DNA from: Zestomonas carbonaria
GTDB taxonomy: Bacteria; Pseudomonadota; Gammaproteobacteria; Pseudomonadales; Pseudomonadaceae
Assembly (NCBI RefSeq): GCF_904061905.1
Contig: NZ_CAJFCI010000045.1
Coordinates: 1-64,000 of the forward strand
Length of the DNA stretch: 64,000 nucleotides
Reading direction: 5' to 3'
Position numbers and translations under genes: made by a program. This document shows positions 1-64,000 of the stretch, in pieces. The number at the start of each line of letters is the position of its first letter. The first letter of the stretch is position 1. The notes under the pieces were generated by a model. The model made no database searches. It was not told the DNA's origin and saw nothing but the letters and a program-made list of their open reading frames with translations.

Positions 1-119
1 GAAGCGGGACGGCCAGTTCTCATATCGTTGCTCCGGTGCTTTTCTGATACTGAAAGCCTAGACCAGAATATGAGCGTTACTTGTGAAACACCACACTAGT
101 GCGGGCTTGGGACTATGTT

Positions 120-240
120 CCCTCACCCCAGCCCTCTCCCGGAGGGAGAGGGAGCTTGTCCGTGCCATGGCTTGAGCACGTGCTGAACCGGCAACACCGA
201 ATAATCCCCTCTCCCTCCGGGAGAGGGTTAGGGTGAGGGA
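120..240. repeat. BIME/MITE-like element, complete copy
   Basis: Left arm CCCTCACCCCAGCCCTCTCC (120-139) runs on into GGAGGGAGAGGG. It is answered by an inverted right arm ending in GAGAGGGTTAGGGTGAGGG (about 206-239). The core between the arms carries CTTGTCCGTGCC and later CCGGCAACACCGAATAA. Related elements lie at 14848-14968 and 63138-63230, so this is a dispersed family able to fold into a long hairpin. Confidence 0.75.
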
Positions 241-297
241 GCGTGCGATACGTCAACCTCATGGCTAAACCCACTACTCCGGACCAAACAATCCGCC

Positions 298-356
298 CCT
301 CCGGACAAGCCCTATAACCTTCCATATTGGCATCCTGGAAGTTGCCGAAGCGGGTG
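298..356 (-). pseudogene. Duplicated 3' end of the pentapeptide-repeat gene
   Basis: This 59-base segment matches 572-630, the last codons and immediate downstream of the pentapeptide gene, with three mismatches by eye. It would encode only the C-terminal residues MEGYRACPEG and has no gene body, so it is a duplicated fragment. The 30 bases at 154-183 also recur exactly at 490-519. The duplicated unit therefore includes part of the adjacent repeat element, with unlike sequence between the two matching ends. Confidence 0.7.
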
Positions 357-460
357 GTGCTCTGGCGCTGGAGACTGGGGTGTTGCGGATGTCAGGTGAG
401 GGTGTGTGGGTGAGTGCGTAGGTTTGGCGTGGGGTGAGAATGTTGGTGCAGGACGGTCCG

Positions 461-519
461 CCCCTCACCCCAGCCCTCTCCCGGAGGGAGCTTGTCCGTG
501 CCATGGCTTGAGCACGTGC
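461..519. repeat. Partial BIME/MITE-like element
   Basis: This is a left arm of the same family as 120-240, but six bases shorter in the GAGGGAGAGGGAG part. It continues into the same CTTGTCCGTGCC core and has no right arm. It lies just beyond the 3' end of the pentapeptide gene. Confidence 0.65.
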
Positions 520-560
520 CATCCATCAACCACATGACCCCACCCTCTACCCCGAGCCTC

Positions 561-1208
561 TCAATCCCACCCCTCCGGACAAGCCCTGCAACCCTCCATA
601 TTGGCATCCTGGAAGTTGCCGAAGCGGGTGCGGGCGCCGGTCAGGTCGGCGTTCTCCAGGTTGGCGCCGCCGAGCTTGACCTCTTGCAGGTTGGCGTCGT
701 GGAGGTCGGCGCCTTTCAGGTCGGCCTTGCTCAGCCAGGTCATTTCCAGGTCGGCGGCGGCCAGCTTGACGTCGTGCAGCTTGGCGCCGGAAAGGCGGGC
801 GAATTCCAGGTAGGCGGCGGAGAGGTCCGCGCCACGGAATTGCGCGGCCTGGGCGAACAGGCCCCAGCCCTGGATGGCGACCAGCCTGGCATCGCTGAAG
901 TCGGCCATGCGCAGGTTGCTCTGCTGCAGGCTGGCGCGGGTGAGGTTGGTGTCGACCAGCCGGGCGTTCTCCAGGTTGGCGAGGTCCAGGTTGCTGTGGC
1001 GCAGGTCGGCGCCGGACAGGTCGGCGCCGGCGAGATTCATCTTGCGCATGTCCTGGTTGCGCAGATCGGCTCCGCGCAGATCGGCGGCGGGGCACTGGCT
1101 TTCCGGTTCGATACGGCAGCCGTTGACGACCAGCACGTCGTCCTCGGCGAAGGCGAAGCTGCCGGCGACCAGCAGGGCCAGCGGCAGGAACAGGGGCAGG
1201 TATTTCAT
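561..1208 (-). CDS. Periplasmic pentapeptide-repeat protein
   Basis: The protein has 215 residues. A signal peptide (MKYLPLFLPLALLVAGSFAFA) is followed by a short linker and then almost continuous pentapeptide repeats of the A(D/N)LxX type from about residue 45 to the end. Such repeats fold as a right-handed quadrilateral beta-helix. The start at 1208 is chosen because GAGGAG lies just upstream and the signal peptide begins there; a longer frame to 1280 only adds repeat-like sequence. The gene lies 94 bases downstream of the alcohol dehydrogenase gene on the same strand. I recall a pentapeptide gene beside the ped quinoprotein dehydrogenase of P. putida, so a role in that periplasmic system is likely. 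No catalytic motif is present and the molecular function is unknown. Confidence 0.85.
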   Translation of the reverse strand: MKYLPLFLPLALLVAGSFAFAEDDVLVVNGCRIEPESQCPAADLRGADLRNQDMRKMNLAGADLSGADLRHSNLDLANLENARLVDTNLTRASLQQSNLRMADFSDARLVAIQGWGLFAQAAQFRGADLSAAYLEFARLSGAKLHDVKLAAADLEMTWLSKADLKGADLHDANLQEVKLGGANLENADLTGARTRFGNFQDANMEGCRACPEGWD

Positions 1209-1302
1209 GGCGAGGCTCCTCGGCAAGAGAGCCCCCTCGTGGCGTGGTTCCCTCTCCCATGAATGGGAGAGGGAAGCCAAAGCCCTTCGGGGGCGTCGAT
1301 GC

Positions 1303-3174
1303 TCAGCGGCTGGCGGTCTTGCCGTCCCAGCTCGGCAGCTTGAACACCCAGAACGAGCCGCCCTGGGCGACCGGCTTGGTCAGTTCGGCCATGTCGCCGC
1401 CCCACAGCGGTACCGCGCCGCCGTAGCCGACGGTCACGCCGATGTACTGCTCGCCGTCCTGTTCCCAGGTGATCGGCGGGGAGACGATGCCGCTGCCGGT
1501 CTGGAAGCTCCACAGCTCCTTGCCGTTCTTGGCGTCGAAGGCCTTGAAGAAGCCGTCGCCGGTGCCGGTGAACACCAGGTTGCCCTTGGTGGCCAGCACG
1601 CCGGCCCACAGCGGCAGGCGTTCCTTGTGTTCCCAGACGACCTTGCCGGTGGTCGGGTTCATGGCGCGCAGGATGCCGACGTGATCGTCGTACAGGCGCT
1701 TGATGCGGAAGCCCATGCCCAGGTAGGCGGAGCCTTTCTTGTAGTGCGCCTCCTCGGCCCAGTAGTCCTCCTTCCAGTGGTTGGCGGGCACGTAGAACAG
1801 GCCGGTGTCCTGGCTGTAGGCCATCGGGTTCCAGTTCTTGCCGCCGAGGAACGGCGGGGAGACTTCCACCACCTTGCCGCGCGCCTGGCCCGGTTCCGGC
1901 TTGGGCGGACGCTGGCCTTCGTTCTCCACCGGGCGGCCGGTCTTCAGGTCGATGTGGCTGGCCCAGGTGATCTTGTCGACGAACGGGAAGGCGTTCTGCA
2001 GCTTGCCGTTGCTGCGGTCGACCACGTAGAAGAAGCCGTTGCGGTCGGCGTGGGCGGTGGCCTTGACGGTCTTGCCGTCCTTGTCCTTGTAGTCGAACAG
2101 CACCAGCTCGTTGTTGCCGGAGAAGTCCCAGGCATCGTTCGGGGTGTGCTGGTAGAACCATTTCACCTCGCCGGTGGTGGGATCGACGCCGACCTGGCCG
2201 GAGGTGTACAGGCTGTCGTAGTCCTTCGGATCGCCGCCGTCGGCGGTGCGCGCCCAGCCGTTCCAGGGCGCCGGGTTGCCCGCGCCGACGATGATGGTGT
2301 TGGTCTCGGCATCGAAGCTGGCGCTCTGCCACGGCGCGCCGCCGCCCTGGCTCCAGGCTTCCTTCTTGCCGGTCAGCGAGTTGGGGTCGTCCGGCCAGGA
2401 CGGCGCCTTGATGTCGCCGGTGGGCGTGCTGTCCTTGCCGTTCAGGCGGCCCATGTGGCCTTCCACGAACGGGCGCATCCAGATTTCCTCGCCGGTGTCC
2501 GGATCACGGGCGAACAGCTTGCCGACCACGCCGAACTCGTCGCCGGAGCTGCCGTGGATCAGCAGCACCTTGCCGCTCTTGCCGTCCTTCACGATGGTCG
2601 GCGCGCCGGTCATGGTGTAGCCGGCGGAGTGGTCGGCGAACTTCTTGTTCCAGACCACCTTGCCGGTGTCCTTGTTGAGCGCCACGACGCGGGCGTCGAG
2701 GGTGCCGAAGTAGATCTTGTCGCCGTAGATGGCGGCGCCACGGTTGACCACGTCGCAGCACGGGCGGATGTCGTCGGGCAGGCGGTGGCTGTAGGTCCAC
2801 AGGCGCTTGCCGGTCTTGGCGTCGAGGGCGAACACGCGGGAATAGGAACCGGTGACGTAGATCACCCCGTCATGGACGATGGCCTGGGATTCCTGGCCGC
2901 GCTGCTTCTCGTCGCCGAAGGAGAACGACCAGGCCGGGGTCAGCTTGAACACGTTGTCGGTGTTGACCTGGGCCAGGGGGCTCCAGCGCTGGGCGTTGGT
3001 GCCCAGGCCGTACTGCAGAACGTTGTTGGTGGTCAGGTGGTCGTTGGCGATGTCGTCCCAGGTGACTGGCTTGGCCAGCGCTGTGCCGCCGAGCGCCAGG
3101 CCACCGGCCAGCAGCAGGCTGTGAATGGCGAGAGCCATGGGGCGTGGCGTGCTGGGTAACGATCTTGTTGTCAT
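1303..3174 (-). CDS. exaA: PQQ-dependent quinoprotein ethanol dehydrogenase (ExaA/PedE type)
   Basis: The periplasmic enzyme oxidises primary alcohols to aldehydes using pyrroloquinoline quinone and passes electrons to a soluble cytochrome c. The protein has 623 residues, the length I recall for P. aeruginosa ExaA, and matches it closely from memory. A signal peptide ends at TALA (residues 31-34). The adjacent cysteine pair C139-C140 (RPCCDVV) is the vicinal disulphide over PQQ. Tryptophan-docking propeller repeats follow, for example ALDAKTGKRLW. The metal-site segment reads AWDFSGNNE, with serine two residues after the aspartate. Lanthanide-dependent enzymes have aspartate there, so this should be a calcium enzyme. 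The start at 3174 gives MTTRSLPSTP; an ATG five codons upstream (3189) is possible and neither has a strong ribosome site. The gene is divergent from cytochrome c550. Confidence 0.95.
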   Translation of the reverse strand: MTTRSLPSTPRPMALAIHSLLLAGGLALGGTALAKPVTWDDIANDHLTTNNVLQYGLGTNAQRWSPLAQVNTDNVFKLTPAWSFSFGDEKQRGQESQAIVHDGVIYVTGSYSRVFALDAKTGKRLWTYSHRLPDDIRPCCDVVNRGAAIYGDKIYFGTLDARVVALNKDTGKVVWNKKFADHSAGYTMTGAPTIVKDGKSGKVLLIHGSSGDEFGVVGKLFARDPDTGEEIWMRPFVEGHMGRLNGKDSTPTGDIKAPSWPDDPNSLTGKKEAWSQGGGAPWQSASFDAETNTIIVGAGNPAPWNGWARTADGGDPKDYDSLYTSGQVGVDPTTGEVKWFYQHTPNDAWDFSGNNELVLFDYKDKDGKTVKATAHADRNGFFYVVDRSNGKLQNAFPFVDKITWASHIDLKTGRPVENEGQRPPKPEPGQARGKVVEVSPPFLGGKNWNPMAYSQDTGLFYVPANHWKEDYWAEEAHYKKGSAYLGMGFRIKRLYDDHVGILRAMNPTTGKVVWEHKERLPLWAGVLATKGNLVFTGTGDGFFKAFDAKNGKELWSFQTGSGIVSPPITWEQDGEQYIGVTVGYGGAVPLWGGDMAELTKPVAQGGSFWVFKLPSWDGKTASR

Positions 3175-3480
3175 GGTTGTGGTTCCCATTGATGGTTGTG
3201 GTGATGAGGCCGCCACTCGGCGACCTGGCACTTTGATGGTGGAACCGCGCCTGTCCCGCCGAAACGGAAAAACTCCCGCCCTGGCAGGGAAAAATTCCCA
3301 AACGCCCCATGACTTGGCCTTGCTGCCAAAGACCCCCGCGCCACCCCCCGCAAGCCCTACTACCAAGGGACTGGTCGAGAGCGACCAAAGCGGCATACGG
3401 CACCTGGCCGGGCCTTCCTAGGATGTCCGCAACCGAGCTCCACGCGAGCCGTCCTGCGTGTATTCGATGAGGTCCGAACC
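3175..3480. promoter_or_regulatory. Divergent promoter region between exaA and cytochrome c550
   Basis: This gene-free 306-base region must hold both divergent promoters. Two related dyads lie about 22 bases apart: GGAAAAACTCCC at 3266-3277 and the perfect palindrome GGGAAAAATTCCC at 3287-3299. They resemble paired binding sites for a response regulator. In pseudomonads quinoprotein ethanol oxidation is controlled by two-component regulators (ErbR/AgmR, ExaE), but I cannot assign these sites to one of them. Confidence 0.55.
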
Positions 3481-3900
3481 ATGAACAAGAAAAACACCAC
3501 GGCTGTCGCACTGTTGCTGCTGGCCGCCGCGAGCAACGCCTGGGCGCACGGAGATGTGGTCCCGCAGGCGGTAAACACGGACGGTCTGGAGCCGTTGGGC
3601 ACCGAATGGCGCGAGGAGAACCCCTACCGCGACAACCCCAAGGCGATCGAGATCGGCTCCTCGGCCTACAACCAGAACTGCGCGGCTTGCCATGGCCTGG
3701 AAGCCAAGTCCGGCGGCATCGCCCCCGATCTGCGCTACCTGGAGATCGGCGCCACCGGTGACGAGTGGTTCAAGGAACGGGTGATCAACGGCGCGGTGCG
3801 CGATGGCCGGGTGTACATGCCGAAGATGGCCGACTTCCTCAGCCAGGAGGCGCTGTGGGCGGTGCGCAGCTACCTGGAGAGCGTGCACGTCGAGGAGTGA
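3481..3900 (+). CDS. exaB: Cytochrome c550, electron acceptor of the quinoprotein dehydrogenase
   Basis: This periplasmic monohaem cytochrome c has 139 residues. The signal peptide ends at AWA (residues 20-22). The haem motif is CAACH at residues 67-71, and M114 in VYMPKM is a plausible axial ligand. It matches the ExaB/PedF cytochrome family that takes electrons from the PQQ ethanol dehydrogenase and feeds the respiratory chain. It is divergent from the exaA-like gene across a 306-base promoter region, the usual arrangement. The name pedF is used for the same protein in P. putida. Confidence 0.92.
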   Translation: MNKKNTTAVALLLLAAASNAWAHGDVVPQAVNTDGLEPLGTEWREENPYRDNPKAIEIGSSAYNQNCAACHGLEAKSGGIAPDLRYLEIGATGDEWFKERVINGAVRDGRVYMPKMADFLSQEALWAVRSYLESVHVEE

Positions 3901-3914
3901 GGCCCGCCGCTCTC

Positions 3915-4012
3915 GTAGGGTGCGCCGTGCGCACCGGCCCGGGAACGACACAATCTCACCCGGCGATACACCGTGGGCTTCTTCGGTAAACGGTGCGCAC
4001 GGCGCACCCTAC
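3915..4012. repeat. 98-bp terminal-inverted-repeat element upstream of the SoxYZ-like gene
   Basis: The element is bounded by 21-base perfect inverted repeats at 3915-3935 and 3992-4012. The left arm reads GTAGGGTGCGCC then GTGCGCACC. A relative is at 4861-4965, and the two share CGTGGGCTT just inside the right arm. The right end directly abuts GAGGAG, the ribosome binding site of the next gene. Confidence 0.8.
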
Positions 4013-4028
4013 GAGGAGTGTATCTTCC

Positions 4029-4775
4029 ATGCGCCACGCACTGCTCTGCCTGCTCTTCATCCCCTGCCTGGCCCTGGGCGCCATGGCCGAGGACCCGCTG
4101 AAATCCTCCATGTGGGACTACCACCGCCAGCGCCTGCTCGGCTCCGAGCCGGTGGTGTTCGACGAGCGGGTCAGGCTGGAGGTGCCGCCGTTCGCCGAGG
4201 ACGCCCGCCAGGTGCCGATCCAGGTCGACGCCCGCGCCCTGGACGGCGAGGTGGTGCGCATGGTCGCCTGGGCGGAGCTCAACCCGATCCCGCACATCTT
4301 CACCTTCCATCCGCGCTCGCCACGGGTGCAGGCGCTGCTGGCGATCCGCATCCGCGTCGAGCAGGCCACCCCGCTGCGCGCCGCGGTGCTGACCCGCGAC
4401 GGCGTCTGGCACGTCGGTTCGGCGCGGGTCGAGGCGGCCGGCGGCGGTTGTACCGCGCCCAGCGTGGTGCGCAGCCAGCCCGGCTGGGAACGGCGTCTCG
4501 GCCAGGTACATGGCGCGCGCTTCCCGCACGGCGAGGTCAGCCGCCTGCGCCTGCGGGTCGATCATCCGATGGACAACGGCCTGGTTGGCGGCATTCCCGA
4601 ATTCTTCCTCAACCAGGCCGAGCTGCGCGATGCCGACGGCCAGCCGCTGGCCAGCCTGGAGCTGTTCCCGGCGGTCGGCGAGAACCCGACCATCGGCCTG
4701 CGGGTCGAGGGCCACGACGAGGCGCAACTGTGGCTGCGCGACAACAACGGCAACGAGTTCGAGGCGAGCTTCTGA
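4029..4775 (+). CDS. Quinoprotein dehydrogenase-associated SoxYZ-like carrier
   Basis: The 248-residue protein has a signal peptide ending near AMA (residues 18-20). The N-terminal half is SoxY-like and ends in a glycine-rich segment with one cysteine, AAGGGCTAP (C141). The C-terminal half is SoxZ-like. In Sox systems the corresponding cysteine carries the covalently bound sulfur intermediate, so C141 is the likely carrier site, but the cargo in quinoprotein clusters is not established. Fused SoxYZ-like proteins of this type regularly accompany PQQ alcohol dehydrogenases. The start at 4029 is supported by GAGGAG at 4013-4018 and by the signal peptide. The stop overlaps the start of a 25-codon frame by one base. 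Confidence 0.85.
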   Translation: MRHALLCLLFIPCLALGAMAEDPLKSSMWDYHRQRLLGSEPVVFDERVRLEVPPFAEDARQVPIQVDARALDGEVVRMVAWAELNPIPHIFTFHPRSPRVQALLAIRIRVEQATPLRAAVLTRDGVWHVGSARVEAAGGGCTAPSVVRSQPGWERRLGQVHGARFPHGEVSRLRLRVDHPMDNGLVGGIPEFFLNQAELRDADGQPLASLELFPAVGENPTIGLRVEGHDEAQLWLRDNNGNEFEASF

Positions 4776-4852
4776 TGAACGGCCTCCCGCTGCTGGTTCC
4801 GATCTGCTGCCTGCTGGTGCTGCTCAGCCTGCCGTTCCTGCTGCAACCATGA
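4775..4852 (+). CDS. Candidate 25-residue hydrophobic membrane peptide
   Basis: The reading frame starts in a TGATG overlap with the stop of the SoxYZ-like gene, so translational coupling is plausible. The product (MNGLPLLVPICCLLVLLSLP then FLLQP) is almost entirely one hydrophobic segment with a CC pair at residues 11-12. That fits a single-span inner-membrane peptide. It fills the gap before the next repeat element. I recall a very small hypothetical gene at this place in the P. putida ped cluster, but cannot confirm homology. It could also be a chance frame. Confidence 0.5.
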   Translation: MNGLPLLVPICCLLVLLSLPFLLQP

Positions 4853-4860
4853 ACGTTTCC

Positions 4861-4965
4861 GTGGGGTGCGCCGCGCGCACCGTTCACCCGGCGACCACAC
4901 GGAATCGCAGGTCGTGCACGGCGTTCCGGCGTGGGCTTTTTTCCGGTGCGCATGGCGCACCCTAC
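4861..4965. repeat. 105-bp terminal-inverted-repeat element upstream of the metallohydrolase
   Basis: The arms at 4861-4881 and 4945-4965 are inverted repeats of 21 bases with three mismatches. They are close to the arms of the element at 3915-4012. The interior again carries CGTGGGCTT before the right arm. The right end directly abuts the GGAGG of the next gene. Confidence 0.78.
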
Positions 4966-4974
4966 GGAGGATTC

Positions 4975-5907
4975 ATGCTGAGATTCGTGATGCTCGGGCT
5001 GGCCCTGCTGGTTGCCGTCGACACCCAGGCCGACCTGGCGTACAAGCTGCAACCCCGCCAGGTCGCCCAGGACACCTGGCTGCTGGAAGGCGCCACCGAC
5101 AACTTCTCCGCGCGGAACGGCGGTGACATCGTCAACGTCGCCTTCATCGCGACCTCCGCCGGCGTGGTGGTGATCGACAGCGGTCCTTCGCGGCGCTACG
5201 GCGAGGCGCTGCGCCAGGCCATCGAGGCCACCACCGGGCAGCCGGTGGTCCTGCTGCTGCTCACCCACCACCACCCGGATCACGTGCTCGGCAACCAGGC
5301 CTTCGCCGACGTGCCCATCGCCGCGCTGACGGGCACCCGGGAGCTGCTGGCCGAGCAGGGCGACGCCATGGCCGAGAACATGTACCGGATGGTCGGCGAC
5401 TGGATGCGTGGCACCGAGGTACGGTTGCCGGACGAGACCGTGGAAGAGGGCGAGCGCCAGGTCGGCAACCATCGCCTGCGGCTGCTTGCCCTGCGCGGCC
5501 ATACCGGCGCGGACCTGGCGATCCTCGACGAAACCACCGGCGTGCTGTTCGCCGGCGACCTGCTGTTCCACCAGCGTGCCCTGACCACTCCGCACAGCCC
5601 CGGCCTGGACGTCTGGCTGGCCGACCTGGAGCGCTTGCAGGCACTGCCCTGGAAGCTGGTCGTTCCCGGCCACGGCCCGGTCGCCAGCGACCCGGCGCCG
5701 TTCGAGCAGATGCGCGACTACCTGGGCTGGCTCGACGGCCTGCTGCGCGACAGCGCGGCGCAGGGCGCGGACATGACCGAAGTGATCCGCGCGCCGATCC
5801 CCGAGCGCTTCGCCGGGGTCGAGCTGAGCCGCTACGAACTGATCCGCACGGTCAGCCACCTCTACCCGCGCTACGAGCAGGAGCGGCTGTCGCGGGTGGA
5901 CCGGTAG
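4975..5907 (+). CDS. Quinoprotein relay zinc metallohydrolase (MBL fold)
   Basis: The 310-residue metallo-beta-lactamase-fold protein has a short signal peptide (MLRFVMLGLALLVAVDTQAD). The zinc motif is HHHPDH (H98, H100, D102, H103). Further metal ligands are expected at H in LRGHTGAD, D in FAGDLL and H in VPGHGPV, all visible. Proteins of this type occur beside PQQ alcohol dehydrogenases with a SoxYZ-like carrier; hydrolysis of a carrier-bound or PQQ-related thioester-like species has been suggested, but the substrate is unknown. The start is fixed by GGAGG at 4966-4970. It is the last gene of the plus-strand half of the cluster and converges on yejK with only four bases between. Confidence 0.85.
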   Translation: MLRFVMLGLALLVAVDTQADLAYKLQPRQVAQDTWLLEGATDNFSARNGGDIVNVAFIATSAGVVVIDSGPSRRYGEALRQAIEATTGQPVVLLLLTHHHPDHVLGNQAFADVPIAALTGTRELLAEQGDAMAENMYRMVGDWMRGTEVRLPDETVEEGERQVGNHRLRLLALRGHTGADLAILDETTGVLFAGDLLFHQRALTTPHSPGLDVWLADLERLQALPWKLVVPGHGPVASDPAPFEQMRDYLGWLDGLLRDSAAQGADMTEVIRAPIPERFAGVELSRYELIRTVSHLYPRYEQERLSRVDR

Positions 5908-5911
5908 GGGC

Positions 5912-6919
5912 TCAGTCCTTGCGCCGCTTGAGCTGGTCCTTCAACTGGGTCGGCACCTGGCGGATGATCAGCATGTCGCGCTCCTCGTCGTACTCGATCT
6001 TCGAGCCGAGCAGGTGCGCCTCGAAGCTGATCGACAGCCCCTCGGCGCGGCCGGTGAAGCGGCGGAACTGGTTGAGGGTGCGCTTGTCCGGCGGGATCTC
6101 CGGCGACAGGCCGTAGTCCTTGTTGCGGATGTGCTCGTAGAAGGCGCGCGGGCGCTCCTCGTCGATCAGCCCGGACAGTTCTTCGAGGGTCATCGGCTCG
6201 CCCAGCTTGGCCTGGGTGGTGGCGTAGTCGACCAGGGCGTCGGTCTTCTCGCGCGCCTTGTCCTCGGCAAGGTCCTCGCTTTCCACGAAGTCGCTGAACG
6301 CCTTGAGCAGGGTGCGCGTCTCGCTCGGCGGGTCGACGCCTTCCTGGCAGCCGATGAAGTCGCGGAAGTAGTCGGAAACCTTCTTGCCGTTCTTGCCCTT
6401 GATGAACGACACGTACTGCTTCGACTGCTTGTTGTTCTTCCACTCGCTGAGGTTGATGCGCGCCGCCAGGTGCAACTGGCCGAGGTCCAGGTGCTTGGCC
6501 GGGGTCACTTCCAGCGTCTCGCTGACCGCCACGCCCTCGCTGTGGTGGAGCAGGGCGATGGCCAGGTACTCGGTCATGCCCTGCTGGTAGTGGGCCAGCA
6601 GCACGTGGCCGCCGACCGACAGGTTGGACTCGTCCATCAGCTTCTGCAGGTGCTCGACGGCCTGGCGGCTGAAGGCGGTGAAGTCCTGCGACTGGTCGAG
6701 GTATTCCTTCAGCCAGCCGCTGAACGGGTAGGCGCCGGACTCCTCGTGGAAGAAGCCCCAGGCCTTGCCCTGCTTGGCGTTGTAGCTGTCGTTGAGGTCG
6801 GCCAGCAGGTTCTCGATGGCCTGCGACTCGGCCAGCTCCGTGTCGCGGGCGTGCAGGACGGAGGGCGAGCCGTCGGGCTTCTTGTCGATCAGGTGGACGA
6901 TGCAGTGGCGGATCGGCAT
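5912..6919 (-). CDS. yejK: Nucleoid-associated protein YejK/NdpA
   Basis: The 335-residue protein belongs to the NA37/YejK family of abundant nucleoid-associated DNA-binding proteins. It begins [17 protein letters not shown], the typical family N-terminus, and ends in a basic tail (KDQLKRRKD). The start at 6919 is preferred over an ATG six codons upstream because family members begin at MPIRH. It is followed on the left by the converging metallohydrolase gene. The role is DNA binding and nucleoid organisation; no enzyme motif is expected. Identification rests on full-length resemblance recalled from pseudomonad homologues. Confidence 0.93.
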
Positions 6920-6955
6920 GGGCGTCTCGTGAAGCACTGAGGGAAAGCGCGCATG

Positions 6956-8290
6956 TTACCCGACCTCTGCCTGCTCGGTCGCCCGTTGCCGATGGTTGCG
7001 CAGCCGCTCGATCATGTAGCGCAGGTGCACGTGCAACTCGTACAGCTCGTTGGAATAGGACAGCGGTACCTCCACGCGGCCCAGTTCGTCCTCCAGGCGC
7101 TCCAGGCGGCGGATTTCGTTGTCCAGGTCGATGGGCACCTCGCCCTTGTAGAGTTGCAGGTCGATCTCGCGCAGGTGCTTGTACCAGCGGTAGATGCGCG
7201 CGCGGATGCGCCACTGGTAGATCGGGCCGACCGCCTTGAACAGCGGGAACAGCAGGACCAGCAGCGGAATCGCCAGGATGATGTAGCGGTCGGCCAGCGA
7301 GGCGATGCGGAACGGCAGGTAGCGTTGCAGGATCGGCAGGCCCTTCTCGTAGTAGTAGCTGGCCTCGCGCAGGGGTTGCAGCGAGCGCGGCGGCGCGGCC
7401 GGGTAGCTGCCGGCCGGGTCGAGCAGGCTGCCGTTCTCCAGCACGTTGCGCGCGGCTTCGAGGATCAGCGGGGTGAGCGAGGGGTGGAAGTCCTCGCCGG
7501 CGACCAGGGTGGCCACCGGGCCGAGGGTGACGATGTCCCGGTCGGGCACGTTGCGGGCCATGTCGAGCATGCCCTCGCCGACCTCGATGGCGCTCAGGTA
7601 GGGCAGGCGTGCCAGGTAGGCCTCGGTGCGGCGCAGGCTGACCAGGCGCAGGCCGGGCTCGGCGGCCAGGCGCTGGATCAATGGGGTTTCCGCCGGGCCG
7701 ATGAAGAAGGCGGCGTCCAGCTTGCCGGCGACCAGCGCATCGGCGGCACGGCTGCCTCCGACCTGCTGCCAGCGCTCCGGGTAGTGCCCGGCATCGATCC
7801 GGTTGGCGGCCAGCAGGGCGGCGGTGACCGCCTGGGTGCCGCTGCTCTCGGCGCCGGTCGCCACGCGCAGCTTCAGCAGGTCGGCCAGGTGATCGAACTT
7901 CACCGACTGGCGGGTGAACAGCCAGAGCGGTTCCCGGTACATCACGCCGAGGCCGGACAGCGTGTCGCGTACCTCCTTGTCCAGGGTCATTTCCTGGCCG
8001 CTCTGCACCAGGGCCAACTCCACTTCGCCCTTCACCAGCTTGTCCAGGTTGTCGAGCGAGCCCTGGCTTTTCACCAACTCGAGGGTGAAGCCCTGGCGTT
8101 CCAGTTCGACGCGCAGCTTCTCGGCGAAGGCGTGGTAGCCGCCACCGGCCGCGCCGGTCGCCAGGCGCGCGTGCATGGGCGGCGGCGGGGCGACGAAGTA
8201 GAACAGGGCTCCGACCAGCAGGGCCAATACCGGTATCACCCAGAGGTTGGCCAGCAGCATGATCTTCAGGTCGTTGAGGAGACGGCGCAT
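6956..8290 (-). CDS. TAXI-family TRAP transporter solute-binding-like protein, membrane-anchored
   Basis: The 444-residue protein begins with an uncleaved-looking membrane segment (about residues 13-34, LLANLWVIPVLALLVGALFY). A TAXI-type periplasmic ligand-binding domain follows, with the early ATGAAGGGYHAFAE stretch. A second membrane span lies near residues 337-357, and the last 85 or so residues are charged, helical and probably cytoplasmic. Typical TAXI proteins are secreted binding proteins of about 320 residues working with a fused membrane permease. No DctQ/DctM or fused permease gene lies nearby. The two-span topology suggests a sensor or scaffold rather than a transport receptor, which is inference. 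The start gives a clean N-in topology. Confidence 0.82.
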   Translation of the reverse strand: MRRLLNDLKIMLLANLWVIPVLALLVGALFYFVAPPPPMHARLATGAAGGGYHAFAEKLRVELERQGFTLELVKSQGSLDNLDKLVKGEVELALVQSGQEMTLDKEVRDTLSGLGVMYREPLWLFTRQSVKFDHLADLLKLRVATGAESSGTQAVTAALLAANRIDAGHYPERWQQVGGSRAADALVAGKLDAAFFIGPAETPLIQRLAAEPGLRLVSLRRTEAYLARLPYLSAIEVGEGMLDMARNVPDRDIVTLGPVATLVAGEDFHPSLTPLILEAARNVLENGSLLDPAGSYPAAPPRSLQPLREASYYYEKGLPILQRYLPFRIASLADRYIILAIPLLVLLFPLFKAVGPIYQWRIRARIYRWYKHLREIDLQLYKGEVPIDLDNEIRRLERLEDELGRVEVPLSYSNELYELHVHLRYMIERLRNHRQRATEQAEVG

Positions 8291-8353
8291 GGAGCTTCCT
8301 TGTCAGGCGGGTTCGCCTGCAAGGATAGAACCTCAGGCCCGGGCAGGACTACC

Positions 8354-9616
8354 TTACGGCTCCATCGCCGCCCGGGCCTTCGGCGCGCGCCACCAGTCGA
8401 GCAGCGCCAGCACCGCGAGCAGGCCCAGCGCGTAGACCGCGTCGCCGCCCAGGGCCACCAGCACCAGCGCGCAGAGCAGCGTGCTCAAGGCCGCCAGCCA
8501 GCGCCAGACGCCGCGCAGCAGCACCCAGCCGGCAGCCATGCTGAGCAGGTAGATCACCACGAAGTTGCCGTTGGCGTAGCGGATCAGGTGGTCCACCGAG
8601 AGATCCAGCAGCGCGGCAATGGCGGCGCACAGCGCACAGCTCAGCACCACCACCACCAACGCACGGGCCGGCACGCCGTGGCCATTGCGCACCGCCAGCG
8701 GCGCCGGCAGCTTGCCCTCGTCGGCGAGGCTCCAGATCAGCCGGGCGAAGCCCTGGATGTACACGTTCATCGAAGCGAAGCACGCCAGGTAGCCGACCGT
8801 CGCCACCAGCCAGCGGGCCTTGTCGCCGAGCAGCAGGTCGAACAGCCGTGGCAGCGCGGTGGCGTCGGTGCGCACGTCGCCGTAGGTGGCGAAGCTCAGC
8901 ACCGCCACCGAGCAGGCCCAGTACACCAGGCCGGCGAGCAGCACGCCGAGCAGCAGGGCGAGGGGGAAGTCGCGTTGCGGGCGCTTGAACTCCTCGCCCA
9001 GGTGGGTGAACGCCTCGATACCGACGAAGCACCAGAACATCACCCCCAGCGCCGCCGGCAGCAGGTGCCAGGAACCGGAGACCGGCGGCAGCAGCGGCTG
9101 GCTGGCCAGCGGCAGGTCGCCCACCCACCAGACCAGCGCGACGCTGGCGACGATGGCGATCGCGATCAGCCCCTGCACCAGCCCGGAAGCCCGCGCCGGG
9201 CGCTGGCCGAGCAGCAGGATGGCGCCCAGGGTGGCGAACTGCACCGCCAGCACCGCGCCACCGTTCATGGGGAACAGCGCCTGCCAGAAGCCGGTGGCGA
9301 TGCTCAGCGCGGCGGGCAGGCCGACCGGCAGCACGGCGAGGAACAGGAAGGCGATCAGCCGCTCCATGCGCGTGCCGAAGGCGCGGCCGATCAGGTGCGG
9401 GGCGCCGCCGGCGTGGGGATAGTGACGGCCGAGCTGGGCGAAGGTGAAGGCCACCGGCAGCACCAGGCCGATCAGGATCAGCCAGGCCCACAGCGACACC
9501 TCGCCCGCGGCCGTGGCCGCCAGCGCCGGCACCACGAAGATGCCGGTGCCGAGCAGCGAAGTGCTGAGCAGGCCGATGCCTTGCAGCAGGCCCAGTTCCT
9601 GGTTGAGACGGCTCAT
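8354..9616 (-). CDS. yjeH: YjeH-type amino-acid permease (APC superfamily)
   Basis: The 420-residue inner-membrane protein has about 12 predicted spans and the APC signature near the N-terminus (LLSTSLLGTGIFVVPALAAT). It resembles E. coli YjeH, an exporter of methionine and branched-chain amino acids. The glycine-rich first helix with GTGIF is the substrate-binding unwound segment in this superfamily. It is divergent from an Lrp-type regulator across 171 bases, which suggests amino-acid-responsive control. Substrate is inferred from family only. Confidence 0.87.
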   Translation of the reverse strand: MSRLNQELGLLQGIGLLSTSLLGTGIFVVPALAATAAGEVSLWAWLILIGLVLPVAFTFAQLGRHYPHAGGAPHLIGRAFGTRMERLIAFLFLAVLPVGLPAALSIATGFWQALFPMNGGAVLAVQFATLGAILLLGQRPARASGLVQGLIAIAIVASVALVWWVGDLPLASQPLLPPVSGSWHLLPAALGVMFWCFVGIEAFTHLGEEFKRPQRDFPLALLLGVLLAGLVYWACSVAVLSFATYGDVRTDATALPRLFDLLLGDKARWLVATVGYLACFASMNVYIQGFARLIWSLADEGKLPAPLAVRNGHGVPARALVVVVLSCALCAAIAALLDLSVDHLIRYANGNFVVIYLLSMAAGWVLLRGVWRWLAALSTLLCALVLVALGGDAVYALGLLAVLALLDWWRAPKARAAMEP

Positions 9617-9787
9617 GTTGTATGCTCGGGGCTTTCCGTTTCGATTGCCCTCGCCCTTCCGGGGAGAGCGTCAGGGGAGGGAGGCAGTCCCGCCATGGTA
9701 GCCGGCCCTGGCCACGCCGACCGCTGTCAGACCGTCGCCAATGACCGGCAGAATGACGGAAATCACTTCAACCCGCCGAGATGCCCC

Positions 9788-10207
9788 GTGGACAAGTTCG
9801 ACCGCCAGATACTCGCCCTGCTGCGCGCCGATGCGCGTACTTCCGTCAGCCAGATCGCCCGCGAAGTGAACCTGTCGCGCTCGGCGGTCAGCGAACGCAT
9901 CCACCGCCTGGAGCAGGACGGCGTGATCCAGGGCTACCACGCCCACATCGCCGAGCCGGGCAACGGCGCGGTCAAGGCGTTCCTCGAACTGTTCTACAAG
10001 GACAACCGCTGCGCCGAATACGTCCAGCTCATGCGGGCGTTCAGCGAAATACGCCGCTGCTGCGGGATCAGCGGCGAGACCGACATGCTGGTGTACGTCG
10101 AGGCGCCGTCCATGGAACGGCTCAGCGAAATCCGCGGCGAGATCGAGCGCTACCCCGGCATCCAGAAGATCAAGACCCACATGGTGGTGCAGGAATGGGC
10201 GATGTGA
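9788..10207 (+). CDS. Lrp/AsnC-family transcriptional regulator
   Basis: The 139-residue regulator starts with GTG ([18 protein letters not shown]), typical for AsnC proteins. The winged helix-turn-helix occupies about residues 2-60 ([20 protein letters not shown]). The C-terminal RAM domain (about 68-135) ends in [14 protein letters not shown] different frame has an ATG seven bases upstream, but only the GTG frame encodes the regulator. It is divergent from yjeH, a likely target, and its stop overlaps the sbcD start by one base (TGATG). The regulator is therefore co-transcribed with the recombination nuclease genes. Confidence 0.92.
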
Positions 10208-11427
10208 TGCGCCTGCTGCACACCTCCGACTGGCACCTCGGCCAGCACTTCATGGGCAAGACCCGCGAGGCCGAGCACCGCGCCTTCCTCGCCTGGCTGC
10301 TGGAGCAGGTCCGCGAACGCGAAGTGGACGCCGTGCTGGTGGCCGGCGACGTGTTCGACACCGGCGCGCCGCCCAGCTACGCCCGCGAGCTGTACAACCA
10401 CTTCATCGTCGAGCTGCGCCAGGCCGGCGCCGAACTGGTGATCCTCGGCGGCAACCACGATTCGGTGGCGACGCTTGGCGAAAGCCGCACGCTGCTGGCC
10501 GAGCTGGGCACGCGGGTGATCCCCGGCGTCGGCAGCGATCCGGGCGACCAATTGCTGGTGCTGCACCGCCGCGATGGCGCGCCGGGGGCGATCCTCTGCG
10601 CCATCCCCTTCATCCGCCCGCGCGACGTGCTGCAAAGCCAGGCCGGGCAGAGCGCGCAGGACAAGCAGCAGTCGCTGCAACAGGCCATCCAGGATCACTA
10701 CCGGACGTTGTACCAACTGGCCGAGACGAGGCGCGACGAACTGGGCGGCGGCCTGCCCATCGTCGCTACCGGCCACCTGACCACGGTTGGCGCCAGCGCC
10801 AGCGAGTCGGTGCGCGAAATCTACGTCGGCGCGCTGGAAGCCTTTCCCACCAACGCCTTCCCGCCGGCCGCCTACATCGCCCTCGGCCATATCCACCGGC
10901 CGCAGAAGGTCGGTGGCCTGGAACACATCCGCTACTGTGGCTCGCCGATCCCGCTGTCCTTCGACGAGGCGCGCCAGGACAAGGAAGTGCTGCTGGTCGA
11001 GCTGGACGCTGGCGGCCTGCGCGCGGTGACGCCGCTCGCCGTGCCCTGCTTCCAGCCGCTGCTGTCGGTGGCCGGCTCGCTCGAACAACTGGCCGGCGCG
11101 ATTGCCGAGGCGGCCGCCCAAGGCAGCGCCGAGCGGCCGGTGTGGCTGGAGGCGCGGGTGAGTGGCGACGATTACCTGAGCGACCTGCAGGCGCGTATCG
11201 CCGCGCTGTGCGAAGGGCTCCCGGTGGAAGTGCTGCGCATCCGCCGCGAGCGCGGCACGGCGCAGGCCGGCCTGCAACGCCAGGCGCAGGAAACCCTCGA
11301 CGAGTTGAGCCCGGGGGACGTGTTCGAGCAGCGCCTTGCCCTGGAAGAGCTGGAGGCGGACCAGCGGCAACGTCTGCACGGCCTGCACCGGCAGATCCTC
11401 GACGAACTGCGCGAGGGCGGGGCATGA
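10207..11427 (+). CDS. sbcD: Exonuclease SbcD (Mre11 homologue)
   Basis: The 406-residue nuclease subunit of SbcCD opens DNA hairpins and trims double-strand ends. The calcineurin-like phosphoesterase motifs are complete: TSDWHLG (residues 6-12), [18 protein letters not shown] and ALGHIHRPQ. These supply the two-manganese site. The start overlaps the regulator stop (TGATG), and the stop overlaps the sbcC start by four bases (ATGA), so the three genes are translationally coupled. Length is normal for the family. Confidence 0.96.
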
Positions 11428-14400
11428 AGATCCTCAGCCTGCGCTTGAAGAACCTCAACTCGCTGAAGGGCGAATGGAAGATCGACTTCACCGCCGAGCC
11501 ATTCGCCGGCAACGGCCTGTTCGCCATCACCGGGCCGACCGGCGCCGGCAAGACCACCCTGCTCGATGCCATCTGCCTGGCCCTCTACCACCGCACGCCG
11601 CGCATGAGCACGCTGTCGCAGAGCGGCAACGAGCTGATGACCCGACACACCGCCGACTGCCTGGCCGAGGTCGAGTTCGAGGTGAAGGGGCAGGCCTACC
11701 GCGCCTTCTGGAGCCAGCGCCGCGCCCGCGACAAGGCCGACGGTGCATTGCAGGCGCCGAAGGTCGAACTGGCCCGTGCCGACGGCGAAATCCTCACCGA
11801 CAGGATCAACGACAAGCTCCGCCAGACCGAAGCGCTCACCGGCCTGGATTTCGAGCGCTTCACCAAGTCCATGCTGCTTGCCCAGGGTGGTTTCGCGGCC
11901 TTCCTGGAAGCCAGCGCCAACCAGCGCGCCGAGCTGCTCGAAGAACTGACCGGCACCGAGATCTATGGGCTGATCTCGCAACGGGTGTTCGAGCGCACCC
12001 GCGAGGTGAAGACAGCCCTCGACCAACTACGTGCCAGGGCCGAAGGCGTCGAACTGCTCAGCGAAGAACGACGTGCGGAGCTGAACGAAGAGGCCGTTCG
12101 CCTGGGCGCCGAGGAAGGCGCGTTGCAGGCCCGGCTCACCTCCGTCCAGGGCGAACGCCAATGGCTCGCCGAACTGGCCAGGGCCGAGAGCCAGCAGCAG
12201 GCCGCCACGACCCGTGAAGCCGAGGCACGGCAAGCCCTCGACGCCGCCGCTGCCGATCTGGCGCGTCTCGCCGCCAGCGAGCCGGCGGCGCGCCTGCAAC
12301 CGCTGCACCGTGCCCGTGGCGCCGCCGGGCAGTCCCTGGCCGCCACCCGCCAGGCGCTGGCCGCCAATGGCGCCGAGCAGGCCGAGGTCGCCCGCGCCAG
12401 CAGCCGTGCCCTGTGGCAGGCGCAGCAATACAGCGCCCAGCTCGCCGCCGGACGGCAGGCGGCGTTGCAGGCGCTGGTCGAGCAACGCGACGAACTGGAG
12501 CGCCATCTCGCCGAACAGGCCCATCACGGCCAACTGGGCGAGCGGCTGAGCGGCTGGCGCAAGAGCTTCGAAGCGCGCGCCGCGCTGCTGGCGGATATCG
12601 CCCGGAACGAGACCCGGCAACAGCAGGAAGCCCGGCGCCTGCACACCCTGGGCGAGACGCTGGCGCAGCGGCAGCAGGCGCTGCATCGGGCGCAGGCCGC
12701 GCTGGAGCAGGCGCGCACCGCCGAGGCCGAGGCTCAACGGCAATGGCAGGGCACTCTGGACGGCCGCAGCGAAGCCGACTGGCGCCAGGACTGGCAACGC
12801 CTGAGCGAGCACGGCCGGCTGCTGGAGCAGTTGGCGCAACTGGAGCGCCAGCGCGAACAGCTCGCCGAGCGCCGTGTCCGCCTGGAACAGGGGCGCACCG
12901 AGCAGCGGGCCCGCCACACCGGCAAGCATGCCGAACTGCTGGCGCTGCGCGAACACTATCGCGAGGTCGCCCAGCAGGTTCGCGACAAGGAAACCCTGCT
13001 GGCGCAGGAGCAGCGCATCCAGGCGCTGGAGCACTACCGGGCCCAGTTGCAGGCGGGCGAGCCCTGCCCGCTGTGCGGCTCGGCCGAGCATCCGGCTGTC
13101 GCGGCCTACCAGGCGCTCGACGTATCCGAGACACAGCGCAGCCTGCAGGGCAAGCGCGACGAGCTGGAGGCGCTGCGGGCGTCCGGGGAAGCCCTGAACC
13201 GCGAGGTCGCCGCGCTGGAGGAGCAGCTCAAGGGGGTGGACGAACAACTCGCGGACCTTGCCCGGCAGGCGGAGGAACTGGTCGCCAATCGACAACGGCT
13301 GGGCCTGGCGGTGGACGATATCGACGCCGAGCGCAGCCGCCAGGCCGCCGGGCTGGCGCAGGTGCAGCAACGCCTGGCTGCGCTCGATTCCCTGAAGACA
13401 ACGCTGGCTGACGCAGGCAGGGCGCTACAGGCCGCGACGCAGGCCGAAAACGAAGCGCGGACGCAACTGGCGCTGGCCGAGAAGGACCGGCAGGGCGCCC
13501 AGCAGACGCTCGACGATATCGCCCGCCAGTTGCAGAAGCTGCACGAACAACGCAGCCACGACGAAGCGACGTTGGCCGGCGAGTTGCAAGCCCTGGGCTA
13601 TGAGTTGCCGGCCGACGGACCGGCCTGGCTGGCTGCCCGCGAAGTCGAGGCCCGCGCCTGGCAGCAGATGCAGCAACAGCGCCAGGCGCTGGCCGAGCAG
13701 CAGACCACCCTGCGCCATGCCGCCGATGCCGCCCATGAACTGGCCAACGCTTGGCGACAGCGCTGGCAGGCCTCAGGGCAGGCGGAATTGCCGGCCGAGG
13801 CGCTAGTCGACCAGCCCGAGGTCGCCTTGTCGCGGGCCGAAGACGAATTGGCCGCCAGCCAGCGCCGAGCCGCCGAACTGCAAGGCACGCAGCGGACCCT
13901 GGAGCAGCGTCTTACCCAGGATGAGGTGGCATGCCGGGATGCCGACCAGGCCTGGCAGGCTGCGTTGGCGGCCAGCCCGTTCGCCGACGAAAATGCCTTC
14001 CTCGCCTCCTGTCTCGACGAGTCGCAGCGCGCCGCCCTGCAAGCACTCAGGGAGCGCCTGCACAAGGCCCTGACCGAGGCGCAGGCGCTCAAGTCCTCCG
14101 CCGACCAGACGCTGGCTACATTACGCGCCGAGCCACGGAGCACGCGCACTGCCGAGCAACTGGATGAGCAGTTGCAGGAACTGAATGCCGCCCTGAAGAC
14201 CCTGACCCAGCGCCAGGGCGAAATCCGCGCCCAGTTGCAGGGCGACGATGCCCGCCGGCAGAGCCAGCAGGCATTGTTCGTCGCCATCGCCGAACAGGAG
14301 GGCGAATACGACCTGTGGCAGCGCCTCAACGGGCTCGTCGGTTCGGCGGATGGCGCCAAGTACCGCAAGTTCGCCCAGGGCCTGACCCTCGACCACCTGA

Positions 14401-14828
14401 TCCATCTGGCCAACCGCCAGTTGCAACGTCTGCACGGCCGCTACCAGTTGGCGCGCCGGAGCAGCGGCGAACTGGAACTGGAGGTGATCGACACCTGGCA
14501 GGCCGACGTCGCCCGCGACTGCCGCACCCTGTCCGGCGGCGAGAGTTTCCTGGTCAGCCTGGCGCTGGCCCTGGCGTTGTCCGATCTGGTCAGCCATCGC
14601 ACCAGCATCGACTCGTTGTTCCTCGACGAAGGCTTCGGCACCCTGGACGGCGAGACCCTGGAAATCGCCCTGGATGCCCTCGACGCGCTGAACGCCAGCG
14701 GCAAGATGATCGGCGTGATCAGCCACGTCGAGGCGCTGAAGGAGCGCATCCCGGTGCAGTTACGGGTGCACAAGGGCGTCGGGTTGGGCTATAGCAGGCT
14801 GGATCGGTGTTTTGGGGTTGGGGGGTAG
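11424..14828 (+). CDS. sbcC: Exonuclease SbcC (Rad50-like ATPase)
   Basis: The 1134-residue SMC-like ATPase subunit of SbcCD. Walker A is [11 protein letters not shown] near residues 35-45. Two long, glutamine- and alanine-rich coiled-coil arms flank a zinc hook CPLC at about residues 548-551. The ABC signature [19 protein letters not shown] and the Walker B segment [13 protein letters not shown] lie near the C-terminus, followed by the switch histidine in [13 protein letters not shown]. All active parts are intact. It is the last gene of the regulator-sbcD-sbcC operon and is followed by an interspersed repeat. Confidence 0.96.
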
Positions 14829-14847
14829 TGCATGGATATAGGCTCCG

Positions 14848-14968
14848 CCCCTCACCCCAACCCTCTCCCGGAGGGAGAGGGAGTTTATGAAGTTGACCTC
14901 CAGCTCCGTGACATGAACGCAGCACCGACCAGTCCCCTCTCCCCCTGGGAGAGGGTTAGGGTGAGGGG
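14848..14968. repeat. BIME/MITE-like element after sbcC
   Basis: The left arm (14848-14881) and inverted right arm (about 14934-14968) match the arms of the element at 120-240. The core differs but keeps the same length, about 50 bases. It begins 19 bases after the sbcC stop and could act as a 3' hairpin for that transcript. Confidence 0.75.
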
Positions 14969-15005
14969 CTGGGCTATCAGTTCCGCACGAAAAGGAGTTA
15001 CGTAG

Positions 15006-15031
15006 GGTGGATGTCGCTTTTTACATCCACC
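15006..15031. repeat. Hairpin upstream of the isochorismatase-like gene
   Basis: GGTGGATGT (15006-15014) and ACATCCACC (15023-15031) form a perfect nine-base stem with an eight-base T-rich loop. No clear U-tract follows, so it may be another small dispersed repeat rather than a terminator. It lies 39 bases before the next start codon. Confidence 0.5.
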
Positions 15032-15070
15032 ATTTTGACTGGATAGCCATCCCACGAACGGGAGAAGAAC

Positions 15071-15613
15071 ATGCTGATCGATCCCAAACACTCGACCCTG
15101 CTGATCATCGACATCCAGGAACGCTTGTTCCCGGCGATCCAGGGCAACGAGGCGCTGCTGGAGCACACCGTCTGGTTGCAGCAGGTGGCCCGGCGCCTCG
15201 ACGTGCCGGTGCTGGCCACCGAGCAATACCCCAAGGGCCTGGGCCCGACCCTGCCGCCGCTGCGCGACCACCTGGCGGACGAAGCGGTCGTCGAGAAGAT
15301 CCACTTCTCCGCCGCCGCCGAGCCGGCGATGTTCGCCGCGCCGGGCGGTGATCGCCGGCAATTCGTGGTGTGCGGCACCGAGGCCCATGTCTGCGTATTG
15401 CAGACCGTGCTCGACCTGCTCGGGCAGGACAGGCAGGTGTTCGTGGTCGCCGAGGCGGTCGGCTCGCGGCGGGCCGAAGACAAGGCCCTGGCCCTGGAGC
15501 GCATGCGCCAGGCTGGCGCGATGATCGTCTCGCGGGAAATGGTCGCCTTCGAGTGGCTGCAGCGTGCCGGCACCGAGCTGTTCCGCGAGATCAGCCGCGA
15601 ATTCATCCGCTGA
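15071..15613 (+). CDS. Isochorismatase-family cysteine hydrolase
   Basis: The 180-residue hydrolase has the family triad: aspartate in LLIIDIQERL (about residue 14), lysine in VEKIHFSA (about 77) and the nucleophile cysteine in CGTEAHVCVLQT. The cis-peptide element before the cysteine (VVCGTEAHVC) is also present. It resembles YcaC-like and nicotinamidase-related enzymes of unknown substrate. It converges on rlmF with 22 bases between. It stands alone, so context gives no substrate. Confidence 0.88.
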   Translation: MLIDPKHSTLLIIDIQERLFPAIQGNEALLEHTVWLQQVARRLDVPVLATEQYPKGLGPTLPPLRDHLADEAVVEKIHFSAAAEPAMFAAPGGDRRQFVVCGTEAHVCVLQTVLDLLGQDRQVFVVAEAVGSRRAEDKALALERMRQAGAMIVSREMVAFEWLQRAGTELFREISREFIR

Positions 15614-15635
15614 TCCGGACGCCTCGCGGTCGCCG

Positions 15636-16547
15636 CTAGAACCTCCAGGCCACCAGCCGGCTCTGCTTGTTGCCCTGGGCCATGGTGATCGTCCGCACGT
15701 CGCGGGTGCCGGCCTTGCGTAGCGCCTGCTCCACTACCGGCAGGTTGCCGGCCTTGGACACCAGGCTGCTGAACCAGCGCACCTGTCCGGCGACTGCCGC
15801 GCTCTCGGCGACCATTCGCTTCAGGAAACCCGCCTCGCCGCCCTCGCACCACAGCTCGTTGCCCTGGCCGCCGAAGTTCAGCACCGGCAGCTTGCGCTTC
15901 GGGTCGAGCTTGCCGAGGTTGCGCCATTTGCGCCGGCTGCCGGCGTGGGCCTCGGCCGCCGAGCTGTGGAAGGGCGGGTTGCAGAGGGTCAGGTCGAAAC
16001 GTTCACCAGGTTGCAGCAGGCCCTGGAAAATATGCAGCGGCCGGGGCTGGCGGCGTAGTTCGATGGCATCGCCCAGGTGGTTGGCCTTGACGATGGCCTG
16101 CGCCGCGGCCAGGGCGGTGGCGTCGATGTCGCTGCCGGTGAAGCGCCAGCCGTACTCGCAGTGGCCGATCAGCGGGTAGATGCAGTTGGCGCCGGTGCCG
16201 ATGTCCAGCACGCGCACCGCCTTGCCGCGCGGGATTTCGCCGCCGTTGTCCTCGGCCAGCAGGTCGGCCAGGCAATGCAGGTAATCGGCGCGGCCGGGGA
16301 TCGGCGGGCACAGGTAGCCGGGCGGGATGTCCCAGAACTTCAGGCCATAGAAGCACCTGAGCAACGCGCGGTTGAGCACCTTGACCGCCTCCGGATCGGC
16401 GAAGTCCAGGCTCTGCTTGCCGTACGGATTGACGATCAGGAAGCGCGCCAGCTCGGGGCTGGCCTTGATCAACTGGGCGAAGTCGTAACGGCCCTGGTGG
16501 CGGTTGCGCGGGTGCAGCGCGGCGGGCGGTTTGCGCGGGTGGCTCAT
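15636..16547 (-). CDS. rlmF: 23S rRNA (adenine(1618)-N6)-methyltransferase RlmF
   Basis: The 303-residue SAM-dependent methyltransferase modifies A1618 of 23S rRNA. The N-terminal region [13 protein letters not shown] and [12 protein letters not shown] is diagnostic and matches E. coli RlmF from memory. The SAM motif is [14 protein letters not shown] and the catalytic motif is NPPFHSS. The start at 16547 (MSHPRKP) is chosen over an ATG 13 codons upstream, which would add a non-conserved extension. Confidence 0.95.
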
Positions 16548-16607
16548 GGCGGTGGCGGGCGTGATGCGGGGCGCGCATTGTCCCATAGCGCCCAGGCCGC
16601 GGCGACC

Positions 16608-18443
16608 CTACGGATGCAGCGGCATCAGCCAGGGCACCATCAGCACGCTGACCAGCATGACGATCAGCGTGAAAGGCACGCCGACCTTCACGAAATCGCC
16701 GAAGCGATAGCGGCCGGGGCCGAGCACCAGGGTGTTGACCGGTGAGGAGATCGGCGTCATGAACGCCGAGGAGGCGGCCAGGGCGACGATCATCGCGAAG
16801 GGGTAGGGCGAGGCGTCCAGGGCCTGGGCGGTGGCGATGGCCACCGGCGCCATCAGGACCGCCGTCGCCGTGTTGGAGATGAACAGGCCGATCAGCGCGG
16901 TCACCGCGAACAGGCTGGCGAGGATCACATAGGGACCAGCCTCTCCCAGGACCGCCACCAGGCCGTGGACCGCCAGGTCGATGCCGCCGGTCTGCTGCAG
17001 CGCCAGGGCGAACGGCAACATGCCGACGATCAGCACCAGGGTCGGCCAGTGGATGGCGCGGTAGGCGCTGTCCAGGTCGATGCAGCGGAACGCGCCCATC
17101 AGCAGGCAGCCGATCAGCGCGGCCATGACGTTGGGCACCAGGCCGCTGACCATCAGGACGACCATCACCGCCAGGCTGAGCAGGGCGTAGGGCGCCTTGC
17201 GCGCGGCCGGCGCCACTTCGTCCACCTCGGCGGGCAGGCTGAGCACCAGGAAGTCCCGGCTGAGGCCCTGCAAGCGGTGGATGGCCTTCCACTCGCCGGC
17301 CACCAGCAGGGTGTCCGAGGGTTTCAGCTTTTCGTCCACCAGCACACCTTCCAGCGCCTGGCCGTGGCGGCGCAGGCCGACCACGTTGAGCTTGTGGAGG
17401 GTGCGGAAGCCCAGCTCCTGGATGGTCTTGCCCGGCAGTTGCGACTCCGGCGGCAGGGCCACTTCGGCCAGGCCCAGTTGGTGGGCGTGCACGCTGAAAT
17501 AGGAGTTCGGCAGCGGCATCGGCTCCAGGCCCAGGGCCTGGTAGGCGCCGAGCAGGCCGATGGCCGGGCTGGCCAGGTCGACCAGCAGGATGTCGCCCGG
17601 CTCCAGCACGCTGTTGCCGGTGGCCACCAGCAGCAGGGTGCGGAACTTGCGTTGGCGCTCCACGGCGATCACGTTGATGCCGTACTCCTTGCGCAGCTCC
17701 AGTTCGTTGAGCGCCTGGTTGGCCAGCGGCGAATCGGCGCGCACGCGCAGACGCCGCTCGCGTCCCTCGAGGCGATAGGCCTGGGCCAGGTCGGCCAGGG
17801 TGAGGCGCGGCGCACCGCTTTCGTCCCGCGCGTCGCTGCGCTGCAGCCAGTGGCGGGTCGCCAGCATGTAGGCGATCCCCAGGCCCAGCACCGCCAGACC
17901 GATGGGGGTGAAGCTGAAGAAGTCGAAGCCCTCCAGGCCGGCGCGGAGCAGTTCGGCGTGCACCACCATGTTCGGCGGCGTGGCGACCAGGGTGAGCATG
18001 CCGCTGATCAGCCCGGCGAAGGCCAGCGGCATCATCAGCCGGCCCGGCGCGATACGCAGGCGCGCGGCAACGCCGAGCACCACGGGAATGAAGATGGCCA
18101 CCACGCCGGTCGAGCTCATCACCGAGCCGAGCCCGGCGACGCACAGCATCAGCAGCACCAGCAGGCGCGTCTCGCTGCTGCCGGCCTTGTCCACCAGCCA
18201 GTCGCCCAGCCGATAGGCGATGCCGGTGCGCACCAGCCCGGCGCCGATCACGAACAGCGCGGCGATCAGCACCACGCTGGGGTCGCTGAAACCGGCCAGG
18301 GTCTGCTGGATGCTCAGCACACCGGTCAACGGCAGGGCGACGATGACCAGCAGTGCCACCACGTCCATGCGCGGCTTGTCGATGACGAACAGAATGACCG
18401 CGGCCAGCAGCAGGCCCAGTACCCAGATCAGTTCGAGGTTCAC
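16608..18443 (-). CDS. SLC13/DASS-family permease with two TrkA_C domains
   Basis: The 611-residue protein has two blocks of membrane spans (about residues 1-200 and 400-611) separated by two soluble RCK-C/TrkA_C domains (about 205-375). This matches the YfbS-like branch of the divalent anion:sodium symporters. The N-terminal block begins MNLELIWVLGLLLAAVILFV, and the conserved PSVVLIAALFVIGAGL and STGVVAIFIPVV segments are present. Likely substrates are dicarboxylates, sulfate or similar anions; the sequence does not decide. It lies between rlmF and a small winged-helix gene on the same strand. Confidence 0.88.
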   Translation of the reverse strand: MNLELIWVLGLLLAAVILFVIDKPRMDVVALLVIVALPLTGVLSIQQTLAGFSDPSVVLIAALFVIGAGLVRTGIAYRLGDWLVDKAGSSETRLLVLLMLCVAGLGSVMSSTGVVAIFIPVVLGVAARLRIAPGRLMMPLAFAGLISGMLTLVATPPNMVVHAELLRAGLEGFDFFSFTPIGLAVLGLGIAYMLATRHWLQRSDARDESGAPRLTLADLAQAYRLEGRERRLRVRADSPLANQALNELELRKEYGINVIAVERQRKFRTLLLVATGNSVLEPGDILLVDLASPAIGLLGAYQALGLEPMPLPNSYFSVHAHQLGLAEVALPPESQLPGKTIQELGFRTLHKLNVVGLRRHGQALEGVLVDEKLKPSDTLLVAGEWKAIHRLQGLSRDFLVLSLPAEVDEVAPAARKAPYALLSLAVMVVLMVSGLVPNVMAALIGCLLMGAFRCIDLDSAYRAIHWPTLVLIVGMLPFALALQQTGGIDLAVHGLVAVLGEAGPYVILASLFAVTALIGLFISNTATAVLMAPVAIATAQALDASPYPFAMIVALAASSAFMTPISSPVNTLVLGPGRYRFGDFVKVGVPFTLIVMLVSVLMVPWLMPLHP

Positions 18444-18483
18444 GCAGCAGTCCTTATGCGGCGGAAAGATGCCGGCAGTCTAG

Positions 18484-18780
18484 TCAGGGATAGGCGAGTA
18501 GTGCCTTGATCTGCGGCAGATGAGTCGCCACCCAGCGCGGATCGATCGGGCCCCAGTCGCGGATGCTGTAGTGCCCGGCGTTGTTGCGTTCGCCTTCGGC
18601 CTGGACGAATACGCAGTCGATGTCCAGTTCGGCGAGTGCCGCCAGGGTGTCCTGGGCGGTGCGGCGGGGCATGCCGGTGGCGGCCATCAGGGCCGGTACG
18701 CTGGTCGCCGTGCCGCTGTCGATCAGCCAGGCGACGTAGAGGCGGCGGTAGAAGCTGGTTCGGGTCTTGCTGACTTCCAT
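18484..18780 (-). CDS. Small winged helix-turn-helix protein
   Basis: The 98-residue protein is compact and looks like a single winged-helix domain. The segment VPALMAATGMPRRTAQDTLAALAEL (residues 28-52) has helix-turn-helix spacing, and SIRDWGPIDPRW would be the wing and C-terminal helix. It resembles a short conserved proteobacterial family of winged-helix proteins without an assigned role (I believe Pfam HTH_43). It lies 66 bases downstream of valS on the same strand and may be co-transcribed with it. Confidence 0.75.
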   Translation of the reverse strand: MEVSKTRTSFYRRLYVAWLIDSGTATSVPALMAATGMPRRTAQDTLAALAELDIDCVFVQAEGERNNAGHYSIRDWGPIDPRWVATHLPQIKALLAYP

Positions 18781-18846
18781 GCGGGGGCTCCGTGTCTTCT
18801 CCCGGGGAAAAGCACGAGGCCCGCAATGGCGGGCCTCGGGTTCGAC

Positions 18847-21678
18847 TTACAGGCTCGCGATCTTCTCGCGCTGTTCGATCAGCTTGGTCAGCGCCTGCTC
18901 GGCTTCGGCCAGCTTGGCGCGTTCCTTGTCGATCACTTCGGCCGGGGCCTTGGCGACGAAGCTTTCGTTGGACAGCTTGCCGCCGACCCGCTTGACCTCG
19001 CCATCCAGGCGGGTGATTTCCTTGTCCAGGCGCGCCAGCTCGGCGGTCTTGTCGATCAGCCCGGCCATCGGCACCAGCACCTGCATCTCGCCGACCAGGG
19101 CGGTGGCGGACATCGGCGCTTCCTCGCCGGCCTCCAGCACGCGGATGGTCTCCAGCTTGGCCAGCTTCATCAGCAGCGGCTCGTTGTCGGCCAGGCGGCG
19201 GTGGTCTTCCGGCGAGGCGTTGGCGAGGATCAGGTCGATGCGCTTGGCCATGGAGATGTTCATCTCGCCGCGGATCTGGCGGATGCCGAGCATCAGCGTC
19301 TTGACCCACTCGATGTCGCCTTCGGCGGCGGCGTCGATCCTGCTCTCGTCGGCCACCGGCCAGGGTTGCAGCATCAGGGTGTCGCCGGACTTGCCGGCCT
19401 GGGCCTTGATGCGCTGCCAGATTTCCTCGGTGATGAACGGCATGAACGGGTGCGCCAGACGCAGCGCCACTTCGAGTACGCGGATCAGCGTGCGGCGGGT
19501 GCCGCGCTGGCGCTCGATGGGGGCGTTCTCGTCCCACAGCACCGGCTTGACCAGCTCCAGGTACCAGGCGCAGTACTCGTCCCAGATGAACTCGTAGAGC
19601 GCCTGGGCGGCCAGGTCGAAGCGGAAGGCGTCGAGCTGGCGGGTGACTTCCTGTTCGGTGCGCTGCAGCGCCGAGATGATCCAGCGGTCCACCGAGGACA
19701 GCTCGACCGGCTCGCCGTTGACCCCGGTGTCCTGGCCATCGGTGTTCTCGATGACGAAGTTGGCGGCGTTCCACAGCTTGTTGCAGAAGTTGCGGTAGCC
19801 CTCGACGCGGCCCATGTCGAACTTGATGTCGCGGCCGGTGGAGGCCAGCGAGCAGAAGGTGAAGCGCAGCGCGTCGGTGCCGTAGCTGGCGATGCCTTCG
19901 GGGAATTCCGCCTTGGTCTGCTTGGCGATCTTCTCGGCCAGCTTGGGCTGCATCATGCCGCTGGTGCGTTTCTCCAGCAGGGCGTCGAGGGTGATGCCGT
20001 CGACGATGTCCAGCGGGTCGAGCACGTTGCCCTTGGACTTGGACATCTTCTGGCCCTGGCCGTCGCGCACCAGACCGTGGACGTAGACGGTCTTGAACGG
20101 GATCTGCCCGGTCAGGTGCAGGGACAGCATGATCATCCGGGCGACCCAGAAGAAGATGATGTCGAAGCCGGTGACCAGCACGTCGGTGGGGTGGAAGGTC
20201 TTGAGGAATTCGGTCTGCTGCGGCCAGCCGAGGGTGGAGAAGGTCCACAGGCCCGAGCTGAACCAGGTGTCGAGCACGTCGTCGTCCTGGCGCAGCGGCC
20301 GGTCGCCGAGGTCGTGCCTGGCGCGCACTTCCGCCTCGTCGCGGCCGACGTAGACGTTGCCGGCTTCGTCGTACCAGGCCGGGATACGGTGGCCCCACCA
20401 CAGTTGGCGGCTGATGCACCAGTCCTGGATGTCGCGCATCCAGGAGAAGTACATGTTCTCGTACTGCTTGGGCACGAACTGGATGCTGCCGTCTTCCACG
20501 GCGGCGATGGCCTTTTCGGCCAGCGGCTTGGTGGAGACGTACCACTGGTCGGTCAGCCAGGGCTCGATAACGGTGCCGGAACGGTCGCCCTTGGGCACCT
20601 TCAGCGCGTGGTCGTCGATCTTCTCCAGCAGGCCGGCGGCCTCGAAGGCGGCGACGATCCTGCGGCGCGCGTCGAAGCGGTCGAGGTGGGCGTAGTCGGC
20701 CGGCAGGCTGGCGTCGACCTGATCGTTGACGCTGCCGTCGAGGTTGAACACCTGGGCGCTGGCCAGCACGGCGGCGTTCTTGTCGAAGATGTTGATCAGC
20801 GGCAGGTCGTGGCGCTTGCCGACTTCGTAGTCGTTGAAGTCGTGGGCCGGGGTGATCTTCACGCAGCCGGTGCCGAACTCTCGGTCGACGTAGTCGTCGG
20901 CGATGATCGGGATGCGCCGGCCCACCAGCGGCAGCTCGACGAACTTGCCGATCAGCGCCTGGTAGCGCTCGTCTTCCGGGTGCACGGCCACGGCGCTGTC
21001 GCCGAGCATGGTTTCCGGGCGGGTGGTGGCGACCACCAGGTGGTCCTTGCCTTCGGCGGTCTGCGCGCCGTCGGCCAGCGGGTAGCGCAGGTGCCAGAGG
21101 TGGCCCTTCTCGTCGTGGTTCTCCACTTCGAGGTCGGAAATGGCGGTGTGCAGCTTGGTGTCCCAGTTGACCAGGCGCTTGCCGCGGTAGATCAGGCCGT
21201 CCTCGTGCAGGCGCACGAAGGCTTCCTTGACCGCCTCGGACAGCCCTTCGTCCATGGTGAAGCGCTCGCGCGACCAGTCCACCGAGGAGCCCAGGCGGCG
21301 GATCTGCCGGGTGATGGTGCCGCCGGACTGTTCCTTCCACTCCCAGACCTTCTCCAGGAACTTCTCGCGGCCGAGGTCGTGGCGGCTGACGTCCTGCGCG
21401 GCCAACTGGCGCTCCACCACCATCTGGGTGGCGATGCCGGCGTGGTCGGTGCCCGGCTGCCACAGGGTGTTGCGGCCCTGCATGCGGCGGAAGCGGATGA
21501 GCGCATCCATGATCGCGTTGTTGAAGCCATGGCCCATGTGCAGGCTGCCGGTGACGTTCGGCGGCGGGATCATGATGGTGTAGGGTTCGCCGGAACCTTG
21601 CGGGGCGAAGTAGTTCCTGGACTCCCATTCGGAGTACCAACGGGATTCAATGGCGTGCGGCTGGTAGGTCTTGTCCAT
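18847..21678 (-). CDS. valS: Valyl-tRNA synthetase
   Basis: The 943-residue class I synthetase charges tRNA-Val. The HIGH motif reads HMGH at residues 47-50, and KMSKSKGN lies near residue 540. The large editing (CP1) insertion sits between them ([22 protein letters not shown]). The C-terminal coiled coil ([22 protein letters not shown]) is the tRNA-binding arm of ValS. The start is set at [11 protein letters not shown]; an ATG 16 codons upstream gives a non-family extension. On the minus strand it follows holC and a small hypothetical gene. Confidence 0.98.
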
Positions 21679-21771
21679 GTGCGGCGGGACCGGAGGCTGA
21701 TAACGGAAAGCCGGCGAGTATATCAAAGAGGTGGCGTGGCCGCGCAGGACGGGCTTCTTGCAAGGGCTCGC

Positions 21772-22116
21772 TCAGGGCTTGCGGTTGATCAGCCGGCCGA
21801 GGCGGGCTTCCAGGCGGCGTTTCAGCTCGGCTTCGATCTGCGGCACGAAATCGTCGATCACGTCCTGCAGGATCAGTTGCGCGGCGGCGCGCAGCTCGTT
21901 GTCCAGGCGCTGCCGCTCGCGGTCCGCGCCGATTGCCGGTTCATCGGGTTCCGGGGCGGACTCTTCGATGATCTCGGACAGCAGGGGGATGTCGTCGGTG
22001 GTGACCGTTTCGGTCAGCAGGGGCGGCTCCAGCCCTTCCTCGTCGAGCAATTGCCGGATCGACTCGAGGTCGTCGAGCAGGTGCGCGGGCTTGATGGGCG
22101 GTTTGGGGGTATCCAT
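21772..22116 (-). CDS. Conserved hypothetical acidic protein between holC and valS
   Basis: The 114-residue soluble protein has an acidic, proline-rich N-terminal half (MDTPKPPIKPAHLLDDLESI) and a helical C-terminal half (AAAQLILQDVIDDFVPQIEA) that ends basic. It contains no recognised catalytic motif. I recall a gene of this size in the same position in P. aeruginosa (PA3833), so it is a conserved member of the pepA-holC-valS group. Function is unknown. Confidence 0.8.
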   Translation of the reverse strand: MDTPKPPIKPAHLLDDLESIRQLLDEEGLEPPLLTETVTTDDIPLLSEIIEESAPEPDEPAIGADRERQRLDNELRAAAQLILQDVIDDFVPQIEAELKRRLEARLGRLINRKP

Positions 22117-22249
22117 GGCGGCGGTATTCGCGAGCTGTTCAGTATCACCGGCGGCACCGGCGAGGAGCGCAGTTTACGCGCAGTCGCCGGACATGCCGAG
22201 TCTGTCGCGCCATTGCGTGGCCGACACATAGCTGATCACGAACGAGGGG

Positions 22250-22669
22250 TCAGAGTTCCACGCGCTGGGGATCATAGCCCCGCTCGCGATACAGGCGGAA
22301 ATTCTTCCGGCAAGCGGCCAGCAGCGGCGGGTCCTGGTTGACGATCTCGATCACGCGGGAGAAATGCCCGACATGGGGCGAGATGTCCGGTTGCAGGTTG
22401 ATCAGCAGTCCCTGGCGGCTGGCCGGCTCGTCGTCCAGGCCGATTACCACCGGTGCCTGCGGATCGCTCGCGTGCAGGTCGTGGGGAATGAAGGCGTCCG
22501 CCTTGAAACGCCATAGCAGCTCGTCCAGCTCCCTGGCCTGGGCTTCGTCCTGGCAGCGCACGAACACCGGCATCCGGGCGCGCCAACCTTTCAGCGCCAG
22601 CTTGCAGGCCGCCAGCATGCGCTCGGACTGGCTGGAGGAGGAGAGGACGTAGAACTCGATTCTGGACAT
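22250..22669 (-). CDS. holC: DNA polymerase III subunit chi
   Basis: The 139-residue protein begins MSRIEFYVL, as HolC proteins do, and contains the segments CKLALKGW, LDELLWRF and AFIPHDL. Chi links the clamp-loader (through psi) to single-stranded DNA-binding protein at the replication fork. The start at 22669 is chosen because the upstream extension in this frame is translated repeat sequence. Its usual neighbours pepA and valS flank it here on the same strand. Confidence 0.94.
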   Translation of the reverse strand: MSRIEFYVLSSSSQSERMLAACKLALKGWRARMPVFVRCQDEAQARELDELLWRFKADAFIPHDLHASDPQAPVVIGLDDEPASRQGLLINLQPDISPHVGHFSRVIEIVNQDPPLLAACRKNFRLYRERGYDPQRVEL

Positions 22670-23022
22670 GGGGTGTCTCTGGATGGCGAAAGCGAAAAGC
22701 CGATAAAAGCGCTGGAGGCTGGAAGGCTGGACGAAACGGCGGCCCGGCTTTCGGTGAGTGCGCTGTGCGTTGGACTGTACCTTCCTTCTGGGCTCCCGCG
22801 TGCGCGGGAGTGACGAGGCGGTGGGAGGCTTCACTGCGTGGCCGTCATCCCCGCGAAAGCGGGGACCCAGTAAAAAGTGCGCCAGTTCCATCCCTGCCAA
22901 TCGCGCGCATGGCGCGCTCCTACAGGTCAGCATCGATGCTGACTTGTAGGATCGACGGGGACGCCCAGTTCCATGGTCGCGAAAAAAGGCTTGACGCAGA
23001 AGATGCGTGGCCGGAACGCTGT
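22670..23022. repeat. Intergenic mosaic I (pepA-holC)
   Basis: This gene-free region is built of short modules that recur at 26922-27382. In order they are GATAAAAGCGCTGGAGGCTG with GACGAAA (22702-22741), CCCGCGTGCGCGGGAGTGACG (22794-22815, cited by position), a CCCGCGAAAGCGGGGACCCAG hairpin (about 22850-22870), CGCGCGCATGGCGCGCTCCT (22902-22921) and a roughly 70-base block from GTAGGATCGACGGGG (22946) to GCGTGGCC (23012). Several modules are palindromic. No coding frame is credible. Confidence 0.75.
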
Positions 23023-23119
23023 CCAGCCTCCAGCCTCCAGCCTCCAGCCTCCAGCCTCCAGCCTCCAGCCTCCAGCCTCCAGCCTCCAGCCTCCAGCCTC
23101 CAGCCTCCAGCCTCCAGCC

Positions 23120-23120
<1 letters not shown>
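23023..23120. repeat. Perfect 14-copy heptamer tandem array (CCAGCCT)n
   Basis: I count exactly 14 uninterrupted copies of CCAGCCT from 23023 to 23120. The last base of the array is the last base of the pepA stop codon, read on the minus strand. In the pepA direction the unit is AGGCTGG. Because seven is not a multiple of three the array passes through all frames, giving artificial frames rich in GWRLEAG. Copy number is likely to vary by slippage. Confidence 0.95.
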
Positions 23121-24697
<1,577 letters not shown>

Positions 24698-24745
24698 CTA
24701 GTTTGAGCGTAGCCGCCTGAGCCTGACAACCCTGGAGCCTCTGCT

Positions 24746-25867
24746 TTGATCGTCTTCCGTTATCTGTCCCGCGAGTTGCTGATGACCCTCAGTGCGGTGA
24801 GTGCCGTGCTGCTGGTGATCATCATGAGCGGTCGTTTCATCAAGTACCTGGCCCAGGCGGCGCAAGGCGCCCTCGACCCCGGCGTGCTGTTCATGATCAT
24901 GGGCTTCCGGATTCCCGGTTTCCTGCAACTGATCCTGCCGCTGGGGTTGTTCCTCGGCATCCTGCTGGCCTATGGCCGGCTCTATCTGGACAGCGAGATG
25001 ACCGTGCTGTCGGCCACCGGCGTGAGCCAGCAGCGACTGTTCGTCTACACCCTCGGCCCGGCGACCCTGGTCGCCCTGCTGGTCGCCTGGCTGAGCCTGG
25101 GCCTGGCGCCGCAGGGCGTGGCCCAGGTGGAGCGCATCCTCAACGAGCAGGACGCGCTGACCGAGTTCGACACCCTGGTGCCGGGGCGTTTCCAGTCCAT
25201 GAAGGGCGGCTCGCGGGTGACCTACGTGCAGGACCTGTCCGACAACCGCACCGAACTGGGTGGGGTGTTCATTTCCGACAAGCGCCTGTCCAGCGACGGC
25301 GCCAAGGAGCGCGGCATCACCGTGCTGGTGGCCGAGTCGGGGCGCCAGGAAATCCAGCCCGACGGCAGCCGCTACCTGATTCTGGAGAACGGCTACCGCT
25401 ACGACGGCAACCCCGGCAAGGCCGACTACCGGGCGATCCAGTACGACACCTACGGCATGCTGCTGGAGCGTCCGCAAGTGGTCGCCGACATCGGCGAGCG
25501 CGAGGCCATTCCGTCCTCCGAGCTGTGGGGAAGCGAAGACCAGCGACACCGGGCCGAGTTGCAGTGGCGGCTGTCGATCCCGCTGCTGGTGTTCGTGGTG
25601 ACCCTGCTGGCGGTGCCGCTGGCCCGGGTCAATCCGCGCCAGGGGCGCTTCCTCAAGCTGCTGCCGGCGATCCTGCTGTACATGGCCTACCTGTCCCTGC
25701 TGATCGCCATGCGCGGTGCCCTGGACAAGGGCAAGGTCTCGCCGGAGCTCGGGCTCTGGTGGGTGCACGGTGTGTTCCTGGCAATCGGCCTGCTGCTGCT
25801 CTTCTGGGAGCCGCTGCGCTTGAAACTGGCCAGCCGCCGCGCGGCGCGGGAGGTGGTCCATGCCTAG
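24746..25867 (+). CDS. lptF: LPS export permease LptF
   Basis: The 373-residue inner-membrane protein of the LptB2FGC transporter extracts lipopolysaccharide from the inner membrane. It starts with TTG (LIVFRYLSRELLMTL), preceded by GGAG; I recall the same start in P. aeruginosa. The three N-terminal spans, the periplasmic beta-jellyroll (about residues 130-260) and three C-terminal spans are all recognisable. It overlaps lptG by eight bases, so the pair is coupled. Confidence 0.95.
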   Translation: MIVFRYLSRELLMTLSAVSAVLLVIIMSGRFIKYLAQAAQGALDPGVLFMIMGFRIPGFLQLILPLGLFLGILLAYGRLYLDSEMTVLSATGVSQQRLFVYTLGPATLVALLVAWLSLGLAPQGVAQVERILNEQDALTEFDTLVPGRFQSMKGGSRVTYVQDLSDNRTELGGVFISDKRLSSDGAKERGITVLVAESGRQEIQPDGSRYLILENGYRYDGNPGKADYRAIQYDTYGMLLERPQVVADIGEREAIPSSELWGSEDQRHRAELQWRLSIPLLVFVVTLLAVPLARVNPRQGRFLKLLPAILLYMAYLSLLIAMRGALDKGKVSPELGLWWVHGVFLAIGLLLLFWEPLRLKLASRRAAREVVHA

Positions 25868-26921
25868 GTTGGATCGTTATATCGGCTCCAGCGTATTCCT
25901 TGCCATCCTCGCCGTGCTCGGGGTGATCGTCGGGTTGGCACTGCTGTTTGCCTTCATCGACGAACTGGGCGATGTCGAGGGCGGCTACGGGCTGCTCGAT
26001 GCCGCCTGGTACGTGCTGCTCACCACGCCGCGGCGGCTCTACGACATGCTGCCGATGGCGGCGCTGATCGGCTGCCTGATCGGCCTCGGCAACCTGGCCA
26101 GCCACAGCGAACTGACCATCATGCGCGCTGCCGGCGTGTCGGTGGGGCGTATCGTCTGGGCGGTGATGAAGCCGATGCTGGTGCTGATGCTGGTGGGCAT
26201 CCTGATCGGCGAATATGCGGCGCCGTGGACCGAGAACAAGGCCCAGGCCAGCCGCTCCATGGCCCAGGGTGGCGGTGAGGCGCAGAGCGCCAAGCGCGGC
26301 CTCTGGCATCGCCAGGGCAACGAGTTCGTGCACATCAACTCGGTGCAGCCCAATGGCCTGCTGGTCGGGGTGACCCGCTACCAGTTCGACGACCAGCGCC
26401 ACCTGCTCTCGGCCAGCTTCGCCCGCCGTGCGCAATACCAGGAGGGCTACTGGCAACTGAGCGAGGTGTCCACGACCCACTTCCGCGAGCGCAGCACCGA
26501 GGTGATCGACAGCCCGAGCGAGCGCTGGGACGTCGAGCTCAGCCCGCAACTGCTCGGCACCGTTGTGCTGGAGCCGGAGGCCCTGTCGATCACCGGCCTG
26601 TGGCGTTACATCCAGTACCTGGGCGAACAGGGCCTGAACAATGGTCGCTACTGGCTGGCTTTCTGGACCAAGGTGCTGCAACCGCTGGTTACCGCGGCGC
26701 TGGTGCTGATGGCGATTTCCTTCATCTTCGGCCCGCTGCGCTCGGTCACCCTGGGGCAACGGGTGTTCACCGGGGTGCTGGTGGGCTTCGTGTTCCGCAT
26801 CGCCCAGGACCTGCTCGGTCCCTCCAGCCTGGTGTTCGGCTTCCCGCCCTTGCTGGCGGTGCTGATTCCTACCGGTATCTGCGCGTTGGCGGGAGTGTGG
26901 ATGCTCCGGCGGGCGGGGTAG
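25860..26921 (+). CDS. lptG: LPS export permease LptG
   Basis: The 353-residue partner of LptF has the same fold. It begins with MPRLDRYIGSSVFLAILAVL, has the conserved ELTIMRAAGVS coupling segment in the N-terminal membrane block, and has a periplasmic jellyroll before the last three spans. The start lies eight bases inside lptF. A repeat mosaic begins about 10 bases after the stop. Confidence 0.95.
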   Translation: MPRLDRYIGSSVFLAILAVLGVIVGLALLFAFIDELGDVEGGYGLLDAAWYVLLTTPRRLYDMLPMAALIGCLIGLGNLASHSELTIMRAAGVSVGRIVWAVMKPMLVLMLVGILIGEYAAPWTENKAQASRSMAQGGGEAQSAKRGLWHRQGNEFVHINSVQPNGLLVGVTRYQFDDQRHLLSASFARRAQYQEGYWQLSEVSTTHFRERSTEVIDSPSERWDVELSPQLLGTVVLEPEALSITGLWRYIQYLGEQGLNNGRYWLAFWTKVLQPLVTAALVLMAISFIFGPLRSVTLGQRVFTGVLVGFVFRIAQDLLGPSSLVFGFPPLLAVLIPTGICALAGVWMLRRAG

Positions 26922-27382
26922 CGCGTCGGGCGATAAAGGCGCTGGAGGCTGGAGGGCTGGACGAAAAAGCGGTTCGGGGTTGGTGGTGGTCTTCCTGTAG
27001 GAGCGCGCCATGCGCGCGATCACCTCACCGGCAACGCAAAAAGCTTCGCGAGTAGAGAACTGGGCGTCCCCCTCGCTCCTACGTGTTCATTGGATTCCCG
27101 CGTGCGCGGGAATGACGGTTTGGCGTTGGGGGTTTCGTCCCCGTCGTCCTCGCGAACGCGGGGACCCAGTAAACAGCCACGTAGCCCGGATTTCATCCGG
27201 GTTACTCGTCCGCTTTTGTAGGAGCCAGCTTGCTGGCGATGCTTTGGTGTTGCCGGGGATCGCGCGCATGGCGCGCTCCTACAGGTCGGCATCGAGGCTG
27301 TGTTCGTAGGATCGTCGGGGACGCCCAGTTCCATGGCCGCGATAAAAGGCCTGGCGTAGAAGGTGCACGGCCAGCCTCAAGC
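26922..27382. repeat. Intergenic mosaic II (lptG-RDD gene)
   Basis: The same modules occur as in 22670-23022 and in the same order: GATAAAGGCGCTGGAGG to GACGAAAAAGCGG (26932-26971), TCCCGCGTGCGCGGGAATGA (27096-27115), CGCGAACGCGGGGACCCAG (about 27151-27169), CGCGCGCATGGCGCGCTCCT (27261-27280) and the GTAGGATCG to CACGGCC block (27306-27372). Extra modules are an inverted GGAGCGCGCCATGCGCGCGA (26999-27018) and the dyad TAGCCCGGATTTCATCCGGG (27182-27201). No gene is visible. Confidence 0.75.
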
Positions 27383-27880
27383 CTATTTCTTGTGAACCCC
27401 CTTCGGCAGTTGCACCAGGCAGCTACCCGAATACATGTCGTGCCAACTGCGCTTCTGCTTGTCCCACAGGGGCCAGAGGACGCCGAGGCCAAGGCATAGC
27501 CAGGAGATGATGGCGATCAGGAAGCGCAGCAGCGCTTGCCACAGGTCGATGGCGGTGCCGTCGGCGTTCTGCACGCGGATGCCCCATACCTGCATGCCGA
27601 GGGTCTGGCCGTTGTGGGTCCAGAACTTGGCGAAGAAGGCGAACAGGCTGAGCAGCAGCAGGGTGCTGAGCAGGGGGTCGCCGTCCAGGGCGCCGGCATC
27701 GCTGAGCTGGCGGAGCCGTTCCTCGCCGAGGATGGCTATCTGGATCAGCTTGTAGACCAGGGTCACGACCATCAGCAGGGCGATGCACAGCAGCGAGTCG
27801 TAGAAGGTTGCGGCCAGGCGGCGCGGCAGTCCGGCGGCGGGGAAGTCACCCTGGGGGAGGAGTTGGTGATGTCTGGACAT
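27383..27880 (-). CDS. RDD-family membrane protein
   Basis: The 165-residue protein has the RDD pattern. PAAGLPRRLAATFYDSLLCI gives the R-D signature at the first span, and TLGMQVWGIRVQNADG precedes the later spans. SWHDMYSGSCLVQLPK ends the domain with the second conserved aspartate. About three to four spans are predicted. Some RDD proteins are linked to sodium/proton exchange, but most have no known role. The start at 27880 (MSRHHQLLPQGD) is chosen over an ATG 46 codons upstream that runs into the cold-shock gene terminator. Confidence 0.87.
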   Translation of the reverse strand: MSRHHQLLPQGDFPAAGLPRRLAATFYDSLLCIALLMVVTLVYKLIQIAILGEERLRQLSDAGALDGDPLLSTLLLLSLFAFFAKFWTHNGQTLGMQVWGIRVQNADGTAIDLWQALLRFLIAIISWLCLGLGVLWPLWDKQKRSWHDMYSGSCLVQLPKGVHKK

Positions 27881-27914
27881 GGCACTCGGTCGCGAAGGGC
27901 GAAATCGTAGGCAT

Positions 27915-27947
27915 AAAAAAGCCTCTGATGTCGCCATCAGAGGCTCT
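27915..27947 (-). terminator. Intrinsic terminator of the cold-shock gene
   Basis: In the minus direction GCCTCTGATG, a GCGA loop and CATCAGAGGC form a ten-base perfect stem followed by TTTTTT (27944 down to 27915). It lies 19 bases after the cold-shock stop codon. Confidence 0.93.
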
Positions 27948-27962
27948 TCGTTCCGGCAGTGC

Positions 27963-28175
27963 TTAGCCCAGGATTTGAACCTGGTCGGCTTGCATGCCTT
28001 TTTGACCTTGCACAGCAACGAAGCTGACTTTCTGGCCTTCTTTCAGGCTCTTGAAGCCGTTGCCTTCGATGGCGCGGAAGTGCACGAACAGATCCGGACC
28101 GCTTTCGGGAGTGATGAAACCGTAACCTTTCTCGTCGTTAAACCACTTGACGGTGCCGTTCTGACGATTCGACAT
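27963..28175 (-). CDS. Cold-shock domain protein (CspA family)
   Basis: The 70-residue single-domain nucleic-acid chaperone has both RNA-binding motifs: KGYGFITP (RNP1-like) and DLFVHF (RNP2). It is close to the P. aeruginosa cold-shock proteins from memory. AAGGAA stands eight bases before the ATG. The mRNA leader is probably long, as the next gene upstream on this strand is a tRNA 460 bases away, and long leaders are typical thermosensing elements of this family. It is followed by a strong terminator. Confidence 0.95.
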
Positions 28176-28634
28176 ATCTTATTTCCTTGAAGCTAGAGTT
28201 GATGACAGCCTCTTCAGCGTTTCGTTGGAGCGAAGAGGACTGGACTGGTTGCAGATATAAGAGACGTCGATCGGGATCGGGATGTAGCAAATCAAGTGAT
28301 CTGCTGCACCAGGCCACGGTTCAAAGCGACCCATGCAAACACAGCTGACGGCACTCTACGCCAACTCAAAGAGAAAATACAACCCTGGAAAAGCTCTGAA
28401 TCGCAGGCGCGACGAGTGGCGTGCCCGCGCGGTCCTGGACCGTTCGCAAGATGCTGGTGGGGCTGGCGGCACGCGGTTTCGGAGCGCCTCATTTCCGTAT
28501 CCCGGTGGCAGGGGTTCCTGGGGGATACGTGGATACGACGGTCAAGCTGACGCGCGGTGGCGCGGAGAACTTGCGGGAAACGTCGATTCTGCTGGGATTG
28601 CGACACAAGCATGAAGCATGCTGGCGTGATGACA
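28176..28634. other. Gene-free 459-base stretch between cold-shock gene and tRNA-Leu
   Basis: The part next to the cold-shock gene (28176 to about 28320) should contain its promoter and 5' leader. The remainder up to the tRNA shows no credible frame on either strand and no hairpin with a T-tract that I can find by eye. It has less extreme composition than the genes around it and could hide a small RNA. Confidence 0.5.
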
Positions 28635-28720
28635 TGGTGCCCCGGGGGAGACTCGAACTCCCACTCCTTTCGGAAACGGATTTTGAATCCGCCGCGTCTA
28701 CCGGTTCCGCCACCGGGGCA
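28635..28720 (-). tRNA. tRNA-Leu (anticodon CAA)
   Basis: Read on the minus strand, the acceptor stem TGCCCCGG pairs with CCGGGGCA followed by an encoded CCA. The anticodon stem-loop CGGATTCAAAATCCG holds CAA, which reads UUG leucine codons. The long variable arm typical of leucine tRNAs (CGAAAGGAG region) and the T-loop GTTCGAGTC are visible. Total length is 86 bases. Confidence 0.95.
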
Positions 28721-28732
28721 CGATGGCGGCGG

Positions 28733-28761
28733 AGTATAGGGACAGCATCGGGGGCGGTCAA
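28733..28761 (-). promoter_or_regulatory. Promoter of tRNA-Leu
   Basis: On the minus strand TTGACC (28761-28756) and TATACT (28738-28733) are separated by 17 bases. That is a near-consensus sigma-70 promoter ending about 12 bases before the tRNA 5' end. Confidence 0.8.
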
Positions 28762-28828
28762 TCGGCTCGCGTGGCCAAAGCGGGCGGTTTCGGCTAAACT
28801 TCGCCGCCCCGCGAAACGACCCTTCATC

Positions 28829-31008
<2,180 letters not shown>

Positions 31009-31052
31009 ATAACGAAAACTATCCCACGACCTTTTTCTAACAGGAGTCCTTT

Positions 31053-31388
31053 ATGAGCTTTTTGATCCCCGCTGCCTATGCGGATGCCGCAGCCCCGGCC
31101 GCCGGTCCTGCCGGTACCGGTTTCGAGTGGGTATTCCTGGTCGGCTTCCTGGTGATCTTCTACCTGATGATCTGGCGCCCGCAGGCCAAGCGCGCCAAAG
31201 AGCACAAGAACCTGCTCGGCAGCCTGCAGAAGGGCGACGAGGTGGTCACTTCCGGTGGCATCGCCGGCAAGGTGACCAAGGTGGCCGACGATTTCGTGGT
31301 CGTCGAGGTCTCCGACAACGTCGAGCTGAAGTTCCAGAAGGGCGCGATTGCCGCCACCCTGCCGAAAGGCACGCTGAAAGCGATCTGA
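31053..31388 (+). CDS. yajC: Preprotein translocase subunit YajC
   Basis: The 111-residue protein has one membrane span (FEWVFLVGFLVIFYLMIW, about residues 27-44). The cytoplasmic domain includes RPQAKRAKEHKNLLGSL and LQKGDEVVTSGGIAGKV. It associates with SecD and SecF at the Sec translocon. AGGAG precedes the start. It sits between tgt and secD, its usual place. A GC-rich hairpin without a T-run (GGGGCGC-AAGA-GCGCCCC) lies in the gap before secD and may stabilise the mRNA. Confidence 0.96.
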   Translation: MSFLIPAAYADAAAPAAGPAGTGFEWVFLVGFLVIFYLMIWRPQAKRAKEHKNLLGSLQKGDEVVTSGGIAGKVTKVADDFVVVEVSDNVELKFQKGAIAATLPKGTLKAI

Positions 31389-31451
31389 TCCACAACATTG
31401 TTAATAATCGACGGGGCGCAAGAGCGCCCCGTGTCATAAGCGGGCGGCGTC

Positions 31452-33320
31452 ATGCTGAACAAATACCCCCTGTGGAAATACATTCTGATCCTGGCGGTGC
31501 TGGCGATCGGTCTGGTCTATTCCGCACCCAATCTTTTCCCGGACGATCCGGCCATCCAGGTCAGCGGCGCCAGCACGGCGCTGAAGATCGAGCAGGCTGA
31601 CGTCGAGCGCATCAGCCAGGCGCTGAGCGAAGCCAGGATCGCCGTCAAGGAGAGTGGCCTGAGCGAGGATGGCAAGAGCGGCCTGGTCCGCCTGACCCGC
31701 CTCGAGGACCAGCTCCCGGCCAAGGACATCGCGCGCCGGCTGCTGGGTGATGACTACGTGGTGGCGCTGAACCTCGCGCCGACCACGCCGCAGTGGTTGC
31801 GCAACCTGAGCGCCGCGCCGATGAAGCTGGGTCTCGACCTGTCCGGCGGCGTGCACTTCCTGCTGGAAGTGGACATGGAAAAGGCCCTCGACGCGCGCCG
31901 CAAGGTCTATGAAGGCGAGGTCAAGAGCCTGCTCCGCAAGGAGCGCCTGCGTTATCGCAGCCTGCCGCAGGCCGGCGGCGCCATCCAGTTGGGCTTCAGC
32001 GACACGCAGACGCTGGAAAAGGCGCAGGGCCTGATCCGCAAGGAATTCCAGGATTTCGACCTGACCAGCAGCGAGCGCAACGGCTTGCAGGTGCTGCGCC
32101 TGGAGCTGACCCAGGCCAAGCTGGCCGAGATTCGCGAATACTCGATCAAGCAGAACCTGACCACCGTGCGTAACCGGGTAAACGAGCTGGGTGTGGCCGA
32201 GCCGCTGGTGCAGCGCCAGGGCGCCAACCGCATCGTCGTCGAGTTGCCTGGCGTGCAGGACACCGCTGAAGCGAAGCGGATCCTCGGCAAGACCGCCAAC
32301 CTGGAGTTCCGCCTGGCGGCAACCCCGGATGCGCCCAGGGCGACCACCGAATCCTTCGAGTTCCGCGAGCCGGGCCGTCCGCCCGTGCCGCTGGAGCGCA
32401 GCCTGATCATCACCGGCGACCAGGTCACCGACGCCCAGGCGAGCTTCGACGAGAACGGCCGCCCGCAGGTGAACATCCGCCTGGACGGCCACGGCGGCGA
32501 ACTGATGAATCGTGCCACGCGCAACAACGTCGGTCGCAGCATGGCGGTGATCTTCATCGAGCAGAAGCCGCTGACCCGCTACGTCAAGCAAGTGGTCGAC
32601 GGCGTCGAGAAGGAAGTCGCCGTACCGGCCTTCAAGGAAGAGAAGAAGATCATCAGCCTGGCGACCATCCAGTCGCCGCTCGGCAGCCAGTTCCGCATCA
32701 CCGGCCTGACCGGCCAGGGCGAATCCTCCGAGCTGGCCCTGCTGCTGCGCGCCGGTGGCCTGGCCGCGCCGATGTACTTTGCCGAGGAACGCACCATCGG
32801 CCCGAGCCTGGGTGCGGAGAACATCGCCAAGGGTATCGAGTCCACCTGGTGGGCGATGGTCTTCGTGTCGGTGTTCATCCTGCTCATCTACAAGTTCTTC
32901 GGGCTGCTGGCCACCATCGCCCTGGCGTTCAACCTGGTGCTGCTGGTGGGCCTGATGTCGGTGATCGGGGCGACCCTGACCCTGCCGGGTATCGCCGGTA
33001 TCGTGCTGACCCTGGGCATGGCGGTGGATGCCAACGTGCTGATCTATTCGCGGATCCGCGAGGAACTGCGCAACGGCCTGCCGGTGCAGCGCGCGATCCA
33101 CGAGGGCTTCGACCGGGCCTACACCGCGATCATCGACAGTAACCTCACCACCCTGTTGGTGGGCGGCATCCTCTTCGCGCTGGGCACGGGGCCGATCAAG
33201 GGCTTCGCCGTGACCCTGTCGCTGGGGATCCTGACCTCGATGTTCACGGCGATCATGTTCACCCGCGGCATGGTCAACCTGATCTTCGGTGGCCGTAACT
33301 TCAAGAAACTGTGGATCTGA
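31452..33320 (+). CDS. secD: Protein translocase subunit SecD
   Basis: The 622-residue inner-membrane protein drives late steps of Sec export using the proton gradient. One N-terminal span (YILILAVLAIGLVYSAPNLF) is followed by a large periplasmic part with P1 and P4 regions, LGLDLSGGVHFLLEVD being diagnostic. A five-span C-terminal RND-like block includes LTLGMAVDANVLIYSRIREE. Three bases separate it from secF. Length is normal for the gammaproteobacterial protein. Confidence 0.97.
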   Translation: MLNKYPLWKYILILAVLAIGLVYSAPNLFPDDPAIQVSGASTALKIEQADVERISQALSEARIAVKESGLSEDGKSGLVRLTRLEDQLPAKDIARRLLGDDYVVALNLAPTTPQWLRNLSAAPMKLGLDLSGGVHFLLEVDMEKALDARRKVYEGEVKSLLRKERLRYRSLPQAGGAIQLGFSDTQTLEKAQGLIRKEFQDFDLTSSERNGLQVLRLELTQAKLAEIREYSIKQNLTTVRNRVNELGVAEPLVQRQGANRIVVELPGVQDTAEAKRILGKTANLEFRLAATPDAPRATTESFEFREPGRPPVPLERSLIITGDQVTDAQASFDENGRPQVNIRLDGHGGELMNRATRNNVGRSMAVIFIEQKPLTRYVKQVVDGVEKEVAVPAFKEEKKIISLATIQSPLGSQFRITGLTGQGESSELALLLRAGGLAAPMYFAEERTIGPSLGAENIAKGIESTWWAMVFVSVFILLIYKFFGLLATIALAFNLVLLVGLMSVIGATLTLPGIAGIVLTLGMAVDANVLIYSRIREELRNGLPVQRAIHEGFDRAYTAIIDSNLTTLLVGGILFALGTGPIKGFAVTLSLGILTSMFTAIMFTRGMVNLIFGGRNFKKLWI

Positions 33321-33323
33321 GCA

Positions 33324-34244
33324 ATGGCCGTGATCAAGAAAACCATCCCCTTCATGGCGATACGCAATATCGCCTTCGCTATCACCGTGTTGCTGACCCT
33401 GGTCGGGCTCGGTGCCTTGTTCGCCAAGGGGCTGAACTTCGGCCTCGATTTCACCGGCGGTACGCTGATCGAACTGCAGTACGAGAAAGCGGCCGATCTG
33501 GAGCTGATCAAGCGCGAGCTGGGGCAGGCTGGCTACGTCGATGCGGTGGTGCAGAGCTTCGGCGCTTCCACCGATGTGCTGGTACGCCTGGCTGGCGATG
33601 ACCCGCAACTGGGCAACAAGGTGGCGGATGCGCTGCGCAAGATCGATCCGGACACCGGCTTCCAGGTCAAGCGCGTAGAGTTCGTCGGCCCGCAGGTGGG
33701 CGAAGAGCTGCGCGACCAGGGTGGCCTGGCGATGCTGCTGGCGCTGGCCGGCATCCTGGTCTACCTCGCCTTCCGTTTCCAGTGGAAGTTCGGGGTCGGC
33801 GCGGTTGCGTCGCTGTTCCACGATACCGTGCTGACCCTGGGGATCCTGGCCTTCTTCCAGGTCCCCTTCGATCTCACCGTGCTGGCCGCGGTCCTGGCGA
33901 TGATCGGCTACTCGCTGAACGACACCATCATCATCTACGACCGTATCCGTGAGAACTTCCGTGTGCTGCGCAAGGCCAGCCTGATCGAGAACATCGACAT
34001 CTCGGTCACCCAGACCCTGCTGCGGACCATCGCGACCTCGTTCTCCACGGCACTGGCGTTGATCGCCCTGCTGGTGTTCGGTGGCGACACCCTGGGCAAC
34101 TTCGCGCTGGCGCTGCTGATCGGCGTGGTGGTGGGTACCTACTCGTCGGTCTATATCGGCGCCACCGTGCTGATCTGGCTCAAGCTGACCTCCGAGGACC
34201 TGATCCCTCCGGCGGTGAACGAGGAGGCCGACGGACGTCCCTGA
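33324..34244 (+). CDS. secF: Protein translocase subunit SecF
   Basis: The 306-residue partner of SecD has six spans. The family segment LNFGLDFTGGTLIELQY lies after the first span, and LNDTIIIYDRIRENFR in the fourth-span region carries the proton-path aspartate. It starts three bases after secD. A strong terminator follows at 34281-34311, closing the queA-secF unit. Confidence 0.97.
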   Translation: MAVIKKTIPFMAIRNIAFAITVLLTLVGLGALFAKGLNFGLDFTGGTLIELQYEKAADLELIKRELGQAGYVDAVVQSFGASTDVLVRLAGDDPQLGNKVADALRKIDPDTGFQVKRVEFVGPQVGEELRDQGGLAMLLALAGILVYLAFRFQWKFGVGAVASLFHDTVLTLGILAFFQVPFDLTVLAAVLAMIGYSLNDTIIIYDRIRENFRVLRKASLIENIDISVTQTLLRTIATSFSTALALIALLVFGGDTLGNFALALLIGVVVGTYSSVYIGATVLIWLKLTSEDLIPPAVNEEADGRP

Positions 34245-34280
34245 GGCACCGTTGGAGCTGGTTCACAGTACGTTCGCGAG

Positions 34281-34317
34281 CAACGGCGACCCAGGAACTT
34301 GGTCGCCGTTGTTCTGT
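34281..34317 (+). terminator. Terminator after secF
   Basis: CAACGGCGACC (34281-34291) and GGTCGCCGTTG (34301-34311) form a perfect 11-base stem with a nine-base loop. TTCTGT follows. The T-run is short but the stem is strong, and it lies 37 bases after the secF stop. Confidence 0.8.
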
Positions 34318-34376
34318 CCAAGGCTGGGAGTAAGGCATTCAATCAATGCCTGATGACTGACAGCCAGGAGGTACAA

Positions 34377-34919
34377 GTGAACAAGTCAATGCTCGTTGGT
34401 GCTGTGCTGGGGGCGGTGGGCGTCACCGCAGGCGGTGCCGTGGCCACCTACAGCCTGATCGGTGGTGGCCCCGAGTACGCGGAAGTGCTTGCTGTGCAGC
34501 CGGTCAAGGAAACCATCAAGACTCCGCGCGAAGTCTGCAAGGACGTAGCGGTCACCCGTAAGCGCCCGGTGCAGGATCAGCACCAGGTGGCGGGAACGGT
34601 GCTGGGAGCCGTGGCGGGTGGCCTGCTGGGTAACCAGGTAGGCGGCGGTACCGGCAAGAAGATCGCGACCGTGGCGGGTGCCGTCGGTGGCGGTTATGCC
34701 GGTAACAAGATCCAGGAAGGCATGCAGAATCGCGATACCTACACCACCACTGAAACCCGTTGCCACACTGTCACCGATACCAGTGACAAAGTGGTCGGCT
34801 ACGACGTGAAGTACCAGTTGGACGGCAAGGTCAGCCAGGTGCGCATGGACTACGATCCGGGCCGCCAGATCCCTGTCGAGAAAGGTCAACTGGTGCTGGC
34901 CAGACCCGCTGGCCAGTAA
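34377..34919 (+). CDS. Glycine-zipper 2TM-domain protein
   Basis: The 180-residue protein starts with GTG (VNKSMLVGAVLGAVGV), six bases after AGGAGG. A first hydrophobic helix (residues 5-28) lacks a lipobox cysteine, so it is not a lipoprotein despite resemblance to SlyB/OsmB-type proteins. A glycine-zipper hairpin AGTVLGAVAGGLLGNQVGGG and KIATVAGAVGGGYAGNKI occupies about residues 64-105. The C-terminal part (TETRCHTVTDTSDKVVGYDV) is a small beta domain. An envelope role is likely. I recall a like-sized gene here in P. aeruginosa (PA3819). Confidence 0.87.
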   Translation: MNKSMLVGAVLGAVGVTAGGAVATYSLIGGGPEYAEVLAVQPVKETIKTPREVCKDVAVTRKRPVQDQHQVAGTVLGAVAGGLLGNQVGGGTGKKIATVAGAVGGGYAGNKIQEGMQNRDTYTTTETRCHTVTDTSDKVVGYDVKYQLDGKVSQVRMDYDPGRQIPVEKGQLVLARPAGQ

Positions 34920-34938
34920 CGTGCAAGACAGCGTCCAG

Positions 34939-34967
34939 GCACCTGCCGGCTAGTGAGCGGCAGGTGC
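34939..34967 (+). terminator. Hairpin after the glycine-zipper gene
   Basis: GCACCTGCCG (34939-34948) and CGGCAGGTGC (34958-34967) form a perfect ten-base stem about 20 bases after the stop. Only a short pyrimidine run follows, so termination is probable rather than certain. Confidence 0.65.
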
Positions 34968-35174
34968 CGGACGGTTTCCCTCCTCCGGGCGTTCGCGCCC
35001 ATCCGGTATAGACTTCCGAGCAGGATGAAGCGCCAGTGTCCGGTGGACGCCATGGCGTGCCGGCTGCTTTTCGTCTCTGGCGAAGCTGGTTGATCCAGGT
35101 CAAGGGCCGCGCCCCGCAGGCCGTGAAAATGACTACAGAACAGCAACCATCATCTGCGACGAGAGGATGTCCCC

Positions 35175-35603
35175 ATGCGCAACGTACTGCTCCCCTTCGA
35201 CGGATCGGAACCGGCCAGGCGGGCGATCCACTATCTGCTCGACCTGAAGGACGAATACCCGGATATCCAGGTGCACGTGATCAACGTGCAATCCCCGGCC
35301 AAGGTCTACGGCGACTACGTGCCGGCCGACATGCTGGAGCGGATGCGCGACGGCGCGATGGCCCATGCCAGGGAGGTCATCGGCGAGGCGACCGCGCTGC
35401 TGGAGGGCAGCGGCATCCGCTTTGACACCCATGCGGTGTTCGGCGAGGTCGTCCACGAGGTCGTCCAGGCCGTGAAGGCCTTCGGGTGCGACACCGTGGT
35501 GATGGGGACCCGGGGCATGAGCAACCTGGGCAACCTGCTCATGGGCTCGGTGGCTACGCGGGTGGTGCACGAGGTGCCCGTGCCGGTGCTGTTGGTGAAA
35601 TAG
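35175..35603 (+). CDS. Universal stress protein (UspA family)
   Basis: The 142-residue single-domain Usp protein. It begins MRNVLLPFDGSEPARRAIHY and carries the ATP-binding pattern G-x2-G-x9-G-(S/T) in MGTRGMSNLGNLLMGSVATR. It is therefore of the nucleotide-binding type. It is followed by VPVPVLLVK, the usual last strand. It stands alone, convergent with suhB. The 255 bases upstream hold only a hairpin. Confidence 0.92.
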   Translation: MRNVLLPFDGSEPARRAIHYLLDLKDEYPDIQVHVINVQSPAKVYGDYVPADMLERMRDGAMAHAREVIGEATALLEGSGIRFDTHAVFGEVVHEVVQAVKAFGCDTVVMGTRGMSNLGNLLMGSVATRVVHEVPVPVLLVK

Positions 35604-35637
35604 CGTGACGGGGCGGGGGATGGCCTGCCGCAGGGGA

Positions 35638-36453
35638 TCAGCGTTTCATCGACGGCGCCAGGTGCGGCTGGATCGCAGTCAGTACGGCCTTGAAGCACTT
35701 GGTGTTGCCGGCGACGATCTGGCCTTTCTCGAGGAATTCGTGGCTGCCGGTGAAGTCGCTCACCAGCCCGCCGGCTTCCTGGATCAGCAGGGCGCCGGCC
35801 GCCATGTCCCACTCGGACAGGCCGAATTCCCAGAAGGCGTCGAAGCGGCCCGCCGCCACGTAGGCGAGGTCCAGGCTGGCGGCGCCGGCGCGGCGGATGC
35901 CGGCGGTCTGGCCGACCAGGCTGCGGAACATGCCCAGGTAGTTGTCCAGGTGATCGACCTGCTCGTCGCGGAACGGGAAGCCGGTACCGATCAGTGCGCC
36001 ATCCAGGCTCTTGCGGGCGCTGACCCGCAGGCGGCGGCCGTTGAGGGCGGCGCCGCGGCCGCGGCTGGCGGTGAACTCTTCCTGGCGAACCGGATCGAGG
36101 ACCACGGCGTGCTCGAGGCGGCCACGGTATTTGCAGGCGATGCTGACGGCGAAGTGCGGTACGCCGCGGACGAAGTTGGTGGTGCCGTCCAGCGGATCGA
36201 TGATCCACAGGTAGTCGGCGCCCTCGCCGCTGCCTTCGATCAGACCTCCTTCCTCGCCGAGAAAGCCGTGGTTGGGGTAGGCCTTGCGCAGCACATTGAT
36301 GATGGTCTGCTCGGCGGCGCGGTCGACTTCGGTGACGTAGTCCTTGGCTTCTTTCTCGTTGACCGAGAGGGTATCCAGGCGTTCGATGGAGCGGAAAATC
36401 AGTTCTGCGGCGCTGCGGGCTGCGCGCAGCGCGATATTCAGCATGGGCTGCAT
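35638..36453 (-). CDS. suhB: Inositol-1-monophosphatase SuhB
   Basis: The 271-residue magnesium-dependent phosphatase has metal-site motifs GEEGGLIEGSGEGADYLW, DPLDGTTNF and EWDMAAGALL. In bacteria SuhB also takes part in rRNA antitermination, and in P. aeruginosa SuhB affects virulence gene expression. The start at 36453 (MQPMLNIALRAAR) is the usual one, with AGGTGA upstream; the longer frame adds four residues only. It is divergent from trmJ. Confidence 0.96.
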   Translation of the reverse strand: MQPMLNIALRAARSAAELIFRSIERLDTLSVNEKEAKDYVTEVDRAAEQTIINVLRKAYPNHGFLGEEGGLIEGSGEGADYLWIIDPLDGTTNFVRGVPHFAVSIACKYRGRLEHAVVLDPVRQEEFTASRGRGAALNGRRLRVSARKSLDGALIGTGFPFRDEQVDHLDNYLGMFRSLVGQTAGIRRAGAASLDLAYVAAGRFDAFWEFGLSEWDMAAGALLIQEAGGLVSDFTGSHEFLEKGQIVAGNTKCFKAVLTAIQPHLAPSMKR

Positions 36454-36602
36454 GGACAATCTCACCTGGGTCGTTAAAGAAAGCCGAACATTCTAACAGA
36501 AAAGCATGACCTAAGAATAACCGCCTGTGCCGTGCGTGGCGTTCGCGCGGGGGCTTCCTGTAAGCTTTACGCCCCTTTTGCATGTCTCGACAGGTGCTCG
36601 CG

Positions 36603-37373
36603 TTGCTGCAGAACATTCGCGTGGTCCTGGTCAACACCAGTCATCCCGGCAATATCGGTGCCACGGCGCGCGCCATGAAGAACATGGGGCTGTCGGAACT
36701 GGTGCTGGTCGACCCGCGCTCCTTCCCCAGTGCCGAAGCGGACGCCCGGGCATCCGGGGCCGACGACATCCTGGCTGCCGCGCGGGTGGTCGCGACCCTG
36801 GAGGAGGCGATCGTCGGCTGCTCCCTGGTCATGGGCACCAGTGCCCGCGACCGGCATATCCCTTGGCCGCTGCTCGATCCGCGCGAGTGTGGCGTGCAGG
36901 CGGTCGAGCAGGCTGGGCAGGGTGGCCGGGTGGCGCTGGTGTTCGGTCGCGAATACGCCGGCCTGACCAACGAAGAGCTGCAGCGATGTCGATTCCATGT
37001 GCACATTCCCGCCGACCCGGCGTTCAGTTCGCTGAACCTGGCGGCGGCTGTCCAGGTGTTGACCTACGAGGTGCGCATGGCCTGGCTGGCCACGCAGAGC
37101 CTGCCGACCCGGCCGGAAAAGCCGGAAGGCAAGGCCGAGGAGGGCGAGTCGGTCACCGCGGATGAGCTGGAGTTGTTCTATGCCCATCTTGAGAGCACCT
37201 TGGTGGAAATCGGTTTTCTCGATCCCGAGCGCCCGCGTTACCTGATGTCCCGTTTGCGGCGTCTCTATGGCCGCAGTTCGATCGACCGGCAGGAAATGAA
37301 CATCCTGCGCGGCATCCTGACCGAGACTCAGGCGACGGCTCGCGGATTGCCCCACAAGAGGAGAGACAAGTGA
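36603..37373 (+). CDS. trmJ: tRNA (cytidine/uridine-2'-O)-methyltransferase TrmJ
   Basis: The 256-residue SPOUT methyltransferase makes 2'-O-methylation at position 32 of tRNAs. It begins [20 protein letters not shown], and SPOUT knot motifs [15 protein letters not shown] and [18 protein letters not shown] follow. I place the start at the TTG at 36603, because the E. coli protein also begins MLQNIR and AGGTG precedes it. An ATG seven codons upstream (36582) is the alternative. The stop overlaps the cysE start codon by one base. Confidence 0.95.
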
Positions 37374-38152
37374 TGTTCGAGCGTGTGCGGGAAGACATTC
37401 AGAGCGTGTTCCATCGCGACCCGGCTGCGCGCAATGCTTTCGAGGTGCTGACCTGCTACCCGGGGCTGCATGCGGTCTGGCTGCACCGCCTGGCCCATGG
37501 CCTGTGGGGCTTCGGCTGGAAATGGCTGGCGCGCCTGGTCTCCAACTTCAGCCGCTGGCTGACCGGTATCGAGATCCATCCGGGGGCGAAGATCGGTCGG
37601 CGTTTCTTCATCGACCACGGCATGGGCATCGTGATTGGTGAAACCGCGGAAATCGGCAATGACGTGACCCTCTACCAGGGTGTGACCCTGGGTGGTACGA
37701 GCTGGAACAAGGGCAAGCGCCACCCGACCCTGGATGACGGGGTGGTGGTCGGCGCCGGTGCCAAGGTGCTCGGGCCGTTCATCGTCGGGGCGGGGGCCAA
37801 GATCGGCTCCAACGCGGTGGTGACCAAGGAAGTGCCGCCCGGCGCGACCGTGGTCGGCATTCCGGGGCGCATCATCGTCAAGTCCGACGACGAGCAGGAG
37901 GCCAAGCGCCAGGCGATCGCCGAGAAGTTCGGCTTCGATGCCTACGGCGTCAGCCAGGACATGCCCGACCCGGTGGCGCGTGCCATCGGCCAGTTGCTCG
38001 ATCACCTGCACTCGGTGGACGACCGCCTCGAAGGCATGTGCTCCGCGCTCAAGGCGCTGGGCAGCGACTACTGCGCCAAGGAGCTTCCGGCGCTGCGCGA
38101 CGAGGACTTCGCCGAGGTCAAGGACGCCGCTGGCGACAAGCCGGCGGCCTGA
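37373..38152 (+). CDS. cysE: Serine O-acetyltransferase CysE
   Basis: The 259-residue enzyme acetylates serine in the first step of cysteine synthesis. It begins [20 protein letters not shown] and contains left-handed beta-helix hexapeptide repeats ([30 protein letters not shown]). The active-site histidine lies in DHGMG, and [12 protein letters not shown] forms the loop over the active site. GAGGAGA precedes the start, which overlaps the trmJ stop. Its position just before the isc genes is logical, as IscS consumes cysteine, and common in pseudomonads. Confidence 0.97.
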
Positions 38153-38224
38153 TGCGGGGCGACGCGCGATCTGTTATCATGCGCGCCCCTTCCGAGATCA
38201 ATCCTGAGTAAATTGATCGGTCTT

Positions 38225-38249
38225 ATAGTTGACTTAAATACTCGGGAAT
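38225..38249 (+). promoter_or_regulatory. Type 1 IscR binding site upstream of iscR
   Basis: ATAGTTGACTTAAATACTCG (38225-38244) plus GGAAT matches the type 1 IscR consensus (ATASYYGACTRDWWYAGTCRRSTAT) at 22 of 25 positions by my count. It overlaps the -35 hexamer. Holo-IscR bound here should repress the isc operon. Confidence 0.88.
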
Positions 38250-38257
38250 AGGATACT
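38229..38257 (+). promoter_or_regulatory. iscR promoter
   Basis: TTGACT (38229-38234) and GATACT (38252-38257) are 17 bases apart, a good sigma-70 promoter. Its -35 lies inside the IscR box, so occlusion of the polymerase is the expected mode of repression. The ATG is 34 bases beyond the -10. Confidence 0.82.
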
Positions 38258-38290
38258 CGCGCTAAATCCGTGACCTTCCGGTAACAAGCC

Positions 38291-38794
38291 ATGCGATTGA
38301 CCACCAAGGGCCGGTACGCTGTGACCGCGATGCTCGACCTGGCGCTGCATGCCCAGGGCGGTCCAGTGTCCCTGGCTGATATTTCCGAGCGCCAGGGCAT
38401 CTCTCTGTCCTATCTGGAACAGCTATTCGCCAAGCTGCGCCGCGGCAATCTTGTCAGCAGCGTGCGCGGGCCGGGCGGTGGCTATCAGCTTTCCCGCGAC
38501 ATGCGCGGCATCCAGGTGGCCCAGGTCATCGATGCGGTCAACGAATCCGTGGATGCCACCCGTTGCCAGGGCATGGGCGACTGCCATGCCGGCGATACCT
38601 GCCTGACCCACCACCTGTGGTGCGATCTCAGCGAGCAGATCCACGAGTTCCTGAGCGGCATCAGCCTTGGCGACCTCGTGGCCCGTCGCGAGGTCCAGGA
38701 GGTCGCCCAGCGTCAGGATCAGCGCCACTGCCATAGCCACGGTCATGGCCGCACGGTGCGCCTGGATAAGATTGAAGCGTCCGCCGTCGATTGA
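38291..38794 (+). CDS. iscR: Fe-S cluster regulator IscR
   Basis: The 167-residue Rrf2-family regulator has a winged helix in residues 1-65 ([20 protein letters not shown]). The [2Fe-2S] ligand cysteines are C92, C98 and C104, with a nearby histidine ([18 protein letters not shown]). It senses cluster status and represses the isc operon when loaded. It leads iscS-iscU-iscA-hscB-hscA-fdx-iscX, with a matching site in its own promoter. Confidence 0.98.
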
Positions 38795-38823
38795 GCGAAC
38801 GCCAGCCTGATAGGAGAGTTTCA

Positions 38824-40038
38824 ATGAAATTGCCGATTTACCTCGATTACTCCGCGACAACGCCGGTCGATCCGCGCGTGGCGCAGAAGATGAGCGAATG
38901 CCTGCTCGTTGATGGCAACTTCGGTAACCCGGCTTCGCGTTCCCACGTGTTCGGCTGGAAAGCCGAGGAAGCGGTGGAAAACGCTCGCCGCCAGGTGGCC
39001 GAACTGGTCAATGCCGACCCGCGCGAAATCGTCTGGACCTCCGGCGCCACCGAGTCCGACAACCTCGCCATCAAGGGCGTCGCGCATTTCTATGGCACCA
39101 AGGGCAAGCACATCATCACCTCGAAGATCGAGCACAAGGCGGTGCTGGACACCTGCCGCCAGCTCGAGCGCGAAGGTTTCGAAGTCACCTACCTGGAGCC
39201 CGGCGAAGATGGCCTGATCCTGCCGGAAATGGTCGAGGCGGCGCTGCGTGACGACACGATCCTGGTCTCGATCATGCACGTCAACAACGAGATCGGCACC
39301 ATCAACGACATCGCCGCCATCGGCGAGCTGACCCGCTCGCGCGGCGTGCTGTTCCATGTCGACGCGGCGCAGTCCACCGGCAAGGTGGAGATCGACCTGG
39401 AGAAGATGAAGGTCGACCTGATGTCCTTCTCCGCGCACAAGACCTACGGCCCGAAAGGCATCGGCGCGCTGTATGTGCGCCGCAAGCCGCGCGTGCGCCT
39501 GGAAGCCATCATCCACGGCGGCGGCCACGAGCGTGGCATGCGTTCCGGCACCCTGCCGACCCACCAGATCGTCGGCATGGGCGAGGCCTTCCGCATCGCC
39601 AAGGAAGAAATGGCCCAGGAAAACCAGCGTATCCAGGCTCTGCGCGACCGCTTCTTCCGCCAGGTCGAAGGTATCGAGGAGCTGTACGTCAACGGCAGCA
39701 TGACCCATCGCGTGCCGCACAACCTCAACCTGAGCTTCAACTACGTCGAGGGCGAGTCGCTGATCATGGCGCTCAAGGACCTCGCGGTGTCCTCCGGTTC
39801 CGCCTGCACCTCGGCTTCCCTGGAGCCGTCCTACGTGCTGCGCGCGCTGGGCCGCAACGACGAACTGGCGCACAGCTCGATCCGCTTCACCTTCGGTCGC
39901 TTCACCACCGAGGAAGAGGTCGACTACGCGGCCAGCAAGGTCGCCGATGCGGTGAACAAGCTGCGTGAGCTGTCGCCGCTGTGGGACATGTTCAAGGAAG
40001 GTGTCGATCTGAACAAGGTCGAATGGCAGGCGCATTGA
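38824..40038 (+). CDS. iscS: Cysteine desulfurase IscS
   Basis: The 404-residue PLP enzyme provides sulfur for Fe-S clusters and tRNA thiolation. The PLP lysine is in [17 protein letters not shown]. The mobile-loop cysteine lies in [17 protein letters not shown]. The C-terminal tail [18 protein letters not shown] is the IscU-docking end. The start at 38824 ([16 protein letters not shown]) follows GGAGAG, 29 bases after iscR. Confidence 0.98.
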
Positions 40039-40088
40039 GAGAAGTAGTCGCCTTCAAGAGCGGCACCTGATGAGAGAGGAATTGCACC

Positions 40089-40475
40089 ATGGCATACAGT
40101 GAAAAGGTCATCGACCACTACGAAAACCCGCGCAACGTCGGCAAGCTCGATTCCGAAGATCCGGATGTCGGCACCGGCATGGTCGGCGCGCCGGCCTGCG
40201 GCGACGTGATGCGCCTGCAGATCAAGGTCAACGAGCAGGGTGTGATCGAGGACGCCAAGTTCAAGACCTACGGCTGCGGCTCCGCGATCGCCTCCAGCTC
40301 CCTCGCCACCGAGTGGATGAAGGGCAAGACCCTGGCCGAGGCCGAGTCGATCAAGAACACCCAGCTCGCCGAAGAACTGGCGCTGCCGCCGGTGAAGATC
40401 CACTGCTCCGTGCTCGCCGAAGACGCCATCAAGGCGGCCGTGCGCGACTACAAGCAGAAGAAAGGTTTGCTCTGA
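40089..40475 (+). CDS. iscU: Fe-S cluster scaffold IscU
   Basis: The 128-residue scaffold protein has its three cluster cysteines in GAPACGDVM, KTYGCGSAIASSS and KIHCSVLAEDA. The chaperone-binding motif LPPVK stands just before the last cysteine. The nascent cluster is built here with sulfur from IscS and released by HscA/HscB. It lies 50 bases after iscS in the isc operon. Confidence 0.98.
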   Translation: MAYSEKVIDHYENPRNVGKLDSEDPDVGTGMVGAPACGDVMRLQIKVNEQGVIEDAKFKTYGCGSAIASSSLATEWMKGKTLAEAESIKNTQLAEELALPPVKIHCSVLAEDAIKAAVRDYKQKKGLL

Positions 40476-40501
40476 GCCACGTCAGCCGTTAAGGAGTCGC
40501 T

Positions 40502-40825
40502 ATGGCCATCACCATGACCGAATCCGCCGCGAACCATGTCCGCCGCTCCCTCGATGGGCGTGGCAAGGGCGAGGGTATCCGCCTGGGTGTGCGTACCACC
40601 GGCTGCTCGGGCCTGGCATATGTGCTCGAATTCGTCGATGAGCTGGCGGACGAGGACCAGGTGTTCGAGAGCCACGGGGTGAAGGTGATCATCGATCCGA
40701 AGAGCCTTGTCTACCTCGACGGCACCGAACTGGACTTCGTGCGCGAAGGCCTCAACGAGGGCTTCAAGTTCAACAACCCCAACGTGCGCGGCGAGTGCGG
40801 CTGCGGCGAGAGCTTCAACGTCTGA
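40502..40825 (+). CDS. iscA: A-type Fe-S carrier IscA
   Basis: The 107-residue carrier has conserved cysteines at TTGCSGLAY (C35) and GECGCGESF (C99, C101). It delivers clusters, mainly [4Fe-4S], to target proteins. It lies 26 bases after iscU with GGAG upstream of the ATG, and 4 bases before hscB. Confidence 0.97.
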
Positions 40826-40829
40826 GGTC

Positions 40830-41351
40830 ATGGGCAATCCCTGTCATTTCGCCCTGTTCGGCCTGCAGCCCGATTTCCGTGTGGATCTTGCGCAGCTCGC
40901 GGCGCGTTATCGCGAACTGGCCAAGGCCGTTCACCCCGATCGTTTCGCCGATGCCTCCGAGCGTGAGCAGCGTCTGGCGCTGGAGCAGTCGGCACAGTTG
41001 AACGATGCCTACCAGACGCTGAAGAGCGCGCCGCGCCGTGCCCTCTACCTGCTGGCCCTGCGTGGTCGTGAACTGCCGCTGGAAGTGACGGTTCAGGACC
41101 CTGATTTCCTGCTCCAGCAAATGCGTTGGCGCGAGGAGCTGGAAGACTTGCAGGATAGCGCCGACCTGGATGGCGTCGAGGTCTTCAAGCGGCGCCTGAA
41201 GAGTGCCCAGACCGACCTCGACGAGCGTTTCGCCGCCTGTTGGGACGATGCCTCGCAGCGCGAGGAGGCCGAGCGCCTGGTGCGCCGCATGCAGTTCCTC
41301 GACAAGCTGGCCCACGAAGTGCGCGCTCTCGAAGAGCGCCTCGACGATTAA
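40830..41351 (+). CDS. hscB: Fe-S co-chaperone HscB
   Basis: The 173-residue J-domain protein stimulates HscA ATPase and brings IscU to it. The J domain covers about residues 1-75, with the HPD triad in [11 protein letters not shown]. The C-terminal three-helix bundle is the IscU-binding part. The start at 40830 ([12 protein letters not shown]) is four bases after iscA. A small GCGCAGC/GCTGCGC hairpin sits in the 42-base gap before hscA. Confidence 0.97.
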
Positions 41352-41393
41352 CCGCCGCGCAGCCCGTGCTGCGCGCCTGATTACCTGAGCATC

Positions 41394-43262
41394 ATGGCCC
41401 TATTGCAGATCGCCGAGCCCGGCCAAAGCCCCCAGCCTCACCAGCGCCGCCTGGCGGTGGGTATCGACCTGGGCACCACCAATTCGCTGGTCGCCGCGGT
41501 GCGCAGCGGTCTGTCCGCGCCGTTGGCCGATGCCGATGGGCAGGTGATCCTGCCGTCCGCCGTGCGCTATCACGCCGACCGGGTCGAGGTCGGCAGCGCC
41601 GCGAAATCCAGTGCGGCGAGCGACCCCCTGAACACCGTGCTGTCGGTCAAGCGCCTGATGGGGCGCGGCGTCGAGGATGTCAGCCATCTCGGCGAGCAAC
41701 TGCCGTACCGTTTCGTCGACGGCGAGTCGCACATGCCGTTCATCGACACCGTCCAGGGGGCGAAAAGCCCGGTCGAGGTCTCGGCGGAGATTCTCAGGGT
41801 GTTGCGCGAGCGCGCCGAAGCCACCTTGGGAGGCGAACTGGTAGGGGCGGTGATCACCGTGCCGGCCTATTTCGACGATGCCCAGCGCCAGGCCACCAAG
41901 GACGCCGCTCGCCTGGCCGGCCTCAATGTGCTGCGCCTGCTCAACGAGCCGACCGCCGCGGCGGTGGCTTATGGTCTCGACCAGCAGGCCGAAGGCGTGG
42001 TGGCGATCTACGACCTGGGTGGCGGCACTTTCGACATTTCCATCCTGCGCCTGACCCGTGGCGTGTTCGAGGTGCTGGCCACCGGCGGCGACAGCGCCCT
42101 GGGCGGCGACGACTTCGACCATGCCATTGCCGGCTGGATCATCGAGCAGGCCGGCCTGTCCAGCGATCTCGATCCCTCGACCCAGCGCAGCCTGCTGCAG
42201 GCGGCATGCGCGGCCAAGGAAACGTTGACCGACAGCGATACGGCCGAGCTCGTCCATGGTTCCTGGCGCGGCCGCCTGAGCCGGGCGCAGTTCGAAGCCT
42301 TGATCGAACCCCTGGTGGCGCGCAGCCTCAAGGCCTGCCGCCGTGCGGTGCGTGATGCCGGCATCGAGCTGGACGAGGTCGAGGCGGTGGTCATGGTCGG
42401 CGGCTCCACCCGTGTGCCGCGTGTGCGCGAAGCGGTGGGCGGCCTGTTCGGGCGCACGCCGCTGACCGACATCGATCCGGACCAGGTGGTCGCCATCGGC
42501 GCGGCCATCCAGGCCGATACCCTGGCCGGCAACAAGCGCGGCGATGGCGACGACGAACTGCTGCTGCTCGACGTGATCCCGTTGTCCCTGGGTCTGGAAA
42601 CCATGGGCGGCCTGATGGAGAAGATCATCCCGCGCAACACCACCATCCCGGTGGCGCGCGCACAGGACTTCACCACCTACAAGGATGGCCAGACGGCCAT
42701 GATGATCCATGTGCTGCAAGGCGAGCGCGAACTGGTCAGCGATTGCCGCTCGCTGGCGCGTTTCGAGCTGCGCGGCATCCCGCCGATGGTCGCTGGCGCG
42801 GCGAAGATCCGCGTGACCTTCCAGGTCGACGCCGACGGCCTGCTCAGTGTCGCTGCGCGCGAGTTGAGCTCCGGCGTGGAGGCGAGCATCCAGGTCAAGC
42901 CGTCCTACGGCCTGACCGATGGCGAGATCGCCCGCATGTTGCAGGACTCCTTCCAGCACGCCGGCGGCGACAAGGCGGCCCGAGCCCTGCGCGAACAGCA
43001 GGTGGAGGCCGAGCGCCTGCTCGAAGCGGTGCAGTCTGCGCTGGATGTCGACGGCGAGCGCCTGCTCAGCGAAGACGAGCGGATCGCCATCCTCGCCAGC
43101 ATGGAAGAGCTGCGCAGCCTGGTGGCCGGCAGCGATCTCCGTGCCATTGAACAGCAGACCAAGCGCCTTACCCAGATTACCGACGCCTTCGCCGCACGGC
43201 GGATGGATGCCAGCGTCAAGGCGGCCCTGTCCGGGCGCCGGCTCAACGAACTCGAGGAATGA
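41394..43262 (+). CDS. hscA: Fe-S chaperone HscA (Hsp70)
   Basis: The 622-residue specialised Hsp70 acts on IscU through its LPPVK motif. The nucleotide-binding domain has [31 protein letters not shown] and [16 protein letters not shown]. The substrate-binding domain begins after [17 protein letters not shown]. The N-terminus [20 protein letters not shown] is typical of HscA rather than DnaK. Seven bases separate it from fdx. Confidence 0.98.
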
Positions 43263-43269
43263 CCGAACA

Positions 43270-43608
43270 ATGCCGCAGATCATCTTTCTGCCCCATGCCG
43301 AACACTGCCCAGAGGGCGCGGTGATCGAGGCGCAAACCGGCGAAACCGTCCTGAATGCCGCGTTGCGCAATGGCATCGACATCGAGCACGCCTGCGAGAA
43401 GTCCTGTGCCTGTACTACCTGCCACGTGGTGATCCGCGAGGGGTTCGGCTCGCTGGAGGCTTCCGACGAGCTGGAGGACGACATGCTCGACAAGGCCTGG
43501 GGCCTGGAAGCCACCTCGCGGCTATCCTGTCAGGCGGTGGTCGCCGACGAGGACCTGGTGGTCGAGATTCCCAAGTACACGATCAACCAGGTGTCCGAGG
43601 GGCACTGA
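43270..43608 (+). CDS. fdx: [2Fe-2S] ferredoxin of the Isc system
   Basis: The 112-residue adrenodoxin-type ferredoxin has cluster cysteines in HACEKSCACTTCH and a fourth in SRLSCQAVV. It supplies electrons for cluster assembly on IscU. The start at 43270 (MPQIIFLPHAEHC) matches the E. coli protein. It is followed by a 221-base gap before iscX in which I see no gene. Confidence 0.97.
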   Translation: MPQIIFLPHAEHCPEGAVIEAQTGETVLNAALRNGIDIEHACEKSCACTTCHVVIREGFGSLEASDELEDDMLDKAWGLEATSRLSCQAVVADEDLVVEIPKYTINQVSEGH

Positions 43609-43829
43609 CAGGCTGTCCGAAGCCTGCCGTGTACCGGCCTTCCTGCCGCTGAGTCGAAAGCGGACCGGGCTTCCGTCGGGCGCCGGCAGGGGCGAGTGGC
43701 GCGGTTCATTTATGCAATTTGTAAACCCGGTGTCCTCGCCTGTCTTGAGCGGCCGCAGGTCGCTACTGACGTAGCGCCAGACCCGGCTCTGGTGGGCGAG
43801 CCCCTGAAACAGCTTCTGGGAGCATGAAC

Positions 43830-44027
43830 ATGAGCCTGAAATGGACCGACGTGCAGGATATCGCCATCGAACTGGCCGATAGCAAGCCGGATGTCGACCC
43901 GCGCTACATCAACTTCGTGGATCTGCACTCCTGGGTGCTGGCCCTGCCCGATTTCGCCGACGACCCGCAGCGTGGTGGCGAAAAGGTCCTCGAGGCCATC
44001 CAGGCCGCCTGGATCGAAGAGGTCTGA
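43830..44027 (+). CDS. iscX: Fe-S assembly protein IscX
   Basis: The 65-residue acidic protein binds IscS and modulates cysteine desulfuration, possibly through iron. It reads MSLKWTDVQDIAIELADSKP and ends AIQAAWIEEV, the usual form. The start at 43830 is preferred to the ATG at 43824 because GGGAG is then about eight bases away. It is separated from fdx by 221 bases, longer than elsewhere in the operon, so it may also have its own promoter. Confidence 0.95.
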   Translation: MSLKWTDVQDIAIELADSKPDVDPRYINFVDLHSWVLALPDFADDPQRGGEKVLEAIQAAWIEEV

Positions 44028-44029
44028 TT

Positions 44030-44157
44030 CAAGCGGCAAGCTGCAAGCCTCAAGCCTCAAGCGACAAGCGGCGTGGCAGGGCGGGGCTGGCGGGTTGCGC
44101 CTGGCCTGGGTGTTTCCGATTCGTAGCTTTTACTTGCAGCTTGGTGCTTGCCGCTTG
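44030..44157. repeat. Inverted heptamer-repeat arrays between iscX and ndk
   Basis: Six consecutive heptamers of form CAAGCNN run from 44030 to 44071 (CAAGCGG, CAAGCTG, CAAGCCT twice, CAAGCGA, CAAGCGG). In inverse orientation NNGCTTG units occupy 44137-44157, with a degenerate fourth at 44130-44136. The two arms can pair as a long imperfect hairpin over an interior of about 58 bases. The array starts two bases after the iscX stop. The unit is related to the CCAGCCT heptamer at 23023. Confidence 0.85.
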
Positions 44158-44172
44158 TGGCTGCCCTGCCTT

Positions 44173-44205
44173 AACCCGCGTATAATTCGCGGGTTTAATT
44201 TTTCG
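44173..44205 (+). terminator. Hairpin with T-run that contains the ndk -10 box
   Basis: AACCCGCG (44173-44180) and CGCGGGTT (44188-44195) are perfect inverted repeats around TATAATT. The right arm is followed by TAATTTTT. As RNA from iscX this is a plausible terminator. The loop contains TATAAT (44181-44186), a consensus -10 for ndk. A -35 is unclear; TTGTGG at 44155 is 20 bases away. Confidence 0.7.
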
Positions 44206-44233
44206 CTTTACTTCCTATCTTCTGGAGCTCCAC

Positions 44234-44665
44234 ATGGCTGTTCAACGCACTTTCTCCATCATCAAGCCCGATGCCGTCGCCAAGAATGTGATTGGCGAGA
44301 TCACCAGCCGCTTCGAAAAAGCCGGCCTGCGCATCGTCGCCTCCAAGATGGTCCAACTGTCCGAGCGCGAAGCCGCTGGTTTCTACGCCGAGCACAGCGC
44401 GCGCGGCTTCTTCAAGGATCTGGTCGCTTTCATGACTTCCGGCCCGGTCATCGTCCAGGTTCTGGAAGGCGAGAACGCCATCGCCAAGAACCGTGAGCTG
44501 ATGGGCGCCACCAACCCGAAAGAAGCCGCTCCCGGCACCATCCGCGCCGATTTCGCCGTGTCCATCGACGAAAACGCCGTGCACGGTTCCGACTCCGAGG
44601 CTTCCGCGGCCCGCGAGATCGCCTACTTCTTCTCCGCCACCGAGCTGTGCGCTCGTATTCGCTGA
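44234..44665 (+). CDS. ndk: Nucleoside diphosphate kinase
   Basis: The 143-residue enzyme balances NTP and dNTP pools by phosphate transfer from ATP. The phospho-histidine lies in the signature [12 protein letters not shown]. The N-terminus [20 protein letters not shown] is standard. It is preceded by a hairpin whose loop carries a TATAAT hexamer, and rlmN follows after 24 bases. Confidence 0.97.
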
Positions 44666-44689
44666 TCGCGGATCGGCGAGGGTGAATCC

Positions 44690-45835
44690 ATGAACGACGT
44701 TGCCAAGACCAACCTGCTGGGGCTGACCCAGCCGCAGATGGAAACTTTCTTCGAGTCCATCGGGGAAAAGCGTTTCCGTGCCGGTCAGGTGATGAAATGG
44801 ATTCACCACTTCGGCGTCGATGACTTCGATGCCATGACCAACGTCGGCAAGGCCTTGCGCGAGAAGCTCAAGGCCTGTGCCGAGATTCGCGGTCCGGAAG
44901 TGGTCAGCCAGGACATCTCCAGCGACGGCACCCGCAAGTGGGTGGTGCGCGTGGCGTCCGGTAGCTGTGTCGAGACCGTGTACATCCCGCAGAATGGCCG
45001 TGGCACCCTGTGCGTGTCGTCCCAGGCCGGCTGCGCGCTGGATTGCAGCTTCTGTTCCACGGGCAAGCAGGGTTTCAACAGCGACCTGACCAGCGCCGAG
45101 ATCATCGGCCAGGTGTGGGTGGCCAACAAATCCTTCGGCACCGTGCCGGCCAAGTCCGATCGCGCCGTCACCAACGTGGTGATGATGGGCATGGGCGAGC
45201 CGCTGCTGAACTTCGACAACGTGGTCGCCGCCATGAACATCATGATGGATGACCTCGGCTACGGTATTTCCAAGCGCAAGGTGACCCTGTCCACCTCCGG
45301 CGTGGCGCCGATGATCGACAAGCTCGCCGAGGTGACCGACGTGGCCCTGGCGTTGTCGCTGCACGCGCCGAACGACGAACTGCGCAACAAGCTGGTGCCG
45401 ATCAACAAGAAGTACCCGCTAGCCGTGGTTCTCGACGCCTGCCGCCGCTATATCGGCGGGTTGGGCGAGAAGCGTTCGCTGACCGTCGAGTACACCCTGC
45501 TCAAGGATGTCAACGATCAGCCCGAGCATGCTGAGCAACTGGCCACATTGCTCAAGGATTTCCCTTGCAAAATCAACCTGATTCCCTTTAATCCATTCCC
45601 TCACTCGGGGTATGAGCGGCCAAGCAACAATGCCATACGCCGATTCCAGGACCTGCTCCACCACGCCGGTTTCAACGTGACCGTGCGCACCACTCGCGGC
45701 GACGATATCGATGCCGCCTGCGGCCAACTGGTCGGGCAGGTGATGGACCGCACGCGCCGCAGCGAGCGCTATATCGCCGTGCGGCAACTGAACGGCGAGG
45801 CGGAAGCGCCGCGTCCTGCCGTGAGTCGAACCTGA
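44690..45835 (+). CDS. rlmN: Dual-specificity rRNA/tRNA adenine C2-methyltransferase RlmN
   Basis: The 381-residue radical-SAM enzyme methylates C2 of A2503 in 23S rRNA and A37 in some tRNAs. The cluster motif CxxxCxxC reads [11 protein letters not shown]. The SAM-binding [14 protein letters not shown] and the C-terminal [19 protein letters not shown] with the methyl-carrying cysteine are present. It needs a [4Fe-4S] cluster, so the nearby isc genes serve it. It precedes pilF. Confidence 0.97.
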
Positions 45836-45848
45836 AGAGAGGATGTTC

Positions 45849-46607
45849 ATGACCCTGCGCCCCGCGCTTTTTCTGCTGCTAGCCGGTTTTCTGTCCGGTT
45901 GCGTGAGTACCGGCAACGTCGATCCGATGAAGACCGACAAGGGGCGCAACGAGGCGCGTGACGCCTACATCCAACTGGGTATCGGCTACCTCCAGCAGGG
46001 CGAGACCGGCAAGGCCAAGGTTCCCCTGCGCAAGGCGCTGGAACTCGAGCCTTCGAACGGCAATGCGCATGCCGCCCTGGCCCTGGTGTTCCAGACCGAG
46101 ATGGAGCCGGAGCTGGCTGACCAGCATTTCCGCAAGGCGCTGGCCGCCAATCCCAAGGACCCGCGTTATCTCAACAACTACGGCAGCTTCCTCTTCGAGC
46201 AGGGGCGCTACAAGGAAGCCTACGAGCGTTTCCAGGAAGCTTCCCAGGACAACCTGTATCCCGAGCGTTCCCGCGTGTTCGAGAACCTCGGCATGACCGC
46301 GCTCAAGCTGAACAACCCCGAGCAGGCCCGGCAGTTCTTCGAGCGTTCCGTGCGGCTGAACCGACGCCAACCCCGTGCCTTGCTGGAATTGGCGCAACTT
46401 GCCTACGACAAGAAGGAATACGTGCCGGCGCGCGGCTACTACGACAATTTCAGCCAGATCAGCGAGCAGAACTCCCGCAGCCTGCTGCTCGGCGTGCGCC
46501 TGGCGAACATCTTCGATGATCGCGACAAGGCGGCCAGCCTGGGCCTGCAACTCAAACGACTCTATCCCGGTACGCCGGAATATCAGAAATACCTGTCGGA
46601 GCAATGA
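45849..46607 (+). CDS. pilF: Type IV pilus pilotin lipoprotein PilF
   Basis: The 252-residue outer-membrane lipoprotein targets secretin PilQ. The lipobox LSGC puts the lipid on C18. Six TPR-like repeats fill the rest (for example AYIQLGIGYLQQGETGKAKV and NPKDPRYLNNYGSFLFEQGR). It is close to P. aeruginosa PilF from memory. The start at 45849 is best spaced from GAGAGGA; two earlier in-frame ATGs exist. The stop overlaps the rodZ start. Confidence 0.95.
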   Translation: MTLRPALFLLLAGFLSGCVSTGNVDPMKTDKGRNEARDAYIQLGIGYLQQGETGKAKVPLRKALELEPSNGNAHAALALVFQTEMEPELADQHFRKALAANPKDPRYLNNYGSFLFEQGRYKEAYERFQEASQDNLYPERSRVFENLGMTALKLNNPEQARQFFERSVRLNRRQPRALLELAQLAYDKKEYVPARGYYDNFSQISEQNSRSLLLGVRLANIFDDRDKAASLGLQLKRLYPGTPEYQKYLSEQ

Positions 46608-47635
46608 TGAAAGCGGCGCATCCCGAAGACGTAGTGACGGCTCGCGGCAATCCCGGCGAGACCCTGCGCAAGGCCCGCGAGAACAAGGGTTGGAGCGTGG
46701 CCGAGGTGGCCTCCCAGCTAAACCTCACCGGCCAGTGCCTGATGCAACTGGAAGCGGGTGATTTCGACAAGCTGCCGGGGCACACCTTCGCCCGTGGCTA
46801 CGTGCGCACCTATGCCAAGTTGCTGGGGCTGGACGCCAACACCATCGTCCAGGAGTTCGATCAGTTCACCGGTACCGACGCCAGTGGCAGCAGCGTGCAT
46901 GGCCTCGGCCGTATCGAGCAGCCCGTGCGCCTGTCGCAGAACCTGCTGCGCATGGTCAGCTTCGCCCTGCTGGTCGGCCTGGCGGGTGTCGGTTTCCTCT
47001 GGTGGCAGGGCCAGTCGAGCGAGCGCAGTGACGCCCAGGTCGGCGTGAACATGGAGCATGTCGAGGTCGAGAGTGCCGACGGCACTACCCAGATTCATCC
47101 GCTGGACGAGCCGGAAGACCAGGCCGTGGTCGAGGCACGGGAAGAGGCGGACCTGCCGCTGACCGAGGTTTCTCCCGAGGTCGCCGCGCAGCCGGAGCCG
47201 GAAACCCCGGCCAGTGGCGCACAGACCGAGGTTCCGGCCGCCACTGCCTCCTCTTCCGTGGACGCGCCGGCCGCTCCTGCCGGCGATGCCGCTCCGGCGC
47301 CGGACACGGCGACCGCTCCGGCGGAGACAGCGCCTGCCGAGCAGCCGGCACAACAGCAGGCGGCCGCCACCCCGCCGCCGACGCCCGCCGCCGGCGAGGG
47401 CGTGGTGCGTCTCGGTTTCACCGCCGACTGCTGGATCCAGATCACCGATGCCAACGGCCGGGTGCTGGTCAGCGGTCTCAAACGGTCGGGCGACAGCGTC
47501 GAACTGGCCGGCAAGGTTCCGATGGAAGTGCGCCTGGGTTTCGCCCGTGGCGCCCAGTTGAGTTACAACGGTCAGGCAGTGGACGTAACACCTTTCATCA
47601 GTGGCGAGACTGCACGCCTGAAAGTGGGGCAATGA
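46604..47635 (+). CDS. rodZ: Cytoskeleton protein RodZ
   Basis: The 343-residue protein links MreB to the cell-wall elongation machinery. A cytoplasmic helix-turn-helix domain (about residues 17-85, GETLRKARENKGWSVAEVAS) is followed by one span (about 115-135). A periplasmic linker rich in alanine, proline and glutamate follows, and a C-terminal beta domain (VRLGFTADCWIQITDANGRV) completes it. It overlaps pilF by four bases. The order pilF-rodZ-ispG-hisS is common in gammaproteobacteria. Confidence 0.95.
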   Translation: MMKAAHPEDVVTARGNPGETLRKARENKGWSVAEVASQLNLTGQCLMQLEAGDFDKLPGHTFARGYVRTYAKLLGLDANTIVQEFDQFTGTDASGSSVHGLGRIEQPVRLSQNLLRMVSFALLVGLAGVGFLWWQGQSSERSDAQVGVNMEHVEVESADGTTQIHPLDEPEDQAVVEAREEADLPLTEVSPEVAAQPEPETPASGAQTEVPAATASSSVDAPAAPAGDAAPAPDTATAPAETAPAEQPAQQQAAATPPPTPAAGEGVVRLGFTADCWIQITDANGRVLVSGLKRSGDSVELAGKVPMEVRLGFARGAQLSYNGQAVDVTPFISGETARLKVGQ

Positions 47636-47638
47636 GTC

Positions 47639-48751
47639 ATGCACGGTGAATCTCCCATCAAACGCCGCCCGTCGCGCAAGATCTGGGTAGGCTCGGTGCC
47701 GGTCGGTGGCGATGCGCCCATCGCGGTGCAGAGCATGACCAACACCGAGACCTGCGACGTCGACGCCACCGTGGCGCAGATCCGTCGCCTCGAGGATGCC
47801 GGTGCGGACATCGTCCGCGTCTCGGTGCCGGACATGGACGCCGCCGAGGCGTTCGGCAAGATCAAGCAGCAGGTCCGCGTGCCGCTGGTCGCCGATATCC
47901 ATTTCGACTACCAGATCGCCCTGCGCGTGGCCGAGCTGGGCGTCGACTGCCTGCGCATCAACCCCGGCAACATCGGCCGCGAGGACCGCGTGCGCGCGGT
48001 GGTCGAGGCCGCCCGCGACAAGGGCATCCCGATCCGCATCGGCGTCAACGCCGGCTCCCTGGAAAAGGACCTGCAGAAGAAATACGGCGAGCCGACCCCC
48101 GCGGCGCTGGTCGAGTCCGCGCTGCGCCACGTCGAGCATCTGGATCGGCTGAACTTCCCCGATTTCAAGGTCAGCGTGAAGGCTTCCGACGTGTTCATGG
48201 CGGTCGAGGCCTATCGCCTGCTGGCCAAGCAGATCGAGCAGCCCCTGCACCTGGGCATCACCGAGGCCGGCGGCCTGCGCTCGGGCACCGTGAAGTCCGC
48301 GGTCGGCCTGGGCATGCTGCTGGCCGACGGCATCGGCGACACCATCCGCATTTCCCTGGCCGCCGATCCGGTCGAGGAAGTGAAGGTCGGCTACGACATC
48401 CTCAAGTCCCTGCACCTGCGTTCGCGCGGCATCAACTTCATCGCCTGCCCGAGCTGCTCGCGGCAGAACTTCGATGTGGTGAAGACCATGAACGAGCTGG
48501 AAGGCCGCCTCGAGGACCTGCTGGTACCGATGGACGTGGCGGTGATCGGCTGCGTGGTCAACGGACCCGGCGAAGCCAAGGAAGCGCACATCGGCCTGAC
48601 CGGCGGTACGCCGAACAACCTGGTGTACATCGACGGCAAGCCGGCGCAGAAACTGACCAATACCAATCTGGTGGACGAGCTGGAACGCCTGATCCGCCAG
48701 AAAGCGGCCGAGAAGGTCAAGGCCGATGCGGCGCTGATCGCCCGCAGTTGA
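47639..48751 (+). CDS. ispG: 4-hydroxy-3-methylbut-2-enyl diphosphate synthase IspG
   Basis: The 370-residue enzyme of the MEP isoprenoid pathway reduces MEcPP. The N-terminal TIM barrel includes [19 protein letters not shown]. The [4Fe-4S] ligands lie in [10 protein letters not shown] and [15 protein letters not shown]. It starts three bases after rodZ and depends on the Fe-S machinery encoded upstream in the window. Confidence 0.97.
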
Positions 48752-48770
48752 GCATTCCTAAGGATTTTCC

Positions 48771-50060
<1,290 letters not shown>

Positions 50061-50084
50061 GCATTGACTGAAAGGAGTATTGGG

Positions 50085-50726
50085 GTGTCGCGTACCGAAG
50101 AAGAACAGCTTGCGTTGGTCCAGGACTGGTGGCAACGCAATGGCAAGCCCCTGCTGACCGGGGGTGTCCTGGCGCTGGTGGCGGTATTCGGCTGGCAAGC
50201 CTGGCAGAAGTACCAGACCAATCAGGCCCAGGCGGCCTCGGCGCTCTACCAGCAACTGCTGGAAACCACCTTCACGCCGTCCGGGCAGCCCGACGTCGCC
50301 CAGGTCAGCGAACTGGCCGGCAAGCTGAAGAGTGAGTACTCCGGTACCGCCTACGCCCAGTACGGCAGCCTGTTCGTCGCCAAGGTCGCGGTGGATGCCG
50401 GCAAGCTGGAGGACGCGGCCGCCGAGCTGCAGACCGTCGTTGCCAAGCCCTCGGACGAGACCATCGGGGAACTGGCGCGCCAGCGCCTGGCCCGCGTGCT
50501 GTCGGCCCAGGACAAGACCGAGGAAGCGCTCAAGCTGCTGGACGGCAAGGGCCCGGAGGCTTTCCAGGCCAGCCGTGAAGAACTGCGTGGCGACCTGCTG
50601 GCCAAGCTCGGCCGCAGCGATGAGGCCCGCGCCGCCTACGAGCAGGCCAAGGCCGCTCTGTCCGAGGATGCCGCCGTAGGGGCGTTGCAAATGAAGCTCG
50701 ACGACCTGGCGAAAGGGGATGCCTGA
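50085..50726 (+). CDS. YfgM-family TPR membrane protein
   Basis: The 213-residue protein has a short cytoplasmic N-terminus (SRTEEEQLALVQDWWQRNGK), one span (about residues 22-42) and a periplasmic TPR-like domain. In E. coli YfgM is an ancillary partner of the SecYEG-PpiD complex. The GTG start at 50085 is eight bases from AAGGAG; an earlier TTG lies upstream of that ribosome site. It sits between hisS and bamB, the standard position. The stop is one base before bamB. Confidence 0.92.
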   Translation: MSRTEEEQLALVQDWWQRNGKPLLTGGVLALVAVFGWQAWQKYQTNQAQAASALYQQLLETTFTPSGQPDVAQVSELAGKLKSEYSGTAYAQYGSLFVAKVAVDAGKLEDAAAELQTVVAKPSDETIGELARQRLARVLSAQDKTEEALKLLDGKGPEAFQASREELRGDLLAKLGRSDEARAAYEQAKAALSEDAAVGALQMKLDDLAKGDA

Positions 50727-50727
50727 C

Positions 50728-51870
50728 GTGAAGCGCTGGAAATATGCCGCACTGCTGGCCTGCGCCGTTCTGGCGGCGGGTTGCAGCAGCACTAGCAAGA
50801 AGGAACTGCCGCCGGCCGAGTTGCCCGATTTCACCGCGGAAGTCGAGTTGAAGACCGAGTGGAGCCGCTCCATCGGCGACGGCCAGGGCGATACCTGGAA
50901 CATGCTGGTCCCCGCAGTGGACGGCGACAGCATCTTCGCCTCCGACGTCAACGGCGAGGTCAAGGCGATGAACCGCCTGACCGGCGAGGTGCTCTGGTCC
51001 CAGGATCTCGACCTGCCGGTCTCCGGTGCGGTCGGCGCCGGCTACGGCCTGGTCCTGCTCGGCACCCTGCGTGGCGAAGTGATCGCCCTGGATGCCTCCA
51101 ACGGCGAGGAAAAGTGGCGCGCCCGGGTGACCAGCGAAGTGCTGGCGCCGCCAGTGACCAACGGCGACGTGGTGGTGGTACAGACCCAGGATGACCGCCT
51201 GATCGCCCTGGAAGCCTCCACCGGCAGCCAGCGCTGGGTGTTCGACAACACCCCGGCGGTGCTGACCCTGCGTGGCACCGGCGCGCCGCAACTGACCAGC
51301 CGCCTGGCCATCGCCGGGCTGTCCACCGGCAAGGTGATCGCTCTCGACACCCAGCGTGGCCTGCCGGTCTGGGAACAGCGCGTGGCAGTGCCGCAAGGCC
51401 GTTCCGAACTGGACCGCATCGTCGATATCGACGGTGGTCTGCTGCTTTCCGGCAACACCATCTATGTCGCCACCTACCAGGGTCGCGTCGCCGGCCTGGA
51501 CCTCGACAGCGGTCGTATCCTCTGGCAGCGCGAGGCGTCCAGCTACGTCGGCGTGGCCGAAGGGTTCGGCAACGTCTATGTGAGCGCGGCCAGCGGCGCC
51601 ATCGAGAGCATCGACGAGCGTTCGGCCTCCGTGCTGTGGAGCAACGATGCCCTGGCCCGCCGCCAGCTTTCGGCGCCGGAAGTGTTCTCCAGCTACGTGG
51701 CGTTCGGTGACCTGGAAGGCTACCTGCACCTGGTCAGCCAGGTGGATGGCCGTTTCGTCGGTCGCACGCGTATCGACAGCGATGGCCTGCGCGCGCGTCC
51801 GCTGGTGGTCGGCGACTGGCTGTATGCCTATGGCAATGGCGGGAAACTGGTCGCGCTGACCATCCGCTAA
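50728..51870 (+). CDS. bamB: Outer-membrane assembly lipoprotein BamB
   Basis: The 380-residue lipoprotein of the BAM complex has lipobox LAAGC (C19) and an eight-bladed PQQ-like beta-propeller (blades such as AMNRLTGEVLWSQD and ALDASNGEEKWRAR). Unlike the exaA-like protein it binds no cofactor. The GTG start at 50728 gives MKRWKYAALLACAVLAAGC and the 380-residue length I recall for P. aeruginosa BamB; an ATG three codons upstream is possible. A strong terminator follows. Confidence 0.96.
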   Translation: MKRWKYAALLACAVLAAGCSSTSKKELPPAELPDFTAEVELKTEWSRSIGDGQGDTWNMLVPAVDGDSIFASDVNGEVKAMNRLTGEVLWSQDLDLPVSGAVGAGYGLVLLGTLRGEVIALDASNGEEKWRARVTSEVLAPPVTNGDVVVVQTQDDRLIALEASTGSQRWVFDNTPAVLTLRGTGAPQLTSRLAIAGLSTGKVIALDTQRGLPVWEQRVAVPQGRSELDRIVDIDGGLLLSGNTIYVATYQGRVAGLDLDSGRILWQREASSYVGVAEGFGNVYVSAASGAIESIDERSASVLWSNDALARRQLSAPEVFSSYVAFGDLEGYLHLVSQVDGRFVGRTRIDSDGLRARPLVVGDWLYAYGNGGKLVALTIR

Positions 51871-51887
51871 GCTGAGTTCTATCTGTC

Positions 51888-51925
51888 CGGCCGCTGCCGT
51901 ATTCCGGCAGCGGCCGTTGTGTTTT
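51888..51925 (+). terminator. Intrinsic terminator after bamB
   Basis: CGGCCGCTGCCG (51888-51899), loop TATTC and CGGCAGCGGCCG (51905-51916) form a perfect 12-base stem followed by TTGTGTTTT. It separates bamB from der. Confidence 0.92.
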
Positions 51926-51947
51926 CTGCAAGCTCTGGAGGAGCCTC

Positions 51948-53432
51948 ATGGTTCCGGTAATCGCCCTGGTGGGCCGTCCCAATGTGGGCAAGTCGACGCT
52001 GTTCAACCGTCTGACCAGGACCCGTAACGCCATCGTCGCCGAATACGCCGGCCTGACCCGCGATCGTCAGTACGGCGAGGCCAAGTGGCAGGGCCGCACC
52101 TACATCGTCATCGATACCGGCGGCATCTCCGGTGATGAGGACGGTATCGACGCGAAAATGGCCGAGCAGTCCCTGCAGGCCATCGAGGAAGCCGATGCCG
52201 TGCTGTTCATGGTCGACTCGCGCGCGGGGATGACCGCCGCCGACCAGATGATCGCCGAGCACCTGCGCAAGCGGAACAAGCGCAGTTTCCTGGTCGCCAA
52301 CAAGGTCGATACCGTCGATCCGGACATCGCCCGCGCCGAGTTCAGCCCGCTGGGCCTGGGCGACGCGTTCCCCATCGCCGCCGCCCATGGCCGTGGCATC
52401 AATGCCCTGCTCGAAGCCTCGTTGGGGATCTTCCCCAAGGACGATGGCGAGGAGGCGGAAGAGGGTGAGGAAGCCGCTTCGGAAGAGGTCGCCGAGGGCG
52501 AGGAAGCCAAGCGCATTCCGGGGCCGAGCGAGAAGGACGGCATCAAGATCGCCATCATCGGCCGGCCCAACGTCGGCAAGTCGACCCTGGTCAACCGCAT
52601 GCTCGGCGAGGACCGGGTGATCGTCTACGACCAGGCCGGCACCACCCGCGACAGTATCTACATCCCCTTCGAGCGCAACGAAGAGAAGTACACCCTGATC
52701 GACACCGCCGGCGTGCGCCGTCGCGGCAAGATCTTCGAGGCGGTGGAAAAGTTCTCGGTCGTGAAGACCTTGCAGGCCATCCAGGACGCCAACGTGGTGG
52801 TCTTCGTCATGGATGCCCGCGAAGGGGTGGTCGAGCACGACCTGAACCTGCTCGGCTTCGTGCTGGAGACCGGCCGCGCGCTGGTGATCGCGCTGAACAA
52901 GTGGGACGGCATGGAGCAGCGCGAGAAGGAGTACGTGAAGACCGAGCTGGAGCGGCGGCTGATGTTCGTCGACTTCGCCGATATCCACTTCATTTCGGCG
53001 TTGCACGGCACTGGCGTGGGCCACCTGTACAAGTCGGTGCAGGAGTCGTTCCGCTCGGCGGTGACCCGCTGGCCGACCAGCCGGCTGACCAAGATTCTCG
53101 AGGATGCCGTGCAGGAGCACCAGCCGCCGCTGGTCAATGGCCGGCGCATCAAGCTGCGCTACGCCCACCTGGGCGGTGCCAACCCGCCGCTGATCGTGAT
53201 CCACGGCAACCAGGTGGAATCCGTGCCGCGCTCCTATTCGCGCTACCTGGAGAACACCTACCGGCGCGTGCTCAAGCTGGTCGGCACGCCGATCCGCATC
53301 GAGTACAAGGGCGGCGAGAACCCCTACGAGGGCAAGAAGAACGCCCTGACCGACCGCCAGGTGAACAAGAAGCGCCGGTTGATGAGCCACCACAAGAAGG
53401 CCGAGAAGAAGCGTAGGGACAAGAAGCGCTGA
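51948..53432 (+). CDS. der: Ribosome assembly GTPase Der (EngA)
   Basis: The 494-residue GTPase with two tandem G domains functions in 50S assembly. Domain 1 has [13 protein letters not shown] (from residue 8) and DTGGI. Domain 2 has [13 protein letters not shown] (near residue 203), DTAGVRRRG and NKWD. The linker between the domains is strongly acidic ([20 protein letters not shown]). A KH-like domain and a lysine/arginine-rich tail end the protein. A repeat mosaic begins seven bases after the stop. Confidence 0.97.
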
Positions 53433-53640
53433 AAAGCCGATAAGAGCGCTGGAGGCTTGAGGTTGGACGAAAAGGCGGCGCGTACGGGGGGGATGGTTCT
53501 TTAATTGGATCCCCGTTAATTAGATCCCCGCGTTCGCGGGGATGACGGTTGGGTGCTGGGGTTTCCGTCACTCGTCATTCCCGCGAACGCGGGAATCCAG
53601 TCAACACGGGCCGGCGTATAAGCTTCTTCCCCATTTTCAT
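53433..53640. repeat. Intergenic mosaic III (after der)
   Basis: The first module (53439-53478: GATAAGAGCGCTGGAGGCTT then GAGGTTGGACGAAAAGGCGG) is the same as at 22702 and 26932. It is followed by paired hairpins: CCCCGCGTTCGCGGGGATGA (53527-53546) and TCATTCCCGCGAACGCGGGA (53575-53594). These resemble modules of the other two mosaics. No gene is present. Confidence 0.72.
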
Positions 53641-53712
53641 AAGCCCCACGGGTGCCCGACGTTTCCTCCATCGGCTATGCTCGCCGCTCGCGTCAGTCAG
53701 CAGGAGCGCCGT

Positions 53713-54861
53713 ATGCTCGCCAGCAAGTTGCCCAAGGTCGGCACTACCATCTTCACCCGCATGTCCCAGCTCGCCGTGGAAACCGGTGCGCTCAACCTCT
53801 CCCAGGGGTTTCCCGATTTCGATAGCCCGGCGCCGTTGCGCGAGGCGGTGGCCCGGCATATCGCCGCCGGCCACAACCAGTACGCGCCGATGACCGGCCT
53901 GCCGGCGCTGCGCCAGCAGGTGGCGGCCAAGGTCCTGGCCCTGTACGGGTGCAACGCCGATGCCGACAGCGAGGTGACCATCGTCCCCGGCGCCACCGAG
54001 GCGATCTTCTGTGCGGTGCAGGCGTTGATCCACCCCGGCGACGAGGCCATCGTCCTCGATCCTTGCTACGACAGCTACGAGCCTTCGGTGGAGCTGGCCG
54101 GCGGCCGCTGCGTGCATGTGCCGCTGGCCTTGCCGGACTTCTCCATCGACTGGCAGCGCCTGGCCGACGCCATCACCCCGCGCACCCGGCTGATCTTCAT
54201 CAATTCGCCGCACAACCCCAGCGGCGCGCTGATTTCCCGCGACGACCTGGATCGCCTGGCGGTGCTGATCCGCGACCGGAACATCCACCTGATCAGTGAC
54301 GAGGTCTACGAGCACCTGGTATTCGACGGCGTGCGCCACGCCAGCGTGCTGGCTCACGAGGAGTTGTACCAGCGCGCCTTCGTGGTCAGCTCGTTCGGCA
54401 AGACCTACCACGTCACCGGCTGGAAGACCGGCTACGTGGTGGCGCCGCCGGCGCTGTCCGCCGAGCTGCGCAAGATCCACCAGTACGTGACCTTTTGCGG
54501 GGTGACCCCGCTGCAGTACGCGCTGGCCGACTTCATGATCGAGCATCCCGAGCACATCGCCGAGCTGCCCGGCTTCTACCAGAGCAAGCGCGACCTGTTC
54601 TGCGACCTGCTGCGTGGTTCGCGCTTCACCTTCAACCGTGCGGCCGGCACCTATTTCCAGTTGGCCGACTACTCGGCGATCCGCCCTGACCTCGATGACG
54701 TGGCGATGGCCGAATGGCTGACCCGCGAACATGGCGTGGCGGCGATTCCGGTGTCAGTCTTCTACCAGGATGCACCGCGCGACCTGCGTCTGGTGCGCTT
54801 CTGCTTCGCCAAGCGCGAAGAGACCCTGCGCCAGGCGGCAGAGAAGCTTCGAGCTGTGTAA
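53713..54861 (+). CDS. Methionine aminotransferase (PLP class I/II)
   Basis: The 382-residue aminotransferase resembles E. coli YbdL and related methionine/kynurenine aminotransferases. The PLP lysine lies in SSFGKTYHVTGWKTGY. Phosphate-binding and ring-stacking elements are in VPGATEAIFCAVQAL, and INSPHNPSGA is conserved. It likely converts 2-oxo-4-methylthiobutyrate to methionine, using glutamine or another amino donor. The omega-amidase gene begins 22 bases later, a usual partner that removes the 2-oxoglutaramate formed. The start follows CAGGAG. Confidence 0.92.
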   Translation: MLASKLPKVGTTIFTRMSQLAVETGALNLSQGFPDFDSPAPLREAVARHIAAGHNQYAPMTGLPALRQQVAAKVLALYGCNADADSEVTIVPGATEAIFCAVQALIHPGDEAIVLDPCYDSYEPSVELAGGRCVHVPLALPDFSIDWQRLADAITPRTRLIFINSPHNPSGALISRDDLDRLAVLIRDRNIHLISDEVYEHLVFDGVRHASVLAHEELYQRAFVVSSFGKTYHVTGWKTGYVVAPPALSAELRKIHQYVTFCGVTPLQYALADFMIEHPEHIAELPGFYQSKRDLFCDLLRGSRFTFNRAAGTYFQLADYSAIRPDLDDVAMAEWLTREHGVAAIPVSVFYQDAPRDLRLVRFCFAKREETLRQAAEKLRAV

Positions 54862-54883
54862 CGCACCCTGCGGGAGTGGAACC

Positions 54884-55669
54884 GTGAGCGACAAACCCGA
54901 CCTCGAACTCGCCCTGGTGCAGACCACCCTGGCCTGGCACGACCCGGTGGCCAATCAGGCGCATTTCCATGTGCTGCTTGAACAGGCGCGCGGCGCCGAC
55001 CTGATCGTCCTGCCGGAGATGTTCACCACCGGTTTCTCCATGGATTCGGCGAGCCTCGCCGAGCAGGAGGAGGGACCGGCCTACGCCTGGCTGCGCGAGC
55101 AGGCCAAGCGCCTCGATGCGGTGGTGACCGGCAGCGTGATCATCCAGGCCGCCGATGGCAGCCATCGCAACCGCCTGCTCTGGGCGCGGCCGGATGGCGA
55201 GGTGCTGCACTACGACAAGCGCCACCTGTTCCGCATGGCCGGCGAGCACAAGTACTACACGCCGGGCGAGCGCCAGGTGCTGCTGGAGATCAAGGGGTGG
55301 CGGGTGCGCCCGCTGGTCTGCTACGACCTGCGCTTCCCGGTGTGGAGCCGCGATCCGCACGACACCGACCTGCTGCTCTACACCGCCAACTGGCCGGCGG
55401 CGCGGCGCCACCACTGGAACCGGCTGCTGCCGGCGCGGGCCATCGAGAACCTCTGCTACGTGGCGGCGGTCAACCGGATCGGCACGGACGGCAAGGGGCA
55501 TCCCTACAGCGGCGACAGCCAGGTGCTGGACTTCCAGGGAGAGACCCTGCTGAGCGCGGAGGAGGGCGATGGGGTGTTCCGTATCCGCCTGGATGCGGCG
55601 GCCCTGAAGGCCTATCGCGAGCGTTTCCCGGCGCATCTGGATGCCGATGGCTTCGAGTTGAAGCCTTAG
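54884..55669 (+). CDS. Omega-amidase (nitrilase superfamily, YafV type)
   Basis: The 261-residue enzyme has the Glu-Lys-Cys triad in LPEMFTTGF, DKRHLF and LVCYDLRFP. YafV-type omega-amidases hydrolyse 2-oxoglutaramate to 2-oxoglutarate and ammonia, which makes glutamine-dependent transamination irreversible. The GTG start (VSDKPDLELALVQTTL) follows GGGAG. Pairing with the aminotransferase supports a methionine salvage role. A bidirectional terminator separates it from leuA. Confidence 0.92.
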   Translation: MSDKPDLELALVQTTLAWHDPVANQAHFHVLLEQARGADLIVLPEMFTTGFSMDSASLAEQEEGPAYAWLREQAKRLDAVVTGSVIIQAADGSHRNRLLWARPDGEVLHYDKRHLFRMAGEHKYYTPGERQVLLEIKGWRVRPLVCYDLRFPVWSRDPHDTDLLLYTANWPAARRHHWNRLLPARAIENLCYVAAVNRIGTDGKGHPYSGDSQVLDFQGETLLSAEEGDGVFRIRLDAAALKAYRERFPAHLDADGFELKP

Positions 55670-55690
55670 GTAGCGCGGACGTTCCCCCGC

Positions 55691-55729
55691 AAAAAAGAAA
55701 GCCGCTTCCCCTTGGGGAAGCGGCTTTTT
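55691..55729. terminator. Bidirectional terminator between omega-amidase and leuA
   Basis: GCCGCTTCCCC (55701-55711) and GGGGAAGCGGC (55714-55724) pair. The left side is flanked by an A-rich run (55691-55700) and the right side by TTTTT. It serves both converging genes. Confidence 0.93.
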
Positions 55730-55743
55730 CGTTGCTGGCCGTG

Positions 55744-57414
55744 TTAGGCGGCCTGGGCTTCGGCCTGGCTGATGGCGCGGTTCAGCGCGCTGAACAGGGC
55801 GCGGAAGCTGGCGGTGGTCAGGTTCTCGTCGATGCCGATGCCGTGCAGGGCGCGGCCGCCGTTGACGCGCAGCTCGATGTAGGCAGCCGCCTTGGCGTTG
55901 GTGCCGGAGCCGATGGCGTGTTCGGAGTAGTCCATGATCTCCACCTGTTCCGGCAGACTGGCCACCAGGGCTTCCAGCGGGCCGTTGCCGATGCCGCGCC
56001 AGTGCTGGGTTTCTCCGTTGACGCTGACTTCGATGTCCACGGCGCTGGTGCCGTTCTCTTCCTGCAGGCGGTGGCCCTTCAAGGAATAGGGAACGGTTGC
56101 CTGCAGATATTCGTTCACCAGCAGGTCGTAGATCTGCTTGGCGGACATTTCCAGGCCGAGGCGGTCGGTTTCGCGCTGCACCACCTGGCTGAACTCGATC
56201 TGCGTGCGGCGCGGCAGGCTGATGCCGTATTCCTGTTCGAGCAGGAAGGTGATGCCGCCCTTGCCGGACTGGCTGTTGACGCGGATCACCGCCTCGTAGC
56301 TGCGGCCGATGTCGGCCGGGTCGATCGGCAGGTACGGCACTTCCCAGACGGCATCGTCCTTCTGCTGGGCGAAGCCCTTGCGGATCGCGTCCTGGTGCGA
56401 GCCGGAGAAGGCGGTGTGGACCAGATCGCCGACGTACGGATGGCGCGGGTGCACCGGCAACTGGTTGCACTCCTCGACCACCTTGCGCACGCCGTCGATG
56501 TCGGAGAAGTCCAGGCCCGGGTGCAGGCCCTGGGTGTACATGTTCAGCGCCACGGTCACCAGGTCGACGTTGCCGGTGCGTTCGCCGTTGCCGAACAGGC
56601 AGCCTTCGACGCGGTCGGCGCCGGCCATCAGGCCCAGTTCGGTGGCGGCCACGCCAGTGCCACGGTCGTTATGGGTGTGCAGGCTGACGATCACGCTGTC
56701 GCGACGGCTGATGTGGCGGCAGAACCACTCGATCTGGTCGGCGTAGACGTTCGGCGTGGCGACTTCCACGGTGGCCGGCAGGTTGAGGATGACCTTCTTC
56801 TCCGGAGTCGGTTGCCAGACGTTGAGCACGGCCTCGCAGACCTGCACGGCGAAGTCCAGTTCGGTGGAGGTGAAGATTTCCGGCGAGTACTGGAAGGTCC
56901 AGTCGGTTTCCGGCTGCTGGGCGGCCAGCTTCTTGATCAGCTTGGCGGCGTTCACCGCGATGTCGATCACACCCTGCTTGTCCTGGTTGAAGACGATGCG
57001 GCGGAACGACGGGGCGGTGGCGTTGTAGACGTGGACGATGGCTTTCCTGGCGCCTTTCAGCGACTCGAAGGTGCGGGTGATCAGGTCCTCGCGGGCCTGG
57101 GTCAGCACCTGGATGGTGGTGTCGTCGGGGATGTGGTTGCCTTCGATCAGCTCGCGGACGAAGTCGAAATCGGTCTGCGAGGCGGAGGGGAAGGCTACCT
57201 CGATCTGCTTGACGCCGACCTGCACCAGGGTCTTGAAGAAGCGCATCTTCTTCTCCGGGTCCATCGGCTCGATCAGCGACTGGTTGCCGTCGCGCAGGTC
57301 GGAGCTGCACCAGATCGGCACTTCGGTGATGGTCTTCGACGGCCAGGTGCGGTCCGGCAGGTTGATTGCGGGGAAGGCACGGTATTTGGTCGACGGGTCT
57401 TTCAACATGCTCAT
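55744..57414 (-). CDS. leuA: 2-isopropylmalate synthase LeuA
   Basis: The 556-residue enzyme makes the first committed step of leucine synthesis from 2-oxoisovalerate and acetyl-CoA. It begins [20 protein letters not shown]. The catalytic barrel has [16 protein letters not shown], the metal-site histidines are in [12 protein letters not shown], and [16 protein letters not shown] is conserved. The C-terminal domain for leucine feedback follows ([15 protein letters not shown]). It is the longer class of LeuA found in pseudomonads. A leucine-rich short frame lies in its leader. Confidence 0.97.
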
Positions 57415-57478
57415 GGGGGAATCCTTTTTCGTCAGGCCTGGGGCGCTCGGTCGGTACGACGATGAAACAAGTATGCGC

Positions 57479-57568
57479 TCAGCGCCGCAGTCGGGGACTG
57501 ACCAGGGTCAGGCAGGCGTGCTGCCGCAACAGGAAGAGGGTTTGCGCGTTGTGCATGGAGCAAACCCT
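57479..57568 (-). promoter_or_regulatory. Candidate leuA leader: short Leu-rich frame and stem-loop
   Basis: A 25-codon frame on the minus strand (57556 down to 57479) reads [20 protein letters not shown] then PRLRR, with six leucines. Its ATG lies in the loop between AGGGTTTGC (57568-57560) and GCAAACCCT (57545-57537), a perfect nine-base stem. It ends 64 bases before the leuA start. This could be an attenuation or translation-control leader. I see no clear terminator/antiterminator pair, so it remains a candidate. Confidence 0.4.
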
Positions 57569-57794
57569 AAGCCTTGGGGTTAAAGCTGGCAAGCATTCTC
57601 TGAAAGTTGGTGTTTTCCGTCTAAGAATCGCCTTTTAAAGTAAAAAATTTCTCTGGATCGTGCTTTTCGGGTTGATTGTTGCTCGATGAAAAAGTGCCGT
57701 GCGGCGTTGTGCCACACGAAGGTGGGCGGCGGCTCGTGCAATGATGCGGGGCATAGGCGAAGGGCCATCTTCTTCAGGGAGGCGAGAGCGGGCG
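57569..57794. promoter_or_regulatory. AT-rich divergent region between leuA and the DUF2946 gene
   Basis: About 57600-57690 is far more AT-rich than its surroundings (for example TTTTAAAGTAAAAAATTTCT at 57632-57651). It is where both divergent promoters should lie. I do not see a clear consensus -35/-10 pair, nor a convincing copper-regulator dyad for the oprC side. Confidence 0.45.
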
Positions 57795-58169
57795 ATGCGG
57801 CGGCGCTACAGGCATTTGGCGGTCTCGCTTGGCTTGTTCGCCATGCTGATGGCCTATGTCGGGCCGCTGTATGCGCAATGGCGCGCGCTGGACGGCTTGG
57901 CCCTGACGCGCGTCATCGACCTGTCGGTGCTGCACTGTGGCGAGGGGCATGCGCTGCCCGATCCAGGAACCCCCGACTGGGTGGAGGACCTGTCGCAGTG
58001 CGGCTATTGCGACCTGCTGGCGAGCTCCCCGTCGTTGCCCGCGGCTCCGCCACCGGCCCTGCCGCCGCTGCCCGGCCAGTTCCCGTGCCGGCCATCGCCG
58101 TCACTCGTTCCATCCTCCGTATCGCCAGCGGCTTGCCAGCCGCGCGGCCCTCCGCCTTTCCACGCTTGA
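57795..58169 (+). CDS. DUF2946-type small protein next to oprC
   Basis: The 124-residue protein has an N-terminal hydrophobic helix (about residues 8-27), a periplasmic part with LHCGEGHALPDP (C48) and a CGYC pair (C69, C72), and a proline-rich tail. Cysteine/histidine residues of this type would suit copper binding or thiol chemistry. I recall DUF2946 genes on both sides of oprC in P. aeruginosa. The start at 57795 (MRRRYRHLAVSLGLFAMLMA) gives a good membrane anchor. It lies 70 bases upstream of oprC and probably shares its transcript. Confidence 0.78.
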   Translation: MRRRYRHLAVSLGLFAMLMAYVGPLYAQWRALDGLALTRVIDLSVLHCGEGHALPDPGTPDWVEDLSQCGYCDLLASSPSLPAAPPPALPPLPGQFPCRPSPSLVPSSVSPAACQPRGPPPFHA

Positions 58170-58239
58170 AGCTCCTGCGAATCCGTCGCGCGTTCTTCGT
58201 CGCGCGACGTTTCCTGCCATTTTCCGCGTGGAATTCGAT

Positions 58240-60327
58240 ATGCCTGTCTTCGTTCGTCCTTTCCGGGCGCAGTCGCGCCTGCCTCGTTCATTCGTTCCCT
58301 TCACTTTCCGGCGCCTGTGCTGGTCGGTCCAGGCCGCTTTGCTCGGCACCCTGGCCGCGCCGCTGCACGCCGATGAGCTTGTCGCCGACGAGTTGCAACT
58401 GACGCCGCTGGTGATCACCAGCGTGGCGCCCGAGTCGCCGCTGACCGTGGTCACCGATCCCCGCCAGCCGCGTCAGCCGGTACCGGCCAGCGACGCCGCC
58501 GACTACCTGAAGACCATTCCCGGTTTCGCCGCGGCTCGTAGCGGTGGGGTCAATGGCGATCCGGTGTTTCGTGGCCTGTTCGGTTCGCGGCTGAAGTTGC
58601 TGACCAACGGCGGCGAGATGCTCGGCGCCTGCCCTGGACGCATGGATGCGCCGAGCTCCTATATCAGCCCGGAAAGCTACGACCGCCTGACGGTGATCAA
58701 GGGCCCGCAGACCGTGCGCTGGGGCCCCGGCGCCTCGGCGGCGACGGTGCTCTTCGAGCGCGAGCCGGAGCGCTTCGAGAAACCGGACTGGCGCCTCGAT
58801 GCCCGCCTGCTGGGCGGTTCCAACGGCCGTTTCGACCGTGCCCTGGATGCCGCTGCCGGTAGCCAGGAAGGCTACGTCCGGCTGCTGGCCAACCGTTCGC
58901 AGTCCGACGATTACCAGGACGGCGATGGCGACCGGGTGCCATCGCGCTTCGACAAGTGGAACACGGACGTGGTGCTCGGCTGGACCCCGGACGCCGACAC
59001 CCTGTTGGAGCTGAGCGCGGGTGGTGGCGACGGCGAGGCGCGCTACGCCGGGCGCGGCATGGACGGGGCGCAGTTCAAGCGCGAAAGCCTGGGCCTGCGC
59101 CTGGTCAAGTCCCACCTCGGCGACGTGCTGGATGAGATCGAGGCGCAGGTCTACTACAACTACGCCGACCACGTGATGGACAACTACAGCCTGCGCACGC
59201 CGTCCGGCCATGGAATGATGGGCATGCCGATGGCGCATGCCGTCGACCGTCGTACCCTCGGCGGGCGTCTGTCGGCGACCTGGCGCTGGGATGGCGTCGA
59301 ACTGGTCGGCGGGGTCGATGCGCAGCGCAACGAGCATCGCGGGCGCATGGGGATGGGGATCGACACCTACCGCGACCAGCCCTGGGAAAAGGACGCGGCG
59401 CTCCACAACTACGGTGCCTTCGGCGAACTGACCTGGTTCGTCGCCGAGCAGGGCCGGCTGATCGGCGGCCTGCGCCTGGACCGTGCCTCGGCCAAGGATT
59501 ACCGCCAGCGTATCGGTTCCGGGGCCAACCCGAGCGCTGGCGATACCCGCAACGACACCCTGTCCAGTGGCTTCGTGCGTTACGAGCACGACCTCGCCGA
59601 TTCGCCGACCACCCTGTACGCCGGCCTCGGCCATGCGCAGCGCTTCCCCGATTACTGGGAACTGTTTTCGCCGACCAACGGTCCGGCCGACACGGCCAAC
59701 GCCTTCGTCGGCGTCGATCCGGAAAAGACCACCCAGCTCGACGTCGGTGCCCAGTTCCAGGGCGAGAAGCTGGATGCCTGGGTGTCCGCCTATGCCGGCG
59801 AGGTGCGCGACTACATCCTGTTCGACTATAGCGAGGGACGCTCGCGGGCGCGCAACGTCACGGCGCGGATCGCCGGTGCCGAACTGGGCGCGGGCTATCC
59901 GTTGGCGGAGAACTGGAAAGGGGAGGCGAGCCTGGCCTACGCCTGGGGCGAGAACCGCACGGATCGGCGCGCCTTGCCGCAGATTCCGCCGCTGGAGGCG
60001 CGCTTCGGCCTGACCTACGAGCGGGGCGACTGGAGTGCCGCCGGCCTGTGGCGCCTGGTGGCGGCGCAAGGGCGTATCGCCGAGGGCCAGGGTAACGTGG
60101 TTGGCAAGGACTTCGGGGAGAGTGCCGGGTTCGGTGTGCTGTCGTTCAACGGCGCCTACCGGTTGAGCGCCAACCTCAAGGTCAGCGCCGGCGTCGACAA
60201 CCTGCTGGACAAGGCCTACGCCGAACACCTCAACCTGGCGGGCAATGCCGGCTTCGGCTTCGCCGCCGGAGAGCGCGTCGCCGAGCCGGGAAGGACGTTC
60301 TGGACGCGCCTGGACCTGAGTTTCTGA
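58240..60327 (+). CDS. oprC: TonB-dependent copper receptor OprC
   Basis: The 695-residue outer-membrane receptor has a signal region ending near LHADE (residues 42-46), a plug domain (DYLKTIPGFAAARSGGVNGD to GPQTVRWGPGASAATV) and a 22-strand barrel ending FWTRLDLSF. The plug segment CPGRM (C131, M135) is the CxxxM copper site described for P. aeruginosa OprC, and a Met/His-rich loop HGMMGMPMAHAV follows in the barrel. The substrate is therefore copper rather than a siderophore. The start at 58240 gives a long, arginine-rich signal peptide. A GC hairpin GCCCCGCTTGTGCGGGGC follows the stop. Confidence 0.93.
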   Translation: MPVFVRPFRAQSRLPRSFVPFTFRRLCWSVQAALLGTLAAPLHADELVADELQLTPLVITSVAPESPLTVVTDPRQPRQPVPASDAADYLKTIPGFAAARSGGVNGDPVFRGLFGSRLKLLTNGGEMLGACPGRMDAPSSYISPESYDRLTVIKGPQTVRWGPGASAATVLFEREPERFEKPDWRLDARLLGGSNGRFDRALDAAAGSQEGYVRLLANRSQSDDYQDGDGDRVPSRFDKWNTDVVLGWTPDADTLLELSAGGGDGEARYAGRGMDGAQFKRESLGLRLVKSHLGDVLDEIEAQVYYNYADHVMDNYSLRTPSGHGMMGMPMAHAVDRRTLGGRLSATWRWDGVELVGGVDAQRNEHRGRMGMGIDTYRDQPWEKDAALHNYGAFGELTWFVAEQGRLIGGLRLDRASAKDYRQRIGSGANPSAGDTRNDTLSSGFVRYEHDLADSPTTLYAGLGHAQRFPDYWELFSPTNGPADTANAFVGVDPEKTTQLDVGAQFQGEKLDAWVSAYAGEVRDYILFDYSEGRSRARNVTARIAGAELGAGYPLAENWKGEASLAYAWGENRTDRRALPQIPPLEARFGLTYERGDWSAAGLWRLVAAQGRIAEGQGNVVGKDFGESAGFGVLSFNGAYRLSANLKVSAGVDNLLDKAYAEHLNLAGNAGFGFAAGERVAEPGRTFWTRLDLSF

Positions 60328-60332
60328 GGAAT

Positions 60333-60350
60333 GCCCCGCTTGTGCGGGGC
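60333..60350. terminator. Short hairpin between oprC and the mechanosensitive channel gene
   Basis: GCCCCGC-TTGT-GCGGGGC is a perfect seven-base stem placed between two converging genes. It has no T-run, so its role as a terminator is only probable. Confidence 0.5.
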
Positions 60351-60400
60351 GACAACCGGATGCGGAGGCGCGGACGGGGCTGGAAAGACCGCCCCGCCGA

Positions 60401-61663
60401 TCAGGCGGGTTCGGTCTCGTGGCGCCGGGCGCTGCTCGTCCAGGCGTGCATGTCCGCGCCGCTCGGGTGCTGGAATACCCGCAGGCCGAACTCCGGGAGG
60501 ATCGCCAGCATGTGGTCGAAGATGTCCGACTGGATCGCCTCGTAGCGTCCCCAGGCGGTGGTGGCGGTGAAGCAGTACAGCTCCAGCGGCAGGCCGTCGG
60601 CGGTGGGGGCGAGCTGGCGGACCAGCAGGGTCATGTCCTGGCGGATGTCCGGGCTCTGGCGCAGGTAGTTCTCCACATAGGCGCGGAAGGTGCCCAGGTT
60701 GGTCAGCCGGCGGGTGTTGGCCGGGTCGCGGGCATAGTCGGCCAGTTGGCTGTTCCAGTCGAGCAGCTCGTTCTGCTTGCCGATCAGGTAGCTGTCGAGC
60801 AGGCGCAGGCGGTGCAGGCGATCGATCTGCCCGGCGTCGAGGAAGCGGACGCTGGTCTGATCCAGGTACAGGCTGCGCTTGATGCGCCGGCCACCGGACT
60901 CCTGCATGCCGCGCCAGTTCTTGAACGGGTCGGTGATGAAGCGCTTGGTGGGGATGGTGGTGATGGTCTTGTCCCAGTTCTGCACCTTGACCGTGTGCAG
61001 GGCGATGTCGATCACGTCACCGTCGGCGTTGAGCTGCGGCATCTCCACCCAGTCGCCGACGCGGACGATGTCGCTGGAGCTGATCTGCACGCTGGCCACC
61101 AGCGACAGCAGGGTGTCCTGGAAGATCAGCATCAGTACCGCGGCCATGGCGCCGAGGCCGGACAGCAGGATCAGCGGCGAACGGTCGATCAGGGTCGCCA
61201 CCATCAAGACCGCGGCGATCGCGAACAGGGCGATCTTGACCACCTGGATATAGCCCTTGATCGGCTTCAGGTGGGCGTCCGGGCGGCGCTGGTAGAGGGT
61301 GTTGGCCAGGGTCAGCACGCCGCTGATCGCCAGGGCGATGGTCAGGATGATGAACGCGCCGCAGACGTTGCGCACCACGGTGACCGCGGCTTCCGGCAGG
61401 TCTGGAACCAGGGCGATGCCGGAGGACAGGATCAGCGCCGGGACGATGTTGGCCAGCCGGGCGATGATGTGCGACTGGGCGAGTTCCCGATCGTCTCCCA
61501 GCGGGCTGGCCTTGAGTGCCCGGTACAGGCCGCGTATCAGGATGCGCTTGACCACCCAGTTGGCGATCCAGGCGACCAGTACCAACAGGCTCAGGCTGAT
61601 CAGGGTATGGAATTCGGGGTAGCGCTCGAGCCATTCCAGGGCGGCGGCATACTGTGTTTTCAC
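60401..61663 (-). CDS. MscS-family mechanosensitive channel (YbdG-like)
   Basis: The 420-residue membrane protein has about five spans. The MscS-type pore helix and following beta domain are in LSGLGAMAAVLMLIFQDTLL and SDIVRVGDWVEMPQLNADGD. TIPTKRFITDPFKNWRGMQE and GGRRIKRSLYLD are typical of the YbdG/large MscS branch. It should release solutes on osmotic downshock. I chose the GTG at 61663 (VKTQYAAALEWLERY), preceded by GAGGAT, over an ATG 23 codons upstream that extends into the promoter region. It converges on oprC. Confidence 0.9.
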   Translation of the reverse strand: MKTQYAAALEWLERYPEFHTLISLSLLVLVAWIANWVVKRILIRGLYRALKASPLGDDRELAQSHIIARLANIVPALILSSGIALVPDLPEAAVTVVRNVCGAFIILTIALAISGVLTLANTLYQRRPDAHLKPIKGYIQVVKIALFAIAAVLMVATLIDRSPLILLSGLGAMAAVLMLIFQDTLLSLVASVQISSSDIVRVGDWVEMPQLNADGDVIDIALHTVKVQNWDKTITTIPTKRFITDPFKNWRGMQESGGRRIKRSLYLDQTSVRFLDAGQIDRLHRLRLLDSYLIGKQNELLDWNSQLADYARDPANTRRLTNLGTFRAYVENYLRQSPDIRQDMTLLVRQLAPTADGLPLELYCFTATTAWGRYEAIQSDIFDHMLAILPEFGLRVFQHPSGADMHAWTSSARRHETEPA

Positions 61664-61819
61664 GACGATCCTCACTTGCGGTGCAACATTGCTTGTGCGT
61701 TCGAGACCCGATTTTCCGGGTACCGTCGGCATGGAAAGCGACGTACCTTAACAAACGAAGATGACGTTTGGGCCGTGCGTTTTTCTGAAACTGACGGCGT
61801 ACCGGCATGGAGGACCGCA

Positions 61820-62230
61820 ATGAACGGATCGAAGCTTGCCTATCCCCTGGTGATCGTATTCGCCCTGCTTGCCGCTTGCACCGGGCGGGGACCGGCCGAC
61901 GAGAGCCTGCCACTGGATGAGCGCCTGGCCCGCCTGGGCTACCAGCAGGGCGAGGCGGTGGATAGCGTGCTGCGTTATCGGATCGACGACTGGCAATACC
62001 TCGACAAGCGTCACATCGTGCTCGGCGGTGGCCCGGGGCCGGCCTACCTAGTCGAGTTCCCCACGCCGTGCCGCAACCTGGCGTTCAACAACCGTATCGC
62101 CTACAGCACCACGGCTGGAGCGCTGACCCGCCTGGACAAGATCGTCTCCACCGACGCCGGCGGCTTTCCGGAGCATTGCCTGATCGGCGAGATCTACCGG
62201 CTGGACCGGGTGAAGAAGGCCAAGGAGTGA
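61820..62230 (+). CDS. Small lipoprotein (DUF6491-like)
   Basis: The 136-residue protein has lipobox LAAC (C20) after the signal MNGSKLAYPLVIVFALLAA. The mature part is a small soluble domain with two further cysteines (TPCRNLAF and PEHCLIGEI), which could form a disulphide. It resembles DUF6491 lipoproteins common in pseudomonads, function unknown. GGAGG precedes the start. It is convergent with the M23 peptidase gene, three bases apart. Confidence 0.82.
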   Translation: MNGSKLAYPLVIVFALLAACTGRGPADESLPLDERLARLGYQQGEAVDSVLRYRIDDWQYLDKRHIVLGGGPGPAYLVEFPTPCRNLAFNNRIAYSTTAGALTRLDKIVSTDAGGFPEHCLIGEIYRLDRVKKAKE

Positions 62231-62233
62231 GTC

Positions 62234-63052
62234 TCAGGGCTCGAACGCGCCGATGAAGATCGCCGGGTCGACCCGGGCGTCGTTCAGGCTGACGTTCCAG
62301 TGCATGTGCGGCCCCGTGGCGCGCCCGGTGGCGCCGACCCGGCCGACCACGCCGCCGCGCGGCAGTTGCTGGCCGAGTTGCACATCCACCTTGGACAGGT
62401 GGCAGAACATGCTGATCAGCCCCTGGCCGTGGTCGACGAATACCGTCCTGCCGTTGAAGAAATAGTCGCCAATCAGGATCACCTTGCCGGCCGCCGGCGA
62501 CTTGATCGGCGTGCCGGCGGGCACGGCGAAGTCGAGGCCGGCGTGCGGGTTGCGTTCCTCGCCGTTGAAGAAGCGGCGCACGCCGAAACGGCTGGACAGC
62601 GGGCCGTTCACCGGCTTGTCGAACAACAGGTTGCTCGGCGTACCGGGGCTGAAGAGACGGTAGGCGCTGGTCTGCTCGGCCAGTTCGCGCTCGATGCGCT
62701 TGAGGTTGGCCGGGCTCGGGTTGACCTGCTCCTTGTTCTTCAGGGTGATGTGCTGTTCCTTGTAGCGCTTGGCGCCGACCGTGAAGCTCAGTTGGCGGCC
62801 GTCCGCCTCCAGCGTCTGGCTACCCGGCTTGATGCTCAGCGGGATGCCGACCACCGCGATCCAGCGCTTGCCGTCCTCCTTGACCACCAGCACCGGCTTG
62901 CCCTGGTAGCGCGCCTTGGGAGCGACCGGGCCGTCGCCGAGTGGCACCACGGCGACGCCACCGGGTACCGGCTTGTCCAGCAGGCGGGTGAGGAAGCCTT
63001 CGGCATGGGCGGGGAGGGCGAGGCAGAGCAGCAGGGTGGCGAGCAGGCGCAT
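62234..63052 (-). CDS. M23-family peptidase (LytM/NlpD-type), periplasmic
   Basis: The 272-residue protein has a signal peptide (MRLLATLLLCLALPAHA) and a beta-rich N-terminal domain. A C-terminal zinc peptidase domain (about residues 165-272) follows. Metal ligands lie in NPHAGLDFAVP (HxxxD) and TGPHMHWNV (HxH), all intact, so it should be an active peptidoglycan endopeptidase. I recall a similar protein at PA3787. It lies upstream of the interspersed repeat next to xseA. Confidence 0.92.
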   Translation of the reverse strand: MRLLATLLLCLALPAHAEGFLTRLLDKPVPGGVAVVPLGDGPVAPKARYQGKPVLVVKEDGKRWIAVVGIPLSIKPGSQTLEADGRQLSFTVGAKRYKEQHITLKNKEQVNPSPANLKRIERELAEQTSAYRLFSPGTPSNLLFDKPVNGPLSSRFGVRRFFNGEERNPHAGLDFAVPAGTPIKSPAAGKVILIGDYFFNGRTVFVDHGQGLISMFCHLSKVDVQLGQQLPRGGVVGRVGATGRATGPHMHWNVSLNDARVDPAIFIGAFEP

Positions 63053-63137
63053 GGGGATATCCGGTTGGGGGACGCGGTTAGATACCGTTTTGTGCGTGGC
63101 TGGGCAAGTTTGGTGGTTGGAGGCGGTCGCGTTTCTT

Positions 63138-63230
63138 CTCCCAGGGGAAGAGGGTGTTGTCCGTGCCTCGTGCCGAATCCGCAACGCAGGGCAGCCCCCT
63201 CTCCCATCGGGAGAGGGCTGGGGTGAGGGG
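63138..63230. repeat. BIME/MITE-like element between M23 gene and xseA
   Basis: The left arm (CTCCCAGGGGAAGAGGG) is degenerate. The core TTGTCCGTGCC then GCCGAATCCGCAAC is like the core at 120-240. The right arm (63196-63230) ends GAGAGGGCTGGGGTGAGGGG. It is a third complete member of the family. Confidence 0.72.
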
Positions 63231-63276
63231 CGGACTTGATAACTGCACCTTACGTTTACCCATGCCCTGTAACGGT

Positions 63277-64000
63277 CTAATCGAGCAGCGACAGCGTCAC
63301 CGGCTCCAGGTGATTGTCCTCCACCCGCACCGTCAGTTCCCCTTCGCCGAGCTTCGCACTGAGCTTCTGGCCCGGATGCGCCTGCGCGGCGCTGCGGATC
63401 GCCTGGCCGCGTTCGTCGAGCAGGATGCTGTAGCCACGGCCAAGGGTCGCCAGCGGGCTGACCAGGTGGAGATTCTGTGCCAGCCCTTCGAGGCGTTGGC
63501 GCTGCTGGCGCAGTTGCATTTGTGCGGCGCGCGGCAGGCGCGTGGCCAGGGCGTCCAGGCGCTGGCGCAGCAGGCCGAGCAGGCGGCCGGGATGCTGGGC
63601 GGCGAGCCGGGCGTCCAGGCGGGCAAGTTGTTCCTGGCGGGCGCTCAGGCGCTGCTGGAAGGCGCGGCGCAGGCGCAGGTCGAGATCGTCGAGGCGCTGG
63701 GCGTGCTGGCGCAGGCGCTCGCCGGGATGGCGCAGGCGCCGGGTCGTGCCTTCCAGGCGCAGGCGCTCGCGGGCCAGATGGTCGCGCATGCGCAGCAGCA
63801 GGCGGCGCTTCAGGCTGTCCAGGCGCTGTTGCAGGTCGGAGTTGTCCGGCGCCAGCAGTTCGGCGGCGGCCGAAGGCGTCGGTGCGCGCACGTCGGCGAC
63901 GAAGTCGCTGATCGACACATCGGTCTCGTGACCGACCGCGCTGATGATCGGCGTCCGGCAGGCGGCCACGGCTCGCGCCACCGCTTCCTCGTTGAAGCAC
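63277..64000 (-). CDS. xseA: Exodeoxyribonuclease VII large subunit XseA (C-terminal part)
   Basis: This is the C-terminal 240 or so residues of XseA; the 5' end lies beyond the window. The catalytic region [20 protein letters not shown] and [12 protein letters not shown] is present. The long coiled coil ([20 protein letters not shown] and onwards) and the final [20 protein letters not shown] domain follow. Together with XseB it degrades single-stranded DNA from both ends. It is truncated by the window edge, not by mutation. Confidence 0.95.

Follow-up and report, generated by a model that had tools for sequence, protein, structure and literature searches.

A SoxYZ-like carrier, an MBL-fold hydrolase and a two-cysteine rhodanese accompanying PQQ alcohol dehydrogenases: a candidate periplasmic thiol/sulfur relay

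Introduction

Many bacteria begin their use of alcohols and methanol with PQQ dehydrogenases. Three named, uncharacterized proteins accompany a large share of them, in 85 of the 123 Pseudomonadaceae genomes and 39 of the 83 phylum-sample genomes that have such a dehydrogenase. What these proteins do is the question raised by a locus of Zestomonas carbonaria, which lies in a window of 64,000 nucleotides, the whole stretch of DNA that was analyzed. A first-pass annotation, made from the sequence alone, had proposed that the carrier cysteine of a SoxYZ-like fusion holds an aldehyde- or sulfur-derived adduct, that a neighboring hydrolase releases it, and that the periplasm is thereby protected from the product of alcohol oxidation. 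New here are the third member of the set, which is sulfurtransferase-like and often unlinked, and the independence of the set from lanthanide enzymes, and with these a list of neighbors becomes a testable module.

Gene content of the locus

The cluster is a further instance of already named families known from P. putida. All items listed at first pass are present, and profile matches confirm the cluster. On the forward strand, pedF (3481-3900; TIGR04494, 218 bits) encodes cytochrome c550 PedF/ExaB, and is followed by the SoxYZ-like fusion carrier of 248 aa (4029-4775; Pfam SoxY and SoxZ), which scores 205.9 bits against the TIGR04557 cut-off of 140 bits and covers the full model, 1-226 of 226. 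Next is the quinoprotein relay zinc metallohydrolase type 1 (MBL) of 309 aa (4978-5907, forward strand), with 430.8 bits against the TIGR04558 cut-off of 300 bits. The genes for the PQQ ethanol dehydrogenase (1303-3174; TIGR03075; WDFSG, read as calcium-type) and for a pentapeptide-repeat protein (561-1208), called PedD-like by a name taken from PMC12997753, are on the opposite strand and lie beyond the span of 3481-5907 first given for the cluster. Signal peptides in the cluster were assessed by eye. The carrier and hydrolase families are, as had been said, named after their association with quinoprotein dehydrogenases, and passages of a 2026 review (PMC12997753) term the function of the P. 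putida members, PP_2677 and PP_2678, unresolved.

Two further features lie between the genes. A hydrophobic 25-aa ORF directly 3' of the carrier (4774-4851, forward strand) has no family match, and since 1 of 80 named relatives (L197) has a small ORF like it after the carrier gene, it is probably not a relay component. A palindrome has one copy between pedF and the carrier (3915-4012, exact arms of 21 nt, hairpin z -7.23) and a second between carrier and hydrolase (4861-4965, hairpin z -5.92); membership of both copies in the relay is putative.

The carrier and the hydrolase

The arm cysteine nominated at first pass, C141 (codon 4449-4451, in VEAAGGGCTAPS), has stood up well: it is unchanged throughout a 20-sequence carrier alignment (A1) and falls opposite the carrier cysteine when aligned to SoxY structure 4uwq_B. 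The only other cysteines in the protein are C7 and C13, close to the N-terminus, and a GGC motif is found in 114 of 114 distinct carriers among the matches listed. In the structure model, residues 140-146, C141 included, have pLDDT below 50 and separate two beta-rich parts. The carrier is not a true SoxY, scoring 50 bits to the model TIGR04488, below its cut-off of 125, with an arm that reads GGGCTAP and not GGCGG.

For the hydrolase, the full zinc site that had been read from the sequence was recovered as a complete predicted binuclear ligand set (H97, H99, D101, H102, H175, D194 and H232), invariant in 30 sequences. Its structure model has pLDDT 86.5 and the nearest solved fold is 8d2z. The fold neighbors are general, being B1/B2 lactamases, a dehalogenase and alkylsulfatases, and neither VIA-align nor Foldseek gave a specific functional relative. 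The hydroxyacylglutathione hydrolase profile, GloB, matches weakly at 39 bits with a cut-off of 200.8. Carrier and hydrolase subtypes agree in 181 of 181 neighboring pairs, for which co-inheritance of adjacent genes alone may account; one type-2 enzyme was confirmed directly (TIGR04559, 396.9 bits).

The rhodanese

A third set member, overlooked at first pass, is a rhodanese on another contig of the Zestomonas carbonaria genome (C46:4800-5270). It matches TIGR03865, titled PQQ-dependent catabolism-associated CXXCW protein, with 216.9 bits against a cut-off of 128.05. Both cysteines and the tryptophan of its CxxxCW loop are invariant in 19 of 19 aligned sequences. Among its relatives by sequence in the PDB are YgaP and 1qxn, the latter a 'sulfide dehydrogenase' chain known as a polysulfide sulfurtransferase. 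The gene is unlinked in 22 of the 85 set-carrying Pseudomonadaceae genomes: 14 have it on another contig, and 8 on the same one at a distance of more than 25 kb.

Three genomes of a single genus show a same-strand run of MBL2, carrier, rhodanese, Trx and CcdA, or parts of it. Recurrent neighbors of the set were called by a simple gene picker that missed some real genes (for example the MBL in L043 and L044), and hydrophobic or thioredoxin-like ones were listed via a crude filter. The Trx and CcdA neighbors are confined to that genus and to the MBL2 branch, whereas the hydrolase of the window is MBL1.

Co-occurrence of the set with PQQ dehydrogenases

Among 198 Pseudomonadaceae genomes, the carrier, MBL type 1 and the rhodanese are found in an identical 85, and the PQQ dehydrogenase in 123 that include all 85; the other 38 are without carrier, hydrolase and rhodanese alike. 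A phylum sample of 299 genomes has 83 with the dehydrogenase and, nested within these, 39 with the carrier, and all of the 35 rhodanese and 16 MBL1 genomes fall within the 39, the rhodanese being absent from 4 of them. The genomes behind these counts are related, so that p values are overstated. The 39 are single-open-frame matches out of 50 genomes above the TIGR04557 cut-off; in the 11 left out, the match crosses stop codons and is read as separate soxY and soxZ, and 48 further genomes have matches under the cut-off. The MBL1 count takes matches above cut-off only. For the remaining 23 carrier genomes there is a sub-cut-off MBL1 match of 143.9-203.6 bits, which alone is no proof of a type-2 enzyme because carrier-free genomes reach 156 bits.

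The carrier was never seen without a PQQ dehydrogenase (0 of 85 Pseudomonadaceae and 0 of 39 phylum-sample genomes), and the genome co-occurrence put forward at first pass as a check came out in its favor, at 85 of 85 jointly in the 198. By these profile matches, the three genes in Pseudomonadaceae are present or absent jointly, and only alongside a PQQ alcohol dehydrogenase, calcium or lanthanide, and they tend toward inheritance as a single unit. In several loci (e.g. L280, L284, L285, L286, L290 and L291), no dehydrogenase was recognized up to a distance of some 20 kb from the relay genes.

Dehydrogenase type

The mark of a lanthanide-type dehydrogenase is an Asp two residues past the catalytic Asp. 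In the draft assembly of the window's genome (143 contigs, completeness 100), TIGR03075 has one full-length match, with 9 of 9 candidates scored, and two more that are short and weak (best 42.6 bits); no lanthanide-type motif (WD[FY]DG) was found there, the sole full match having WDFSG. The 25 set-carrying Pseudomonadaceae genomes with one detected dehydrogenase divide into 10 calcium-type and 15 lanthanide-type, calls that rest on the motif rule. Because those 10 have a calcium-type dehydrogenase only, the set is not lanthanide-specific, and lanthanide dependence is rejected as its general reason. Nine set-lacking single-dehydrogenase genomes were compared, 5 of them calcium-type (G064, G118, G126, G127 and G136) and 4 lanthanide-type (G008, G051, G173 and G178). 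Typing covered 30 of the 38 set-lacking genomes, with 8 left out, and the dehydrogenase searches in both samples scored part of the first-look candidates, so that extra dehydrogenases were possibly missed. The gene that does follow the metal is pedG, found in the retrieved locus in 15 of 15 lanthanide-only genomes versus 0 of 9 other calcium-only genomes.

The vicinal CC pair does not discriminate either, as it is present in 168 of 168 compared dehydrogenases, which came from set-carrying genomes and from 30 of the 38 set-lacking ones, and likewise in that of the window. In the eight best columns per type, no dehydrogenase residue fully separates set-carrying from set-lacking genomes, and the columns that separate them partially look like lineage differences.

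A possible thiol/sulfur relay and its alternatives

The explanation we favor, with confidence a little short of even, is that the carrier, the hydrolase and the unlinked two-cysteine rhodanese are one periplasmic thiol/sulfur relay serving PQQ dehydrogenases. The rhodanese loop and Cys141 would capture reactive sulfur, as persulfide, thiosulfate, sulfite or thiols, possibly by an oxidative step that passes electrons to the c-type cytochrome. The metallohydrolase would then release the adduct from the carrier arm, like SoxB in the Sox pathway, and thiol reduction would return the arm to its starting state. The benefit would be a dehydrogenase whose PQQ or active-site disulfide is kept clear of sulfur adducts. 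Read from alignments, three features lend this support: a one-cysteine carrier arm homologous to the SoxY arm, a predicted binuclear metal site that is complete in the hydrolase, and two invariant cysteines in the rhodanese loop. The joint occurrence of the three genes, the matched subtypes and the same-strand runs with Trx and CcdA speak for it as well. Against it stand the 38 of 123 dehydrogenase genomes without the set, the 4 of 39 carrier genomes without the rhodanese, the restriction of Trx and CcdA to one genus on the MBL2 branch, and the minimal RB-TnSeq phenotypes on alcohols without rare earths (PMC12997753).

Sulfur protection of the dehydrogenase is a prior proposal in print (passages of PMC11237559 and PMC12997753). 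The passages of PMC11237559 propose that a SoxYZ fusion shields methanol dehydrogenase from thiosulfate, argue, against the relay, that a direct role of such fusions in sulfur metabolism is unlikely, and say that in Sulfurimonas CVO SoxH takes SoxB's place on SoxY.

The first alternative, proposed in passages of PMC12997753 that cite a thioredoxin-like gene of the M. extorquens operon, is that the set serves dehydrogenase maturation or redox quality control, making or repairing the vicinal disulfide or stabilizing the cofactor, mainly in lanthanide-dependent enzymes. We consider it unlikely, while giving it some weight: the set is confined to PQQ dehydrogenase genomes, and a two-cysteine rhodanese, plus thioredoxin and CcdA in one genus, would suit disulfide work, but the CC pair is there with or without the set, the lanthanide preference is contradicted by the 10 calcium-type genomes and is instead tracked by PedG, and the metallohydrolase has no clear task.

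The second alternative is an aldehyde or acyl carrier: the product aldehyde would form a hemithioacetal on Cys141, and oxidation would turn this into a thioester for the MBL enzyme to hydrolyze, much as in glutathione-dependent formaldehyde oxidation but in the periplasm. The link of the set to alcohol dehydrogenases, the binuclear site and the weak GloB match are what it can draw on; it leaves the rhodanese and Trx/CcdA without a role, the fold neighborhood of the hydrolase is too general to favor it, and alcohol phenotypes in passages of PMC12997753 are minimal, all of which makes it improbable. A sulfur adduct fits better because the rhodanese accompanies the pair in 85 of 85 genomes and because the next genes in one genus are those for Trx and CcdA, and sulfur handling by the set is the more likely. 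Hence, of the two adducts offered at first pass, the sulfur one has gained and nothing found points to the aldehyde one, and protection from the alcohol oxidation product is not borne out. A lack of alcohol phenotype, which the first-pass annotation had said would count against its proposal, is partly seen in P. putida, where RB-TnSeq phenotypes were minimal when short-chain alcohols were supplied in rare-earth-deficient medium (passages of PMC12997753). That statement is the only experimental lead on the function of the set found in the open-access PMC literature, and viewing the set as a unit would explain the weak results of single-gene alcohol screens.

Quinoprotein sulfur chemistry, in which the relay enables PQQ dehydrogenase oxidation of SoxYZ-carried thiosulfate, tetrathionate or thiol adducts, has a precedent in the XoxF-type thiol dehydrotransferase described below, but nothing in the analysis shows ExaA/PedE-type enzymes oxidizing sulfur and several relay loci have no recognized dehydrogenase nearby, so we give it very little credence. 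Least probable of all is a co-regulated passenger that acts in a different sulfur or thiol process of the periplasm and has nothing but growth conditions in common with alcohol oxidation. This would suit the frequent distance from the dehydrogenase gene and the minimal phenotypes in passages of PMC12997753, but not the presence of a PQQ dehydrogenase in every genome with the set, 85 of 85 in Pseudomonadaceae and 39 of 39 in the phylum sample.

Comparison with known systems

The candidate relay has its closest counterpart in the P. putida KT2440 ped cluster, which, like the genome of the window, has the rhodanese (PP_2666), the SoxYZ fusion and SoxH-like hydrolase (PP_2677 and PP_2678) and pedD-pedE-pedF (passages of PMC12997753). 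It differs in that one dehydrogenase was found in the window's genome, and the window shows neither a pedG separating pedF from the carrier nor a pedH after the hydrolase. The SoxYZ-S2 and SoxYZ-S4 islands in passages of PMC11237559 likewise have a fused carrier and SoxH-like hydrolase beside quinoprotein genes (PQQ-ADH or xoxF), with a rhodanese drawn in too; our guess is that they correspond to the two carrier types seen here. In the Hyphomicrobium denitrificans Sox(YZ)-SoxH-PmpAB locus, too, the fusion carrier and SoxH are close to a locus for PQQ alcohol catabolism, and YeeE-like PmpAB transporters are reported there (passages of PMC11582611). In Advenella kashmirensis, an XoxF-type thiol dehydrotransferase is reported to act on thiosulfate or tetrathionate with glutathione and to feed Sox proteins (PMC6548844, PMC9774590 and PMC10301885, citing Pyne et al. 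2018). It resembles the relay in pairing a quinoprotein, here of XoxF type, with Sox proteins, and those passages make no mention of a fused carrier, an MBL enzyme or a rhodanese.

The Sox thiosulfate pathway shares with the window the SoxY and SoxZ domains and an arm cysteine that aligns with that of SoxY, and in one genus Trx and CcdA come after the relay genes as SoxW and SoxV do in Sox. The relay carrier differs in having its arm, GGC(S/T/A), internal to a fused protein, and in the window an MBL enzyme occupies the place of SoxB, which has a different fold. A self-contained relay distinct from Sox, in which the rhodanese, the fused SoxYZ arm and its cognate MBL work together, a quinoprotein and cytochrome load the arm as oxidant and Trx-CcdA resets it in some bacteria, seems to us decidedly improbable. 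If true, one coupled machine would oxidize alcohols and also oxidize or detoxify sulfur, with calcium and lanthanide enzymes alike.

Gene row and a partner on another contig

In this Pseudomonadaceae draft genome, the window takes in the first 64 kb of a contig of 138,562 bases. Cytochrome PedF (3481-3900), the SoxYZ fusion carrier (4029-4775) and the MBL hydrolase (4978-5907) form a plus-strand row, divergent from the minus-strand PQQ ethanol dehydrogenase (1303-3174) and PedD-like pentapeptide protein (561-1208). Four of these five score above curated NCBIfam cut-offs, the pentapeptide protein having no specific model, and the gene set described in the first-pass annotation is real and correctly read. 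What that inventory missed is a third partner, a TIGR03865 rhodanese at 4800-5270 of C46, a 6,660-base contig of the same genome, which belongs with the five window proteins as a sixth. The dehydrogenase, the only full TIGR03075 match in the assembly, has WDFSG at the catalytic Asp and is read as Ca-type by the motif rule for these enzymes.

A long palindrome with arms GTAGGGTGCGCC... has two copies, 3915-4012 and 4861-4965, one per gap of the PedF-carrier-hydrolase row and the only matches within the window; very stable hairpins are predicted, and they look like a dispersed repeat. Near the contig end, an exact 36-nt repeat (148-183/484-519) and a 64-nt repeat (94%; 293-356/567-630) partly copy the pentapeptide gene's 3' end along with DNA downstream of it. 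A single 391-aa frame, probably encoding a BamB-type protein, carries a pair of weak PQQ beta-propeller matches at 50941-51540 (42.6 and 25.6 bits).

Co-inheritance of the set

Pseudomonadaceae were sampled as 198 genomes, each at least 90% complete, searched at E thresholds of 1e-3, 1e-60, 1e-25 and 1e-140, with all counted matches also above the curated cut-off. Carrier, hydrolase (TIGR04558, MBL1) and rhodanese each occur in 85 genomes, the same 85 in all three cases. This bears out the co-occurrence that the first-pass annotation proposed to check (Fisher's test for carrier against hydrolase 3e-58, relatedness ignored). All 85 lie within the 123 genomes having a PQQ dehydrogenase, the other 38 of which lack all three genes alike. 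Genera g1, g9 and g15 each include both set-bearing and set-lacking genomes, so the genes were gained or lost jointly on more than one occasion. In 63 of the 85, carrier and rhodanese are no more than 25 kb apart; in 8 they share a contig at a greater distance, and in 14 they are on different contigs. Four of the distant pairs come from single-contig genomes, with separations of 1.59 Mb (G057), 247 kb (G113), 102 kb (G170) and, in G116, 3.27 Mb along the contig or about 0.77 Mb if circular. Divergent second SoxYZ-like frames, below the family cut-off, accompany the standard carrier in the same genomes (G006:C3:64270-64887, 95 bits; G037:C49:39907-40524, 93 bits; G007:C12:732-1346, 46 bits).

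A phylum sample of 299 genomes, counting carriers as single open frames above cut-off, gave carrier 39, MBL1 16, rhodanese 35 and dehydrogenase 83. Rhodanese and MBL1 genomes all fall within carrier genomes, and these within dehydrogenase genomes; the rhodanese was not found in 4 of the 39 carrier genomes (G216, G384, G393, G459). The 83 divide into 35 with carrier and rhodanese, 4 with carrier only, 0 with rhodanese only and 44 with neither (p 2.7e-19, relatedness ignored). A tblastn search of plasmids turned up the carrier in 32 records; in the eight whose surroundings were inspected, MBL1 is adjacent in all, and the rhodanese is annotated in seven and a PQQ dehydrogenase present in seven, both being absent from the same short D. 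shibae stretch. That the set strictly depends on having a PQQ dehydrogenase suggests that it serves that enzyme.

Carrier, hydrolase and rhodanese

An alignment of 20 carriers taken from loci of Gamma- and Alphaproteobacteria type has 15 invariant residues, C141 among them. GGC occurs in all 114 distinct carriers that reach 60 bits or more when compared with two reference carriers, and in the profile alignment C141 falls opposite SoxY's terminal arm cysteine. The carrier AlphaFold model (mean pLDDT 79.9) drops below 50 at residues 140-146, between two beta-rich parts, as would be expected of a flexible arm, and Foldseek ranks SoxY chains first for it, among them one from the SoxB-SoxYZ complex 4uwq. 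For the hydrolase (model pLDDT 86.5) the top structural matches are 8d2z (Z 29.8) and chlorothalonil dehalogenase (Z 28.9), followed by B1/B2 lactamases; Foldseek also lists alkylsulfatases. These matches establish its fold rather than its substrate. Ligands H97, H99, D101, H102, H175, D194 and H232 are invariant in 30 sequences.

Carriers split into a GGGC type, adjoining MBL1 in 158 of 158 cases, and a K-A-[SA]-GGC type, which MBL2 (TIGR04559) adjoins in 23 cases; around another 6 of the second type, no MBL lies within 1.5 kb. Both types stay apart within one genome (loci L284 vs L286 in G409, L289 vs L288 in G393). One reading of this matching is direct carrier-hydrolase recognition; another is plain co-inheritance of neighbouring genes. 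G393, G409 and G329 have three carrier copies each and both hydrolase subtypes.

In all 19 rhodanese sequences aligned, the loop reads CxxxCW and its two cysteines are invariant. PDB sequence relatives of the rhodanese include YgaP and 1qxn, among others (E 5e-5 to 1e-4); a weak match links it to TsoB, a rhodanese/DsbD-like selenoprotein. The three genes adjoin in distant loci L280, L286, L290 and L291, and the rhodanese adjoins the carrier in L284 and L285, with no dehydrogenase recognised near either group. Three genomes from genus g108 (G224, G329, G409) have a thioredoxin with the motif APWCPICK after the rhodanese, and in L285 and L291 a CcdA-type membrane protein comes next; L294 has one further weak thioredoxin match about 8 kb from the hydrolase. 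Thioredoxin and CcdA neighbours fit an arm needing to stay reduced. Two small protein families with no NCBIfam match (L283:14186-14794 and L282:9341-9682) recur near second-type carriers, in 5 and 4 of 28 clustered loci, and may also belong to the broader quinoprotein cluster.

Function of the set

The first-pass annotation suggested that the carrier cysteine may hold an aldehyde- or sulfur-derived adduct, released by the hydrolase, protecting the periplasm from the alcohol oxidation product. The SoxY-type arm, dithiol rhodanese, hydrolase and thiol-reducing neighbours together point to sulfur or thiol handling, so the sulfur side of that proposal is favoured over the aldehyde side. PMC11237559 proposes that a SoxYZ fusion shields methanol dehydrogenase from thiosulfate and cites replacement of SoxB by SoxH; PMC12997753 repeats the PQQ-adduct idea, as a proposal, and notes that growth of Hyphomicrobium on methanol is hampered by thiosulfate. 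Against a sulfur or thiol service stand the four carrier genomes missing the rhodanese, minimal RB-TnSeq phenotypes, and the view expressed in PMC11237559, where a direct role in sulfur metabolism is considered improbable.

PMC12997753 suggests a role for these genes in lanthanide conditions or in relation to the disulfide. A lanthanide system as the general explanation is ruled out by the 25 set genomes with one detected dehydrogenase, 10 of which (the window's genome among them) have the Ca-type alone and 15 the Ln-type; PedG, by contrast, was seen at the fetched locus in all 15 Ln-only genomes and in none of the 9 other Ca-only genomes. The vicinal CC is ruled out as a marker, being present with or without the set in 168 of 168 dehydrogenases (set genomes plus 30 of the 38 set-lacking dehydrogenase genomes). 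Thus neither metal nor CC pair predicts the relay, contrary to that suggestion.

The co-inheritance data make both the hypothesis and the experiment sharper; the reaction itself stays a proposal. The cluster in the window is a member of an already named, uncharacterised kind of system, and the rhodanese-thioredoxin-CcdA order in g108 resembles the SoxW/SoxV arrangement.
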